From assembly GCA_028554645.1 (NCBI GenBank), contig JAQOOI010000047.1, positions 186,001-250,000 on the forward strand: a stretch of 64,000 nt of DNA, read 5' to 3'. The notes below the pieces were generated by a model. The model had not been told where the DNA came from and did no database searches. It saw only the letters and a program-made list of their open reading frames with translations. Positions 1-64,000 of the stretch are shown one piece after another. This DNA comes from Omphalotus guepiniiformis (Eukaryota > Basidiomycota > Agaricomycetes > Agaricales > Omphalotaceae). Positions within the stretch are counted from its first letter, which is position 1, and each line of letters starts with the position of its first letter. The position numbers were made by a program, and so were the translations under genes.

Positions 1-2181
1 TGTATTTGGAACCTTCTAAGTATGCACGCCACTGCTTGAATGACTCTACAATAGCTAATAGCTCTTTATCATAGATATCATAATTCAATTCAGCACCAGT
101 CATACTTCTTGCATAGAATGCTATGGGATGTATTTCTCCAGATTCCTTGTTTTGTTGGGATATAATGGATGCTATGGCATAGTCAGATGCATCAGCTTCC
201 ACAATGATAGGTAATTCTGGATTAAAATGCTGAAGTATAGGGGCTTCTTGAAATGCTTGTTTTAGAAGTTCAAAGACTGTGGTGCATTCTTCTGTCCAAA
301 TCCAAGGTTTGTCTTTACTGGTAAGCCTTGTGAGAGGTTTGACTATTCCAGAATAGTTATCAATGAATCTTCTATAGAAGTTTGCAAATCCCAAGAATGA
401 TTGCAACTCTTTTACAGAAGTGGGCCTTTCCCATTTCTGAATAACTTCTATCTTTTTAGGATCCATGGTAACACCCTTTGGAGAGACAATGACACCAAGA
501 TACTCAACAGAGTCAGTATGGAATTCACATTTCTCTGGTTTGATGTGCAGATCATGTTCTTCCAATCTTTGAAGTACTCTGGATACATGTTCTTGATGTT
601 GTTGCTCATTGTCTGAGAATATGAGAATATCATCCAGGTATACTATGACAAATACATCCACCATGTCACGGAATATGTCATTTATGAAGTGTTGGAAGAC
701 AGAAGGGGCATTGGTGAGTCCAAATGGCATGACCAGATACTCATAGGCACCATATCTGGTCCTGAATGCAGTTTTCCATTCATGTCCATCAGCAACTCTT
801 ATGTTGTTGTAGCCTGCACGAAGATCCAGTTTGCTGTAGATCTTAGCCCTTCTTAACTGATCAATGAGGTTTCCTATAAGTGGTAGGGGATAGCGATTTT
901 TTCTAGTAAGCCTGTTTAGGGCACGATAATCCACACACAATCTTAAGCTTCCATCTTTCTTTTTTGCAAACAAGACTGGAGCTCCAATTGGTGAACTAGA
1001 TGGCCTAATAAATCCCTTTTCCAACATCTCATCAATGTAGTCCTTCAAAACCTTCAATTCTTTTTCTGACAGATTGTATAATTTTCCATAAGGTGGAAGT
1101 TTGTCCTCTTCAGTATCAATTCTAATATCATAGGGTCTATGCTGTGGTAACCCTTTAGCTTCTGTAGCTGAGAAGGCTTTGGCATATTGGTGATACTGCT
1201 TGGGTACAAATTTGTCCAGTAGTTCCTGCTCAGAGAGTTTGTTGGGTTTTGGTTTATCTGGAGTTTCTGAATTCTCATTATTGGAAGAGGCCATTCTTGC
1301 TTCTACTTCTGCTTCTTCAGTGCTGGGCATTATGTATAGGATTGATGCTTCACATCCTTCCAACACCAATTGAGCAAAGGAGGTTGCACCTAATAAGGAT
1401 ATATGTGGGATGGTATCTTCCATTTGAGAATCAGGGATAGGAGGTTTGACTTTAGGGATGGAATGATGGTGTTGTTCAGGAGATTTGAATTTGGAAGTGG
1501 ACTGAGGCTGTTCATGGGAGTACCTATCCATCTCTTCTATGTGGATCAAGATTGGATCTTCCAGCCCTAGTCCTGATTTTTCAAATTCATGTTCCTCCTC
1601 TTCATCCTCTATGGTTACTCCATGCTTCTTGTTAATGGAAGGTCTAACAATGTAGTGTGTGATCTGTGTGAGATCATATACTTCTGCAGCCATAAGCTGT
1701 ACACTATTATTGAAAGAGAACTTCAACTCAGTCCAGTTTACTTGAGGATTGTATTTCCTGAACCAAGGTAATCCTAGTACTATAGGAGTTTCAGGATGAA
1801 GTTGAGTAACCAAGAAGTCTATGTGATGGGTTGTTCCATCAGTGAATGTGATTGGTGCAAGGAATTTGTGGGTGATTTTCCCTGCAGATGTGTATTGTCC
1901 ATCAAAGAGTCTTAATGGAATGGGAAGGGGTAAAGGTTTGAGTTTTTCAGGATAGAGATTTGCTAATTTAGGATCAATGAATTCTCTAGTGGCACCTGTA
2001 TCCAGCAGGCAATGATAGTTAACAGAGTTGGAATTAAAAATTGTTGCAGAAATAATGAAGGATTGTTCTGATCTAGAAGTTATGGTGACTGGTTCAACCA
2101 CTGCACCATTTAAATATATGGAATCAGTTTCTTCTGGACTCAAATGTGACTCCTGCCATCCTGAGTCTCCTGCAAGTTTCC
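1..2181 (-). CDS. pol: Gypsy-A pol: protease, reverse transcriptase, RNase H (partial, runs off left edge)
   Basis: Reading the minus strand one base back from gag, the frame is open from the slippery site at 2176-2182 to the window edge and needs no start codon of its own. An aspartic protease motif LLDTGAT lies near 1990-2008 and is followed by VLGLPWF. RT begins with a GFIRPSSSPIGAPVLF segment near 1010 and carries the catalytic YLDD at about 629-640, followed by ILIFS. The tether and RNase H (EADASDYAIASIISQ) follow near 160-210, and the frame continues past YDKELLAIVE. Integrase is outside the window. Pol would copy the element RNA in the virus-like particle as a Gag-Pol fusion. No stop or frame break was seen. 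Confidence 0.92.
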
Positions 2182-5100
2182 CGAGTTGTCTACATCTTCA
2201 TATTCCTCTTCCTTTGCGCCCTCCTGGAAGATGCTGTCTTCAATCTGAATAATACCATCTTCTCCCTCAATTTCCAAATATACCCCATCCTTTTCTTCTT
2301 CCTCATTGTCTACAAACACTGCTCTGCCATTAGCAGCATTGTTAGACCCTGCATTGTATCCATTGTGGTTTGTGTTCTGATTGGAGTTTGGCATTGGATA
2401 AGTCCTACACTCTCTACCAAAATGACCTGGTTTGCCACAGCGCATACACAACCTTTCCCTCATCCGTCGTTCATACTCTTCTTGTGAAATACGGGGTGGA
2501 AAATTGGATTGGGGTTGTGTTTCTCCTGTCTCTGCAGCATTCCCACTGACCACATTGGGAGTGTTAGCATTACGAAGTCGGTAAGTGTTGTTTGACACAA
2601 AACGTGTTTGAACTACACGCTGATTGGTGTCTGTTTGTTGATTATTCCAGTTGCGACCATAAGTGTTGTCTCCAAGACCCATGTCATTGAGTGCTTCACG
2701 AGCGGTATCAATTTCCAAAAGTCTTTCAACAACTTCATCATAAGAATCAGGAATTTTCCCATTGTTGGTGAGTCGATTTCTGAGGTCAGAGCGGATTTGG
2801 CGGAGTAATCGGAACCGTAAAGCTGGGTCATTGTAGTTGGTCTTATTGGCCACATCCTCAAAGCGTACAAGGAAATCAGCAAATGCTTCTTTGAACTTCT
2901 GATATACAGTATCCAGTTTGGATTGAGAGTATAAAGTCTCATCATGTAGCCCAAACATCTTGCTGAACATCTTCAAGAATTCATTCCATGTGTTCACAGC
3001 TGCAATGATATTGCCATTTCGTCGTTTGCGCATGAGGTTGTTGTAATAACGCAAAGCTGGACCCGTGAAATATGATGCGGCAAATGTGATTTGAGAAGAT
3101 TCAGAGGCATAGATGGTGGGTTTGGCAGCAAACATGTTCTCACAGCTGTCAACAAAGGTAGACCATTCAGCACGACTTTCTCCAGAGAATTCTTTGGGTT
3201 TGTTAATATCCAACTTAGCTTCTCTATTGAGAGCACGAGTGAGTTCTTCCCTTTGTCGACGATCTTCTGCATCTTCTTGATTGCGGCCATCTCTTCCATC
3301 TCTTCCATCTCTTCCATCTCTACCATCTCTACCATCTCTTCCATTTCTACCATTTCTTCTATGGTTATAGCCATCATCACTTTCATCTCCAGATGGGGGA
3401 TCATTTGGTCCTTGGGGCCCACCTGGTCCTCTTGGTCCTCCTGGTCCTCCTGGTCCTCCTGGTGTTGTCCAATGACTAGGTCCTTCTCCTCTGGATGATT
3501 GATTGTGTTCATCATCAGAATCAGAATCATCCTCATCATAGTGAGAGTGTCCAGGGTCATTGGGGTCATCTGGGGGTCCTCCAGCATTTCTTACAGGAGT
3601 CTTGCCTTTGTTGGGAGTATAAGGATATTGTTGGGTTCTCCTTAACTCTGAAATCCTAGATGATCCTGGTGAGTGACTTACCTCCTGGTTTCTAGAAGGT
3701 CCTGCTGCATTCTGTCTGTATTGCCTGGAAGTGTTCTGATCCTCTCTTCTACCATCCAAATGTGGTGGGGCATCTCTCTCCATACCAGAGGGTATCCTGT
3801 TCCTAGTTGTAGGCACCTGCATTGAATGGGGCTGATTGGAGGTACCTAACTGTACTGGGGCCTGAGGTCTGGATGGTTCTTCCTGGTGATGTGGGGGAGA
3901 ATTATTGGGTTGAGGCTCAATTCTGGTTTGACCTCTTTGGATCCTGGATTCTAATTCTTCTCTCCAAGTCTGTGTCCTGTTTCTCCTCTGTTCTCCACTA
4001 GATTCCTGCACTGAACTCTCTGTAGGTACCTCATCATTTCTATAACCAGGTACTCTGTTGGGTCTTGAGATAGTTTCAGGCTCATTTGCTTCCACATCTT
4101 CCTGTTGTGATCTATGAACAAAAACTTCTGTATCATCTATGTAGTTGACACTCTGGATATTTTCCTGTGGGAGTTCTTGGAATACAACATTAGATGATTG
4201 AGTTTCAACATGATTGGATGCTCTGTTTGAGGAAGGATTGGATATTCTGGAAGCTGGAATCTGTTCATAGGTGGGTGCTGGTGGCTCTCCAGGATATGGT
4301 GGTACAGGATCTGGGATATTGTACTCTGTATTTCTGTAGAGGGGAACATTGGGTATTCCTACTACAGTAGTGGAGTCTGACCCTGAGGATACCATGATTG
4401 GTTGAGTACTAGGATGCCATGGAGTTGCAATACGTCCTTGCACTGCTTGGGGTACTGTACTTCTCACAGTTGAAGGAGTAGTATTGATGATTTGTTGTAC
4501 TCTGCCATTAGTGCTAGGCCAATTTACTGCATGTTGGGGTGACTGTACTGGAGTATGTGTTGGTACTCTAGTATATCCTTGTAGGTTGGCTTGAGAACTC
4601 CTTACTGATCTATCATCCACCACCTGCCAGTTACCATTCATGTTAGCAGAGTTTAGGGTCCACTGAAAAATGTCCATTTCTGGATATTGTTGATAGGATC
4701 TAGGAGATGTTGAGTGTGGTTGGTCATTTGCCTCTGAAAGCAAGGTTGTTCTGGATGAGTGAGGAGTATTACTCCTTGGAGATGAGGCTCTACTGGATGG
4801 ATCTTGCATATTCAAGAGATGGAGTATCATGGGTCTTTCTGAGAAGTGATATAGAGTTGTGAGTTCTCTTGCATTATAGGGAATTTGCACAGCCTCTGCT
4901 ATATGCTCTGCCAAGTCAGATAGGTTGGTTTGAGCTAGCCTGCGCATCATACGGATCCACCCATAATCACCTCTCAAAGGATCATCTTCTACTCCAATGC
5001 TGATTAGAAAGGCTCTGCTTGCAATTGCCAATCCTGCTAATTGGGTAGCTGATACACTACGCTCCTGCTCATGGTCATTGGTAGTGTGAGATCCTGTTGA

Positions 5101-5949
5101 AGCTCTCTGGGAAGTTATACTTTCTCTAACACTCTGTCTTTGACTTCTGTTAGAGTGGACAGTATTATTTGCTGATGGAGGAGAACCATGTGAGCTGGGA
5201 TGTGGTTGCACACTTCTGGCATTTGTTGTTGATGCATGGGAATTGGAATACATGCTTCCCAACACATTTCTTAAGCCTTCCCTATAGCTTTGAAAACCTG
5301 TGTCCATACTGGCTTCCTGCCAATGCTGAGTTCTAGGTGTAGAGTGTGCAATAAGATGTTGCATGGTTGGTGGTTCAAGCTCCTCATCCTCCTCCTCGTT
5401 CTCAGATTCAGAGTCACTAACAGCCTGTAATGCAGGCATGTCTGCATGCTCATCTTCATCATCTGCTATGTTTCCTGTATCACCAGCAGCTTCATGACTA
5501 GAAGAGCTTGAAACATTGATAGCTGCTTGACTGGGGAATTGAGACTGATCTTGATAGGGTTCTTGCAGCAAATTATCAATGGTATTGGGACCAGATGCTA
5601 GTTCAGTCATGCCTTGTTCTCCATACAATTCAGCTCTCAGTATCTCAGTCTGAAGAGTGGATCTAGGTCTGACTGGGGAAATAGGAGTGAGTTCTTGGAA
5701 GGTGAGACCTGTAGTTCTGTCTCTTCTTCTCCTTGGTCTTCTAACTGCTACTCCTGGTGGAATTTGTTGTGGTGTACTCCCTAAGGTTTGTCCTGGAGTT
5801 TCAAATGGAGTAAAACTCTGGGATTGCCTATTGACTGGTCCTTCAGAGACAGATCTTCTGAGATTGGTGCTGTCTGGGGTGAGGACATAGTGTCTAGGAG
5901 AAGTGGCCTGTTGTTGGTTGGTCTGAGTGTGGGTTGTTTGAGTAGACAT
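2140..5949 (-). CDS. gag: Gypsy-A Gag, 1269 aa, with CCHC zinc knuckle
   Basis: The start is the ATG at 5947-5949, the first AUG of the predicted RNA; none occurs in the ~650-nt leader. The N-terminal two thirds is low-complexity and rich in S, T, Q, P and N. It contains an acidic stretch (about residues 165-195), a collagen-like run of GGP/GPQ triplets (about 3410-3465) and a tandem RDG/GRD repeat (about 3285-3350). The conserved gag core around residues 900-1100 contains WSTFVDSCENMF and FADFLVRFED. It is followed by a zinc knuckle CMRCGKPGHFGREC (CX2CX4HX4C) near 2430. Gag is expected to form the particle and bind RNA. It is much longer than most Ty3/gypsy Gags because of the disordered N-terminus. 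Stop TGA is at 2140-2142. Confidence 0.93.
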   Translation of the reverse strand: MSTQTTHTQTNQQQATSPRHYVLTPDSTNLRRSVSEGPVNRQSQSFTPFETPGQTLGSTPQQIPPGVAVRRPRRRRDRTTGLTFQELTPISPVRPRSTLQTEILRAELYGEQGMTELASGPNTIDNLLQEPYQDQSQFPSQAAINVSSSSSHEAAGDTGNIADDEDEHADMPALQAVSDSESENEEEDEELEPPTMQHLIAHSTPRTQHWQEASMDTGFQSYREGLRNVLGSMYSNSHASTTNARSVQPHPSSHGSPPSANNTVHSNRSQRQSVRESITSQRASTGSHTTNDHEQERSVSATQLAGLAIASRAFLISIGVEDDPLRGDYGWIRMMRRLAQTNLSDLAEHIAEAVQIPYNARELTTLYHFSERPMILHLLNMQDPSSRASSPRSNTPHSSRTTLLSEANDQPHSTSPRSYQQYPEMDIFQWTLNSANMNGNWQVVDDRSVRSSQANLQGYTRVPTHTPVQSPQHAVNWPSTNGRVQQIINTTPSTVRSTVPQAVQGRIATPWHPSTQPIMVSSGSDSTTVVGIPNVPLYRNTEYNIPDPVPPYPGEPPAPTYEQIPASRISNPSSNRASNHVETQSSNVVFQELPQENIQSVNYIDDTEVFVHRSQQEDVEANEPETISRPNRVPGYRNDEVPTESSVQESSGEQRRNRTQTWREELESRIQRGQTRIEPQPNNSPPHHQEEPSRPQAPVQLGTSNQPHSMQVPTTRNRIPSGMERDAPPHLDGRREDQNTSRQYRQNAAGPSRNQEVSHSPGSSRISELRRTQQYPYTPNKGKTPVRNAGGPPDDPNDPGHSHYDEDDSDSDDEHNQSSRGEGPSHWTTPGGPGGPGGPRGPGGPQGPNDPPSGDESDDGYNHRRNGRNGRDGRDGRDGRDGRDGRDGRNQEDAEDRRQREELTRALNREAKLDINKPKEFSGESRAEWSTFVDSCENMFAAKPTIYASESSQITFAASYFTGPALRYYNNLMRKRRNGNIIAAVNTWNEFLKMFSKMFGLHDETLYSQSKLDTVYQKFKEAFADFLVRFEDVANKTNYNDPALRFRLLRQIRSDLRNRLTNNGKIPDSYDEVVERLLEIDTAREALNDMGLGDNTYGRNWNNQQTDTNQRVVQTRFVSNNTYRLRNANTPNVVSGNAAETGETQPQSNFPPRISQEEYERRMRERLCMRCGKPGHFGRECRTYPMPNSNQNTNHNGYNAGSNNAANGRAVFVDNEEEEKDGVYLEIEGEDGIIQIEDSIFQEGAKEEEYEDVDNSGNLQETQDGRSHI
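2176..2182 (-). promoter_or_regulatory. -1 ribosomal frameshift heptamer G GGA AAC between Gypsy-A gag and pol
   Basis: In the gag frame the minus strand reads TCG GGA AAC TTG, so GGGAAAC sits exactly as X XXY YYZ. After a -1 slip the next codons are CTT GCA GGA GAC, which is the open pol frame, while gag stops 11 codons later at 2142. A 5-bp stem GACTC/GAGTC lies just downstream. GGGAAAC is a well-known viral slippery sequence. The placement is read directly; activity is inferred. Confidence 0.85.
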
Positions 5950-5969
5950 CTCAACTGTAACTTAGTGGG

Positions 5970-5981
5970 AGTCTAGTTATT
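5970..5981 (-). promoter_or_regulatory. Gypsy-A primer-binding site, complementary to the element's own RNA 5' end
   Basis: One base after the 5' LTR end (5983) the minus strand reads AATAACTAGACT. Its perfect 12-nt complement AGTCTAGTTATT lies in the same strand at 6600-6589, where a transcript is expected to begin about 25-30 nt below the TATA box at 6624-6631. There is no TGG at the LTR junction, so a tRNA primer is unlikely. This is the arrangement of Tf1-type self-priming elements. Confidence 0.85.
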
Positions 5982-6167
5982 ATGTTAGGGAACAGAAGGT
6001 AAGGGTTAGTTACTCTGATCCACAGTATGGGGGTTGGGGGCTAAGTTGTATTAATTGAGAGTCTACTCAAAGAACACAATGTAGAGATGAGCTGAAGTGA
6101 TAATCTATATCACAGAGAAAGGAAATGTAAGGAGTGATGTCTCAGATATCACTAGAAAGGTAGGTTT

Positions 6168-6521
6168 CACTTGGAAATGCTTCAAGTGAGAACAGGAAAT
6201 TTGATTACTGGAAATGCTTTAGTAACCAAGGGAATCTAGATACTTCAAGTAGTCTAAGGATGGAATGAACAACTGGAAATGCTTCAGTTATTCAAAGAGA
6301 AAGCCTGGAAATGCTTCAGACAATCAAGGGAAATACTGCTGGAAATGCTTCAGCAATACTTAAGAAAAGACACTGGAAATGCTTCAATGCCTTGGAGAAT
6401 ATCTGGAAATGCTTCAGATAATCAAAGGAAATACTGCTGGAAATGCTTCAGCAATACTTAGGGAAAGACACTGGAAATGCTTCAATGCCTTAGAGGTTCA
6501 GTCACTGGGAATGCTTCAGTA
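6168..6521 (-). repeat. Array of ten hairpins with invariant loop AAGCAUUUC in the Gypsy-A leader
   Basis: Ten copies of a 15-nt core (minus-strand sense CTGAAGCATTTCCAG, small variants) lie at 6168-6188, 6205-6225, 6271-6289, 6303-6321, 6337-6355, 6371-6389, 6401-6419, 6435-6453, 6469-6487 and 6503-6521. In each, the flanks pair with each other although the flank sequence differs between copies. Examples are CACTTG/CAAGTG, AACTG/CAGTT, TGCTG/CAGCA and ATCTG/CAGAT. Several stems reach 9-11 bp using G-U pairs that exist only in the element-sense RNA. The array starts about 80 nt after the predicted RNA start. Confidence 0.85.
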
Positions 6522-6588
6522 GACTAGAGAGAGTAAGAAGTACTTGTATTGACAAGACAGGTTACAAAGTAGAGGTTCACAAGAAAAC

Positions 6589-6600
6589 AATAACTAGACT
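6589..6600 (-). promoter_or_regulatory. Predicted Gypsy-A RNA start and self-primer segment
   Basis: The sense sequence AGTCTAGTTATT begins 24-31 nt downstream of the TATA box and is exactly complementary to the primer-binding site at 5970-5981. In Tf1 the first 11 nt of the mRNA anneal in this way and are cut to prime reverse transcription. The start at 6600 is inferred from these two facts. Confidence 0.75.
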
Positions 6601-6623
6601 AAGGTACACTAAGTTGGGTGGGG

Positions 6624-6631
6624 TTTATATA
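6624..6631 (-). promoter_or_regulatory. TATA box of the Gypsy-A LTR promoter
   Basis: The minus strand reads GTATATAAACC here. It lies between the TGASTCA cluster in U3 and the predicted RNA start at 6600, the expected place for the element promoter. Confidence 0.7.
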
Positions 6632-6681
6632 CACAATTCTGAGTACAGATATAAAAGGAAAGTATCTACAATGAGGCTGCA

Positions 6682-6948
6682 TGAGTCAGTTTGACTAGAA
6701 ATGACTGTGAACATGAGTCATTCTGACTAGACATGACTCTTGAACATGAGTCACATTGACTAGGCATGATTCAAGTCACTATGAGTCTATAAGGTGACTG
6801 TATATGACTCAAGCTTCCATCAGAACTGCAGGATGACTTGTTATGACTCATGTGCCATGGATGCTGCAGCATGACTGGTTATGACTCAAACTGCAAGCTG
6901 GAGAGGATACAGAGATCATGGGACTGAAGGGAGGCTGTACATGACTCA
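6682..6948. promoter_or_regulatory. Cluster of seven TGASTCA (Gcn4/AP-1 type) sites in Gypsy-A U3
   Basis: Perfect TGA(C/G)TCA palindromes occur at 6682-6688, 6714-6720, 6747-6753, 6805-6811, 6844-6850, 6882-6888 and 6942-6948. Near matches occur at 6734, 6767 and 6782. All lie upstream of the TATA box with respect to the minus-strand element. TGASTCA is the binding consensus of fungal Gcn4/CPC1 and AP-1-like bZIP factors. Confidence 0.75.
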
Positions 6949-7107
6949 GATCAATTATGTAGTGCATCATGTATGACCACAGAGTGATTGGTTGACATAT
7001 AGGTCTTTGGTTGATACCCAAAAATTAAAATTTTCTGTCTTTCTTGTGTATGCCATTTATCACTTATTGATCTGTGGCTCTGTACCTGTATGTACTGACT
7101 CCTAACA

Positions 7108-9235
7108 GAACCTTGCCTGGTACGTGCTTCAGTTTAAAATGAAACATCATGATCGACTCTATCCACCTATTTATCGCGGCGTTTGGCATTTGATCAGGAT
7201 GCTCTAACATGCCTTTAATGTACTTCGCGTCAGTTTCGATTATAAGGTTGCGAATACCAAACAACCAATACTGGCACGCTCGTAACGCGCGATACAAACC
7301 AAACAACTCCCGTTTCGGCTGTGAAAACCTAGCTTCGCGATCACTTAGTGTAATCGAACCGAATCTGGAGTAGAACCTTCGTCGCGGATTCTCTGGATCC
7401 ACTTGACAAATATAGAACCCAACCGCTTTCCACGACGTATCTACTGCCAATATAACAGGGTCTTCCACATCATACTTTAGTGGTCGTAATGCCTTGCTAT
7501 TCTTTACTGCCTCTTTCAACTTTGCCAACGCGTCACTTTGCTCTTGTCGCCATTCGAACGGAATATCTTTACGCGTAAATCGGGTTAAAGGCTCCGCGAT
7601 CTTTGCATAGTCTTTGACGAACATTCTTACTAGTCCCGCGGTGCCTAAGAATGGTCTTATATCCTTCTCTTCTAGGATATTCTCAGGTCCACCCCAGTTG
7701 GTAATAGTTTTCGCTCGTTCCGGGTCGATCTCTCTTCCTTCCCGTGTACACCTATGTCCGACCACGGTAATCTCGCTTTTACACAATACAGCTTTGGGGC
7801 CTGAGAAAGTCCCACCACAGTACTTCATTCTTTGAATGACTCTATTCATATTGGTGAAATGTTCCCAAATAAACCTCCGTATCCCATCATTACCAGGAAT
7901 GGTCTCGTACGTACCATCTTCACTTTGATAAGTCGTTTCAGGACCGCGTACAGGAACATCATCGATGTATGGTTGCGTAAACTCCGGGATCTCTTCTTGT
8001 AATATGTGTGTTACATCATCGTGGAAGATTGGTACTGAATTCGTCCATCCCATCGGTAGTGTTACTAACCTCAGGGCTCCAAAGGGAGTCTGGAATGTAG
8101 TTAAGTCCCGCGATGCTATTGCCAACTCTCTTTCATCATAGCCAACATTTAAATCTAGAATTCCTCCACAAGCTCTACCACAGAATTTCTCCGCGAGCTC
8201 TTCAGTAGCAGGCGGTATACCAGAATGTGCTATTGTTACCGCGTTCAACGGTTCCAAACTATGTACTAGTCGAATACTCTTTCCGTCTTTCTTTAACACC
8301 GCGAACCACTTCGATCGGTAAGACGAGTTCGATGGTTCGTAAACTCCCGCGTCAATCTTTCGTCTAACTGCCGCGCATACTTCATTAAAAATACCAGGGG
8401 GAATAGGAATGTTCCTCTCAACCCAAGGTGTATGAGGTATCACGGGCATCTCTACTGAAGGAAAGAAATCTGTTCTGAATCTTCCGCGTTCACTGTCGTC
8501 CCACGCGAACCCTTTCTCTTGCTGCATCATCATATGATGCATCAACTTCCGTTCTTCTGGCCAAAGGAATTCTTCCTTATGTATCTCGTCTATTATCTCT
8601 TTACGTTCCTGAGTATACCTACCAGTCGGCGTGAATTCTGGAGGATTAGGCGAAAGCTGCGGCATATCAGCCAATGGATCTCCTTTAATCTCTCTTATGA
8701 TTCTAAACTTCGATGGTAAATCTCCTAGAACAGGGCGTGTTTTCAACGCGACAGGTTTGTATTTCTTTCCTGCCAAGATACTAATTGGTTTGTAACGTTC
8801 CTTCCACAGCCGCGACGCGTGCCTCCTCACTTGATCTTTCATATCAGGGGATACATCAAGCATCGCGATGCTCCTTACATCAAACAGGGGAATTTGCTGT
8901 AACTCTTCTACGCCGTCTTCTAGCTCTACTTCTTGCACCGTGAAATTTGCTTGAGAGTACGCGGCAGGATTTTGCGCTCCATACACCGAACTCAAATAGG
9001 ATCTCAATACGGGTTTCGTCGTTTCTTTATCACTTTTTAGATCAATATACTTCTCCGCGGCAGATAAGTATAGATCGCGTAACTCTCGCTTCTCAAACTT
9101 TGATTTTTGCTCCTCGTTTATATCTGCAAATACTACATCACTTATGCCAATGGGAATACCTTCGTCATTTAATTCAAAAACCACCGCGGCTTCTCCTTGA
9201 TCTGGGATCAATTCCTCGAAGCTGCTGAAAAACCC
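7108..9235 (-). pseudogene. pol: Gypsy-B copy 1 pol, truncated by Gypsy-A insertion
   Basis: The frame is entered by a -1 slip at 9229-9235 (first codon in the old frame would be TTG, not ATG). It reads the N-terminal region, RT with the QPYIDDVPV active site near 7965, and RNase H to the residues VPGKV, where Gypsy-A starts at 7107. The last 14 codons of the open frame (to 7064) are Gypsy-A LTR sequence. Compared with the second copy, about 610 C-terminal residues, including integrase, are separated off. It is nearly identical in sequence to 21363-23466. Confidence 0.9.
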
Positions 9236-10434
9236 TGAGTCTGTTCCTTGTCTTTGCTTATAGGTACAGAACCTTTCCCTCTCTCATAGGTAGGTACAAC
9301 AGCTCGCTTCTTAGTGTTAGGGTCCTGAATAACGAGGTCCTGCGTTCCATCTGCATGATTATCCACTAAACTCTCCGTGATCGTGTCAAAAGGCCGTCCC
9401 AGTAGCAATTCATATGCGGGGTCTCGAATTACATGTACTTGTAAGTACACGGTGATTCCGCCTAGTAAGAATGGTACATTACGCGCCAATCCCAAAGACT
9501 TCTCAACACCCTTGTTAGCCGATTGCATAAAGATTACTATGTCCGGGTCCCACGATAAACCTGCTTCGCGAGCTCTTTTCTCCGATGTAGAGATAATCTG
9601 TGAACCCGAGTCTAGTAGACTTTCGATCTTCGCAGTACCATTTACCAAAGGATACACGCATCGAAGCGACTCTGAATCTCTTGCCACGTAGATCTGAATT
9701 GGGTTATCTTTGCTTCCCAGGCTTTCCACGTACTGTTCAACTGGATCGCTAATCACAACCGCTCCTGCTGGAAGATCTCCTTCCGCCTGTTTCAGAACAA
9801 AAACTTCCGCGGTGACATTAAGGTCAGCTAACGCGACTGTATTTGCTGTTACGTGAACCTCTCCTACATTTTCCTCGCTAAAAGGTAATAGGGGGCTTTT
9901 GGCTAGGATCTCTCTCAAACCTCCCGCGGTCTCTTCAGGCTTCAATTTGACTCTTGACTTGATCGTTCCTCTGAGTGAAATTTCTGATTCCACTACTGTT
10001 TCTTCCGCGTCAGGATGTTTAGTTAACGGAATAACAGGAGACTCCGCGGCCTTCTCATTCCTTGTCTTCCAAATTATCCCCCTCGGGTTCTCTAACCGCT
10101 CTTTCTGAGCTTTCAGTTTCTCTTGCTCAGTTGGCGAATACGACACATCAGGTACGTTCGCGTAAGGAACCTCTGGTACGCGGCTCTTCTTCACTACTGT
10201 AGGTAGCGGAGGCATCTCGACACCATCGAATCTCAAATGTTTTTCCCTCTTGACCAACTCCTTATACTTATCTTTCTCTAGGCTCGCGTCCTTCTCAGGT
10301 TCCGCGTCCTTTTCTTTCCACAACCGTCGTTCATTACCCTTGTTTTCAGTATCATTCTCAGGTGCCGCGACCCTAACAGGATTTTTCTCTTTTGTAGGGG
10401 CCTGGCTTTCCATCCTCGAACTTACCGAAAACCC
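9208..10434 (-). CDS. pro: Gypsy-B copy 1 protease frame (Pro), about 400 aa
   Basis: The frame is open from the gag slippery site (10428-10434) to TGA at 9208-9210 and also has an ATG at 10411-10413, 8 nt after the gag stop. It could therefore be made by -1 frameshifting (preferred) or by reinitiation. The charged N-terminal half is followed by a retropepsin-like domain with SLLDSGSQIIS (catalytic DSG) and a C-terminal ELLLGRPFD. It would cleave the Gag-Pro-Pol polyprotein. A second heptamer at 9229-9235 leads into pol. It is intact, unlike copy 2. Confidence 0.87.
   Translation of the reverse strand, partial: GFSVSSRMESQAPTKEKNPVRVAAPENDTENKGNERRLWKEKDAEPEKDASLEKDKYKELVKREKHLRFDGVEMPPLPTVVKKSRVPEVPYANVPDVSYSPTEQEKLKAQKERLENPRGIIWKTRNEKAAESPVIPLTKHPDAEETVVESEISLRGTIKSRVKLKPEETAGGLREILAKSPLLPFSEENVGEVHVTANTVALADLNVTAEVFVLKQAEGDLPAGAVVISDPVEQYVESLGSKDNPIQIYVARDSESLRCVYPLVNGTAKIESLLDSGSQIISTSEKRAREAGLSWDPDIVIFMQSANKGVEKSLGLARNVPFLLGGITVYLQVHVIRDPAYELLLGRPFDTITESLVDNHADGTQDLVIQDPNTKKRAVVPTYERGKGSVPISKDKEQTQGFSAASRN
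9229..9235 (-). promoter_or_regulatory. -1 frameshift heptamer G GGT TTT, pro to pol, copy 1
   Basis: In the protease frame the minus strand reads CAG GGT TTT TCA. GGGTTTT is in X XXY YYZ register, and a -1 slip enters the pol frame seven codons before the protease stop at 9208-9210. A 6-bp hairpin TTGATC-CCA-GATCAA follows at 9197-9211, with an outer CTTC/GAAG stem beginning about 7 nt after the heptamer. Confidence 0.78.
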
Positions 10435-12185
10435 TCCTCGAACCTTCCTTTCTCATTGTTACTAACTGCCACGTTACTTATTGAATCTCTTGCCGACCCT
10501 CGAATATAGGCCGCGCTGAGATTGGATTCTAACACCCTTTCTTGAGCACGCTTCGCCTCTTCATATTCTTGCCAAACTCTAGTGTACTGTTTATTGTACG
10601 ACTCGACCTCCTCTAGTTGCATCTGTAGTACCTCAACCTGAGAAGCTTGTACTTTCTTTTCAGACAGTCTTCGGTCCACAAAGTCTTTCTGAGGAGGCCC
10701 ATTTGGAGCTTTCTGTGCTACTGGCTCTCCATCTGGCATACAAGTGATCCCTTCTTTCAAAATGATCTTTCCATCATCTACGTACTGCTTGCGTACCATA
10801 CATTGCCCTGCCATATGTCCGTTTAAGCCACAGAACCAACACGTCGCGGCTCGAAAGTAGTCGGGACGGTTGTCATTCAACGCGGTTCTCCCGTAGTCCC
10901 GCGGCGCCATATAGGGTATACGTTCTGGATGCCTGGTACCGCTACTCGTTCCAGGTGCCGCGAGCTTTAATTGCTCTAGCAGTTTACCCATCATTTCTTC
11001 TTCTCTCGCGGCTCTCTGGGTAAGGTTCTTTGTTTGAATCGTGATTAGATCTTTCAATTCCGCCACCCATCCTTCCGTTTGCTCATGCTTCACTTTTTCT
11101 ACTTTCTTTCCTCTATCTTCCTTCGCGGACCTTACGTTCCCAAGACTAATTACTTCCTCAACCTGAGATCTCGCGTTAAATTCTGCCTCGTCCAGAATCT
11201 CTTCTGCTGTATAGGCATCATCTCTCGGTCTAGCCTCCGCAGGTGGGTTCGCACGCTTTTGTAACTTCAAAGTCAACGTGATGGATCTCCAAAATTCATC
11301 TTCAAACATTCCTCGGAGGACTCTGACAATTTCTCTGTTAGTATACAACGCGGTCGTAGTGTAGTGCTTAAGGAACGGCCTTAGGGTATTCCTCATTCTT
11401 AATACATCTTCGAGATCTTCCATCGTTATATTCTTATACTTCTTCGCGGCTCTTTCGAATTTTGCGAAGGAGAAAGTTCCCTCGTCCGATCCTCCATCAT
11501 AACTCTTCAAAATCTCGTCGCGGAACTCGATAAACGTCCCTTCCTCTTTCTCGTACGTAGGCAACGCCTTCCATTGTTCTCTTATAGTTGCGGGTAGGTA
11601 ACGCAACGCGACTGATTTCTTATCCGCTTCTTCCTCTATTTTGAAATCTTGGATAATATCCTCAATCTCCCCCAGATAGTCTCTGACGTCGTCTACATCA
11701 TGATCGCGACGCAAATCTGGTGCTCCACGTTCTCTTCTCCTCGGAATCTTATCCATAGCCGGCATTTTTATGATATTTTCTTGAATTATAGGTAAAATAG
11801 GTGCAGAGTTCGGTGAAATTTGTAAATCAAATAGAAGTGTGTGGACTTCGGATAGTTCCTCGTCCGAATGAGAATGTCTATCAATAGTTGGTGGGACTAC
11901 TGAGTTTCGACGTGACGGTGGGTCTGGCCTAGGAAATTGAATTGAAGTACCTTCTCCGTAATCAGATAGTTCTTCGTCAAAGTTCCGCGACTGTCTAATA
12001 CTCGAATCTTCCGCGTCAACTACGTTAATCGATTCTCGGGGTTGAGCAACAACTTCAGGATGTGACTTCCTGTAGCTACTAACTCTTTTGATTGCCTTTG
12101 CACGTGCTAACGACTCTCTGGTATTCTCTACCGTTGAAGGCCGTGAACTTCGCCTAGACGTTTTGTCTGATTGTTGGTTAGACAA
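10422..12185 (-). CDS. gag: Gypsy-B copy 1 Gag with CCHC knuckle; start codon is not ATG
   Basis: The open frame of about 590 codons begins after TAG near 12195 and has no ATG until codon 141 (MPAMDK, ATG at 11763-11765). Either Gag starts there (about 447 aa) or the Ser/Arg-rich upstream 140 codons are added from a near-cognate codon. A gag-like helical region (YLGEIEDIIQDF ... YLPATIREQW) is followed by a zinc knuckle CWFCGLNGHMAGQC (CX2CX4HX4C) near 10810-10850 and a coiled-coil-like C-terminus. Stop TAA at 10422-10424 follows a GGGTTTT slippery site. Gag would form the particle and bind genomic RNA. Confidence 0.88.
   Translation of the reverse strand: MSNQQSDKTSRRSSRPSTVENTRESLARAKAIKRVSSYRKSHPEVVAQPRESINVVDAEDSSIRQSRNFDEELSDYGEGTSIQFPRPDPPSRRNSVVPPTIDRHSHSDEELSEVHTLLFDLQISPNSAPILPIIQENIIKMPAMDKIPRRRERGAPDLRRDHDVDDVRDYLGEIEDIIQDFKIEEEADKKSVALRYLPATIREQWKALPTYEKEEGTFIEFRDEILKSYDGGSDEGTFSFAKFERAAKKYKNITMEDLEDVLRMRNTLRPFLKHYTTTALYTNREIVRVLRGMFEDEFWRSITLTLKLQKRANPPAEARPRDDAYTAEEILDEAEFNARSQVEEVISLGNVRSAKEDRGKKVEKVKHEQTEGWVAELKDLITIQTKNLTQRAAREEEMMGKLLEQLKLAAPGTSSGTRHPERIPYMAPRDYGRTALNDNRPDYFRAATCWFCGLNGHMAGQCMVRKQYVDDGKIILKEGITCMPDGEPVAQKAPNGPPQKDFVDRRLSEKKVQASQVEVLQMQLEEVESYNKQYTRVWQEYEEAKRAQERVLESNLSAAYIRGSARDSISNVAVSNNEKGRFEEGFR
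10428..10434 (-). promoter_or_regulatory. -1 frameshift heptamer G GGT TTT, gag to pro, copy 1
   Basis: In the gag frame the minus strand reads GAG GGT TTT CGG TAA. GGGTTTT is in X XXY YYZ register and a -1 slip continues TCG GTA AGT TCG AGG ATG, the protease frame. It is the same heptamer as at the pro-pol junction and lies 3 nt before the gag stop codon. Confidence 0.78.
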
Positions 12186-12254
12186 CCGCGACTATAACTC
12201 TTCGGTCTCGTACGAAACCTAAAACACTTTACTTAGTTTATTAATCAGAAACCC

Positions 12255-12270
12255 CTCGCGGTGGGCTCCA
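12255..12270 (-). promoter_or_regulatory. Gypsy-B primer-binding site (tRNA type), copy 1
   Basis: Two bases after the LTR end (12273) the minus strand reads TGGAGCCCACCGCGAG. It begins with the TGG expected for pairing with a tRNA CCA end. The matching tRNA would end CUCGCGGUGGGCUCCA; I could not identify it. Gypsy-A next door primes differently. Confidence 0.65.
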
Positions 12271-12272
12271 GA

Positions 12273-13511
12273 TGATGTGCTTGGTATGGGGTATGAATGA
12301 GAAGAAGTGCTAACTACTCGAATGAATCTATCAAGCACTCAAAACACACACACAACACACAAAGACTTTTAAGTTCGTGGGGTTTGGGGGACTAACAAAC
12401 TCTGTGAAGCGAATAAGGTTGTTGTAAGAGGAACGCGGAGACACAGTCAAAACCGACGCGGCACAGATAACTCTCTGCTACACACCACTCAAACGAACTA
12501 ACGCGTAACTTTAACAAATCACCGCGACCAGTGACTACAAACGATACAACAACCAGACGATTGTTGGGAGATGCCAGACGACTTCTCACTTAGTGGAGTT
12601 GGGTATAGGAGGATTTCAGAACTGCCAGACGACGAGTTCAACGAGTGACCAGACGATCCACTCTTATTCGCACTACACACACAGGCTCCGCGGTACCAGA
12701 CGATCCCGCTTGTAAACACTTAGGCACACTGACTTATGAACTAACGCGACGGTTAACACTTTAAAACTTCTAATCACTCAGAGGGACTTAAGCTTTTCCA
12801 CACACAAATGCTATTAGCTCTATGGGGGGGCTCGGGAACCTGTCCTTCCTTGCCCAGGTTCTATTTCTTATATACAGTATTTCTATTTACATAGTACAAA
12901 CAAATGTCGCGATACTTGACAGTTATGAGATATATGGTGCATATGGTGCACCGCGTAGGGTAGGGATGAAGTATAGTACGCGGTAACAGGGTATCCTATA
13001 TCGGTTTATAATCTTGCCGCTTTTAGAAAGTATCGCGGTAGTTCGCTAACACTGTGTCTCCTTACGTGTTCTACTTCCGCGTCGTCGGAAGTACTTCGTG
13101 TTACATCGTACGTCTAGACCCTTCTGTGGCTCAACAGTGGTCATTAGATATGACTAGTGCACGGAGCTACTGCTACCTGATTTCTAAGTCTGGCCTTCTG
13201 AGTAGTGCCGCGGTACTTCGTTACCTACGCGTTGGTTTATACAGTATTGGGGCCATCAAGTTATACACGTCGGACCTTAGAACAAGTGCCGCGACGCTTT
13301 ACTTGAGTGTATACTTAGGTAATACCTACACTGAGAAGACCCATTTAGTGCCGTTCTACAGTCTTGTACACCTTTGTACACATATACTAGTGGTTGAATG
13401 TGCGTAATACACCGCGTAACTTAGGACTATACAGTGTACTTAGTAGGTTTGTACTGGAGTGATCAATCCCGCGAGGCCAAAAATGGTAGTGGTATTCCTG
13501 CGGTCGTATCA
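12273..13511 (-). repeat. Gypsy-B LTR 1, 1239 bp (5' LTR of copy 1)
   Basis: It runs on the minus strand from TGATACG at 13511 to CACATCA at 12273, with TGAT/ATCA ends. It is an inverted near-copy of LTR 2 (13767-15005) and LTR 3 (27424-28665), with a few substitutions. It contains a TATATAA element (near 12870 on the minus strand), many CGCG tetranucleotides and a five-hairpin leader array at 12546-12713. It borders PKS sequence at 13512. The matching target duplication is outside the window. Confidence 0.92.
12546..12713 (-). repeat. Five-hairpin array with loop UCGUCUGG, LTR 1
   Basis: TCGTCTGG on the minus strand occurs at 12696-12703, 12649-12656, 12625-12632, 12574-12581 and 12553-12560. 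Each copy is flanked by sequences that pair with each other but differ between copies. It is the same array as in LTR 2, where the stems are described. Confidence 0.7.
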
Positions 13512-13766
13512 CCGAGATGATGATCTCCTTATTGGCAGTGTTAAAGGAAACGTTGGGTAAGTCTTTGTACCACCTGGTCCGTTATTCACGCTGGGACCTC
13601 ATCAAACTAACATCTCTGTATCAGTCATATGGAGATCACATCATTCTTGGCTTCTCTCTCAAAGGTTCTCTCAATCTTCAAACAAAGTGAGTTCCTCCTC
13701 AGGCCAATTTGAAGCGCCGTAACCCAACCACCCACTGGGACGAGCTCCGTCTTCGTGTGCCCACGT
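13512..13766 (+). pseudogene. PKS ketosynthase fragment stranded between two retrotransposons
   Basis: Reading + strand, exon sequence DDDLLIGSVKGNVG ends at 13556. An intron (13557-13624, GT..AG) follows, then GHMEITSFLASLSKVLSIF, the conserved region around a KS active-site histidine. A missing base near 13690-13697 shifts the frame before NLKRRNPTTHWDELRLRVPT. The fragment stops at the TSD ACGT (13763-13766) and the reading frame resumes at 28666 with SPTTLVPRAK. It is the same gene as 28666-36402. The upstream KS must lie left of Gypsy-B copy 1, outside the window. Confidence 0.85.
13763..13766. repeat. Left target-site duplication ACGT of the 14.9-kb element
   Basis: ACGT directly precedes LTR 2 and is repeated directly after LTR 3 at 28666-28669. 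Removing the element and one copy restores continuous KS coding sequence (..RVPT-SPTTLV..), which confirms the insertion boundaries. Confidence 0.85.
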
Positions 13767-14403
13767 TGATACGACCGCGGGAATACCACTACCATTTTCG
13801 GCCTCGCGGGATTGATCACTCCAGTACAAACCTACTAAGTACACTGTATAGTCCTAAGTTCCGCGGTGTATTACGCACATTCAACCACTAGTATATGTGT
13901 ACAAAGGTGTACAAGACTGTAGAACGGCACTAAATGGGTCTTCTCAGTGTAGGTATTACCTAAGTATGCACTCAAGTAAAGTGTCGCGGCACTTGTTCTA
14001 AGGTCCGACGTGTATAACTTGATGGCCCCAATACTGTATAAACCAACGCGTAGGTAACGAGGTACCGCGGCACTACTCAGAAGGCCAGACTTAGAAACCA
14101 GGTAGCAGTAGCTCCGTGCACTAGTCATATCTAATGACCACTGTTGAGCCACAGAAGGGTCTAGACGTACGATGTAACACGAAGTACTTCCGACGACGCG
14201 GAAGTAGAACACGTAAGGAGACACAGCGTTAGCGAACTACCGCGATACTTTCTAAAAGCGGCAAGATTATAACCCGATATAGGATACCCTGTTACCGCGT
14301 ACTACACTTCATCCCTACCTTACGCGGTGCACCATATGCACCATATATCTCATAACTGTCAAGTATCGCGACATTTGTTTGTACTATGTAAATAGAGATA
14401 CTG

Positions 14404-14410
14404 TATATAA
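14404..14410 (+). promoter_or_regulatory. TATA box of Gypsy-B LTR 2
   Basis: The sequence TATATAA lies about 30 bp before the start of the ATG-free leader. The same element is present in LTR 1 and LTR 3 (28064-28070). Confidence 0.6.
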
Positions 14411-14563
14411 GAAATAGAACCTGGGCAAGGAAGGACAGGTTCCCGAGCCCCCCATAGAGCTAATAGCATTTGTGTGTGGAAAAGCTTAAGTCCCTCTGAG
14501 TGATTAGAAGTTTTAAAGTGTTAACCGTCGCGTTAGTTCATAAGTCAGTGTGCCTAAGTGTTT

Positions 14564-14730
14564 ACAAGCGGGATCGTCTGGTACCGCGGAGCCTGTGTGT
14601 GTAGTGCGAATAAGAGTGGATCGTCTGGTCACTCGTTGAACTCGTCGTCTGGCAGTTCTGAAATCCTCCTATACCCAACTCCACTAAGTGAGAAGTCGTC
14701 TGGCATCTCCCAACAATCGTCTGGTTGTTG
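14564..14730 (+). repeat. Five-hairpin array with invariant loop UCGUCUGG, LTR 2
   Basis: TCGTCTGG occurs at 14574-14581, 14621-14628, 14645-14652, 14696-14703 and 14717-14724. Flanks pair across the loop. They are GCGGGA/TACCGC (one mismatch), GAGTGGA/TCACTC (one bulge), GAACTCG/CAGTTC (one bulge), GAGAAG/CATCTC (one mismatch) and CAACAA/TTGTTG (perfect). Stem sequences differ between copies while the 8-nt loop does not. The array lies in the predicted 5' leader. Confidence 0.72.
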
Positions 14731-15007
14731 TATCGTTTGTAGTCACTGGTCGCGGTGATTTGTTAAAGTTACGCGTTAGTTTGTTTGAGTGGTGTGTAGC
14801 ATAGAGTTATCTGTGCCGCGTCGGTTTTGACTGTGTCTCCGCGTTCCTCTTACAACAACCTTATTCGCTTCACAGAGTTTGTTAGTCCCCCAAACCCCAC
14901 GAACTTAAAAGTCTTTGTGTGTTGTGTGTGTGTTTTGAGTGCTTGATAGATTCATTCGAGTTAGTTAGCACTTCTTCTCATTCATACCCCATACCAAGCA
15001 CATCATC

Positions 15008-15023
15008 TGGAGCCCACCGCGAG
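15008..15023 (+). promoter_or_regulatory. Primer-binding site after LTR 2
   Basis: TGGAGCCCACCGCGAG lies two bases after the LTR, identical to the site after LTR 1. Only about 20 bases of gag-side sequence follow before the join to the cargo A promoter (GAGGGG then TATATAACC). A matching minus-strand copy before gag (26511-26530) means the site is duplicated in inverted orientation. Confidence 0.7.
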
Positions 15024-15025
15024 GG

Positions 15026-15032
15026 GTATATA
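15026..15032 (+). promoter_or_regulatory. TATA box of cargo gene A
   Basis: TATATAA lies 59 bp before the ATG at 15091, a spacing that fits a short 5' UTR. The same promoter is repeated in inverted orientation at about 27036-27042, pointing at gag. Confidence 0.6.
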
Positions 15033-15090
15033 ACCTTCAGCGCCCGGGTGTCGAACTTCAACTTTTTGCTCCCTCTTTCATCACTGGTTT

Positions 15091-17368
15091 ATGCCTATCA
15101 AGGCTGAACCCCTTGACTATAACTCTTTAATAGTAAGTGACGCGGTACTTTTTGCGTGTCTTCTTTGCTTAGCTCCGTTTGATAGGCTTTTTCTCCTACT
15201 GCTTCTGAGGCCGCCTTTATTATGCCTTCTTCTCAACCCTCGACTTCACGCGTACACAAACGAAGACGACGTGATGCTTCGCCTCGACCCTCTTCTACTT
15301 TGCCTTCCGTCCCGGACAGCTCACAGCGGTCTATATCCGCCGCGGAGCTTATCTTGCTTGAACAGATCCGTACCGGGCAACTTTCCGTTCAACCTTCCGT
15401 GGTACTTCCCATTCCTTCGAACATTCCCGAGGCTTTAGCACCCGTACGCCGTCGTCGAGAGCGCCGTGATAAGGCTTTGTCTGTTCTCAAGAAACGTCGT
15501 GCTCGTCATCCTAGTCAATCTGCTCTGGTTAGTTCCGCGTTCGTTTTATCTGTTGTATTTAACTAACTTGCGGTAGCTTACTCCCGTTACCGCTGAGGAT
15601 CAGGCGAAATTCGCTGATGACTTTTTGGCGTTCCGTGACGAGACCTATTCGCTCCCTCCCGCGACTCCTGTGCCTACTGCCGTTACAACTCGTCCGCGGC
15701 CTCCTCGTACTTTGTCTGACTTGGAGCGCCAACCCTGGCCCACACGTCTAGTAAGTACTCCTTTGTTCCTTGTCTACTAACTCTTCTTCTCATTCTTATC
15801 CTTAGTTTGACGACGAGGCGGTCGAGTCTTCCAATGAGGGCTCTCCTCCTGCTGCCAAGCGTCGCCGTGGCCCTTTGCGCAAACGAGTAGAGAGTGATTC
15901 TGAGGCTTCCGCGGAGCCTGATAACTCCGTTGGTATTGTGGCTGCTGTATCCTCAGTGACGCGAGACTTGCCTCCCACAGCGCCAACTCCTCGCTTCGTG
16001 AGTAATTCCTGTTATTCCAACTAGTTTTACTCACTCTACTTCCCAGTCTTTTTCTCGTTCTCCCCCTCCTGTGGACTTATCGCAAGGGTTCACTGTTACT
16101 GCCGCGGAACCTTCGGTTCCTACGAACCTTATTCCTGTCACTCCTACACGGTCCCCACTGGTGGAATCTGGTCCCGCGCCTCTCACTCCTTCTGGTGTCC
16201 CAGCCGCATTTTCTCCTCTGACTAGTACCGTACCCGTTCCTCCTGCTGTACCTGTGCTACCTTCAACTTCCGCGGTTCCTTCTTCTGTGGCAGGACCCTC
16301 GACTTTCGTGGAGCCTCCTGCTACTACTCAGGTTGGAACCAAGGTGAGTTCCTTCCCTGTTTAAGCTGCTTCGTTGCTTATTTCTTTTTCAGGGCAAAAG
16401 AAAAGCTTCGCGGAAGTCTAAACTAGCGACAAAAACTACCGCGTCAACTATTCAAGAAGCCGACCGCTTTCGTACTCCCTCTCCTCGCCCAGGCGACCTC
16501 GAAACTAGACGTCGGTTCCTTCGTGAAGTCGAGGGTTACCCCCAATATTGGTACGAGAAAGTTTTCCCCGCCGCGGAGCACTTTGGTGCCTTTATTCCTC
16601 ACAACCTTCATCCCATCGAGAAGGGGGACAAAGCCACCGCGGTGCCTACTACCGTAGGTGGCTCTTACGAAGGAGGGGTCCGCTGGTATACGGCTAACAA
16701 CATCCCCGCAAATGGTTTCATTAACTATGACCTACCGGGTATGGTACCTCCGCTGATGACAAGTCACATTCGCCTTCGCCAGATTGTGGCTTCTTCCGTG
16801 AACCTGGTAAGTTCTTCGATACTTTTTCTTCTTACTTCTCTGATTACTTCTTAGCCCTCCATTCGCTGTGGGTCATGCATTATTCACGGCAAGCCTTGCG
16901 TCTTCGTCAAGGCCGGGGAGTCATGTAACGAGTGTCTTAGCAAGAAGGACTCCGCGTGCACCTTTCGTTATGGGATTCGCAAGATCGCGTTGGAGGATGA
17001 AGCTTTTCACAACCGCGGACTCTTTTCTGCGCGCCGTATGTCTTCTCCCTTACTACTTTCCCTTTTCTCTGATCTTTCCTTTAGATGCTATGTCTCTGCA
17101 ACTTGAAGCGTCAATGCTTACTGACCGCTTGAATGAACAAGTTGCCGCGATGCACGGTATTCAGAAAATGGCTCAAGCCAAGATCGACGAACTCGCGGAT
17201 GTTTTAGTACAGGGTTACTATAACTTCGGTCGCGACTATTTGACGCAGGTCCGCCTTAGTGGTGACCTTGCTCAAATGATTGTGGATGAGAAGATCCTGC
17301 CCGCCATCGAGGCTGGGCAGCTCAAATCAATCAACGCGGCATCCGAACATCAGGCATATCAGAAATAG
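15091..17368 (+). CDS. Cargo gene A: nuclear-looking protein with Zn2Cys6-like cysteine cluster, eight exons
   Basis: The ATG at 15091 follows the TATA box. Proposed exons are 15091-15132, 15210-15527, 15577-15750, 15806-15997, 16047-16343, 16393-16806, 16855-17035 and 17085-17368, all with GT..AG introns and matching phase. A basic N-terminus (KRRRRD, RRRRERRDK), Ser/Pro-rich acidic segments and a KRRRG stretch suggest a nuclear protein. Exon 7 encodes six cysteines spaced CX2CX6CX8CX2CX7C (starting CGSC), the spacing of fungal Zn2Cys6 DNA-binding clusters. A helical, coiled-coil-like tail (LEASMLTDRLNEQVAAM) follows, also as in Zn2Cys6 factors. The family is not recognised. DNA binding is inferred. 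A shorter start at the ATG 15222 in exon 2 is possible. Confidence 0.7.
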
Positions 17369-17859
17369 TGGTCCCTGCCTTCTCTGTTCATTTTCTTGCT
17401 CTGGTTCCGCGGAAGTAAAAGCTCTTAGTCTCGTAGTGTTTGTAGTATCGCGGAGCTTGTTTTTTTTTTTTTTCTTTATTTTATTACTTGGAAATGTTAT
17501 TAGCTTTGTCTCGAGTGATTTTAAACTGTGTGACATTTTCCTTGTTCTATAAAATCGAAAATATTCAAGAAATTCTACGCGGCACTTTTCCCAAATTCCC
17601 GCGATTCTACGCGGTACTAAACTGTACGCGGTGCTTTCTATTCCTACGACCCTTCCCCATCTTTGAAATCACAACTGTCCCCAGTTGTTCAGAACACTCG
17701 CGACGCTTGGTAAAGTACCATATGTTCCACCGCGTCAACTTTGAAGGACGGTGCGCGGAATTAGAATTCTACGCGGACAAGTTTCCTTCTGGTCCAGACT
17801 GCCCTGGCCAGTTATAAAAGGACCTCCAAACACTAAGTTCTTCCTATCTGAATCACTTA
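17369..17859 (+). other. Interval between cargo genes A and B, with TATA box
   Basis: This is the 3' flank of gene A (poly-T run near 17460) and the promoter of gene B. TATAAAA at 17815-17821 lies about 40 bp before the gene B ATG. CGCG motifs continue through this non-coding stretch. No other gene is seen. Confidence 0.5.
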
Positions 17860-19298
17860 TGTCTACTGATACTTCTTCTGTTGACGTCCAGTTTCTCGTG
17901 GAAGAGGTAGCACCTCTTTACAAGTCGTTTAGCGAGCGTCGAGTCAAACGTGGTGCCGACGATGCTAATCGCGTCGCGATGTCGTGTGCACAAAAACTCG
18001 CAAGTTTTCTAATGTTCTGCCTTCTGTTCCTGCGCCTTACTTCACTCTTTTTAGCTCGAGCTCTGGAAAGCTCACCCTGATGCCGCGTTGGCTAACGCTG
18101 ACATTCGTACTTTCACTCTGTTCTTCTTTGAACAACTGCCGCGGGACCCAGTTACCGCGAAGTATACACCAACTCATCATTTACTTGGTCCGTACCGCGG
18201 TAAATGTGTTCAGTTTGGTAAACCCAAGGAGGTTCCCAAAGTCGCCGCGGCTGGTCCTGTTCCAACTGCTGTAACCCCAGTGCCCGTCAAAGGCAAAGGT
18301 CGCGTTCGTACTAGCCGCCGCGTAAGTAATCAGTTCTTTTTCTTGAATAACCACTGGTACTAAAACTTTTTCCTAGATTCGCAAGCGTATTGCATCCCAA
18401 GCTCGTATTGATAGTAGTGACGAGGAGGTTGACGACGACGCGGCGGGTAGCGATATTGCTATGGGTGACGATGAATCCCCCTCTATTGCAGATTCCACTA
18501 CTAATACCACGGTAGGTCGCCACCCTACCCCGAGCCAGCTTGCTCTGTTGCTAAAACTATGTACCTCGCTTCAGACTCTCGACCTCGCAGCAGTTGAAGA
18601 AGTTACCCGCGTTGCCCCCTTTACTCCAAAGGTTGAGCCTAGCGTCGCGGCAGTTAAAAGGGTACGACCACCATTCCTTCTCCCAATGTTATTCTGACTT
18701 AACGCTCCTTTCATAGCCTCACGCGTCGACTAATCACCTCGTAAGATATCTCCACTTTTCTGAGATACCACGCATGCTTATTACTTCACGGCAATACCTT
18801 AAGGCAGTTGCCGCGGTGGATAAGAGTACCATCAATCCTCCTGCCAAGAAAGCTAAGATGGAGGTGGTTAGTGTCGCGGCAGCTCCTCCTACTTGGGCGC
18901 ACAACTTCTCTATGCTCGATCCACCTCTGGCACCCCCTAGTACGTGTCACGTTTTCATACCGCCGCTAGCGACTTTTCAACTAACCTATCTTTTGGTAGA
19001 CCCTGTCTCCACTTTCTCTAACTCGGTTGTGCAGTCACTCGTTGATCGTGCCAATCTCGCGGTGCTCGAACCCGTTAGTGGGCCTACTGATCGTAGCCTC
19101 ACCATGCTGGAGTTCGAGACTCGCTCTAAACTTATCGCGGTCAACCATCAGATCAGTCTCCAGCTCCAAATGCGGGATTTGCTGATGAAGAGCTACCAGA
19201 GCATCGCGTCGCAGCAGAAGGAGCTGGTTAATAAAACTAACGTTCCCCTTATCGATATGACTGGCGACGAAGATATGCCCTCCGTGACTGATACTTGA
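17860..19298 (+). CDS. Cargo gene B: unknown protein, six exons
   Basis: ATG is at 17860. Proposed exons are 17860-17999, 18055-18321, 18377-18661, 18717-18740, 18804-18939 and 19000-19298. The first intron uses a GC donor (GCAAGT), the others GT. Reading phase is kept through all joins and ends with VTDT and TGA. The N-terminal part (LELWKAHPDAALANADIRTFTLFFFEQLPRD split over two exons) looks globular. A basic patch (RTSRRIRKR), an acidic stretch (SSDEEVDDDAAGSD) and a helical C-terminus follow. No known family recognised. It is convergent with pol (19519) 220 bp downstream, as expected for an antisense cargo gene placed after pol. Confidence 0.65.
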
Positions 19299-19518
19299 AC
19301 TGCTTCTGGAACTTTTCTTGTGCTTCCGCGACACTTTTTAATCTTCTTGTCGTGAATAGAGGTACCGCGTAACTTTCCGTTTCCCTTCCGCACTTGTATT
19401 CAACTATCGCGTAAACTTATTTATTTCCAATTTGTCGCGTATATTTCAACATAACACGTACAGATCATACACTCGTTTTTATAATAAAACTGCCATGTGG
19501 CCCTATCTTTTGAGTGAT

Positions 19519-22500
19519 TTACTGAAAGATCTTCGGCTTCGATATCCAGTGCTTCGCGTCGTATACTGAAACGTCCGCGTGAATTTCACCATCTAGGTCT
19601 GCTTGATCGTGTTCTACGGATAAATCTTCTTCTTCTTCTTCTAGACCTTGTTCAATTCTCAACAAGCCATCTTCTGACAAACCAATCAACTCACTTAGGT
19701 TCTCAGGGAGTTCAATGTGCGACCTTGGCCAATATGGAATTACGCGGAAGGCTCCGATTTTATTCTGGAACACCGCACCATTTAGGTCTGCCACAATGTA
19801 ACTGCCACCTGTGGTACGCCTGAGTACTACCATAGGTCCTAAATAGCGCGGCTTCGTTTTAGAGTTCAAAGATTTTTCAATCTGAGTATTCCTAACTAAT
19901 ACCAAACTACCTGGCTTAAACGCGTAGTCTTTAATAACATACTTATACTCTTTTTCGAACTTTAACAACCGTGACCTTTTCTCGCGTGTTACGCGTTCCC
20001 GCAATTCAACTACGTGCTTCGCGTGCTTAGCCAATGCTTTTGCCCGTAGTCCAATTAGTTCCGCGTCACTTATGAAATGATCAGGATATTCTACAAGCCA
20101 TGTTGCCTCAACGATATCAAAAGGTAGCGAGGGGTGCGCACCAGTTACTGCGAAGAATGGGGAGCACCCAAATCTCTTTCTTATGGTACACCTATCAGCC
20201 CACATTACTAAGTAGAAATAGTAAAACCATTTTGAATCGTCACCTCCCGCGGCCTTTATGAGACTGTGTCGCACATCATAATGCGCGTGTTCCACAATAC
20301 CGTTGGCTTGGGAGTTATAAGGTGATATGCGAATACCGCGCACGCCATATTTCTTCTCTAACCATTCCAACGCCTTTAGAAAAGGTCCGCCATTATCTGT
20401 TACTATCTCTATAAGACAGCCCCAGCGGCATATAATTTCTTCCCACAACCACTGCCCAATCGCTCTTGCGGACTCTGCTTTCAACGGTCTTCCTTCCATC
20501 CAGCCGGTTAACGCGCACCTACCATGTACAATCAGCTTGTAGCCATTCGACGCCGGCATATACATGGTGTCAGCGTGAATTTTCTGAAAGATTGACGGTG
20601 TCTTCGTCTCGGTAGGAGGAATCCTGATCTTTGTCTTTTGTCTTACTTGGCACGTATGACAGGTCTTCACATACTCATAGATGTCTTTCTCCATTTCAGG
20701 CCACCAAAAGTGTTCCATAAGTAAGGATTTAGTAGCGAAGAAGCCGCGGTGCCCCAGACTATCATGACAAGCATGGATCATGGCGACGCGACGCGACTTC
20801 TCAACTACCAGCTTATGTTTTGCCTCAATTCCACGTCGATAGAGTTTTCCGTCTTGTATAAAGAAGTTCCGCGCTAACCTTAAAAAGTTCTTGAAGCGTT
20901 TGTTATTCTCATAGCCTACAGGCCTCTTAGAAGTGTCTGTTAGCCATTTGAAAACCTCCGCGACTGTTTTATCTTGGTTTATCGCTCCCTTCGATCGCTT
21001 AGACTCATCATACTCTGTTTCGTCAATATGCTCTGGTGGCTCCTCGAGTTCTGGTACTTCACTAGCCAAGTTCGCGGCTACAAACTGTTTTACTTCTGGT
21101 ATGTCGCGGAACTCTCGTTCTTGCTTATAAGCACGCGTCAATTCTTCCTTAAAGTCGTCTACCGACGCGGCTAAACCAGTCATATAATTACTTTTCCATT
21201 CCTCTTTCTCATCAACTAATACTTGCGCGTAACCATGCTTAGAGTCAATCTTATCTACAAACTCCTCTAATTTATAGGGTTCTTGAACTTCACCATCTTC
21301 AGGATTGTCATACTCATCGTCTCCTACTTGCTTATCCCACCGTGATAGTCCATCAGGTCCGTGAACCTTGCCTGGTACGTGCTTCAGTTTAAAATGAAAC
21401 ATCATGATCGACTCTATCCACCTATTTATCGCGGCGTTTGGCATTTGATCAGGATGCTCTAACATGCCTTTAATGTACTTCACGTCAGTTTCGATTATAA
21501 GGTTGCGAATACCAAACAACCAATACTGGCACGCTCGTAACGCGCGATACAAACCAAACAACTCCCGTTTCGGCTGTGAAAACCTAGCTTCGCGATCGCT
21601 TAGTGTAATCGAACCGAATCTGGAGTAGAACCTTCGTCGCGGATTCTCTGGATCCACTTGACAAATATAGAACCCAACCGCTTTCCACGACGTATCTACT
21701 GCCAATATAACAGGGTCTTCCACATCATACTTTAGTGGTCGTAATGCCTTGCTATTCTTTACTGCCTCTTTCAACTTTGCCAACGCGTCACTTTGCTCTT
21801 GTCGCCATTCGAACGGAATATCTTTACGCGTAAATCGGGTTAAAGGCTCCGCGATCTTTGCATAGTCTTTGACGAACATTCTTACTAGTCCCGCGGTGCC
21901 TAAGAATGGTCTTATATCCTTCTCTTCTAGGATATTCTCAGGTCCACCCCAGTTGGTAATAGTTTTCGCTCGTTCCGGGTCGATCTCTCTTCCTTCTCGT
22001 GTACACCTATGTCCGACCACGGTAATCTCGCTTTTACACAATACAGCTTTGGGGCCTGAGAAAGTCCCACCACAGTACTTCATTCTTTGAATGACTCTAT
22101 TCATATTGGTGAAATGTTCCCAAATAAACCTCCGTATCCCATCATTACCAGGAATGGTCTCGTACGTACCATCTTCACTTTGATAAGTCGTTTCAGGACC
22201 GCGTACAGGAACATCATCGATGTATGGTTGCGTAAACTCCGGGATCTCTTCTTGTAATATGTGTGTTACATCATCGTGGAAGATTGGTACTGAATTCGTC
22301 CATCCCATCGGTAGTGTTACTAACCTCAGGGCTCCAAAGGGAGTCTGGAATGTAGTTAAGTCTCGCGATGCTATTGCCAACTCTCTTTCATCATAGCCAA
22401 CATATAAATCTAGAATTCCTCCACAAGCTCTACCACAGAATTTCTCCGCGAGCTCTTCAGTAGCAGGCGGTATACCAGAATGTGCTATTGTTACCGCGTT

Positions 22501-23490
22501 CAACGGTTCCAAACTATGTACTAGTCGAATACTCTTTCCGTCTTTCTTTAACACCGCGAACCATTTCGATCGGTAAGACGAGTTCGATGGTTCGTAAACT
22601 CCCGCGTCAATCTTTCGTCTAACTGCCGCGCATACTTCATTAAAAATACCAGGGGGAATAGGAATGTTCCTCTCAACCCAAGGTGTATGAGGTATCACGG
22701 GCATCTCTACTGAAGGAAAGAAATCTGTTCTGAATCTTCCGCGTTCACTGTCGTCCCACGCGAACCCTTTCTCTTGCTGCATCATCATATGATGCATCAA
22801 CTTCCGTTCTTCTGGCCAAAGGAACTCTTCCTTATGTATCTCGTCTATTATCTCTTTACGTTCCTGAGTATACCTACCAGTCGGCGTGAATTCTGGAGGA
22901 TTAGGCGAAAGCTGCGGCATATCAGCCAATGGATCTCCTTTAATCTCTCTTATGATTCTAAACTTCGATGGTAAATCTCCTAGAACAGGGCGTGTTTTCA
23001 ACGCGACAGGTTTGTATTTCTTCCCTGCCAAGATACTAACTGGTTCGTAATGTTCCTTCCACAGCCGCGATGCGTGCCTCCTCACTTGATCTTTCATATC
23101 AGGGGATACATCAAGCATCGCGATGCTCCTTACATCAAACAGGGGAATTTGTTGTAACTCTTCTACGCCGTCTTCTAGCTCTACTTCTTGCACCGTGAAA
23201 TTTGCTTGAGAGTACGCGGCAGGATTTTGCGCTCCATACACCGAACTCAAATAGGATCTCAATACGGGTTTCGTCGTTTCTTTATCACTTTTTAGATCAA
23301 TATACTTCTCCGCGGCAGATAAGTATAGATCGCGTAACTCTCGCTTCTCAAACTTTGATTTTTGCTCTTCGTTTATATCTGCAAATACTACATCACTTAT
23401 GCCAATGGGAATACCTTCGTCATTTAATTCAAAAACCACCGCGGCTTCTCCTTGATCTGGGATCAATTCCTCGAAGCTGCTGAAAAACCC
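19519..23490 (-). CDS. pol: Gypsy-B copy 2 Pol: RT, RNase H, integrase (complete)
   Basis: The frame is entered from the slippery site 23484-23490; the first codon of the purely open part is TTG, so there is no start of its own. About 1315 residues follow. RT has DKLG-less core LVHSLEPLNAV and catalytic QPYIDD (residue about 415). RNase H contains DTSWKAVGF and RELFGLYRALR (about 590-680). Integrase has an HX4H..CX2C zinc finger (HDSLGH ... CHTC, about 900-945) and a D,D35E triad (DTMYM, TDNGG, then E in NGIVEH; about 965-1055). The tail is acidic, with no chromodomain seen. It is the only full-length pol in the window. Confidence 0.92.
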   Translation of the reverse strand, partial: GFFSSFEELIPDQGEAAVVFELNDEGIPIGISDVVFADINEEQKSKFEKRELRDLYLSAAEKYIDLKSDKETTKPVLRSYLSSVYGAQNPAAYSQANFTVQEVELEDGVEELQQIPLFDVRSIAMLDVSPDMKDQVRRHASRLWKEHYEPVSILAGKKYKPVALKTRPVLGDLPSKFRIIREIKGDPLADMPQLSPNPPEFTPTGRYTQERKEIIDEIHKEEFLWPEERKLMHHMMMQQEKGFAWDDSERGRFRTDFFPSVEMPVIPHTPWVERNIPIPPGIFNEVCAAVRRKIDAGVYEPSNSSYRSKWFAVLKKDGKSIRLVHSLEPLNAVTIAHSGIPPATEELAEKFCGRACGGILDLYVGYDERELAIASRDLTTFQTPFGALRLVTLPMGWTNSVPIFHDDVTHILQEEIPEFTQPYIDDVPVRGPETTYQSEDGTYETIPGNDGIRRFIWEHFTNMNRVIQRMKYCGGTFSGPKAVLCKSEITVVGHRCTREGREIDPERAKTITNWGGPENILEEKDIRPFLGTAGLVRMFVKDYAKIAEPLTRFTRKDIPFEWRQEQSDALAKLKEAVKNSKALRPLKYDVEDPVILAVDTSWKAVGFYICQVDPENPRRRFYSRFGSITLSDREARFSQPKRELFGLYRALRACQYWLFGIRNLIIETDVKYIKGMLEHPDQMPNAAINRWIESIMMFHFKLKHVPGKVHGPDGLSRWDKQVGDDEYDNPEDGEVQEPYKLEEFVDKIDSKHGYAQVLVDEKEEWKSNYMTGLAASVDDFKEELTRAYKQEREFRDIPEVKQFVAANLASEVPELEEPPEHIDETEYDESKRSKGAINQDKTVAEVFKWLTDTSKRPVGYENNKRFKNFLRLARNFFIQDGKLYRRGIEAKHKLVVEKSRRVAMIHACHDSLGHRGFFATKSLLMEHFWWPEMEKDIYEYVKTCHTCQVRQKTKIRIPPTETKTPSIFQKIHADTMYMPASNGYKLIVHGRCALTGWMEGRPLKAESARAIGQWLWEEIICRWGCLIEIVTDNGGPFLKALEWLEKKYGVRGIRISPYNSQANGIVEHAHYDVRHSLIKAAGGDDSKWFYYFYLVMWADRCTIRKRFGCSPFFAVTGAHPSLPFDIVEATWLVEYPDHFISDAELIGLRAKALAKHAKHVVELRERVTREKRSRLLKFEKEYKYVIKDYAFKPGSLVLVRNTQIEKSLNSKTKPRYLGPMVVLRRTTGGSYIVADLNGAVFQNKIGAFRVIPYWPRSHIELPENLSELIGLSEDGLLRIEQGLEEEEEDLSVEHDQADLDGEIHADVSVYDAKHWISKPKIFQ
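23484..23490 (-). promoter_or_regulatory. -1 frameshift heptamer G GGT TTT, pro to pol, copy 2
   Basis: It has the same register as in copy 1: CAG GGT TTT TCA in the protease frame. A hairpin TTGATC-CCA-GATCAA is at 23452-23466 with outer CTTC/GAAG pairing starting about 7 nt after the heptamer. The spacing suits a frameshift stimulator. Confidence 0.78.
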
Positions 23491-24677
23491 TGAGTCTGTT
23501 CCTTGTCTTTGCTTATAGGTACAGAACCTTTCCCTCGCTCATAGGTAGGTACAACAGCTCGCTTCTTAGTGTTAGGGTCCTGAATAACGAGGTCCTGCGT
23601 TCCATCTGCATGATTATCCACTAAACTCTCCGTGATCGTGTCAAAAGGCCGTCCCAGTAGCAATTCATACGCGGGGTCTCGAATTACGTGTACTTGTAAG
23701 TACACGGTGATTCCGCCTAGTAAGAATGGTACATTACGCGCCAATCCCAAAGACTTCTCAACACCCTTGTTAGCCGATTGCATAAAGATTACTATGTCCG
23801 GGTCCCACGATAAACCTGCTTCGCGAGCTCTTTTCTCCGATATAGAGATAATCTGTGAACCCGAGTCTAGTAGACTTTCGATCTTCGCGGTACCATTTAC
23901 CAAAGGATACACGCATCGAAGCGACTCTGAATCTCTTGCCACGTAGATCTGAATTGGGTTATCTTTGCTTCCCAGGCTTTCCACGTACTGTTCAACTGGA
24001 TCACTAATCACAACCGCTCCTGCTGGAAGGTCTCCTTCCGCCTGTTTCAGAACAAAAACTTCCGCGGTGACATTAAGGTCAGCTAACGCGACTGTATTTG
24101 CTGTTACGTGAACCTCTCCTACATTTTCCTCACTAAAAGGTAATAGGGGGCTTTTGGCTAGGATCTCTCTCAAACCTCCCGCGGTCTCTTCAGGCTTCAA
24201 TTTGACTCTTGACTTGATTGTTCCTCTGAGTGAAATTTCTGATTCCACTACTGTTTCTTCCGCGTCAGGATGTTTAGTTAACGGAATAACAGGAGACTCC
24301 GCGGCCTTCTCATTCCTTGTCTTCCAAATTATCCCCCTCGGGTTCTCTAACCGCTCTTTCTGAGCTTTCAGTTTCTCTTGCTCAGTTGGCGAATACGACA
24401 CATCAGGTACGTTCGCGTAAGGAACCTCTGGTACGCGGCTCTTCTTCACTACTGTAGGTAGCGGAGGCATCTCGACACCATCGAATCTCAAACGTTTTTT
24501 CCCTCTTGACCAACTCCTTATACTTATCTTTCTCTAGGCTCGCGTCCTTCTCAGGTTCCGCGTCCTTTTCTTTCCACAACCGTCGTTCATTACCCTTGTT
24601 TTCAGTATCATTCTCAGGTGCCGCGGCCCTAACAGGATTTTTCTCTTTTGTAGGGGCCTGGCTTTCCATCCTCGAAC

Positions 24678-26441
24678 TTACCGAAAACCCTCCTCGAACC
24701 TTCCTTTCTCATTGTTACTAACTGCCACGTTACTTATTGAATCTCTTGCCGACCCTCGAATATAGGCCGCGCTGAGATTGGATTCTAACACCCTTTCTTG
24801 AGCACGCTTCGCCTCTTCATATTCTTGCCAAACTCTAGTGTACTGTTTATTGTACGACTCGACCTCCTCTAGTTGCATCTGTAGTACCTCAACCTGAGAA
24901 GCTTGTACTTTCTTTTCAGACAGTCTTCGGTCCACAAAGTCTTTCTGAGGAGGCCCATTTGGAGCTTTCTGTGCTACTGGCTCTCCATCTGGCATACAAG
25001 TGATCCCTTCTTTCAAAATGATCTTTCCATCATCTACGTACTGCTTGCGTACCATACATTGCCCTGCCATATGTCCGTTTAAGCCACAGAACCAACACGT
25101 CGCGGCTCGAAAGTAGTCGGGACGGTTGTCATTCAACGCGGTTCTCCCGTAGTCCCGCGGCGCCATATAGGGTATACGTTCTGGATGCCTGGTACCGCTA
25201 CTCGTTCCAGGTGCCGCGAGCTTTAATTGCTCTAGCAGTTTACCCATCATTTCTTCTTCTCTCGCGGCTCTCTGGGTAAGGTTCTTTGTTTGAATCGTGA
25301 TTAGATCTTTCAATTCCGCCACCCATCCTTCCGTTTGCTCATGCTTCACTTTTTCTACTTTCTTTCCTCTATCTTCCTTCGCGGACCTTACGTTCCCAAG
25401 ACTAATTACTTCCTCAACCTGAGATCTCGCGTTAAATTCTGCCTCGTCCAGAATCTCTTCTGCTGTATAGGCATCATCTCTCGGTCTAGCCTCTGCAGGT
25501 GGGTTCGCACGCTTTTGTAACTTCAAAGTCAACGTGATGGATCTCCAAAATTCATCTTCAAACATTCCGCGGAGGACTCTGACAATTTCTCTGTTAGTAT
25601 ACAACGCGGTCGTAGTGTAGTGCTTAAGGAACGGCCTTAGGGTATTCCTCATTCTTAATACATCTTCGAGATCTTCCATCGTTATATTCTTATACTTCTT
25701 CGCGGCTCTTTCGAATTTTGCGAAGGAGAAAGTTCCCTCGTCCGATCCTCCATCATAACTCTTCAAAATCTCGTCGCGGAACTCGATAAACGTCCCTTCC
25801 TCTTTCTCGTACGTAGGCAACGCCTTCCATTGTTCTCTTATAGTTGCGGGTAGGTAACGCAACGCGACTGATTTCTTATCCGCTTCTTCCTCTATTTTGA
25901 AATCTTGGATAATATCCTCAATCTCCCCCAGATAGTCTCTGACGTCGTCTACATCATGATCGCGACGCAAATCTGGTGCTCCACGTTCTCTTCTCCTCGG
26001 AATCTTATCCATAGCCGGCATTTTTATGATATTTTCTTGAATTATAGGTAAAATAGGTGCAGAGTTCGGTGAAATTTGTAAATCAAATAGAAGTGTGTGG
26101 ACTTCGGATAGTTCCTCGTCCGAATGAGAATGTCTATCAATAGTTGGTGGGACTACTGAGTTTCGACGCGACGGTGGGTCTGGCCTAGGAAATTGAATTG
26201 AAGTACCTTCTCCGTAATCAGATAGTTCTTCGTCAAAGTTCCGCGACTGTCTAATACTCGAATCTTCCGCGTCAACTACGTTAATCGATTCTCGGGGTTG
26301 AGCAACAACTTCAGGATGTGACTTCCTGTAGCTACTAACTCTTTTGATTGCCTTTGCACGTGCTAACGACTCTCTGGTATTCTCTACCGTTGAAGGCCGT
26401 GAACTTCGCCTAGACGTTTTGTCTGATTGTTGGTTAGACAA
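24678..26441 (-). CDS. gag: Gypsy-B copy 2 Gag, no ATG at the open-frame start
   Basis: It is almost identical to copy 1 Gag, including the CCHC knuckle CWFCGLNGHMAGQC, the TTG at the listed start and the first ATG at codon 141. What precedes it differs. Instead of an LTR, the minus-strand sequence upstream is the primer-binding site (26511-26530) joined to a piece of cargo gene A with its promoter (26532-27050). Transcription of this gag-pol block would thus start from a duplicated cargo promoter rather than an LTR. A minus-strand TTTTAG acceptor-like site lies in the leader near 26480. Confidence 0.87.
   Translation of the reverse strand: MSNQQSDKTSRRSSRPSTVENTRESLARAKAIKRVSSYRKSHPEVVAQPRESINVVDAEDSSIRQSRNFDEELSDYGEGTSIQFPRPDPPSRRNSVVPPTIDRHSHSDEELSEVHTLLFDLQISPNSAPILPIIQENIIKMPAMDKIPRRRERGAPDLRRDHDVDDVRDYLGEIEDIIQDFKIEEEADKKSVALRYLPATIREQWKALPTYEKEEGTFIEFRDEILKSYDGGSDEGTFSFAKFERAAKKYKNITMEDLEDVLRMRNTLRPFLKHYTTTALYTNREIVRVLRGMFEDEFWRSITLTLKLQKRANPPAEARPRDDAYTAEEILDEAEFNARSQVEEVISLGNVRSAKEDRGKKVEKVKHEQTEGWVAELKDLITIQTKNLTQRAAREEEMMGKLLEQLKLAAPGTSSGTRHPERIPYMAPRDYGRTALNDNRPDYFRAATCWFCGLNGHMAGQCMVRKQYVDDGKIILKEGITCMPDGEPVAQKAPNGPPQKDFVDRRLSEKKVQASQVEVLQMQLEEVESYNKQYTRVWQEYEEAKRAQERVLESNLSAAYIRGSARDSISNVAVSNNEKGRFEEGFR
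24684..24690 (-). promoter_or_regulatory. -1 frameshift heptamer G GGT TTT, gag to pro, copy 2
   Basis: GAG GGT TTT CGG TAA is read in the gag frame, identical to copy 1. The -1 frame is open into the protease ORF and its ATG at 24667-24669. Confidence 0.76.
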
Positions 26442-26531
26442 CCACGACTATAACTCTTCGGTCTCGTACGAAACCTAAAACACTTTACTTAGTTTATTAA
26501 TCAGAAACCCCTCGCGGTGGGCTCCAGATGT

Positions 26532-27050
26532 CGGAACTAACCAGAGCAGATTGACTAGGATGACGAGCACGACGTTTCTTGAGAACAGACAAAGCCTTAT
26601 CACGGCGCTCTCGACGACGGCGTACGGGTGCTAAAGCCTCGGGAATGTTCGAAGGAATGGGAAGTACCACGGAAGGTTGAACGGAAAGTTGCCCGGTACG
26701 GATCTGTTCAAGCAAGATAAGCTCCGCGGCGGATATAGACCGCTGTGAGCTGTCCGGGACGGAAGGCAAAGTAGAAGAGGGTCGAGGCGAAGCATCACGT
26801 CGTCTTCGTTTGTGTACGCGTGAAGTCGAGGGTTGAGAAGAAGGCATAATAAAGGCGGCCTCAGAAGCAGTAGGAGAAAAAGCCTATCAAACGGAGCTAA
26901 GCAAAGAAGACACGCAAAAAGTACCGCGTCACTTACTATTAAAGAGTTATAGTCAAGGGGTTCAGCCTTGATAGGCATAAACCAGTGATGAAAGAGGGAG
27001 CAAAAAGTTGAAGTTCGACACCCGGGCGCTGAAGGTTATATACACCTCGC
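26532..27050 (-). repeat. Inverted copy of the cargo A promoter and first exons, fused to the gag leader
   Basis: Read on the minus strand this matches 15018-15537: CCGCGAGG.GTATATAACC, the 5' UTR, exon 1, intron 1, exon 2, and the first 10 bases of intron 2 (GTTAGTTCCG). It is then joined to CATCTGGAGCC, the LTR end/primer-binding site before gag. The 5' splice site of intron 2 is preserved, so a cargo-gag chimeric transcript is possible. The unspliced frame stops shortly after the join (SSDIWSPPRGVSD). Confidence 0.85.
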
Positions 27051-27423
27051 GGCGATGGGGTCCTCAGAATGGTGCCAGTATCAAGTTCCATTCCTAGAAG
27101 ACGCGAGAGCAAAAGTTTGATGTATTACACACTTATTCAGGGTACGACATACAGCTTTGACAAAGAAGCGATGGCAATCCATTAACTGAATAACCGGTAT
27201 GTCCGGGAACTAACGTAACCGGACGATGAGGAATGAAGAGACGCGGCGATTTACCAATAAGGTAACGTGATGGCATGTGATGTGACAAGAAGGAGGGAGA
27301 GCGCTACATGAGTCAGAAAGAAGTTTGTGATATCCAGAAAAGGGAGGTTGATGCGCCTTTCCGGGATAGACCCTGAGTAGGACCCCAGCGACTGGGACAG
27401 TCGATATTTTAGTCAGGGGGAGA
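27051..27423 (+). other. 3' non-coding region of the 14.9-kb element with polypurine tract
   Basis: No convincing gene is seen. The last bases before LTR 3 (27411-27423) are purine-rich, AGTCAGGGGGAGA, as expected of a plus-strand primer abutting the 3' LTR in + orientation. This supports LTR 3 as a true 3' LTR of a + oriented element. Confidence 0.65.
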
Positions 27424-28665
27424 TGATACGACCGCGGGAATACCACTACCATTTTCGGCCTCGCGGGATTGATCACTCCAGTACAAACCTACTAAGTACA
27501 CTGTATAGTCCTAAGTTCCGCGGTGTATTACGCACATTCAACCACTAGTATATGTGTACAAAGGTGTACAAGACTGTAGAACGGCACTAAATGGGTCTTC
27601 TCAGTGTAGGTATTACCTAAGTATGCACTCAAGTAAAGTGTCGCGGCACTTGTTCTAAGGTCCGACGTGTATAACTTGATGGCCCCAATACTGTATAAAC
27701 CAACGCGTAGGTAACGAAAGGGTACCGCGGCACTACTCAGAAGGCCAGACTTAGAAACCAGGTAGCAGTAGCTCCGTGCACTAGTCATATCTAATGACCA
27801 CTGTTGAGCCACAGAAGGGTCTAGACGTACGATGTAACACGAAGTACTTCCGACGACGCGGAAGTAGAACACGTAAGGAGACACAGCGTTAGCGAACTAC
27901 CGCGATACTTTCTAAAAGCGGCAAGATTATAACCCGATATAGGATACCCTGTTACCGCGTACTACACTTCATCCCTACCTTACGCGGTGCACCATATGCA
28001 CCATATATCTCATAACTGTCAAGTATCGCGACATTTGTTTGTACTATGTAAATAGAGATACTGTATATAAGAAATAGAACCTGGGCAAGGAAGGACAGGT
28101 TCCCGAGCCCCCCATAGAGCTAATAGCATTTGTGTGTGGAAAAGCTTAAGTCCCTCTGAGTGATTAGAAGTTTTAAAGTGTTAACCGTCGCGTTAGTTCA
28201 TAAGTCAGTGTGCCTAAGTGTTTACAAGCGGGATCGTCTGGTACCGCGGAGCCTGTGTGTGTAGTGCGAATAAGAGTGGATCGTCTGGTCACTCGTTGAA
28301 CTCGTCGTCTGGCAGTTCTGAAATCCTCCTATACCCAACTCCACTAAGTGAGAAGTCGTCTGGCATCTCCCAACAATCGTCTGGTTGTTGTATCGTTTGT
28401 AGTCACTGGTCGCGGTGATTTGTTAAAGTTACGCGTTAGTTTGTTTGAGTGGTGTGTAGCATAGAGTTATCTGTGCCGCGTCGGTTTTGACTGTGTCTCC
28501 GCGTTCCTCTTACAACAACCTTATTCGCTTCACAGAGTTTGTTAGTCCCCCAAACCCCACGAACTTAAAAGTCTTTGTGTGTTGTGTGTGTGTTTTGAGT
28601 GCTTGATAGATTCATTCGAGTTAGTTAGCACTTCTTCTCATTCATACCCCATACCAAGCACATCA
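27424..28665 (+). repeat. Gypsy-B LTR 3, 1242 bp (right, + orientation)
   Basis: It runs from TGATACG at 27424 to CACATCA at 28665. It equals LTR 2 apart from a 3-bp insertion near 27718 in my reading. It carries the same five-hairpin array (TCGTCTGG from 28234 to 28384). It is followed directly by the ACGT duplication and PKS coding sequence. Confidence 0.92.
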
Positions 28666-31600
28666 ACGTCGCCGACAACTCTTGTGCCTCGCGCCAAATC
28701 AAGTGAATTGCTCATCTCTGTGTGCAGCTCTGGCATTGGCGGAGTTAACGCACATGCTGTCCTTGGGAGTCCTCCTATCCAAGAGGTAGAGGAGAGTGGT
28801 GCGTTGTCTCAAGGCCCGGTCCTTTTACTTGCCAGTGGTTTATCACCACGTTCTGCGGCTGCCGTCAGCGAGGATATTGCTGCAATTTTGGCGGGCAAAC
28901 CCGAGCTTGCGATTGACTACTCCATTGTCTACGGTCGTCACGCTAGACAGATGAACTGGAGGAGTTTCGCGATTCAGAAACCCGGGGGCAAGGCATCGTC
29001 ATTCTCGGCTCCTACTTTGAGCCCTCGTTCTAAACTACCCATAACATTCTTGTTCTCCGGCCAGGGACCTCAGCATCTTAATAGTGAGTCGACTTCTGTT
29101 AGAGAATTTCTGATTCCGACGACGATATTTTTACAGTGGGTCGTCAACTCTTCCAGACTTACCCAGTCTTCCGTCAGAGTATTTTGGACCTCGATGTTAT
29201 ATACAAGAATCGCACCGGCAAGTCCATGATCCACGACTTTGGCTTGTTCGATACTGTGCCGAACACGCAAAAGCTTCCGGCTGTCTGGTCTATCAACCTC
29301 ACTATTCCCTCCATCACCATGGTCCATCTCGCATTGTATGATTTGATTGTTAGCTTGGGCGTCAAGCCTCATGTTTTGATCGGCCACTCTGCCGGAGAGG
29401 TAGCGCTTCTGGTAAGTATTCATTGAGTTTTGCCTTGGGATGGTTACTGAGAGCGTTCTGTAGTATGCTTCTGGCGCTGGATCCAAGGAGATGGCTTTCG
29501 AGATCGCCATTGCTCATGGAGAGGCTATGGTGATGGTCGAGGAGCAGCTAGAGGGAACAATGGCTGCTGTTCCCTGCTCTGCCGAGGATGCCCATCGGCT
29601 TGTTAACAGTGTCCGTGCTAGGTCGACTGGAGATAATGTTCTCGATATTGCCTGCTATAACAGTCCCGAAGCTGTCGCTCTCGCTGGCCACACTGTGCTC
29701 ATCGACAAAGCTGTTGAACTTGCGAGTAAGGCTGGTTTCATGGCCAAGAAGATCATGACTCGGGTTCCCATTCACTCCAGAGCCATGGATATTTGCGAGA
29801 AGGAATACCGTGCTGCTATACTGGACGTTTTCGAACGTTACCCTGGCAAACTTATCCCTAAAGTGAAGACCTACTCGACCTGCTCCGGCGACGTTCTTGA
29901 CAAGTTCGATGCAGAGTACTTCTGGAACAACACTCGTAAACCTGTCATGTTCACCTCGACCATGAGCGCGTTGACTGAAGCTCACCCTGGTACTTTTGTT
30001 GTCAAGATGAGCGCTCATCCTGTGCTTGCGAGCTATGTTCAGGAATTGGGTGTTGCCTCTACTTCATTGGTTTGCCCTATGCGTCGGTCCAAGAACATTA
30101 CCCCCCACATGGAGGCCGAGACACTGTTGACTGCTCTGGGTCATGTTGCATCCGTTGGGTACAACGATATTGACCTCTCCGTTTTGTACTTTCGCTCTGG
30201 AAGCACTCCTCGTGTTGCTACTCCAGCATATCCTTTCGTCAAGAAGTACATTGATTACTGGCCAGAGGTATCCCGAGTCATGCACAGGCAGATGAACCCA
30301 CGATGTGGCCCTCTTGGGTTTCCCGACCTTCGCATCAACGTTCATACTCACCCCGAGCTTGCTGACCATTGTATCAACTCTGAGCCTATCATGCCCAGTG
30401 TTGTCGTTAATGGTAAGACCTTAAGTTGAAGTTAAGCCTTAAGTCCCCTTAAATTGAGGGGTTAACTTGCAGGCCAGTTGATGTAGAGCCTTAATTTAAC
30501 CTTAACATCACATGTGACAATAAATTTTCACTTAGTTTTGTCATTGCTCATAGGACTAACAAAACATTACAGTACATATTGTGTCTAAATTAAGCTATGG
30601 CTGCACAGAGGGCCTTCTCTGGGAGTTTTTTTCCAAAGGAGAGAAACAAAACTGATCACAATATAAGGCATACTGTCTTAAATACATCCATCACCACTGG
30701 CCAGGTTATATTGCACTTCCTACTGACCACAACTTCTGAGAAATTGACAATGAGTCAGCAAGAATTACACTTAAATTAAGACCTTAATATGACTATTAAA
30801 TTAAGCCCATATTAAGGGTTTAAGCCTTAAAGACAGAAATCACCCTTAATTAAGGCCTTAACGACAACACTGATCATGCCAGCAGCTGGTTTCATTGAAA
30901 TGGTACGAGCGTGGGATACTTGTGTAAGCATTTGCTGACCAATCTATATAAAGGGATTGGAACTGGGTGCACGTTCTCTCTGGAAACTTAAATTCTACTC
31001 TATTTTGTCGCTTTCGTCTGCGAGCCCACCTTTGGTCGACGTTTCGACTGATGGATACAAGTACACGGTCAGGTCTCGAGCAACTCCTGGTGCTCCTCAG
31101 TTCTTTGACTACGATGTGAGTAATGAATTCAACTTTTTTTAACGCCTCGTAATCCAACTGAATTTACTCGCAGGTGAACAACTGGCGATTGCACGAGGAC
31201 GGATACTTCTCTACGAAGGCTGCTGGTCCTAGTCCTCAAGCATTAGACTTGACGAAGATTAAGAACCGCTCGGTTAGCTATGGTATCGATGGTACGTTGT
31301 TGTGTTGCTTGTTGCTTTTCCTTGTTTTCAACGTCTCTTTAGGATTTTACCAATACCTTAAAGCGTTCGCACAATACGGCCCGAGCTTCAGACGCGTCGA
31401 TGAGGTCTTCATTGGCTCAAGGGAAGCGCTCGTTCGCATCAAAGGTGTCGACGCTGATCTGGCGTTGTAAGTCCATTCGTGTTATACTAGTTGGAGCTAA
31501 AAAAATTGATATGATGTTCCCAAGGGACGGAAAATACATTCTTCACCCCGCTATTCTCGATTCCTGCTTCCACGCCTGTGTCTACCACCTGTTCACCAAG

Positions 31601-34600
31601 GTCACCGACCCGAACATCTACTTTCTTCCTGCTAGTGCCAACTCTGTGGTGTTGCACGATGAATTTGACTTAGGCAGCCTTGCTGGGAATGAACACGTCT
31701 ACGCCTATATCACGTTCAAGACCTGGAACCCAGGTGTGTAATTAATCATGAATCGTAACACTATCCTTATTCATGCAATGGCTTCAGACAGTCTCGTTTG
31801 CGATATCTCTCTCGTCAACTGCAACGGAGTTTCGTTTTGCACGTTGCAAGGATTCACTGTAGCCCGACACTTCCAGGTTCCTCCTCTGGAGGTTGACACT
31901 CGATATGAGTTGCAATATCAAGTGTATGGCATTGTTGTACCGCCTGCGGAAGTCGTACGTGTCCTTACTGTATCCTATATATTGGCCGTCGCTGATCAGT
32001 AGATAGCGTGATTCGGGATTCGTTTCAAACGACAGAAGCCCAGGGAGGGAGGATGACTTTGACCGCAAGCTTTTAAACCGTAGCCGTGAAATTGTGGATT
32101 ACATTGTTGGAAAGGCCAGCAAGAAGTGTCTCAGGATCTTGGAGTTTCACTCCCCCGGTATGGACGACTCTATATCGATGATTGTACATTACTCATCTGA
32201 ATTTACCGTAGGTGCTACACCCATCGGCAAGAAGCTTGCCCAAATCGTCCTACAGGCTGGTGGCATGCACCCTCTCTACACGGTCGCTTCTACTGATAGA
32301 AAATCTGCATCTGCCCGATGCCTTACCAGAGCGACATGTTGTCATTGAGTACCGGTGGGGAGCGGACAATACAGCTACCTTACCCTCAGCTGTGGACCTC
32401 ATCGTTGGTGTTGTCGCTTTCGAATTCGCTGACGAGGAGAGATTCAAGCTTTTGAAACAACTTCTTGTTCCTGGCGGATCGCTGCTTCTTTTAATCTCAA
32501 AGAACGGAGGAGCCACCAAGGATTACTTCACTTCCTCCAGCTCACTGGCAACTCTTGGCTTGGAATGGTTTGAAGCCATCATGGTTTCTTGTGCTACCAA
32601 TCATCATTTCGTTGAGGCTAGGAGGCCTGCTGTCCCTGGTACCCTTCCTGATGACCTAACCCTACGAGGCAATTTCCAGGATTTACTTGAGTATGGTATT
32701 GGCAAGGAGATTCAACTTCAAAACCGTCTTCGCAGCTTCGACGAAAACTACTCTTCACCGATCTGGATCGTTGCTACTCTGGGCCCTGATGCTCATGCCT
32801 TCTCTGGATTCTTCAGAACACTAGTTCGGGAATTTCCCTACTTCAATCTTCGTGGAGCATCGTTTGACTCCTCGTACTCTGAATTTGCGCGGAAGTTCAT
32901 CGTTAACAAGTATTTGCCTCAAGGTGGTGACGAGAATGAATTCATCGTTGAGGAGAATCTTCGCATTACTGTTCCTCGTATCATGCCGATGTCCAACCCA
33001 TCGTTGAAAGGACTCCCATCTATTCTCGGACCCATCGCCTCTGATGAGGTTGTCATCCAGGTTGAAGCTTCCGCTTCCTCCGAGGCCGGTTTATGGGGAG
33101 TTGTGGGTGTGGTGCTGCAGTCTAGTGCTCAGGCTTTAGTCGGGGGCAGGGTTGTTGGTGTGACTGCCGCGAAGCCTGCTGGCAAAGTTAAATTACATCA
33201 AGGCTCTATCGCTCCGTTGTCTCAGAAAGTTGATGCTCAGACAATGGCTCGTGCTGCCTCTATTGCTGTCATTTGTGGCCTTGCCCTCGGCTTGAATGTC
33301 TTGAATGATGCTTCTCGCTTGAAGTCACGCGTACTCTTGACCCACAGCGACGAGCCGACTGGGAAGCTTGCAAACACAGTACTGAGGACTTTCGGCTTGT
33401 CTCCCACTCTTCTCAAGTCGGAGGTGACGGCTACCGACCTCTTTGCCGTAAACATTCAATGCAACGACGTCGTGCTCACGGGTCTGCCCAAGTCCGATCA
33501 ACTACTCGCAAGCTACCTTCCGTGTGGAGCTCAAGCGGTGCACTGGGGTTACGCTGATCACAATCTCGTTGCTCTCAAGAGGGATCCATATTTCGCAAGA
33601 GACATCCTCAATGTTTTCGTCAAGTCGTGGTCCGAATCTTCGCTTATTCTCGAATTGTCTCTCGCAGACACTTTAAGCAGCGTGACGCCTTCTGCCGCCA
33701 CCCCCGCTACCATCTTTGATCCTAAGAAGGCATATCTCCTCATTGGTGGTGTTGGTAGCTTCGGTCCGTTCGCGGCGTTGTGGCTGTATCAGGTAACGTC
33801 GTCAGGAAATTCAGGTTGTCAACGACTAACTCAAAATTATGTAGCGTGGTGCTCGTCATATTATCCTCACTTCAAGGTCCGGTCGCAAGACTATGGAGAA
33901 GATGCCAGACTGCCTACCTGTTCGAGTCTTCGAGTATTTGGAAACTCGACCTGACTTGTATCTCGGCGTAGAGGCAGCTGATGGTTCGAGCCCGAGTGCT
34001 ATGAAGAAGCTTGTTGAGTCCATCACTCTCCCTCTAGGAGGTGTGCTGCTTCTCGCAACCATCTTGGACGACCGTCTGTTTTTCCAGCAGGATGAGCAGT
34101 GTTTCAAGAGGAGTTTTCAGTCGAAGGTCGGCACTCTCGACGCTTTGGAACAAGCTACCGATGTCTCGAAGCTTGATTTTATTGTGTCACTCTCCAGTAT
34201 GATAATTTGGGGTAACCCTGCCCAGACAAACTACGCTAGGTGCGAAGTGCAAGATCTGATCTCAAACTGCAACAATTAGCTAACTGACCTCCTTCAGTGC
34301 CAACACTGCTCTAGATGGACGGCTTAAGCGCTATAGAAACGCGTTCTCTTCTATCGCAGCGCCCGCCATCAATGATACCTCATCCATGGTCAGAAGTGTT
34401 GATTCGGCCCAGGCCTCCCATCTCACCTACAGCGCTTGCTCACCTGCAGGTTCGTGGTTTTTTTCTTCCTGTGTTCAAGCCATCTCACAAGAACTACAGA
34501 GATATGTGCTTGGATTGAGGATGGTATCCTTAAACTCGCCGACAAGAAGTTCGATGTGTATGTCCCACCCCATTCCTTCAAGGCCGTGGAAAAGTCAATT

Positions 34601-36402
34601 GGATCCTCTGCTATTTATGCGCACCTTGTTGAGCCTGAGGCAAGCGGCAAGTCTGCTGCACCTATCAAGGACATCCATGCGACCCTGTTGGCCCTGGTTA
34701 CTCAATTTGTAGATGTCTTAGAGAATGAGTTCTCCGAAGAAGTCCCTCTCACCTCCTACGGTCTCGATTCCATCTCCGCTGGCCGTCTTTCCTATGCTCT
34801 CAAACCATATCTGGTTATTTCTCAGATGCAGCTTCTTAGTGACCTGACACTCGCAGATTTGGTTACCCGTGCACGCAAAGTTCTTGCTGTAAACTCCTCC
34901 GAAGCTTCGGATGAATCAGCTAGCCATGATGTTGGTGAGGCTGCCGCAGAGATAGATGTGCTTGTACGCAAATTCTCTTTGGGCCTTACCGAGAATGCAC
35001 CGAAGAAGTCCGGTCTTTTCCTACTCAATCCGGTCGTATTGGTGACTGGTACAACTGGTGGTCTGGGGTCGTATCTCCTCGCAGCACTATTGCAAGATCC
35101 TAGCGTTAGGCGTGTCATTGCATTTAACCGTCCCTCGAATAGCTCGTCCCTCCTGGAGCGTCAACGCATAGCGTTCCTTGACCGTGCACTCGACGTTAAA
35201 CTTCTAGAGTCATCTAAGCTAACTTTCATTGAGGGAGATGCCTCGGTGGTGGGCCTTGGTGTTGACGCTATAACCTATGAGATGCTGCAGAAGGAGACGA
35301 CTGTGATCATTGATAATGCTTGGCACTTGGATTTGAATGCACCTCTCAAGGTGTTCATTCCTAACATTGCTTCGACCCGAAACCTTCTCGACCTTGCCCT
35401 CTCCTCTCCTAATGCTTCAAGCCTTCGTTATGCATTCATCTCCAGTATTGCATCCTCGCAGAATTGGATCAGCGAGGTGGGCAAAGAGGAAGTTCCTGAA
35501 AACATCTTGAAGAACTCAAGGGAGGCAACCACTGGTTACGGGCAGGGCAAATACGTTGCGGAGAGGGTACGCCTGTAGCCGTTTATTGAATCATTGTCTA
35601 AACCTTCCTTCCTAGATTGTTTTCATGAGTAGTCTACAGACCTCAGTATACCGTGTCGGTCAACTGTCTGGTGCATCTGACACCGGTGCTTGGAGTGTCA
35701 AAGAATGGATCCCGAAGATTACGAAGACGAGTGTTGCATTGAATGCGGTCCCGGATATTGGAGGAGTGCGTTTTCTTCATTATATTGTCCACATCGTTGA
35801 GACTTATGTATGGAATTTGACTTAGACCATCTCCTGGATTCCAATGAACAAGATCGCTCCTGTCGTGCTTGAGATCACCCTCAACCCCGTCAACACTCCT
35901 CCACCTATCGTTCTCAATGTTGTTCACCCTAGACCTGTCACCTGGACATCTATCATGAACAATATGCTTAAAACCCTTCAGCCGCTCCGAGAGAGAGAAG
36001 AGCCGATGAGGATGATGCCGTTTACTGAGTGGATAAACACGTTGGAGTCCGTCGCTGCGGTCGCTGGAGATAATGCTGCGGAACGATTCGTGCGTCGTCT
36101 TTCCCTCTTACTGGAATATGAATTCATACTAATGACACGCCTTATCTATCCATCAATAGCCTGCCCTTGCTCTCCTCGATCGTATGGAAGACTTTGTATC
36201 TAAGAGTCCGCCGATGGAAGACGACAACAGCAAGGAGAGGATCAAGGAATGTGGTGGTTGGCCGTGGTTGTCGACGGGAGTAGTTTTGAGTGCTAGTGCT
36301 ACTATGCGCGGACTCCTTGATGACAGTGAGGTACTTGGAGAGAGACACGTCGTCGGTTGGGTTAATTATTGGCAAGAGCAAGGTTTGTTGCCGTCAGCCT
36401 GA
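28666..36402 (+). pseudogene. Polyketide synthase, C-terminal seven domains, insertionally broken
   Basis: Multi-exon + strand gene. The KS C-terminus is CSSGIGGVNAHAV. AT has the nucleophile motif GHSAGE (29382-29399). DH has His in ELADHC (30366) and Asp in HPAILDSC (31550-31565). An MT-like region (about 32100-32620) has a degenerate SAM motif. An ER-like remnant lies at about 33000-33600. KR begins IGGVGSFGPFAALWL (33740). ACP has GLDSISA (34760-34777). A terminal reductase has VTGTTGGLGSYLL (35040) and YGQGK (35536). Order KS-AT-DH-MT-ER-KR-ACP-R fits a highly reducing fungal PKS with reductive release. Breaks are two retroelements and a frameshift in KS and a MITE in DH. From 30881 to the stop at 36400-36402 I saw no further clear break. 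Confidence 0.85.
30396..30872. mobile_element. hAT-type MITE, 477 bp, in the PKS DH exon
   Basis: The ends are inverted repeats CAGTGTTGTCGTTAA (left) and its complement TTAACGACAACACTG (right). They are flanked by an exact 8-bp duplication ATCATGCC at 30388-30395 and 30873-30880. CAGTG ends and 8-bp duplications are typical of hAT transposons. The interior is AT-rich with many TTAAGG/CCTTAA subterminal motifs and no transposase. It splits the DH motif PIMP-AAGF and proves the PKS is disabled here. Confidence 0.9.
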
Positions 36403-37254
36403 GTAGGAAGATGAAGAAGCCGCATTTGTTCGCTACATGTCCGAAAATTGTTCTGAATATACACTGTTAATGCATAGGATTTTGTTTACGAGATTTAATA
36501 TGAATAAAATAAATCCTCAAAGCATCTTTTCGCAAAGAAAACCTACGAGGTAGAGCGAAATTGTATGCTGCCAGCAGTGCATGTATGCACTTTTTTTACT
36601 TACGTAATTCAAATATGCTCGTTTGAACCTTCGTGGCGCTAAATTTCTGCTTTCTTCTTTTCGCCTTCCATAACTCCTGGAATCTTGGATCCCTCCCTGG
36701 CACCTGCACTCGTGAGCGTGGACATGAACACGCTATTCTCTCCTGCTTCTGCTCCTGCTCATCACCTCCAAGCACAACAAAGCACCTGCGCGTAACTAAA
36801 CCTCAAGCGCAAGGAGTACTAGCTTTCGTCAACATAATATTCACCAACCTTTCGAAATGCGATCATCGAGAGTATGACTTTGCGCAGCTGCAAATTTTCA
36901 TGGAATGGACGAGGAGATGCATGCAGGTGAGCGAGTTCTCAGACGTTTACATCGGGTTATTCAATCTGCCCTGCTAGGTTGGGATGTCCCATGGTGATCG
37001 CTGCCACCCAATTTCCACATCATCGGACGCACAAAGCACTCCCATGCGCAAAAGAGGTTATCATTCGCTTTATCCTCGATATAAATAGTTGTAGGCCGAA
37101 ATGAACTTGATTCGTGAACGTCCCCTCCTGCATTTAGGGGCTTTCTCACGTAGTCAAAGGAAGAATTTCATTGGAAAAGAGATTTCACGTGTTCATGAAA
37201 TACGTGAACCGAAAAGCCGTGATTGTTGCTGTTAGCTGGTAGGGTCGACAGGGT
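36403..37254. other. PKS 3' flank, no gene recognised
   Basis: An AT-rich stretch follows the PKS stop. Short open frames (e.g. near 36633-36977) have no recognisable domain, start context or intron pattern and are not called. Confidence 0.4.
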
Positions 37255-37920
37255 CGATAGGACAGTGACGGCTAAGCTGGCGCATGAAGCCATTGGGGAC
37301 AGGTACTCCCTTCTTTTCGCTTCATTTGGATCTAGGTTTCATGCTATTTCTGCTTGAACAGGTTTAAACCTGTTTAAACGAAGCTCAACAAGTATGTAAA
37401 TGAAGTGCTAACCAAGGACCTTGGCGTGAACCTCATGCTGTTGACGCTTCGGAGTTGTTCCTTTCTCGCCTTTAGGGAGTCGAGGATCCTGAGAAGAAGC
37501 GGAAGATAATTGGAAACACATTCATCAACGTCTCGAAGCGGGAGCTGCGAATATTGAAGCCACTAGAAGTGAAACAAGGAACTGACGTTCGGAAGGTTCG
37601 GGTCGAATAGCTGGTACTAAAACAGGACACTATCCCGATGTCCTTGTGAACATTACCCACAACTGGTGTAGTGTGGCTATCAAGACGCGTCATAATATTG
37701 GTAGGCTGCTTTAAGAGTTTTGAGTTAGGAGAAGATTGAGCCCCTTTGAATGCTTTCCAGAAGGTACATTTTGTTCTCATTTACAGCTTTTAGAGACTAA
37801 TGCCTCGGACAAAAGATACTTGGGACAACTGCTACCTGCACCACAAGTTCTCATGTTGTATCTCACAAACCACGAATGAAGTTGATGGTTTTAATCGCGT
37901 CACGTACGAAAATATCAAGT
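37255..37920 (+). pseudogene. GMP synthase (glutamine-hydrolysing) relic
   Basis: Scattered + strand frames match the ATP-pyrophosphatase and C-terminal parts of GMP synthase in order. They are VTAKLAHEAIGDR (37267), NEAQQV (37378), DLGVNL (37420), VDASELFLSRL then a stop, and GVEDPEKKRKIIGNTFINV (37477-37540). After these come YPDVLVNITHNW..VAIKTRHNIG (37630-37700) and NEVDGFNRVTY (37876-37910). Stops and frame changes separate them, and the N-terminal amidotransferase is missing. It is a dead fragment; the functional gene is presumably elsewhere. Confidence 0.75.
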
Positions 37921-38342
37921 TCAACATCGCCTGCTTTAAGCTTAGAAACCTTTGTCCTTCATAATAGTGTAATAGCCTGTCAAATCTGACATGTTTCATC
38001 ACGCTATCCAGTCGCTAATTTCGCTCAAATTTCGCTGAGCTCAAACCTGCTGAGGTTGAAAGGCAGTCAGGCAATTATTCGAGCACACGATGGATATATT
38101 CGAAGCAGATGTGTGATAAAAAAAGTAAGTAACACTGACTGGGGGTTTAGCTTGCACTGAAGTGGATCCAGAATGTCCACCTTATCTGCTCGGGTGAAGA
38201 AATCCAGGACTCCGCTGCCACACCAGAAGTCCCAAAAGCTATTAGCGCATCTGTTTCGAGGTTGATGCAGCGTATAAAAGGATGAAGTATGTGGGTTGTG
38301 GGGGAGTAAAACAGTTTCCTTCTTGTCTAAGAAACATTAATC
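37921..38342 (+). promoter_or_regulatory. Upstream region of the monooxygenase, TATA box at 38273
   Basis: TATAAAA at 38273-38279 lies 64 bp before the ATG at 38343, giving a short predicted 5' UTR. No coding feature is seen in the rest of the stretch. Confidence 0.6.
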
Positions 38343-40115
<1,773 letters not shown>

Positions 40116-40650
40116 TATTGTTCTCCCTGTACTTTCCGTTGTATGTGTAGTACCAAGGTGTTTGCGACAATGTTATTCTGAGAAAGTACTATAGAGAAAG
40201 TACTATGTACCGAGGGAAGTATGCGCTGAATTGTGATGAGTCGACGACTTACATGGTCACGTAAAGATTGTAAGTCCTTCAACGTTGATCACCTCAGCCT
40301 GCATCCGCGTGCAGTATGATAGACCGCGATCCGGGTGTTCAGGAATCCAGCTGTGCAGTTTTGAACAATGCTGTTGTGACGAGGCAATCAGCACATCAAG
40401 TGAAGTTGCAATTGGTCGCAGGTCGGAATAATGATTGGTAGGTAGCTTTATGATATGCGGTACGTTCCGGAACATTCTCATGTCGGGGGGTCGAGAACGC
40501 CTCTCGAGTCTCCGAGCGGCCGAGCCTCCGAGTCTTCCAATGCATTTACCGCCGGGCCAAATCGATTCCTGCGGTATCCGGGCCGATCCCCGATGAGTAT
40601 GTCATATGTTTTATCGGAAGGTGCAACGAAGGTCAAACCCAAACGCAACC

Positions 40651-42632
40651 ATGTCACCACCTCCCCCCCTCCCAATCGAACTAATAAACCTAATCCTACT
40701 TCACATCCGGTCCCTCCCCTCCTCCCAAACTCTCAAGACATGTTCACTCGTTTGTCGTTCATGGCTCCCATACGCACGGTATTTGTTGTTTGGTAGGATT
40801 GTTTTGAGGAGTCTAGGACAGGCGGAGGGGTTTCTTGGGTTGATTGGTGATACTGAGTCGGGCTCGGGACCAGGAGCGCAGTGTACGATTCCGTTGGCGA
40901 GGGTGAGACATTTGAAGGTGGTACATCCGGAAGTGTTTTTGTATGTGCTTAGTGAGACTGCGTGGAAGTTGGATGTGCTTGATGAGTTGGCGGTTAGTGT
41001 TGCTGATGCAGGTGGGACTGGAATTGGGACTGGGACTGGTGGTGGTGGTAGTTCGAAGCGCCGGTTGGGAGACACGACGACTCGGACTGAACACTATAAT
41101 CGACGACAAACCCTTGAAAGAATCTTCAAACATGTTCGACATCTCTCGATACATTCTTCTTTCTGGAAATACACGAGTAAACTCGATAGAAGGAGGTTGA
41201 GGGGTGTCAGTGGTACTGGTGGGTGGTGTAGGAATGTGACGAGGTTGACGTTGCATCATGTTTGGTTGGAGAATCCTGAGGAGCTATATGCGCTTATTCA
41301 TGGTGATGAACAATATCACGGTGACTGTGATGCAGGGCAGGGAGTTGAAGTCTTGAGGATATCGAAGGTGAATGTGCGGCACTTTCATGCAGAGGAAGAG
41401 CAGAGGATTCTAAGGAAGGAATGGTCGGAACGACGAATGGAGTCGAGTTGTATCCGCACGCTCTCTATTGCGGATACGGTCGATGGTCGAGTCGTAGAGC
41501 TTCTAATACCCTACGCGAGGAATCTCACTACACTCGAGTATCGATGTGCGTCTTCTGTTGACTTGCAGTCTATTGGGTGTATACTCTCTGCTACGTCGTC
41601 TTTGCAGAGTTTTGCTTTGACGGTTGAGTTGAGGGATGTTGATCAATTGCTTGGTGTGTCTTTCTCATCGTCTTTCTTCTTCTTCTTACTGATTGAGTGG
41701 CAGACGAACGACTAGAAAATCATATACCCATCTCCTCACTCACCTCACTCCAATCTCTCAAACTCAAAATAAACGACCTCTCACGTCCTTCCTATCTCAT
41801 TCCTTTCTTATCACGTCTTACATCTGCCTACGAAACAAATTCAAACTCGTGTCCAGCTATCCGATACCTATCTATACCCAACCTCGAGTATCTCCTCTCG
41901 AACAGTGTCAGTACCAGCGAAATGGCACCAAGTCCTATTGACCCATACATAACATTCACACATATCCTCCACCATCCCTTCTTCAACCAACTCCTAACCC
42001 TCAAAACCGAGATTTCAGCATACTTTGACCCTACCGATTTCGACTCGAATTCGGGGTGGAAGAAAAGAAGAATAGTCAATTCTCCGAGGTCTCTAAGACC
42101 CAACTCGACTGTGTTCATTCATCTTGATTTGGACGCTGAAGATGACTTGGATACGTTCGACGAAGACGACGAAGACGACGACGACTCGGATGACACTGGT
42201 GCTGGTACAAGATGGAGAGATAGAGATGATCAAGTTGAAGTTTCGCTTATTGGGTTTCGTACCGGAGGAGGAGAGGAGGAACTTGGAGCCGACGCAGAGG
42301 AACCATTCGTAACATCTTCGACTATCGAAGAATCACTCGTACCACCACGACGAGGGACACTTTCTGATTTAAAAGCGAGAGAGGGTATGAGGATGTGTAT
42401 GGAGCGTTTTGAGTTGGCTGGGTTGTCGTTGAGGGGGAGGTTGACATTGAGGGTTGGTGTTAGGTATTTTCGGAGGAGGGGGAGGGTACATTCGGATGCG
42501 GCGGGTGGAGATGGAGTATCGTCGGAGGGGGAGACGGAAGAGGGAGAGGTAGAGGTTGGGTTGGGAAGTAAAGTTATTGCGTTGATGTTGATTGTTGGGT
42601 TTGTTTTACAGGCTTTTGGTTCTTGGTGGTGA
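40651..42632 (+). CDS. F-box-like protein, about 643 aa, two exons
   Basis: Exons are 40651-41653 and 41704-42632 (GT..AG intron of 50 bp, phase kept: DQLL then DERLENHI). The N-terminus LPIELINLILLHIRSLPSSQ followed by CSLVCRSWLPYARYLLF matches the F-box-like pattern of basidiomycete proteins. The F-box would link to a Skp1-Cullin ubiquitin ligase. Leucine-rich stretches in the middle may form an LRR-like receptor for a target. An acidic tract (DEDDEDDDDSDD) lies near 42160-42190, and the C-terminus is hydrophobic. An upstream in-frame ATG exists at 40606 region but the ATG at 40651 gives the better start. Target unknown. Confidence 0.72.
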
Positions 42633-43279
42633 GGGTACCGGTAAGGTTGTACTCGAGTATGCTTGACGAAATATGCCACTAGTCGGTACTTTTCGACTTT
42701 TGTTCGCACTAGTTGCACTCAGCTCTCGTTTGTTCTTCGCGTTGTGCTAATATTAATAAGGTTATGCACGGCGTACGCATATGAACATGAATAGAATTCG
42801 ATGAAACCCGCCCTTCGAACTGCGTAATTGTATTATCACGTTCACGTCCATAGGGTAAATAGCCAAGACACCTTGACCATAATCCATCGTGATGGTACAG
42901 AGAGCGTAAGATTGGGCTTAACACGCCAGGTGGTAGGGTAGGGTAGGGATGGGACTCGGAGGAACATTTCGTTAACGGGCGGCCCAGGACTACTTCCATA
43001 GTACAGCTGGATTGGGGTTGACGTTAGGCCTGAGGCCCTGGGGGGTTGATGCTAATGTGTTCGACTCGTGTGTTGTACGTTGTAAAGTGGTGGTAGTTGG
43101 GTGGAGGCCCGGGGTACGTGGCCACCGTCTTCACTGGCACATTGGATCAACGAGCAATGGAAGATCTAGAGATGAACTTGTAAAGCGCACCAGCACCCTT
43201 TGATCATGAGCGTTGAACGTTGAGCGCTGAGCTCCGGTTCGTATATTCCTCTTGATCTTTCTCCTAAGAGTCTCTTCAA

Positions 43280-43310
43280 CCTTCCTTCCTTCCTTCCTTC
43301 CTTCCTTCCT
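43280..43310. repeat. (CTTC)n microsatellite
   Basis: About seven tandem CTTC units in an intergenic stretch. Confidence 0.85.
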
Positions 43311-44329
43311 CTGTTTCTCTGATGTAACCCCCACTCTCAAGTCTCGACCTTTTGTACTAATCCGCGAATAAGACTTAGGAGGAACTTGGTTCCCAGTGAT
43401 GCCCATTGATGAAACGGATGTCCTTGATCATCGGCAGATTCTCTGTCAATCATTCTGAAGCACGCTGGAAAAAGGGGATTCGTGACATACATTACAAGCC
43501 ATTGGTCCCGATTGTCAGGTTCTATACATCGTGTTTAAGATGATAGAAAAAGGCCGTGAGCCTCACCTGTGTGTGAGGTCCGAGAAAGCCATGTGTCTCT
43601 ACTCATGTCAGCTGGAAGGCATGCAAATGAGGAAAATGCGTTGATAGAATGAACAGAAAGAAATGAGGACTTCATACTGTTACGTGGGCCGACCCAAAGG
43701 TAATAGATATGAAGAATTCGGAGTTGTTCAAGTTTTTGGAGTTGGTCATAACCGGACGAATAATGATCGTGCCAGTGATTGGGAGGTGAACGACATCTTC
43801 GGCGGATTCAATGGAGCATCGGAATTTAGTAAATTTGACTCCGTGTACACCAGAGTTGAACGAAAAACGACGAACCTCCAAGAATCGTGAGATGAGAGGA
43901 ATATCCCGCAGCATTTTGCGTATCTCGCCTTCTGAAGGAAGCGAGAAACGATGTTTGAGTACTATCAGGCCATGATACCGTTGATGTTGCACTGTCATTC
44001 AATAAGAGTGACTTTCGAAACTTGCACTAGCGATGTAACTCACAAGCAAGAGAGATTCCGGCACCTCTATCGTGTTCGCTGAAGCGAGAAGAAATTCGAA
44101 CGGTTTCGGGCGCAGCCTCTGAATGAGATAGCTTGAGCTATGACATCTTGAAGGTCGTATGAGAAAGTATGTGGCAGGTTCAAAGTATGGATGCCGATAC
44201 TCCAATATTCTACTCATCGAAACCAAATTTTCGATGTTGTGCACGAGACGGTTATTTATTTGACCTTGTTTGTTGTTCTTCCGAAATCGAACGGTGGAAA
44301 AACAACATCTTGGTCTTTGACCACTGCAA

Positions 44330-44745
44330 CTTCCCGGTCGCTGCCCTTCGCAGCCTGCCATTGCTCCAGGGTCCATGCCTGCAGACTTTAGCGCCACTTC
44401 CATGTAGGCGCCACTGTCAAGTTCGATCCAGCTGTGCAGCTCAGCTGACTCGTAGAACAACAACTTGAATTTGAAGGTCAAGAACTTACGACTTTCCGGT
44501 CCTGCCTCCAGCCTTGCTCCAGCCTGCAGGCAGCAATTTGAGCGCCCACTGTCATAATAGCGCCACTATCAACTTCGATTCAGCCGTGCAGCTCAGCTGA
44601 CTCGTAGAACAACAACTTGAAGGACAAAGACTACGAATTCCCGGTCCTGCTCCAGCCCTCTCCAGCCTGCAGGCAGCAGACTCGCGGAAGCAATGTCAGC
44701 GCCACTGTCAAGCTCGACTCTGCCATGCAGCTCCAATGCAGCTCT
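44330..44745. repeat. Tandem repeat, about three units of 150 bp
   Basis: Units share a block CAGCTCAGCTGACTCGTAG (starting 44436 and 44588; third copy truncated near 44732) and a block CCAGCCTGCAGGCAGCA. The period is about 150 bp. Units differ by many substitutions, so the array is old. Confidence 0.7.
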
Positions 44746-45043
44746 GGTAAGCGCTGCACATGTTCTTTATGCTGGATTTAGAGAAAGTCATAACAATCGT
44801 GAATTTCTTTACTTTACGCGGCTGCAGTGTGCACGAGCATACACAAACATGCACACGTTCAACTCCCTACTCTCTCCCTTCACTCTCAGTTGTCAGGAGA
44901 AAACTTGGAGAAAGTCATACGGCTTCATTCTACGTCTGGCGCTTCTTAAAGAAACTAATCGGAACCCCAGCATCACCGCCAATTGCTTCGTGTGAAGTGA
45001 AGTTCCTCGTGCGTTCAGTGGCGTTTAACATGTGGCGTGCACT

Positions 45044-45050
45044 TATAAAA
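45044..45050 (+). promoter_or_regulatory. TATA box of DUF6535 paralogue 1
   Basis: TATAAAA lies 61 bp before the ATG at 45111, followed by CTCTGCAG as in paralogue 2, where the box itself is mutated. Paralogue 3 has TATAAAA at 55609-55615. Confidence 0.6.
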
Positions 45051-45110
45051 CTCTGCAGCTAGATCATCTTGATTTTGAGGCCTGTTTTACTCCTCGTTCT
45101 ACACGAAACT

Positions 45111-48100
45111 ATGCCTGTGCTAGGGCTCTCTAATTCCAAGAGTCGCAATCAACGTGAAGATTCAAGAGCAGAGTCACTCCATGAGAAGGATGACTACGAA
45201 AAGGATGACTACGACAAGGATGACTACGACAAGGATGACTACGACAAGGAGTATGGTGCACCAGATAAGCAGTTTGAGGAGACTGGACCTGATGCTCGAC
45301 TTTATCGTGTGTACATGAAAGAGGCTAAAGCGTTTGATAAAAATTTGGTGGAGGAGAACAAAGATGGGGTAGATGTCATCCTGGTTTTCGTGAGTATTCA
45401 GTGTTCGTGATGCTATCGGTTACTTCTTCCTAAATACCACACAGGCAGGTCTTTTCTCGGCGGTGGTTACTTCGTTCCTTATCCAGGCGTCTCAGAGCTT
45501 GCAGCAAAATCCGGCAGAAGTATCGTCTTTACTGTTGTACGAGCTCGTACAAATTGCTCAAGCGGGGTCCGTTGTTGCTAATGTGACAAAATTTCCTAAT
45601 CCAAACACCAAATTTACTCCCGACACTATTTCTGTCTGGGCCAATGGACTTTGGGCCTGCAGTCTCGTTGCAAGCCTCTGTGTAGCGCTGTTTGCCGTCC
45701 TCGTGAAGCAGTGGTTATACCACTATGAATCATTCTCATCTGGTGATGCCCGCTATCGTTCTCACCGACGACAGTATCGGTATCTTGGATTCGAGCGATG
45801 GGGAGTGACGACTATCACTGGCGTACTACCAATCATCATGCACATCTCCCTTGCACTCTTCCTCATTGGTCTGGTCCTCTTTTACATCCCCCTTCTCCTC
45901 CCCATAGCTATTGCTATTGCCGCGATCACTGCTGTCGCCTTCCTGCTGTATTTCATCAGCAATATTCTACCCATTTTCAACCCCCAATGCCCGTACCAGA
46001 CACCATTGACACAGTTCCTCTGCTTCATCATTGCTTCTACGTGCCAATTGATATCACACATACATCTTCCCTTCCGCGGAAGTACCTTGCTCTATTTTAT
46101 CAGCAATATTCTTCCCATTTTCAATCCACAGTGCCCGTACCAGACGCCGCTGACACAGTTCCTTCCCTTGGTCATCAGCCGTACATACGGGCTGTTGACG
46201 TATTCCCTTTCCTTTGTCCTTGCTTACATGTATAGGTTGTTGCTGTCAACTCGATGGCAATTCCGTCGTCTATACAGCCGTATTTCCGTATATCTTCCAA
46301 TCACAACCTCTCTATGGCCCTGGCGGAAAGACAACCCCGTTCTACCTCGCAATACAGCCAATCCAGTCCTTGGTTCCGTGCACCGTGCGTCATCCCTCAC
46401 CCAACAGCACATAAATCGGTTTCTCTGTCGAATTTCCAGTGTCCTTCAGCCGAAAATGTTCTATGTAATAGAGGTCGCTTTTCATGTTGTATGGTCCCAT
46501 GTGCGAAACACCCGCACCCTAAGCAGCCGCTCGTCTTCATGGAACTCCTTCCTAGAACCCATAAAGGAACGTGAAAGTAAAGAGATCCTGGTTAGGAGTC
46601 ACGAGCTTGCAGTGGAGACATTGCACTGGTTATTCGCCACCTCTCCCAACCCAAAGATCCATAGCATCGTAGTCCAAGCTCTCGGAGGACTACTAGACAA
46701 ACCTCATGTTGAAGATATCTCCAAGTCCGATGAGTTGTTGAAAAACATCTCCGCCGTGCAGAAACTTGTTAAAAATACCTTCAATTCCGATGAGTTGAAA
46801 AACATCTACGCCGTGCGGAGACTTGAGTTTTACCAATCCACTCAGAGAACACCCATGGATGCACAAACCGTGCGGCCTGGCTGCGAGGGTATTGTGGAAC
46901 GAATCTTGCGTTCCGTTCTAGTTTTACCTGATTCGTCGGACTGGTATTCCAGTCTGTCTATTGGCCTATCAAAGCCGACGTTGAGGCCTGCCATTGCAGA
47001 GCGTATGCATACATTACTTCGAGTTAACTCTTTTCCATCAACCATTGGTACAACTCCCTGTGACGTGCACTCAAGGGTTGATCTGTCAAAAGTGGTGGAC
47101 AGTTTTACGAACCTGTATCCTTCCGAATGGGAGACTGCGTTTCTTGCAATACCCTTGGCAGACAAGTCGGCTATTGATCCGCTGCAAGTTTCTTATTTCT
47201 TTCTGCTGACCTCATCGGCCCTACTATCTCGTATACCAGGCAAATCTCCCCGCGCCGAGTCGCAGGTTAGATGGTCTGAGCGTATGGATATAGAAACCTT
47301 TACACGAACAATGACAAGTGACTCATTCCTTTGTGGTATTGTCCAAAATACCATTGAGGCTTTCAAGGAAACTGGGTCTGTTCTGAGCCTTTTGCCACAG
47401 TCCTTGAACATGAAGGCCCACACTGCGATGAAGATGGTTCTTTTTGCTTTGGACAGGTTGGGTGATAGAACAAGTACGGACTATGTGGCGAATAACGCGA
47501 AAAATCTTTTGCTGCTAGCTGAGGCTTTAAGACTTTTGGACTCTATTCTAGACCAACATCCTGGCTCAGTACATGCAATGTACGTGAGCTTTCCTTCCGT
47601 CTGTGAAGTGTTGATTGATCGCGCGCAACTCATGGAGACTGAAGTGTTGGATGATGACTCGGAGGTTCTTAGGCAGAAAGTTCGTGAACACTTCCTGGGT
47701 CTCTGCGAAACGGTGTTGAGACCTGCCTCAGGATACAAGCAATCAGAATCCGATCCATCTGCGTCTCCACCATCACCACCTTTGATGTTGATCAAAGTGA
47801 TCTCTTTTCTTGTTCGTACTGGCAGCGTCTACGCCCGGAAGCCCAAGTTCGACGATGTCCCTCACTTCTTTGACTCCGACCCAGACACGTTTTACCAGGC
47901 TCTGTATATCATGTCACTTGCTCTTTCTTCCGCCTCTGCAGACGCCTCTCGAAAATTCGCATTCGACACGTTTGTCCATGATGACTGGGTAGACTTGCTA
48001 TTCCGAAAGGTATGGCTGGTTGAGGACGCTCTATTGGCCTCGTCAGTTCCACTGCTGATAGATGCGTTCACCAAAGGACTCAAAACATACATCTCAGACA

Positions 48101-48564
48101 CACACCGCAACGCAGATTCATACTCTTCTTATATCTTTCAACCCGACAAGTTACTGCTCACTATACTAATGCTGGGGATTGATCGAGATTGGGTTCGCGA
48201 AGAGGATCATATCCGTATCATTAAGCGGCTTGTATCCGAACTGCATCCAGATGGTGGTGAATGGAATCATGTTCTACGTCTGTTAAAGGAGACCCTGTTT
48301 TGGAAGAAGGATAGCAATGAGCGCTTCCCACTAAATGAATCCTTCGCAGTTCTCACGGATGTGTACACGGGTCGCTATATGGATGGTGGGAACTGGAGTA
48401 TGCAGTGCGAACGGATCAATGCGGCTTCTTTTATCCAATTTTGCATTGCGTGTACACCAGGGTTTACCGAGCATATTCAACGCATCATCAATACTATAGA
48501 AAACAACATAGAAAACAATCGGATGGAGGAATATCGCGGAAATTTCGTTGACCGCAGTACATAA
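45111..48564 (+). CDS. DUF6535-type membrane protein, paralogue 1, about 1132 aa
   Basis: Exons are 45111-45389 and 45445-48564. Exon 1 encodes a tandem acidic repeat KDDYD (15-bp units, about 45185-45250) and the conserved PDKQFEETGPDARLYRVYMKEA. Exon 2 begins AGLFSAVVTSFLIQASQSLQ, the hallmark of DUF6535, followed by hydrophobic segments at LWACSLVASLCVALFAVLV and ITGVLPIIMHISLALFLIGL-FYIPLLLPIAIAIAAITAVAFLL, so it is likely membrane-embedded. About 800 helical residues follow. Function is unknown. The segment LLYFISNILPIFNPQCPYQT occurs twice (about 45945 and 46090), with one half resembling paralogue 2 and the other paralogue 3. Open throughout. Confidence 0.87.
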
Positions 48565-48619
48565 CTACGGTGACAAGTATACTGCTTTGAAAAGCGTGTC
48601 CAAACCCCTAGTAATATAC

Positions 48620-50680
48620 ACACATATATGTTTACATACTCCGAAATTCATAGCTTGCCATTTCCAATATGTATATATGTATCACCGGATTCAATCAGAA
48701 ATCCATATGAAAGCAGAGCACTGAGCACAACACAATAGTATACGGAACCACAGAACTATCCTCTTGTCTTCAAGTACACTCTACGGCTGACCCTTGGGAA
48801 TCACCCATGTACACGACCTGCCTCGCAAGCCAAGCTACGACGGTAACGGCGCAGCCCTACCCCTCCCTCCGCTCTCAGTGGCCCACCCCTCCCACAATCA
48901 GCAACAAATGGCCCAAATTCTCTCCCCTTTCTATTCCGGTACCCTTTCACCATAAATTAACTAGGTTAGCATTGATGTCAGCCGCTCCCGGGATGATCAG
49001 TGATATTCGACCCATGGTACTAGTGTGTTATTGCTATGGTGCCGTCAGCCATCTTACATGTAGAGCGAAGGGAGCGGTTAACCTGGAGGAAATGTCGATA
49101 GGCGCAAGAGCAGGAACCGTCTTGGGATTCGTCAAAGTCACGAACCAAGGATTACTCAAAATCGGACACGAACTCGACTGTTGACCCCCTATACTGCAAG
49201 CACCTTAAGACCGAGCATAGCCAAAATAAGCCTGGATATCTGCTTCACCAGCAAATATAAAAACACACCTATCACCCAGAGTCGTCCCAGACATAAACGG
49301 TACCGGTACATCCCAAACCACATCCATAGTGTGAATTCACCCAATAACACCACCTTTCGCAGCAAGCGGTACACCTCCCTTCAGGATCTTGTATCATTTT
49401 CACTCTATCCCCCAACGCAAACTGCTGGTTCTGTAACCGATATATCGCATGCGCAGGCTTCAACACCGCCTGTCGAAAGATACCCTTGACGATAGCTTTC
49501 TTAATTGGGCGTCGAATGAGTAGCCGGCGAGGTTTTCAATTTCCTTCACGGTTTCCTATTTATAAAGAAGATTTAGAAAGACATGGAATGGAATTTAGGG
49601 ATGAGAGGACGAACTTTTCCTGATTAGTCGCAGAACAGCGACACGGGCTCAAAATCTCGTACGCCCTTCGTCTTGAGCCACACCCGAATATCCTTGACAC
49701 GACCATCAGGATCTCGTCCAGGTAGAAGCCCCGCCGATAGCTGCCCCAAAAAAAGAAAAATCTCGTCAGTCACTCCTTCCTCCAAAAAATCCAGCGGAAC
49801 GGACATACCATCCCCAGTCCCATCCAACCCCCCAAACAAATCCGGAAATGCCCTCTTATAATTTCCAATCAACCCAACAGCTTTCTCAGTAAACGCCCAA
49901 ATCCTCCCGTACATTTTCGAATAATCGACGACTCTTCGCTTGAATTTTGAGACTGAGCCCGACATTGTGCTTCTGTCCGTCCGAGGTGAGAATCATGAAA
50001 CTCGAGGTGATCGTTGATGATGCGAGCGACATGTCAACATCTCTGCGACGCTGGACGAAGGACGGTAGGACGTTGAACGAGTGAGGTCTTGAACAATAGC
50101 TGTGAATTGCGCATTCTTGGATTATCTGTGATGGGAAGAACTACGCCAAGAATACAATGAGATTTATCGAAAGAGGCAGAGAGAGAGCGAAAGACGTACA
50201 GCGAAAGACTGGTCTCAGCCGTCGCAGCTATGCCGCGACACTATACGCATATTCACCCAAAAAAGAAGATTTTGGCTTCCCAGATGAAACTCCTCCGATA
50301 ACAGTCGAGAGGGTCATCCCACGTCTCTAACGAACATCTGTAACGCCCGCTCAACTTCTTTGTCGTGTCCTTCATAGTCCTTGATGAATGAACCTTCGTC
50401 TAGACGTTCAAGACCTAAGTCACGCAAAAGGAGGTCAGGACCACGTAGACAGAGAATAAGATCGAAGTAACCATACCTTCAAAGGCCTAACAAGAACCAA
50501 AACCTCAACCGGGACAGTAACAATCCCAATAAACACCCTCAATCCTCTCCGCTTTCGCTCTAATGTCCCCATTCAGCCAGACTATGCGGATGTTGAAGTG
50601 GAGGAATGGGGAACTTGCGTCAATCGTTAGGTCCTGCAGAGAAAAAATGGTTGAGGTGTGGTGGTGGTAATGGGTATGAT
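48620..50680 (-). pseudogene. Truncated duplicate of the XRN1 3' half
   Basis: Minus-strand sequence follows 58940-62060 in order: 3' flank, Gly-rich tail, and a central block with VDYSKMYGRIWAFTEKAVGLIGNYKRAFPDLFGGLD (49624-49965) matching the XRN1 exon at 60240-60680. Then comes a segment near 50290-50580 matching 60960-61315, and finally 50593-50680 matching the exon border near 62010-62056. A stretch equal to about 61320-62010 is deleted. Frames are broken and there is no nuclease core, so it cannot act as an exonuclease. It lies tail-to-tail with DUF6535 paralogue 1 exactly as XRN1 does with paralogue 3. Confidence 0.82.
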
Positions 50681-51191
50681 GAGTCCTCCGAGTTCACTTC
50701 GTCATTGGCGGCGGAAACGGAGACGTTGTCTGAAGCTAGCAGACTTCTAGAGACGCCCACAGGAACAGTCCGCTGATGTAACTGGCTGAAAGCCTGAAAG
50801 TGGCCTGAGCGCTTGGCCGCGTGGATTCAGATACGTTACGTCACTGACTGTCACTGCATATACTTTCCTCAAACGACATCGATAGCTCGAGAAAGCTATG
50901 TTCATCTGTTCAATCATTTTCTCGCTTCGGGCGAACACGATAGAGGGTACCGAAGTCTCTAAAAGCTTCGAAGATCGTTCTTACTTAGCTCTGCAACCTC
51001 AAAGGCATCAATACCTGATACGCATACATCGTTCCTAAGACCCAACGCGATCGTTAGGTCTCACTACGGTGACTTGGAACCGCACAATCACTATCAATTG
51101 TTTTGTGATGAAGGTACGTGCACTGTTCGGTACTTTTAATATGCGGTGCGCACTTACATAACTCTGCAGGTTCTTGATTCTACACCACACT

Positions 51192-54018
51192 ATGCCTGTG
51201 CCAGGGGTTTCAAAGAGTGAGAAGTGGCAAACGTGAAGAATCAAGAGCAGAGCCACCCAGCGAGAAGGATGACTACGACAAGGAGTGTGGTGCACCAGAT
51301 AAGCAGTTTGAGGAGACTGGACCTGACGCTCGAGTCTATCGTGTGTACATGAAAGAGGCTAAAGCGTTTGATAAAAATTTGGTGGAGGAGAATAAAGATG
51401 GGTTAGATGTCATCCTGGTTTTCGTGAGTACTTCGGTTTTCGTGACGCTATCGGTAGCTTAGTACTACTTAACACCACACAGGCAGGTCTTTTCTCGGCG
51501 TGGTTACTTCATTCCTCATCCAGGCGTCTCAGAGCTTGCAGCCGGATCAAACAGAAATATCGTCTTTACTGTTGTACGACCTCGTACAACTCGCTCAAGG
51601 GGGATCAGTTGCTAATGTGACATTGTCTCCTTTGAATCCAAACACCAACTTTACTCCCGACACTATCTCCGTCTGGGTCAATGGACTTTGGGCCTGCAGT
51701 CTCGCTGCAAGCCTCTGTGTAGCGCTGTTTGCAGTCCTCGTGAAACAGTGGTTATACCACTATGAATCATTCTCTTTTGGTGATGCCCGCTATCGTTCTT
51801 ACCGACGACGTTATCGGTTTATTGGATTCGAGCGATGGCGTGTGATAACCATCATTGGCCTACTACCAATCATCATGCACACCTCTCTTGCTCTCTTTCT
51901 TATCGGTCTGGTCCTCCTTTATATCCCCCTTCTGCACTCAATAGCTATTCCTATCGCTGCGATCACTGCTGTCGCTTTCCTGCTGTATATCATCAGCAAT
52001 ATTCTACCCATTTTCAACCCCCAATGCCCGTACCAGACACCATTGACACAGTTCCTCTGCTTCATCATCGCTTCTACGTGCCAATTGATATCACGCATAC
52101 ATCTTCCCTTCCGCGGAAGTACCTCCTGCTGGTTATGGAAGTCCTTCCTCCAACATTGTATGAGGTTTTCCGAACATCGGTGGTCGCAATTTACCATGAA
52201 GGAACGCGAAAGCAAGGAGCTTGGGAAGAGGAGCCAGAAGCTTGCAGTGAAGACGCTGCACTGGTTATTCACCAACTCTTACAACCTAAAGATCCATAGT
52301 ATCGTAGTCCAAGCTCTCGGAGGATTAAATCCCGGCAGCGAACCTCTTGTTAAAGATATCTTCAAGCATGAAGAAACCACGGTTCAGACCGTGCAGAGAC
52401 GTGTTTTTCACCAGCTCATTCAAGATGAAAGTCCCGGGAATCGACGAACGATCATCCGACCTGACTGCGAGGGTGATGTGGAACACATTTTGCGCTCTTT
52501 GGTGATTTATTCTAGGCCACTATTCTGGCTTGAGGGATTTCTTGATGTTTCGACGTTGAGCCCTGCTATTGCGGCGTCTGTGCTTACATCCCTGTCTGGC
52601 CGGAACCTGTATAATGAGGACTTGTTTCAAGATTACTACAAGGATATTCTTCTGTTGAATGTGCTCATGCAGCCCGGCATGGTACTGCATCCTTCACAAT
52701 GGGAAGTTGTGTTTCAGGAGATATTCTCGAAAGAGTGGTCCTTTGGAACAGCGAAAGCAAATCTCTTCGTTCTTTCTGCTGATCTTGCCGGGCCTACGAC
52801 ATCTCAGCTTGGACTCGTTCACAAGTCCTGACTCGGTGGGCCTGGATATAGCAAACTTTGCACGAACAAAGACAAGTGACCCATCATTCTGGAAGTCTTT
52901 CCGGAAACTCATTGAGGTTTTCACGGTTACCCAGTCTGCTGTGAGACCTTTGCCGAATTTTTCGAATGAAAGGGCCTCCATTGCGATGAATCTGGTTGTT
53001 TTTGCTTTGGACAGCTTGGATCATGAATCAAGCTCAAATGCAGTGAATAAAACGGCTAGCCAGGTCTTTGAAACTTTTGACCTCTGTTCTAGGTTCAAAG
53101 TCTGAGTTAGTACGTGATATGTATGCGAGCTTTCCTTCCTTCTGTAAATCCTTGATTGACTGTGAAGAACTCGTGGGGACTCTTCATAAAGAGGATGATG
53201 ACATCAAGCTGATTCATACATGTGTTATGGACCTCATCGAAAGGGTGTTAACACCTCCCTTGCCTTAAGCACTGCCGCCCTTACCACCTTTATTCAATAG
53301 AATCTCATTCTTTGCGCGTTCATCCATTACTGGCAATCACCTGCCACGATGGTCGGAGAATTGGAAGGCCACATTATACCGTGCACTGTGTAGCATGGCA
53401 TATGTTCTCAGTTCAGCCTCTGAAGATGTACTCGTTACGTTTGTCGATGAAGGCTGGGTTGAAACCCTATGTGGATGGCTATGGCTGAATGATGATTCTC
53501 GATGGGCCAGCTCAGTTCCGCTGCTGATGGATGCGTTTACTAACGGACTTGAAAGGTACACAGTTGTGCACCGTGATGACTCGGGAGATGCTGGCAATTC
53601 TCCTGTTATCTCATTTTATCTTGAAGGCAAGGACTTGCTATTCTCTATCCTGATGCTGGGTTTTGGTATGCCATTTTCGATATCGGAGGAGTCGGATGTT
53701 TGCATTGCTCGCATTGAACGGCTCGTGTCATTGTTTCCGAATTCTGGAAGTTGGGAAGGTACTCTAGATGCGTTGAAAGAAACTCTGTTTGTGGCTGAAG
53801 AATCCTAGCCGGACAACGGAGACTTTCCCATTAAAGGAGTATCTCAGTGTTTTAGGGAAACATCCACGAATTACACACCTGTATTATAGGCAATGTTATG
53901 GGGTGGATGATGAAGTGTCACTGGAGGCTTATCTCCAAGTAATTTTCTAGTTGAAGGTGACAGTGTTGATCATCTTCAACGTATCGTCGAAACTATAGAA
54001 AACCACCGGGTGCAGTAG
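51192..54018 (+). pseudogene. DUF6535-type protein, paralogue 2, decayed
   Basis: It aligns with paralogues 1 and 3 from ATG at 51192 to a stop at 54016. It has an extra base near 51230, a missing base in the start of exon 2 (TCGGC-GTGG near 51498), and several later shifts (near 52800, 53100 and 53270) plus stops. The transmembrane part near 51680-52030 is still well conserved. The middle cysteine-rich block present in paralogues 1 and 3 (RRLYSRISVYLPITT..) is absent. The TATAAAA seen before paralogue 1 reads ACATAAC here. Promoter and coding sequence are therefore both damaged. Confidence 0.85.
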
Positions 54019-54129
54019 TTCAAAATGTCCTGATGCCTGATGGCCTGTCTCGACTCTCAGGCGATTCGAAATTGATGCGGAGGATGTAGGATGATAGCCT
54101 TTCATGTATTGAGAACGGATTAGGTGTTC

Positions 54130-54400
54130 GTTCGGTCGTTTATGTTACGTGTATGAATGGAATTCGACTACACTGTATTGCTACGTTCATGTCCCCTCTG
54201 AACTGGGAAGATCAGGAATGGTTCACCAGGTGGCCTAGAATACTTTCATAGTAGAGAGAGAAAACAGTACAACTACATTGGGGTTCGAACGATGCTGATG
54301 TGTGAGCTGAGCCACACCGACAATTTCTTGACACCGACAACTTGGCAATCGCTGCAAAAAAGAAACCAGTGAATCAGTCATTATTCATTCAGGAAATGAG
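54130..54400. repeat. Diverged copy of the 42770-43060 intergenic segment
   Basis: Blocks such as the stretch around GAATTCGA, the CCAGGTGG block, CTTCCATAGTA/CTTTCATAGTA and TTGGGGTT..GATGCTGATGTG occur in the same order in both places. It appears to be another piece of the triplicated segment. Confidence 0.45.
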
Positions 54401-54409
54401 ACCTAGAAC

Positions 54410-54570
54410 GTGCCATTATCTACACTCAAAATCTTCTCCGAACAAATGAATGGCCTTTCCACTAAACATCCAACAATAATCGGCTGCCTTAAAACTCTTC
54501 GCATTCAATTTGAGAGTAAGCCTGATGTTGGAGGAACCGTGTTATTTGAAGAACGCCTCGACAGGGCGGC
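54410..54570 (-). pseudogene. Third, tiny XRN1 remnant behind DUF6535 paralogue 2
   Basis: The + strand blocks GGCCTTTCCACTAAACATCC and AAACTCTTCGCATTCAATTT correspond to XRN1 at 60531-60555 and 60585-60610, in the same order and spacing class. The rest is decayed. It supports one XRN1-derived tail behind every DUF6535 copy. Confidence 0.5.
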
Positions 54571-55691
54571 CCTTGACATGGCTAGCACTTCAGCGGCATA
54601 AGAAGAGGTAGTAGACCGTGATGTAGTAGACCCGTGGGTCTTGCACATTGAATTGGGTGTTTCAGTCGTGTTGGGTGAGAAAAACTATAAGAAAAACGAT
54701 GGTTAGTATCGTCAGAAGAGAGAACGAGAATGGAACAAACACGTACTGACAGTACAATGACCAAGAGTGAGCGGTATCGACTGAGTCAGGCATCCGTGAG
54801 TCGTTCATCCATTTGATTCTTTTGCGCTATAGAGGCGTTATGCAAGTCTTCGTCGATCAACTTTCCAGTTCTTGGCTATCAGATCAATACAAGGGAAAGT
54901 AAATTCTGCTCACCAACTCATCTGATTCATCCGGCGTCGCAGCGGTACAGCCCAATTTCTCTCGCCCCCGAGTTTCTTATTCTATCAGGTTCCCTTCACT
55001 CTTTCGTGGACGATTGCCGGTAATTCAACGATATTTCGTGCAAAGCCGATGGGCTATTTCAGCCAAAGAAGGTCATTTGCGAACTAGATGAAGCAATAGG
55101 CGTAGATTTTCAATGAAACCGCATCGCATGAGAAAAAGTGATAAGTTACATACCAAGTTACCAATGAGCAAAGAGTTTGAGGTTCATATCCCAATGGGTC
55201 TATGCGGTGAAAGAATGAAAGGAGAAAGCAACTGAGGAGAGTAGGCAGGACGAACATCAAGAAAACCCAGAAATGAAAATTATGAATTGCTACATTGTTC
55301 TCAGTCGTGGTGGTTGCAACGATGAAGCTACCTTGACCACGTGGTCTGAGCGCAGCTTTCAAGTTTCCTCATCCTACTTCCACCTATTGATACTTAGCAC
55401 GTATGTATGTCAGGAGGAGCAACCTGGAAAGAATTACAACGATGGTCAGTCTCAACTGGTTCAACCGCAATTCAATAAAAAACACATTGTCTTAGTCTTC
55501 CTCGTGCATTCAATATGTCAATCCTATGCGATAATTCAATCGAATCCGGAACAAATAGCATTCAACCTGCCAACTGATGCATAAGATACGGTGCACGATG
55601 CATAGGAGTATAAAAGGCCCAGCAAGCGAACCTCACTTCTACGTATTATTCCTGTGGCCGTATAATCCAACCCTGATCCAACCTTCGGATT
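54571..55691. other. Upstream region of DUF6535 paralogue 3
   Basis: No gene recognised. TATAAAA at 55609-55615 lies about 80 bp before the ATG at 55692 and follows GGAG as in other promoters here. Confidence 0.45.
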
Positions 55692-58600
55692 ATGCGAATA
55701 ATTCCAAACACGGTTCCCACTACAGATCGTGGAGCAGAGTTGCTCAACGACTACAACGAGTTTGGTCCACCAGATAAGCAGTTTGAGGAGGCCGGACCTG
55801 ATGCTCGAGTTTACCGCGTGTACATGAAGGAGGCTGCAGCGTTTGATAGAAAATTGGTGGATGAAAGTAGGGATGGGGCAGATGTTATGCTGGTCTTCGT
55901 GAGTATTTCAGTTTTTGTGACGCTATCAGTGCTCAACCTCACATAGGCAGGTCTTTTCTCGGCCGTGGTGACTACGTTTCTCGTCCAGGCGTCTCTGGGC
56001 TTGCAACAAGACCAGACAGAAGTATCGTCTTCACTTCTGTACGAGCTCGTACAAATTCAGAGGGCAAGTGCTCAAGGAGAATCGGTCGATAGTGTTCCGT
56101 CATCCTCTCTGAATCCCAACACTCCATTTTCTCCCGATACTATTTCTGTTTGGGTCAACGGACTCTGGGCTTGTAGTCTTGTTGCAAGCCTCTGTGTGGC
56201 ACTCTTCGCAGTCCTCGTGAAGCAATGGTTACACCACTATGACTCATTTTCCTCTGGCGATGCGCGGCATCGTTCACACCGACGACACTATCGATATCTT
56301 GGATTCGAGCGATGGGGTGTAACAACCATCACCGGCCTTCTACCAATCATCATGCACGTCTCTCTTGCGCTATTTCTCATCGGTCTGGTTCTCTTTTACA
56401 TTCCCCTTTTGCACCCTATAGCTCTTGCTATTGCTGCGATCACTGCTGTCGCTTTCCTGCTCTATTTCATCAGCAATATCCTGCCCGTTTTCGTTCCCCA
56501 GTGCCCGTATCAGACGCCGTTGACCCACTTCCTTGCATTTATCATCACCCGTACATACGGGCCGTTGATGTATTTCCTTTCCTCTGTCCTTGCTTACATG
56601 TTGCTGTCAATTCGATGGCAATTCCGTCGTCTATTCAGCCGTATTTCCGTATATCTTCCAATCACGACCTCTCTATGGCCCTGGCGGAAAGACAACCCCG
56701 TTCTACCTCGCAATACAGCCGATCCAGTCCTTGGTTCCGTGCACCGTGCGTCATCTCTCATCCAACAGCACATAAATCGTTTTCTCTCTCGAATTTCCAA
56801 TGTCCTTCAGCTGAAAATCTTCAACGTAACAACAATCTCTTTTCATGTTGTATGGTCCCAAGTGCAAAACACCCGCATCCTAAGCAGCCGCTCGTCTTCA
56901 TGGAAGTCCTTCCTAGAACCCATAAAGGAACGTGAAAGTAAAGAGATCCTGGATAGGAATCACGAGCTTGCATTGGAGACCTTATACTGGTTATTTACCG
57001 CCTCTCCCACCCCAGAGATCCATAGCATCGTTGTCCAAGCTCTTGGAGGGTTAAATCCCGATAGCAAACCTCGCGTTGAAGATTTCTTCGAGCCCGAGAA
57101 GTACAATGTCCGTGCCGTGCAGAGACATGTTTTACAGCAATCCACTCTGCAAAGTGGTGATGAAAGGACTGTGCGACAGGGCTGCGAGGGGGATGTGGAG
57201 CGCATCTTACGCTCTTATATGTATTTTCCTAGAGCAATGTCGTACTACGGTTACACTTTGTCAGGGGGTATGTCAGATGTATTCACGTTCAGCCCTGCTA
57301 TTTCGGTGTCTATGTGGGCATCCATGACTTGGGCGCGTTATGGTCATATCGAGTATTCCGTGGCTGGGTCGGGGCATATTCTTCTGTCAAAAGTGATGCA
57401 GGAGCCGAAGATGGTACTACATCTCTCTCAATGGAGAATTGTTCTTCGGGAGATATTGTCAAGCCCGTGGTCTTTGAATGAGCAAATAAGATTGCAATTT
57501 TCTTCATTCCTTGTGTTGATCTTGCCCGCTCTAATCGATGCAGAATCTGAACCTGCCCACGAGTGGCGGCCCACAGGTCCCTGGGATATAGCAACTTTTC
57601 CACGAACGATGCCAAGTGATTCCTCAATCTGGAATGATATCAAAGTCACCAATGAGGCTTTCATGACTACCCAGTCTGCTGTGAGCCGTTTGCCACAGTT
57701 TTCGGACATGAAGGCCTCCATTGCGATGAAAATGGTTATCTTTGCTTTGGACAGCTTGGCTCATGAATCAAGCACAGATGCGGCGAATAAAAGGGTATAC
57801 CATAAGCTGCTACCTCAGTCTTTGGAATTCTTGAACAATATTCTAGATGTCAAACCCGCTTTAGTACGTGAATTGTACGCGAGCTTTCCTTCTCTCTGTG
57901 ACGTGTTGATTAATCACACGCAACTCATCGAGATACAAGAGGATGTTGAGAGGGAGGTCTTAATCAAATTTCGTACCTGCTTTCTGGGCCTCTGCGAAAG
58001 GGTGTTGAGACCTGTTGCGGTATCCGATTCGGAGCACCCAGAACCCAATTCACTTGAGCTGCCGGCGCCATCACCGCCTCTTCTATTGATTGACATGATC
58101 TTGTCCTTTGTCCGTCCATCTGTCACTGACACTGACAGTGACCACCCTTTGCGAACTTTCAGGATGAATCGGGACCAAATGGCAATTCTCTATGCTCTGA
58201 ATATCATGTCATATGCTCTAAAATCCGCCTCTGAGCACGCACTCCGTATGTTTGTCCGTAATAACTGGATTCACTTCGCATGCGGATGGATATGGCTTAC
58301 CTCTATATGGGACAGCTCACTTTCGCAGCTCATAGACGCGTTCACCGAAGGACTCACGCACCACGACGCAGATTCTGACTTATCTTCGTATATCTTTCAA
58401 GGCGACAACTTGCTACTCTCTATTCTAATGCTGGGATTTCCTAGGACTTATATGAGGTTGAAGTCGGAATCTGAGGTTCGAGTTGCTCGCATTTCACGGC
58501 TCGTGTCATTGTTTCCGGATCGTGTTGAATGGGAAGATGTTTTACGTGTGTTGAAGGATACTCTGTCTTGGATACACGATCCTAGTCGGACGAAGGAGAA

Positions 58601-58805
58601 CTTTCCACTAAAGGAATATCTCAGGGTTTTCGACAAACAGCCAAGAGCTACTCCTGCGTATCATAGGAGGCGTTTTGGTGTTGCTGATGAAATGACAGTG
58701 GAGGCTTATCTCCAACCAATTCTGGTTCATAGCCGGGGTGGACTTGATCATCTTCAACGCATCATCAAAACTATAGAAAATCGCCCGGGTCGGGTGCAGT
58801 CCTGA
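55692..58805 (+). CDS. DUF6535-type membrane protein, paralogue 3, about 1021 aa
   Basis: Exons are 55692-55898 and 55947-58805 (48-bp intron). Exon 1 has PDKQFEEAGPDARVYRVYMKEAAAFDRKLVDES without the acidic repeat of paralogue 1. Exon 2 begins AGLFSAVVTTFLVQASLGLQ, with hydrophobic segments LWACSLVASLCVALFAVLV and ITGLLPIIMHVSLALFLIGLV onward, then a basic stretch RWQFRRLFSRIS and a long helical region. It probably sits in a membrane with a large cytosolic C-terminus. Function is unknown for the family. No break seen. It is tail-to-tail with XRN1, 374 bp between stops. Confidence 0.88.
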
Positions 58806-59178
58806 TGGCCTGTCTCGACTCCCAGATGATTCGATGTTGGTGCGGAGGATGTGGGATGGTAGCCTATTACTTCATGTATTTTCATTCAAAAGACAGACAT
58901 ATCCCAAAGATCATGTGTATCCGTTGACCACAGTACATTTCTACGGTGAACAAGTACTTGCTTCACGACAAAGCGTCTACAATCCCAGTGTAACATACAC
59001 ACACAACACATATGCCTACATACTCCGAAATTCATAGCTTGTCATACCCAACATGTATATATGTAACACCGGATACAATCAGAAATCCATAAGAAAGCAG
59101 AGCACTGAACAGAACACAATAGTACACAAAACCATCTTCTCGGTAGTAAACTTTACCACTGACCCCCGCAAATCAGAC

Positions 59179-62100
59179 CTACGACGGTAAAGGCGCAGCC
59201 CTACCCCTCCCTCTATACCCTCCTCCTCTCGGCCCACCCCTCCCACGTTCAGCATTGAACGACCCAAATCCTCTCCCCCTTCCATTCCCAAACCCTTTCA
59301 CACCCCTCGAATGCGGCATACCTCTCGACGCACCAAACCCACCATTAGATGCAGGTCGATGATCACCATTGCCATTAACCGCTCCCGGAGAAACAGGAGG
59401 GTTGTCAGTGCTATTCGACCCACTTGCGCTTGCGTTGTTGTTATTCGACGAATACTCGTTTCGTGGGTGATGATGTATCGCAGAGGGTGCTCCACGTGGA
59501 GGTGCAGTGAACCCTTCACGTCTGCCGCCACGATTTGGGTTCGTCATTATATGTACTGGTGTGTTATTGCTATAGGACCCACGCCACGTCAGCATCACGT
59601 AACATAGGGAAGGAAGAGCAAACGCACCTATTATTCGGAGCAGGTCGGAAACCAGCCGCAGGAGCTTGTCCGGGCGCTGGCTGAACGAAAGGTCGAGGAC
59701 CAAATTTCGGTTGAAACCTGGAGGAATTGTCGATAGGCGCAGGAGCAGGAATCGTCTTGGGATTCGTCGACGTCACGAACTGAGGATTACTCAAATTTAG
59801 ACAAGTGTCAAACTCGACCGTCGATCCTCTGTACTGCGAGCACCTGAAAAGAAAAAATAATGTAAACCTAAACTCTCATACACCAGCAAACATAAAAAAC
59901 ACACCTATCACCCAAAGTCGTACCAGACATAAACGGTACATCCCAAACCACATCCATAGACTGCGAATTCAACCCAATAACAACACCTTTCGCAGCAAGC
60001 GGTACACCTCCCGAATCTTGTATCATCGTCACTCTATCCCCCAACGCAAACTGTTGGTTCTGTAACCGATATATCGCATGCGCAGGCTTCAACACCGCCT
60101 GTCGAGGGATACCCTTGACGATAGCTTTCTTAATCGCAAGCGTCGACTTGTTAGCGTTAAACGAGTCGGCGAGTTTTTCGATTTCCTTGACGGTTTCCTG
60201 TTACAAAGAGGAATTTAGAAAGCCATGAAATGGAATTTAGGGAGGGAGGACGAACTTTTCCTAGTTGGTCGCAGAACAGGGACACGGGCTCAAAATCTCG
60301 TACACCCTTCGTCTTGAGCCACGCTCGAATTTCCTTGACACGACCATCAGGATCTCGTCCAGGTAAAAGTCCCGCCGCTTTAGCGATAGCTGCAAGAAGA
60401 AAAAGAAAGAAACCCCAATTAGTCACTCCTTGCTCCAAAAAATCCAGCAGAACGAACATACCATCCCCAGTCGCATCCAACCCCCCAAACAAATCCGGAA
60501 ACGCCCTCTTATAATCCCCAATCAACCCCACAGCCTTCTCACTAAACTCCCAACTCCTCCCATCCTTCTTCGAATAATCAACAACCTTCAAACTCTTCGC
60601 TTCGAATTTAAGACTCAACCCGACGTTATGTTTTTGTCCGTCCGATGTGAGAACCATAAAGCTCGAGGTTATCCTTGATAGAGCTAGACCTGACATTCCT
60701 AGCATTTCCGCGACGCGGAACGAAGGGTGGTAGGTTGTTGATCGACGAGAGGGGTCTTGGACAATTGCTTTGAATTGGGCATTTTCGGTTTTGTCTGAGG
60801 GGAAGAACTGCGTAAAAACGTGAGTCTTACATGCGAAATGAAGATTTAAGCCGAAAGAACGTACTGCAAGAACAACAGAAAGACTCGTCTCGGCAGTAGC
60901 AGCTACCTGCGCCGCAACACCATACGCATGTTCACCCAAAAAGAAAATTTTACTCCCTAACGGAAACTCCTCCGATAACGGCGGCGCAGGTCTCTCAACG
61001 TATCTCGGATCCTCACAACTCACATCCCTAACAACCATCTGTAAAGCCTGCTCGACTTCTTTATCTTGTCCTTCATAGTCCTTGATGAATGAACCGTCGT
61101 CTAGACGTTTGAGACCTACGTCACGCGAAAAGGAGGTCAGGACCGAGAATGATATAAAAAGAAGAAGAGGTAGTGGTAGCCAACGTACCCTTCAAAGGTC
61201 TAACATGAACCAGCACCTCAACCGGTCCAGTAACAATCCCAAACCTCTTCGAATAAACACCCTCAATCCTCTCCGCCTTAGCTCTCCAATGTCCCAACCC
61301 AGCCTGACTATGCGGATTCCCAAGTACCTTCTCAACACCACCACCACCCCTCCCCTGCCCAACCCTAACCTTCTCATACCTAAACAACGAATCCGAAACA
61401 GCAACAACCATCCCCTCCGAAATAAAAGGCCACCCAACAAAAATCCTCTTCCCAATAAACTCTCTCCCAATATCCTCCGTCTTCCACCGAGACCCAGACC
61501 CACCACCCGAAGTAGGATCAGGATTAGAATCAGGATCATAAGTGTTAAGGATATGAACCACAACACTCTGATTCCTAGATTCAGAACCATGTACGTTAAC
61601 ATGATGATACCCCAACACAATATGCGTATGAGGTAGTGAATTCAACGAAGGGAACCCAGCCAACGCATCTTTACCCATCAACACACCCTCCTTCAGACCC
61701 CTCACCAAAACTTGTCCAAGATCCGGATCAAGCGTCGGTAAATCAAACGTCTCCATCTTACACATACATCTATACAGCGGTGGGAAGAACCCCGGTAAAG
61801 ACGAAGGGTACACCGAAGGTTCGGCGTTTAACCCGATATACGTGAACTTCGTACTCGTCCCGAATGAATTTCGTACACGCTCAGAGGGAGTAAGGAGATG
61901 TTCTTTCGAAGACATAGCTTTGAGAAGAAGATGTTGATCTATGAACGGGATCTTAACGATAGCTTCCCAATCGGCTTTTTTACCGTTTAGGTCGGATTCG
62001 AATTCGAGAGGATAGAAGTGGAGAATTGGGGAGGTTGGGTCGGACATTAGGTCCTGCAAAAAGAAAAAAAAACGTTAGAAGGGGTACGAGGGGGAGAAGT

Positions 62101-64000
62101 GGTTGGAAACGTACCCGATACGCCATAGGGATAAGTTCCCTAGAAGCAACCGGTAAAACACCCATGAGTTGCTCAAAGGGCCTGAAAGGCGTTCCAAGTT
62201 CGAAATCGAACTTGAAATCCTTGATACCCCTCTTGATCACCTTCCCTTCGCCTTCTTTTCCTTCCCCTCCCTCACCCGCCCCCTCCTTCTCCGCCTCCTT
62301 CCGCCCCTCCTGCCCCATCCCCCACATCGCACTCTCACTCAAATCCGAAATCCTCGGCGCATAATGATAATCATAAAACCACCCCCAAGACTTAACCCCA
62401 CTAAAATAATAATGCATAACCCACTGCAACCCCTCAACATATCGATAAACAAGCTCGTGCATTTGTTCTGGATCGTCGTAGGATATTTCGAGTTTGCCTT
62501 GATAGTAATGTCGTTTCCATTCGTCCATTTTTAGGGATTGGGAATGGGCGAAGCGGGTGTCGAAGTCGGAGGCGGAGGTGGAGGTGGTGGGCATGGAGGA
62601 GTATTTGTTTAAGACGCGTTGGATTGCGGCTTGGGATTCTTCGTCTTCTGATGAAGAAGACGAGTTGACTTCGTCGTCGTCGGCAGCAGCACCGGAGGCG
62701 GAGGCAGAAATGTCGTCTACTGCGTCACCGTTCAGCGGAACGAGAGGTGTAAACGAAACGAGATTATTCCCATCCTCATCATACTCATCCCACGCAAGCG
62801 AGAGATGTAAATCATCCGCGAGCGTAGAGATAAACTTTTTATCCTTTGCAGGAAAAACATTCGGCATCGTCAATGGTTCCTTCGATTTACTCTCCACCCA
62901 CTCCTTCACCGCATCGAATATCTCTTTCTGTGTCGTGCTCAACACCGTCTTATTCCCATTCCCGTTCGCGTTCTTCGGCTGATCGAGGTACTTGGCTTGT
63001 TTGCCTTTGAACCAATTCAAATCCCCATACTCTTTCTCGAACACCTCGACTTCCCATTGTGCCATCTCGTTCAACACGACCTGAAGCCTAGGAAGATCGA
63101 TCGTCCCAGCATCGTTGATGTATCCTTCGAGAGAAGGTAAAACCTTCTTATACACCTCGAAGAGCTTCTCCAGCCCATTAGCATGAATATGCAAATCAGG
63201 AAGATTCGGTAGGAAATCGTTCCCAACGAAAACAGCGAGAAGGATAAAGTCGTCTATGACGCGCTCGAGGGAGTAAGGGAAAGGTAAAGCTTCTGCGATA
63301 GAGTGAAACTCGATATCGAGGTATTCGCGGAGGAGAGATAGATGGAGGAGGTAGAATTTGATCGATTCGAGGGAGTTGTTGGATTTACTCTTACGAGAAG
63401 AAGGGCCGAATTTGACTTCTTCTCGAAGGAGACAAAAATGAGGGTCGTGGCTTATGAGGCCGAGCATGACAAGGTCCGCGTCGAGGCCATAAAGACAATG
63501 CCGAATATTGGGATTATAATCCGGCTGCGAACGCGAGAGACGAATGTACTCCATGATCTTGTGTTCTCCTTCTCCTGGTACCTCGTGTCCTGATAACACG
63601 ACCTCGACGTTCCGCCAATTCGAGTCTTCTGTAATTTTCTTATTGATGAAATACTTGAGTTGGTCGGTTAGTCTCGCCATGAAGGGTGTACCCGGTGTAA
63701 TGCAGTTACTGTCGAAGGCCTTCTCATCCGGAAGCTTCTCTCCTTTAGCCTCTGCCTTCTCTCGAACCTCCCTAACCTCTTTCGCAGTCCTAAACCGCCT
63801 ACTCCGCTGCTGATTCATCTTCGCTCGTGGGGCAACACCATCGACAGCGATGAAGAAAAGTTTCTTGGGTTTTATTTTACTGAAAAGGTGGTCGACGTAA
63901 GCGAATATCGAAGTGAATATTTGTTCTTCTGATAGTCGAAAATGAGCATCATCGTCGTTTGGGTGAGAACAGTTGTGTATGATGCCGTTGAAATCGAGAT
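59179..64000 (-). CDS. XRN1: 5'-3' exoribonuclease 1 (Xrn1), 5' end beyond the right edge
   Basis: The minus-strand gene begins in-frame at the window edge with LDFNGIIHNCSHP and continues IFAYVDHLFSKIKPKKLFFIAVDGVAPRAKMNQQRSRRF. The nuclease core has conserved acidic sites in GEGEHKIMEYIR and LYGLDADLVMLGL. Further on are the WYYDYHYAP-like block (here GWFYDYHYAPRI), FEQLMGVLP and GIVTGPVEVLVHVRPLKG. Introns recognised are 62054-62114, 61116-61188, 60808-60864 and 59570-59627, with others between 59750 and 60430. The tail is Gly/Arg/Asn-rich (GRGRGFGSFN) and ends GRAAPLPS. Xrn1 degrades decapped mRNA in the cytoplasm. It is apparently functional and is the source of the two duplicated fragments. 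Confidence 0.92.

Follow-up and report, generated by a model that had tools for sequence, protein, structure and literature searches.

Self-priming is described for the retrotransposon Tf1, whose primer-binding site (PBS) and RNA 5' end are complementary over 11 nt (PMC7175516), and the available portions of the literature also implicate it in Tj1 and put it forward for Tcn1 of Cryptococcus (PMC7175516, PMC4600332). In a different setting, the accessible text on satellite tobacco necrosis virus describes capsid assembly that prefers one loop sequence and is indifferent to the sequence of the stem, and in which RNAs with several copies of the hairpin assemble better (PMC3593212). The element described here, found in a 64-kb stretch of DNA that we refer to as the window (G000:C53:186001-250000), is like Tf1, Tj1 and Tcn1 in being a Ty3 element (here one with a Tf2-like SH3 domain and a chromodomain) that has no TGG at the PBS, and like Tf1 in having a PBS that complements the RNA 5' end, over 12 nt to the predicted end here (11 nt in Tf1, in the text available; PMC7175516). 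It is unlike Tj1 in its dimensions, these being ~13.5 kb for the copy on contig C19 versus 5.0 kb, and 1125 bp versus 244 bp for the LTR (PMC4600332, as far as accessible), and unlike both Tf1 and Tj1 in carrying an array of hairpins in its leader, a feature that goes unmentioned for those elements in the available parts of the sources. Beyond the original prediction of such an array, the analysis adds that it lies inside the LTR and that the element, judged by its sequence, looks self-primed.

Host Element and Leader

The 5' LTR (TGTTAGGAG...CCTAACA, 1125 bp, 5983-7107 on the minus strand, as are all features of the element given below) was delimited by comparison of the LTR pair (L010/L009), their termini and their flanks, and it contains the array. 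The window copy is nested in another Ty3 pol and flanked by the 5-bp target duplication GGTTC; an interrupted ORF at 7064-9283 gives an RNase H match. Its 3' LTR, 99.8% identical to the 5' LTR, is 29.7 kb away, beyond the window. The LTR ends, TGTTAGG...AACA, have the TG...CA form of Ty3 chromoviruses, and 5-bp target duplications were found for the five pairs read (ACCTG, GGAAG, CCACT, ATCAC and GGTTC). The gag ORF (Retrotrans_gag, PF03732; 2140-5949) begins with the first AUG of the leader, at 5949, and Gag has, besides this domain, a CCHC motif that we read from its sequence. Because the window copy's own pol is beyond the window, the order of Pol domains was taken from the copy on contig C19, which has identical LTRs, a length of ~13.5 kb, an ORF1 for a Gag of 1270 aa and an ORF2 for a Pol of 1318 aa. 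ORF2 matched RVT_1, RT_RNaseH and Integrase_H2C2 above the cutoff, while rve (29.5 of 32.6 bits) and Asp_protease_2 (22.2 of 24.3) fell short of the cutoff in an order that fits, giving PR-RT-RNaseH-integrase, the order of Ty3 chromoviruses. The integrase is followed by SH3_Tf2-1 (63.6 bits) and Chromo (54.4 bits), and by this domain content the host of the array is a chromodomain Ty3 element.

A search of the 42.5-Mb genome (80 contigs) with the LTR leader gave matches at 38 places, 12 of them at 94-100% identity, one at 86%, 18 at 80-82% and seven as shorter fragments. The 31 matches at 80-100% fall into two subfamilies plus one intermediate, and six pairs of matches are 11.5-12.5 kb apart. 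For Pol residues 380-780, 7961 proteins were scored, and among the best 120 of these the highest identity was 78% (P0016, JGI), with 72% for Lentinula edodes, 67% for Termitomyces and 62% for Trametes. A protein search with Gag residues 900-1240, in which there were 2775 candidates, had no hit at E <= 0.001.

Several other features of these elements were observed. Of the 12 TGASTCA sites in the 64-kb window, a total at the level of chance (12 versus 11.9), seven are in the U3 of the window LTR (6682-6948); we take them to be Gcn4/AP-1-like. The U3 of the second subfamily has a different repeated motif, GACTAGTCATTT. In L011, L015, L018, L028 and L030, the G-run of the polypurine tract is separated from the 3' LTR by five bases (GGGGGGTGTAC and then TGTTAGG), which is more than usual. 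At G000:C43:106910-132450 three LTRs are spaced at ~12.56 kb, as if tandem copies shared an LTR, and at 12251-15027 of the window near-perfect inverted repeats (690 nt, 98%; 514 and 66 nt, 100%) adjoin a second Ty3 element.

The placement of the hairpins in a retrotransposon leader was borne out, as the array is downstream of a TATA box (TATATAAA, 6624-6631) and the RNA 5' end is predicted 31 nt below it. This start is a prediction from the TATA distance, which is 31 nt in L010 and in L026, a member of the second subfamily; in both, the sequence after the 5' LTR, TAATAACTAGACT, complements AGTCTAGTTATT at that distance below TATATAAA. The proposed RNA 5' end and self-primer in the window copy is AGUCUAGUUAUU (6589-6600), the 12-nt complement of the bases directly after the LTR, and the putative PBS is UAAUAACUAGACU (5970-5982), which adjoins the LTR. 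Given the predicted start, the Tf1-type complementarity of UAAUAACUAGACU and AGUCUAGUUAUU is present in both subfamilies. No TGG for a tRNA PBS was found in the 32 nt after the 5' LTR. A second block, AACTTAGTG (6607-6615), upstream of the proposed 5' end, has its complement CACUAAGUU at 5959-5967 in the region after the LTR, and this 9-nt pair (AACTTAGTG/CACTAAGTT) adjoins the self-primer and the PBS. In 2000 base-shuffled leaders the longest match averaged 6.3 nt and reached 12 nt at least once; taken alone, a 12-nt self-primer match is thus rare, not impossible, by chance.

When the 650-nt leader was folded without constraints, it was closed by the self-primer/PBS helix with the hairpins hanging inside. 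Of the 14 loci given for the calculation, three were identical to others, and in ten of the 11 distinct leaders the mean probability of this helix was 0.93-0.96 (0.96 in the window copy); the exception was L033, with a point change at this site and a probability of 0.67. The element thus looks like a self-primed element of the Tf1 type, and since its 5' end and PBS would pair and close a loop, the array would be inside that loop. Another many-copy Ty3 family (L048:1668-1993; Gag ~23% identical) also has a structured AUG-free leader and may perhaps be self-primed, with AGTTTTAAAT at a distance of 36 nt downstream of TATATAAA and ATTTAAAACT located two bases past the suggested LTR end; support is weaker in that family because the primer/PBS helix is missing from its predicted best fold.

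Structure of the Hairpin Array

The array (6168-6521) comprises ten hairpins with the loop AAGCAUUUC, or AAGCAUUCC in one of them, which confirms the claim of ten hairpins sharing one 9-nt loop: nine exact matches to AAGCATTTC are on the minus strand at 6174-6482, and one variant, AAGCATTCC, is at 6508-6516. A tenth exact match in the window is outside the array, at 250-258, and the total of ten compares with 0.54 expected for the whole window and was reached in none of 100 shuffles. Numbered along the RNA and identified from sequence and fold unless noted otherwise, the hairpins are the following: hairpin 1 (6503-6521), which has the loop AAGCAUUCC and four Watson-Crick pairs plus an outer U-G; hairpin 2 (6465-6491; AAGGCAUUG/CAGUGUCUU); hairpin 3 (6429-6459; AAGUAUUGCUG/CAGCAGUAUUU); hairpin 4 (6400-6420; UAUCUG/CAGAUA); hairpins 5 (6367-6393) and 6 (6331-6361), duplicates of hairpins 2 and 3, respectively, as seen from the direct repeat and the fold; hairpin 7 (6303-6321; GUCUG/CAGGC); hairpin 8 (6266-6294; UGAAUAACUG/CAGUUGUUCA); hairpin 10 (6201-6229; UUGGUUACUA/CAGUAAUCAA), which has a closing A.C mismatch; and hairpin 11 (6167-6189; UCACUUG/CAAGUGA). 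Comparison of copies identified TACTTGAAGTA (6241-6251) as the remnant of hairpin 9, whose loop is deleted in the window copy and which is complete (UACUUG/CAAGUA) in other copies of the same subfamily.

These assignments led us to revise the stems originally listed. All of them are present, but the stem quoted for 6201-6229 omitted the A.C closing mismatch (TTGGTTACTA/CAGTAATCAA). The count of ten hairpins stands, but because a 98-nt direct repeat (6297-6394 and 6395-6492, 92% identical) accounts for two pairs of duplicate hairpins there are eight distinct stems among the ten, and to these is added the loop-less eleventh hairpin at 6241-6251. Folded singly, the eight distinct hairpins have energies of -2.0 to -10.5 kcal/mol, some of the shorter ones being weak (-2.0 to -3.6 kcal/mol). 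In ten first-subfamily linkers (87 nt), pyrimidines make up 79% and G 8%, a composition that would leave these linkers unpaired. Rfam covariance models gave no match up to E = 1 in window positions 5900-7200.

Pairing, Conservation and Strand Asymmetry

The original prediction was that the stems change in concert from hairpin to hairpin, and this was upheld by a null in which 3' arms were swapped among the hairpins and pairs were counted at stem positions 4-8. The ten window hairpins form 44 of 50 pairs, compared to 24.5 +- 4.0 after exchange, so that swapping the arms destroys the pairing, and none of 20,000 exchanges reached 44. With the eight distinct hairpins the result was 34 of 40 versus 19.5 +- 3.5 (P <= 1e-4), and with 44 distinct hairpins over 37 loci, a set that was pre-filtered for pairing and so leans upward, it was 290 of 352 versus 213 +- 7.6. 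Among sixteen distinct 19-mers, which were hand-picked as hairpins, pairing was seen in 79 of 80 cells, and in 19 cells both sides departed from the commonest pair, versus 5.0 in shuffles. The expected excess of pairing over shuffled sequence was likewise seen, as all ten hairpins formed in an unconstrained fold of the 391-nt sense RNA (MFE -95.4) with a z of -4.55 that was equalled in none of 100 shuffles. The antisense strand of the window array gave an MFE of -88.5 and a z of -0.37, with 33 of 100 shuffles equally good.

Variation among copies was assessed by aligning 18 distinct leaders drawn from 37 loci (L009-L045). There were 19 distinct candidates, of which L034 was dropped for having other sequence in its 5' part; the other 18 of the 37 loci, for the most part LTR partners or fragments, were left out. 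To count toward diversity a column had to contain at least ten rows, so hairpins 2 and 3, which are missing from the second subfamily, are outside these figures. Mean diversity was 0.035 in the loops (72 columns), 0.037 in the stems (129) and 0.195 in the linkers (64), the linkers being about five times more variable than the stems and loops; in the sequence flanking the array it was 0.100 upstream and 0.075 downstream. The number of hairpins varies between the subfamilies. Nine to eleven were counted in seven of ten loci compared, while three or four were present in the other three, which are fragments or distant copies. In the best folds, seven or more hairpins bearing such a loop were present in 14 of the 18 leaders and three to five in the other four. 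The stems of hairpins 5 and 8 are retained in the second subfamily, where folding of L026 predicts them with a one-nt bulge. A pattern allowing variant loops matched 31 places, versus 3 for the backward control. Single variant-loop matches outside the known LTR copies were noted on contigs C18, C60, C63, C68 and C78.

The expectation of covariation across related copies was not supported in its double, compensatory form. With stem pairs defined by copy L013, all 22 stem-pair variants in the 18 leaders are one-sided, nine leaving the pair intact and 13 breaking it (each of the latter in at most three of the 18 rows), and there is no double compensatory change between orthologous hairpins at the stem pairs tested. 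Four stem pairs differ between the subfamilies (6 or 7 rows); two are kept via G-U, and the other two, both outermost, pair in the first subfamily alone. It is between the hairpins of one array, not between orthologous hairpins, that the compensatory signal is strong.

The comparison of strands was extended to twelve arrays chosen from the 37 loci, which are related copies and not independent. The sense z ranged from -2.44 to -5.27, with none of 60 shuffles as good in any array, and was below the antisense z in all twelve. To that extent the earlier emphasis on the sense strand holds, but the gap is narrow in the second subfamily, where it is also the antisense that has the lower raw energy and where the whole leader of L026 gave a z of -4.63 (raw energy -125.5) for sense and -3.09 (-146.8) for antisense, and the antisense raw energy was the lower in eight of the twelve arrays because the purine-rich strand folds more easily. 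A sense bias of G-U pairs, also claimed originally, is present in the window stems (11 G-U versus 2 A-C, one-sided P 0.011) and weak once duplicates are counted once (7 versus 2, P 0.09); over all 56 collected stems, which include decayed copies and chance matches, it was 40 versus 28. Taken alone, the G-U bias is only suggestive of selection at the RNA level. Several tests do point to selection on RNA structure in the array, namely the arm-exchange null, the low variability of stems and loops and the lower sense z in 12 of 12 arrays, and on these that part of the original prediction is retained, without the compensatory changes across copies that it had anticipated.

Proposed Role of the Array and Alternatives

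A constant loop on stems that are free to change suggests recognition of the loop, with the stem there to present it, and the repeated loop motif on variable stems is what is found in packaging-signal arrays. We propose that the hairpins are redundant docking sites for a protein, most likely Gag in packaging, a reading to which we give a little short of an even chance. The loop and its closing base pairs alone would be read in sequence, the stem merely presenting the loop, and a protein would bind loop by loop, the many copies providing avidity and redundancy. Redundancy is suggested by the presence of up to eleven copies, one of which has been lost in copies with identical LTRs. The array of the C19 copy (L012/L011) is 100% identical to that of the window and hence also without hairpin 9, which argues in the same direction. 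The array is also present in two other copies with two identical LTRs (L027/L028 and L029/L030), all three copies being young for that reason. As a guess, Gag is the most economical partner, and we speculate that the element's own Gag gathers on the array and so selects full-length RNA for particle assembly. One folded leader would then carry the assembly signal and the self-primer together. The complete model, a self-primed element with a tandem Gag-assembly array inside the primer-helix loop and a hairpin number that is tunable through duplications and losses as only the loop is read, is offered more tentatively, and we think it possible although rather unlikely in its entirety. Loop-loop pairing with the element's own RNA was considered and rejected, as there was one 8-mer complement in the 8001 nt of L046 and none in the leader or in L047.

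The next candidate after Gag is a host RNA-binding protein that reads the loops and controls export, stability or translation instead of packaging, which we regard as unlikely, though worth keeping in view. We know of no host factor that targets this loop, and there was no Rfam match. Conversely, no AUG was found in any of 13 leaders of 585-661 nt (11 distinct, L010 included), where 6.8-8.5 would be expected and none of 500 shuffles of each was free of AUG, as if the leader were scanned by ribosomes. Single hairpins of -2.0 to -10.5 kcal/mol are weak enough for scanning. An AUG-free leader with weak hairpins, as modeled here, would suit cap-dependent scanning and speaks against the array as a strong translation block. 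Regulators that read constant loops on small stems are also known, such as ANTAR, in the text accessible to us (PMC3369931).

It is improbable, in our estimation, that the array is instead a folding scaffold, a chain of hairpins compacting ~600 nt to bring the 5' end and the PBS together for self-priming. The array does occupy much of the 552-628 nt between self-primer and PBS, and in Tf1 RNA structures have been reported, in the portion of the source available, to allow the pairing of 5' end and PBS (PMC7175516). However, the predicted helix had the same probability when the array was shuffled (40 of 40), when the interior was shuffled (20 of 20) or when the array was left out, and since the helix keeps its probability without the array, no link between array and priming is seen in silico, with the qualification that large loops are handled crudely in models of this kind. 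Nor would a scaffold require one invariant sequence in its loops. A compaction role is possible, but these controls do not favor it.

We consider it very unlikely that the units, which are inverted repeats, are palindromic binding sites at the DNA level, for example an enhancer downstream of the start, even with the cluster of seven TGASTCA motifs at 6682-6948 in the U3 of the same LTR. A palindromic site would conserve its arms, and here it is the center that is constant and the arms that vary between units; in addition, relative to its shuffles the sense strand lies lower than the antisense strand in all twelve arrays, by a small margin in the second subfamily, and G-U exceeds A-C by 11 to 2 (7 to 2 de-duplicated). 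Least credible of all is a mutational by-product without function, in which unit duplication and template-switch repair perfected imperfect palindromes, for although a 98-nt unit is duplicated and the hairpin number varies between subfamilies, the linkers are about five times more variable than the stems and loops, and such repair would not preserve the loop and would yield perfect stems and not G-U pairs.

To our knowledge, it is little understood how fungal LTR retrotransposons select their own RNA for assembly, and the docking array proposed here is a directly testable candidate signal for that choice. As the array would lie in the proposed self-priming loop, it would connect the selection of RNA with the formation of the primer, two steps that are usually studied apart.

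Comparison with Known Systems

The array was also sought outside the family. Two spaced loops searched against viral contigs gave four matches, and the three that were read, L051, L053 and L054, have a loop-like motif whose flanks do not pair. A hairpin model gave nothing at E <= 0.5 in the loci of distant Gag relatives in the same genome, L048, which includes the leader, and L049/L050 (Gag 36% identical), in which no leader is reached. Of four scans of viral and genome contigs for relatives by Pol, three gave no locus and one gave L055, in which 1.4 kb precede the pol match. L055 (CADCWO010000091.1) is filed as a Synechococcales cyanobacterium, and its Pol is 52% identical to that of the window element's family; it is probably a eukaryotic contaminant. 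A literature search, covering titles and the starts of abstracts with subscription papers mostly outside its coverage, yielded no retrotransposon leader with an invariant loop or tandem hairpins.

A similar logic is known from other systems, for which we refer to the available parts of the sources. The GACG tetraloop hairpins of alpha- and gammaretroviruses are few in number. They resemble the array in sharing one loop sequence, and a part in packaging and possibly dimerisation is reported for them (PMC516450), but their loop has four nt, whereas here a nine-nt loop is present on nine to eleven hairpins. The UUYYGU hexaloops of coronavirus SL5, a proposed packaging signal, are likewise a repeated loop near the RNA 5' end (PMC10927501), but there the hexaloops are parts of a single domain, the virus is a plus-strand RNA virus, and the loop is another. 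ANTAR targets are tandem small hairpins recognised through their conserved terminal loops (PMC3369931), but there are two of them and they act in bacterial antitermination. Satellite tobacco necrosis virus resembles the array in its many hairpins, which share one loop motif while the stem is of indifferent sequence (PMC3593212). There, up to 30 potential sites are spread genome-wide, whereas here the hairpins are clustered in the leader and binding is putative. If the array does serve for docking, it would independently exemplify the many-sites principle known from small RNA viruses.
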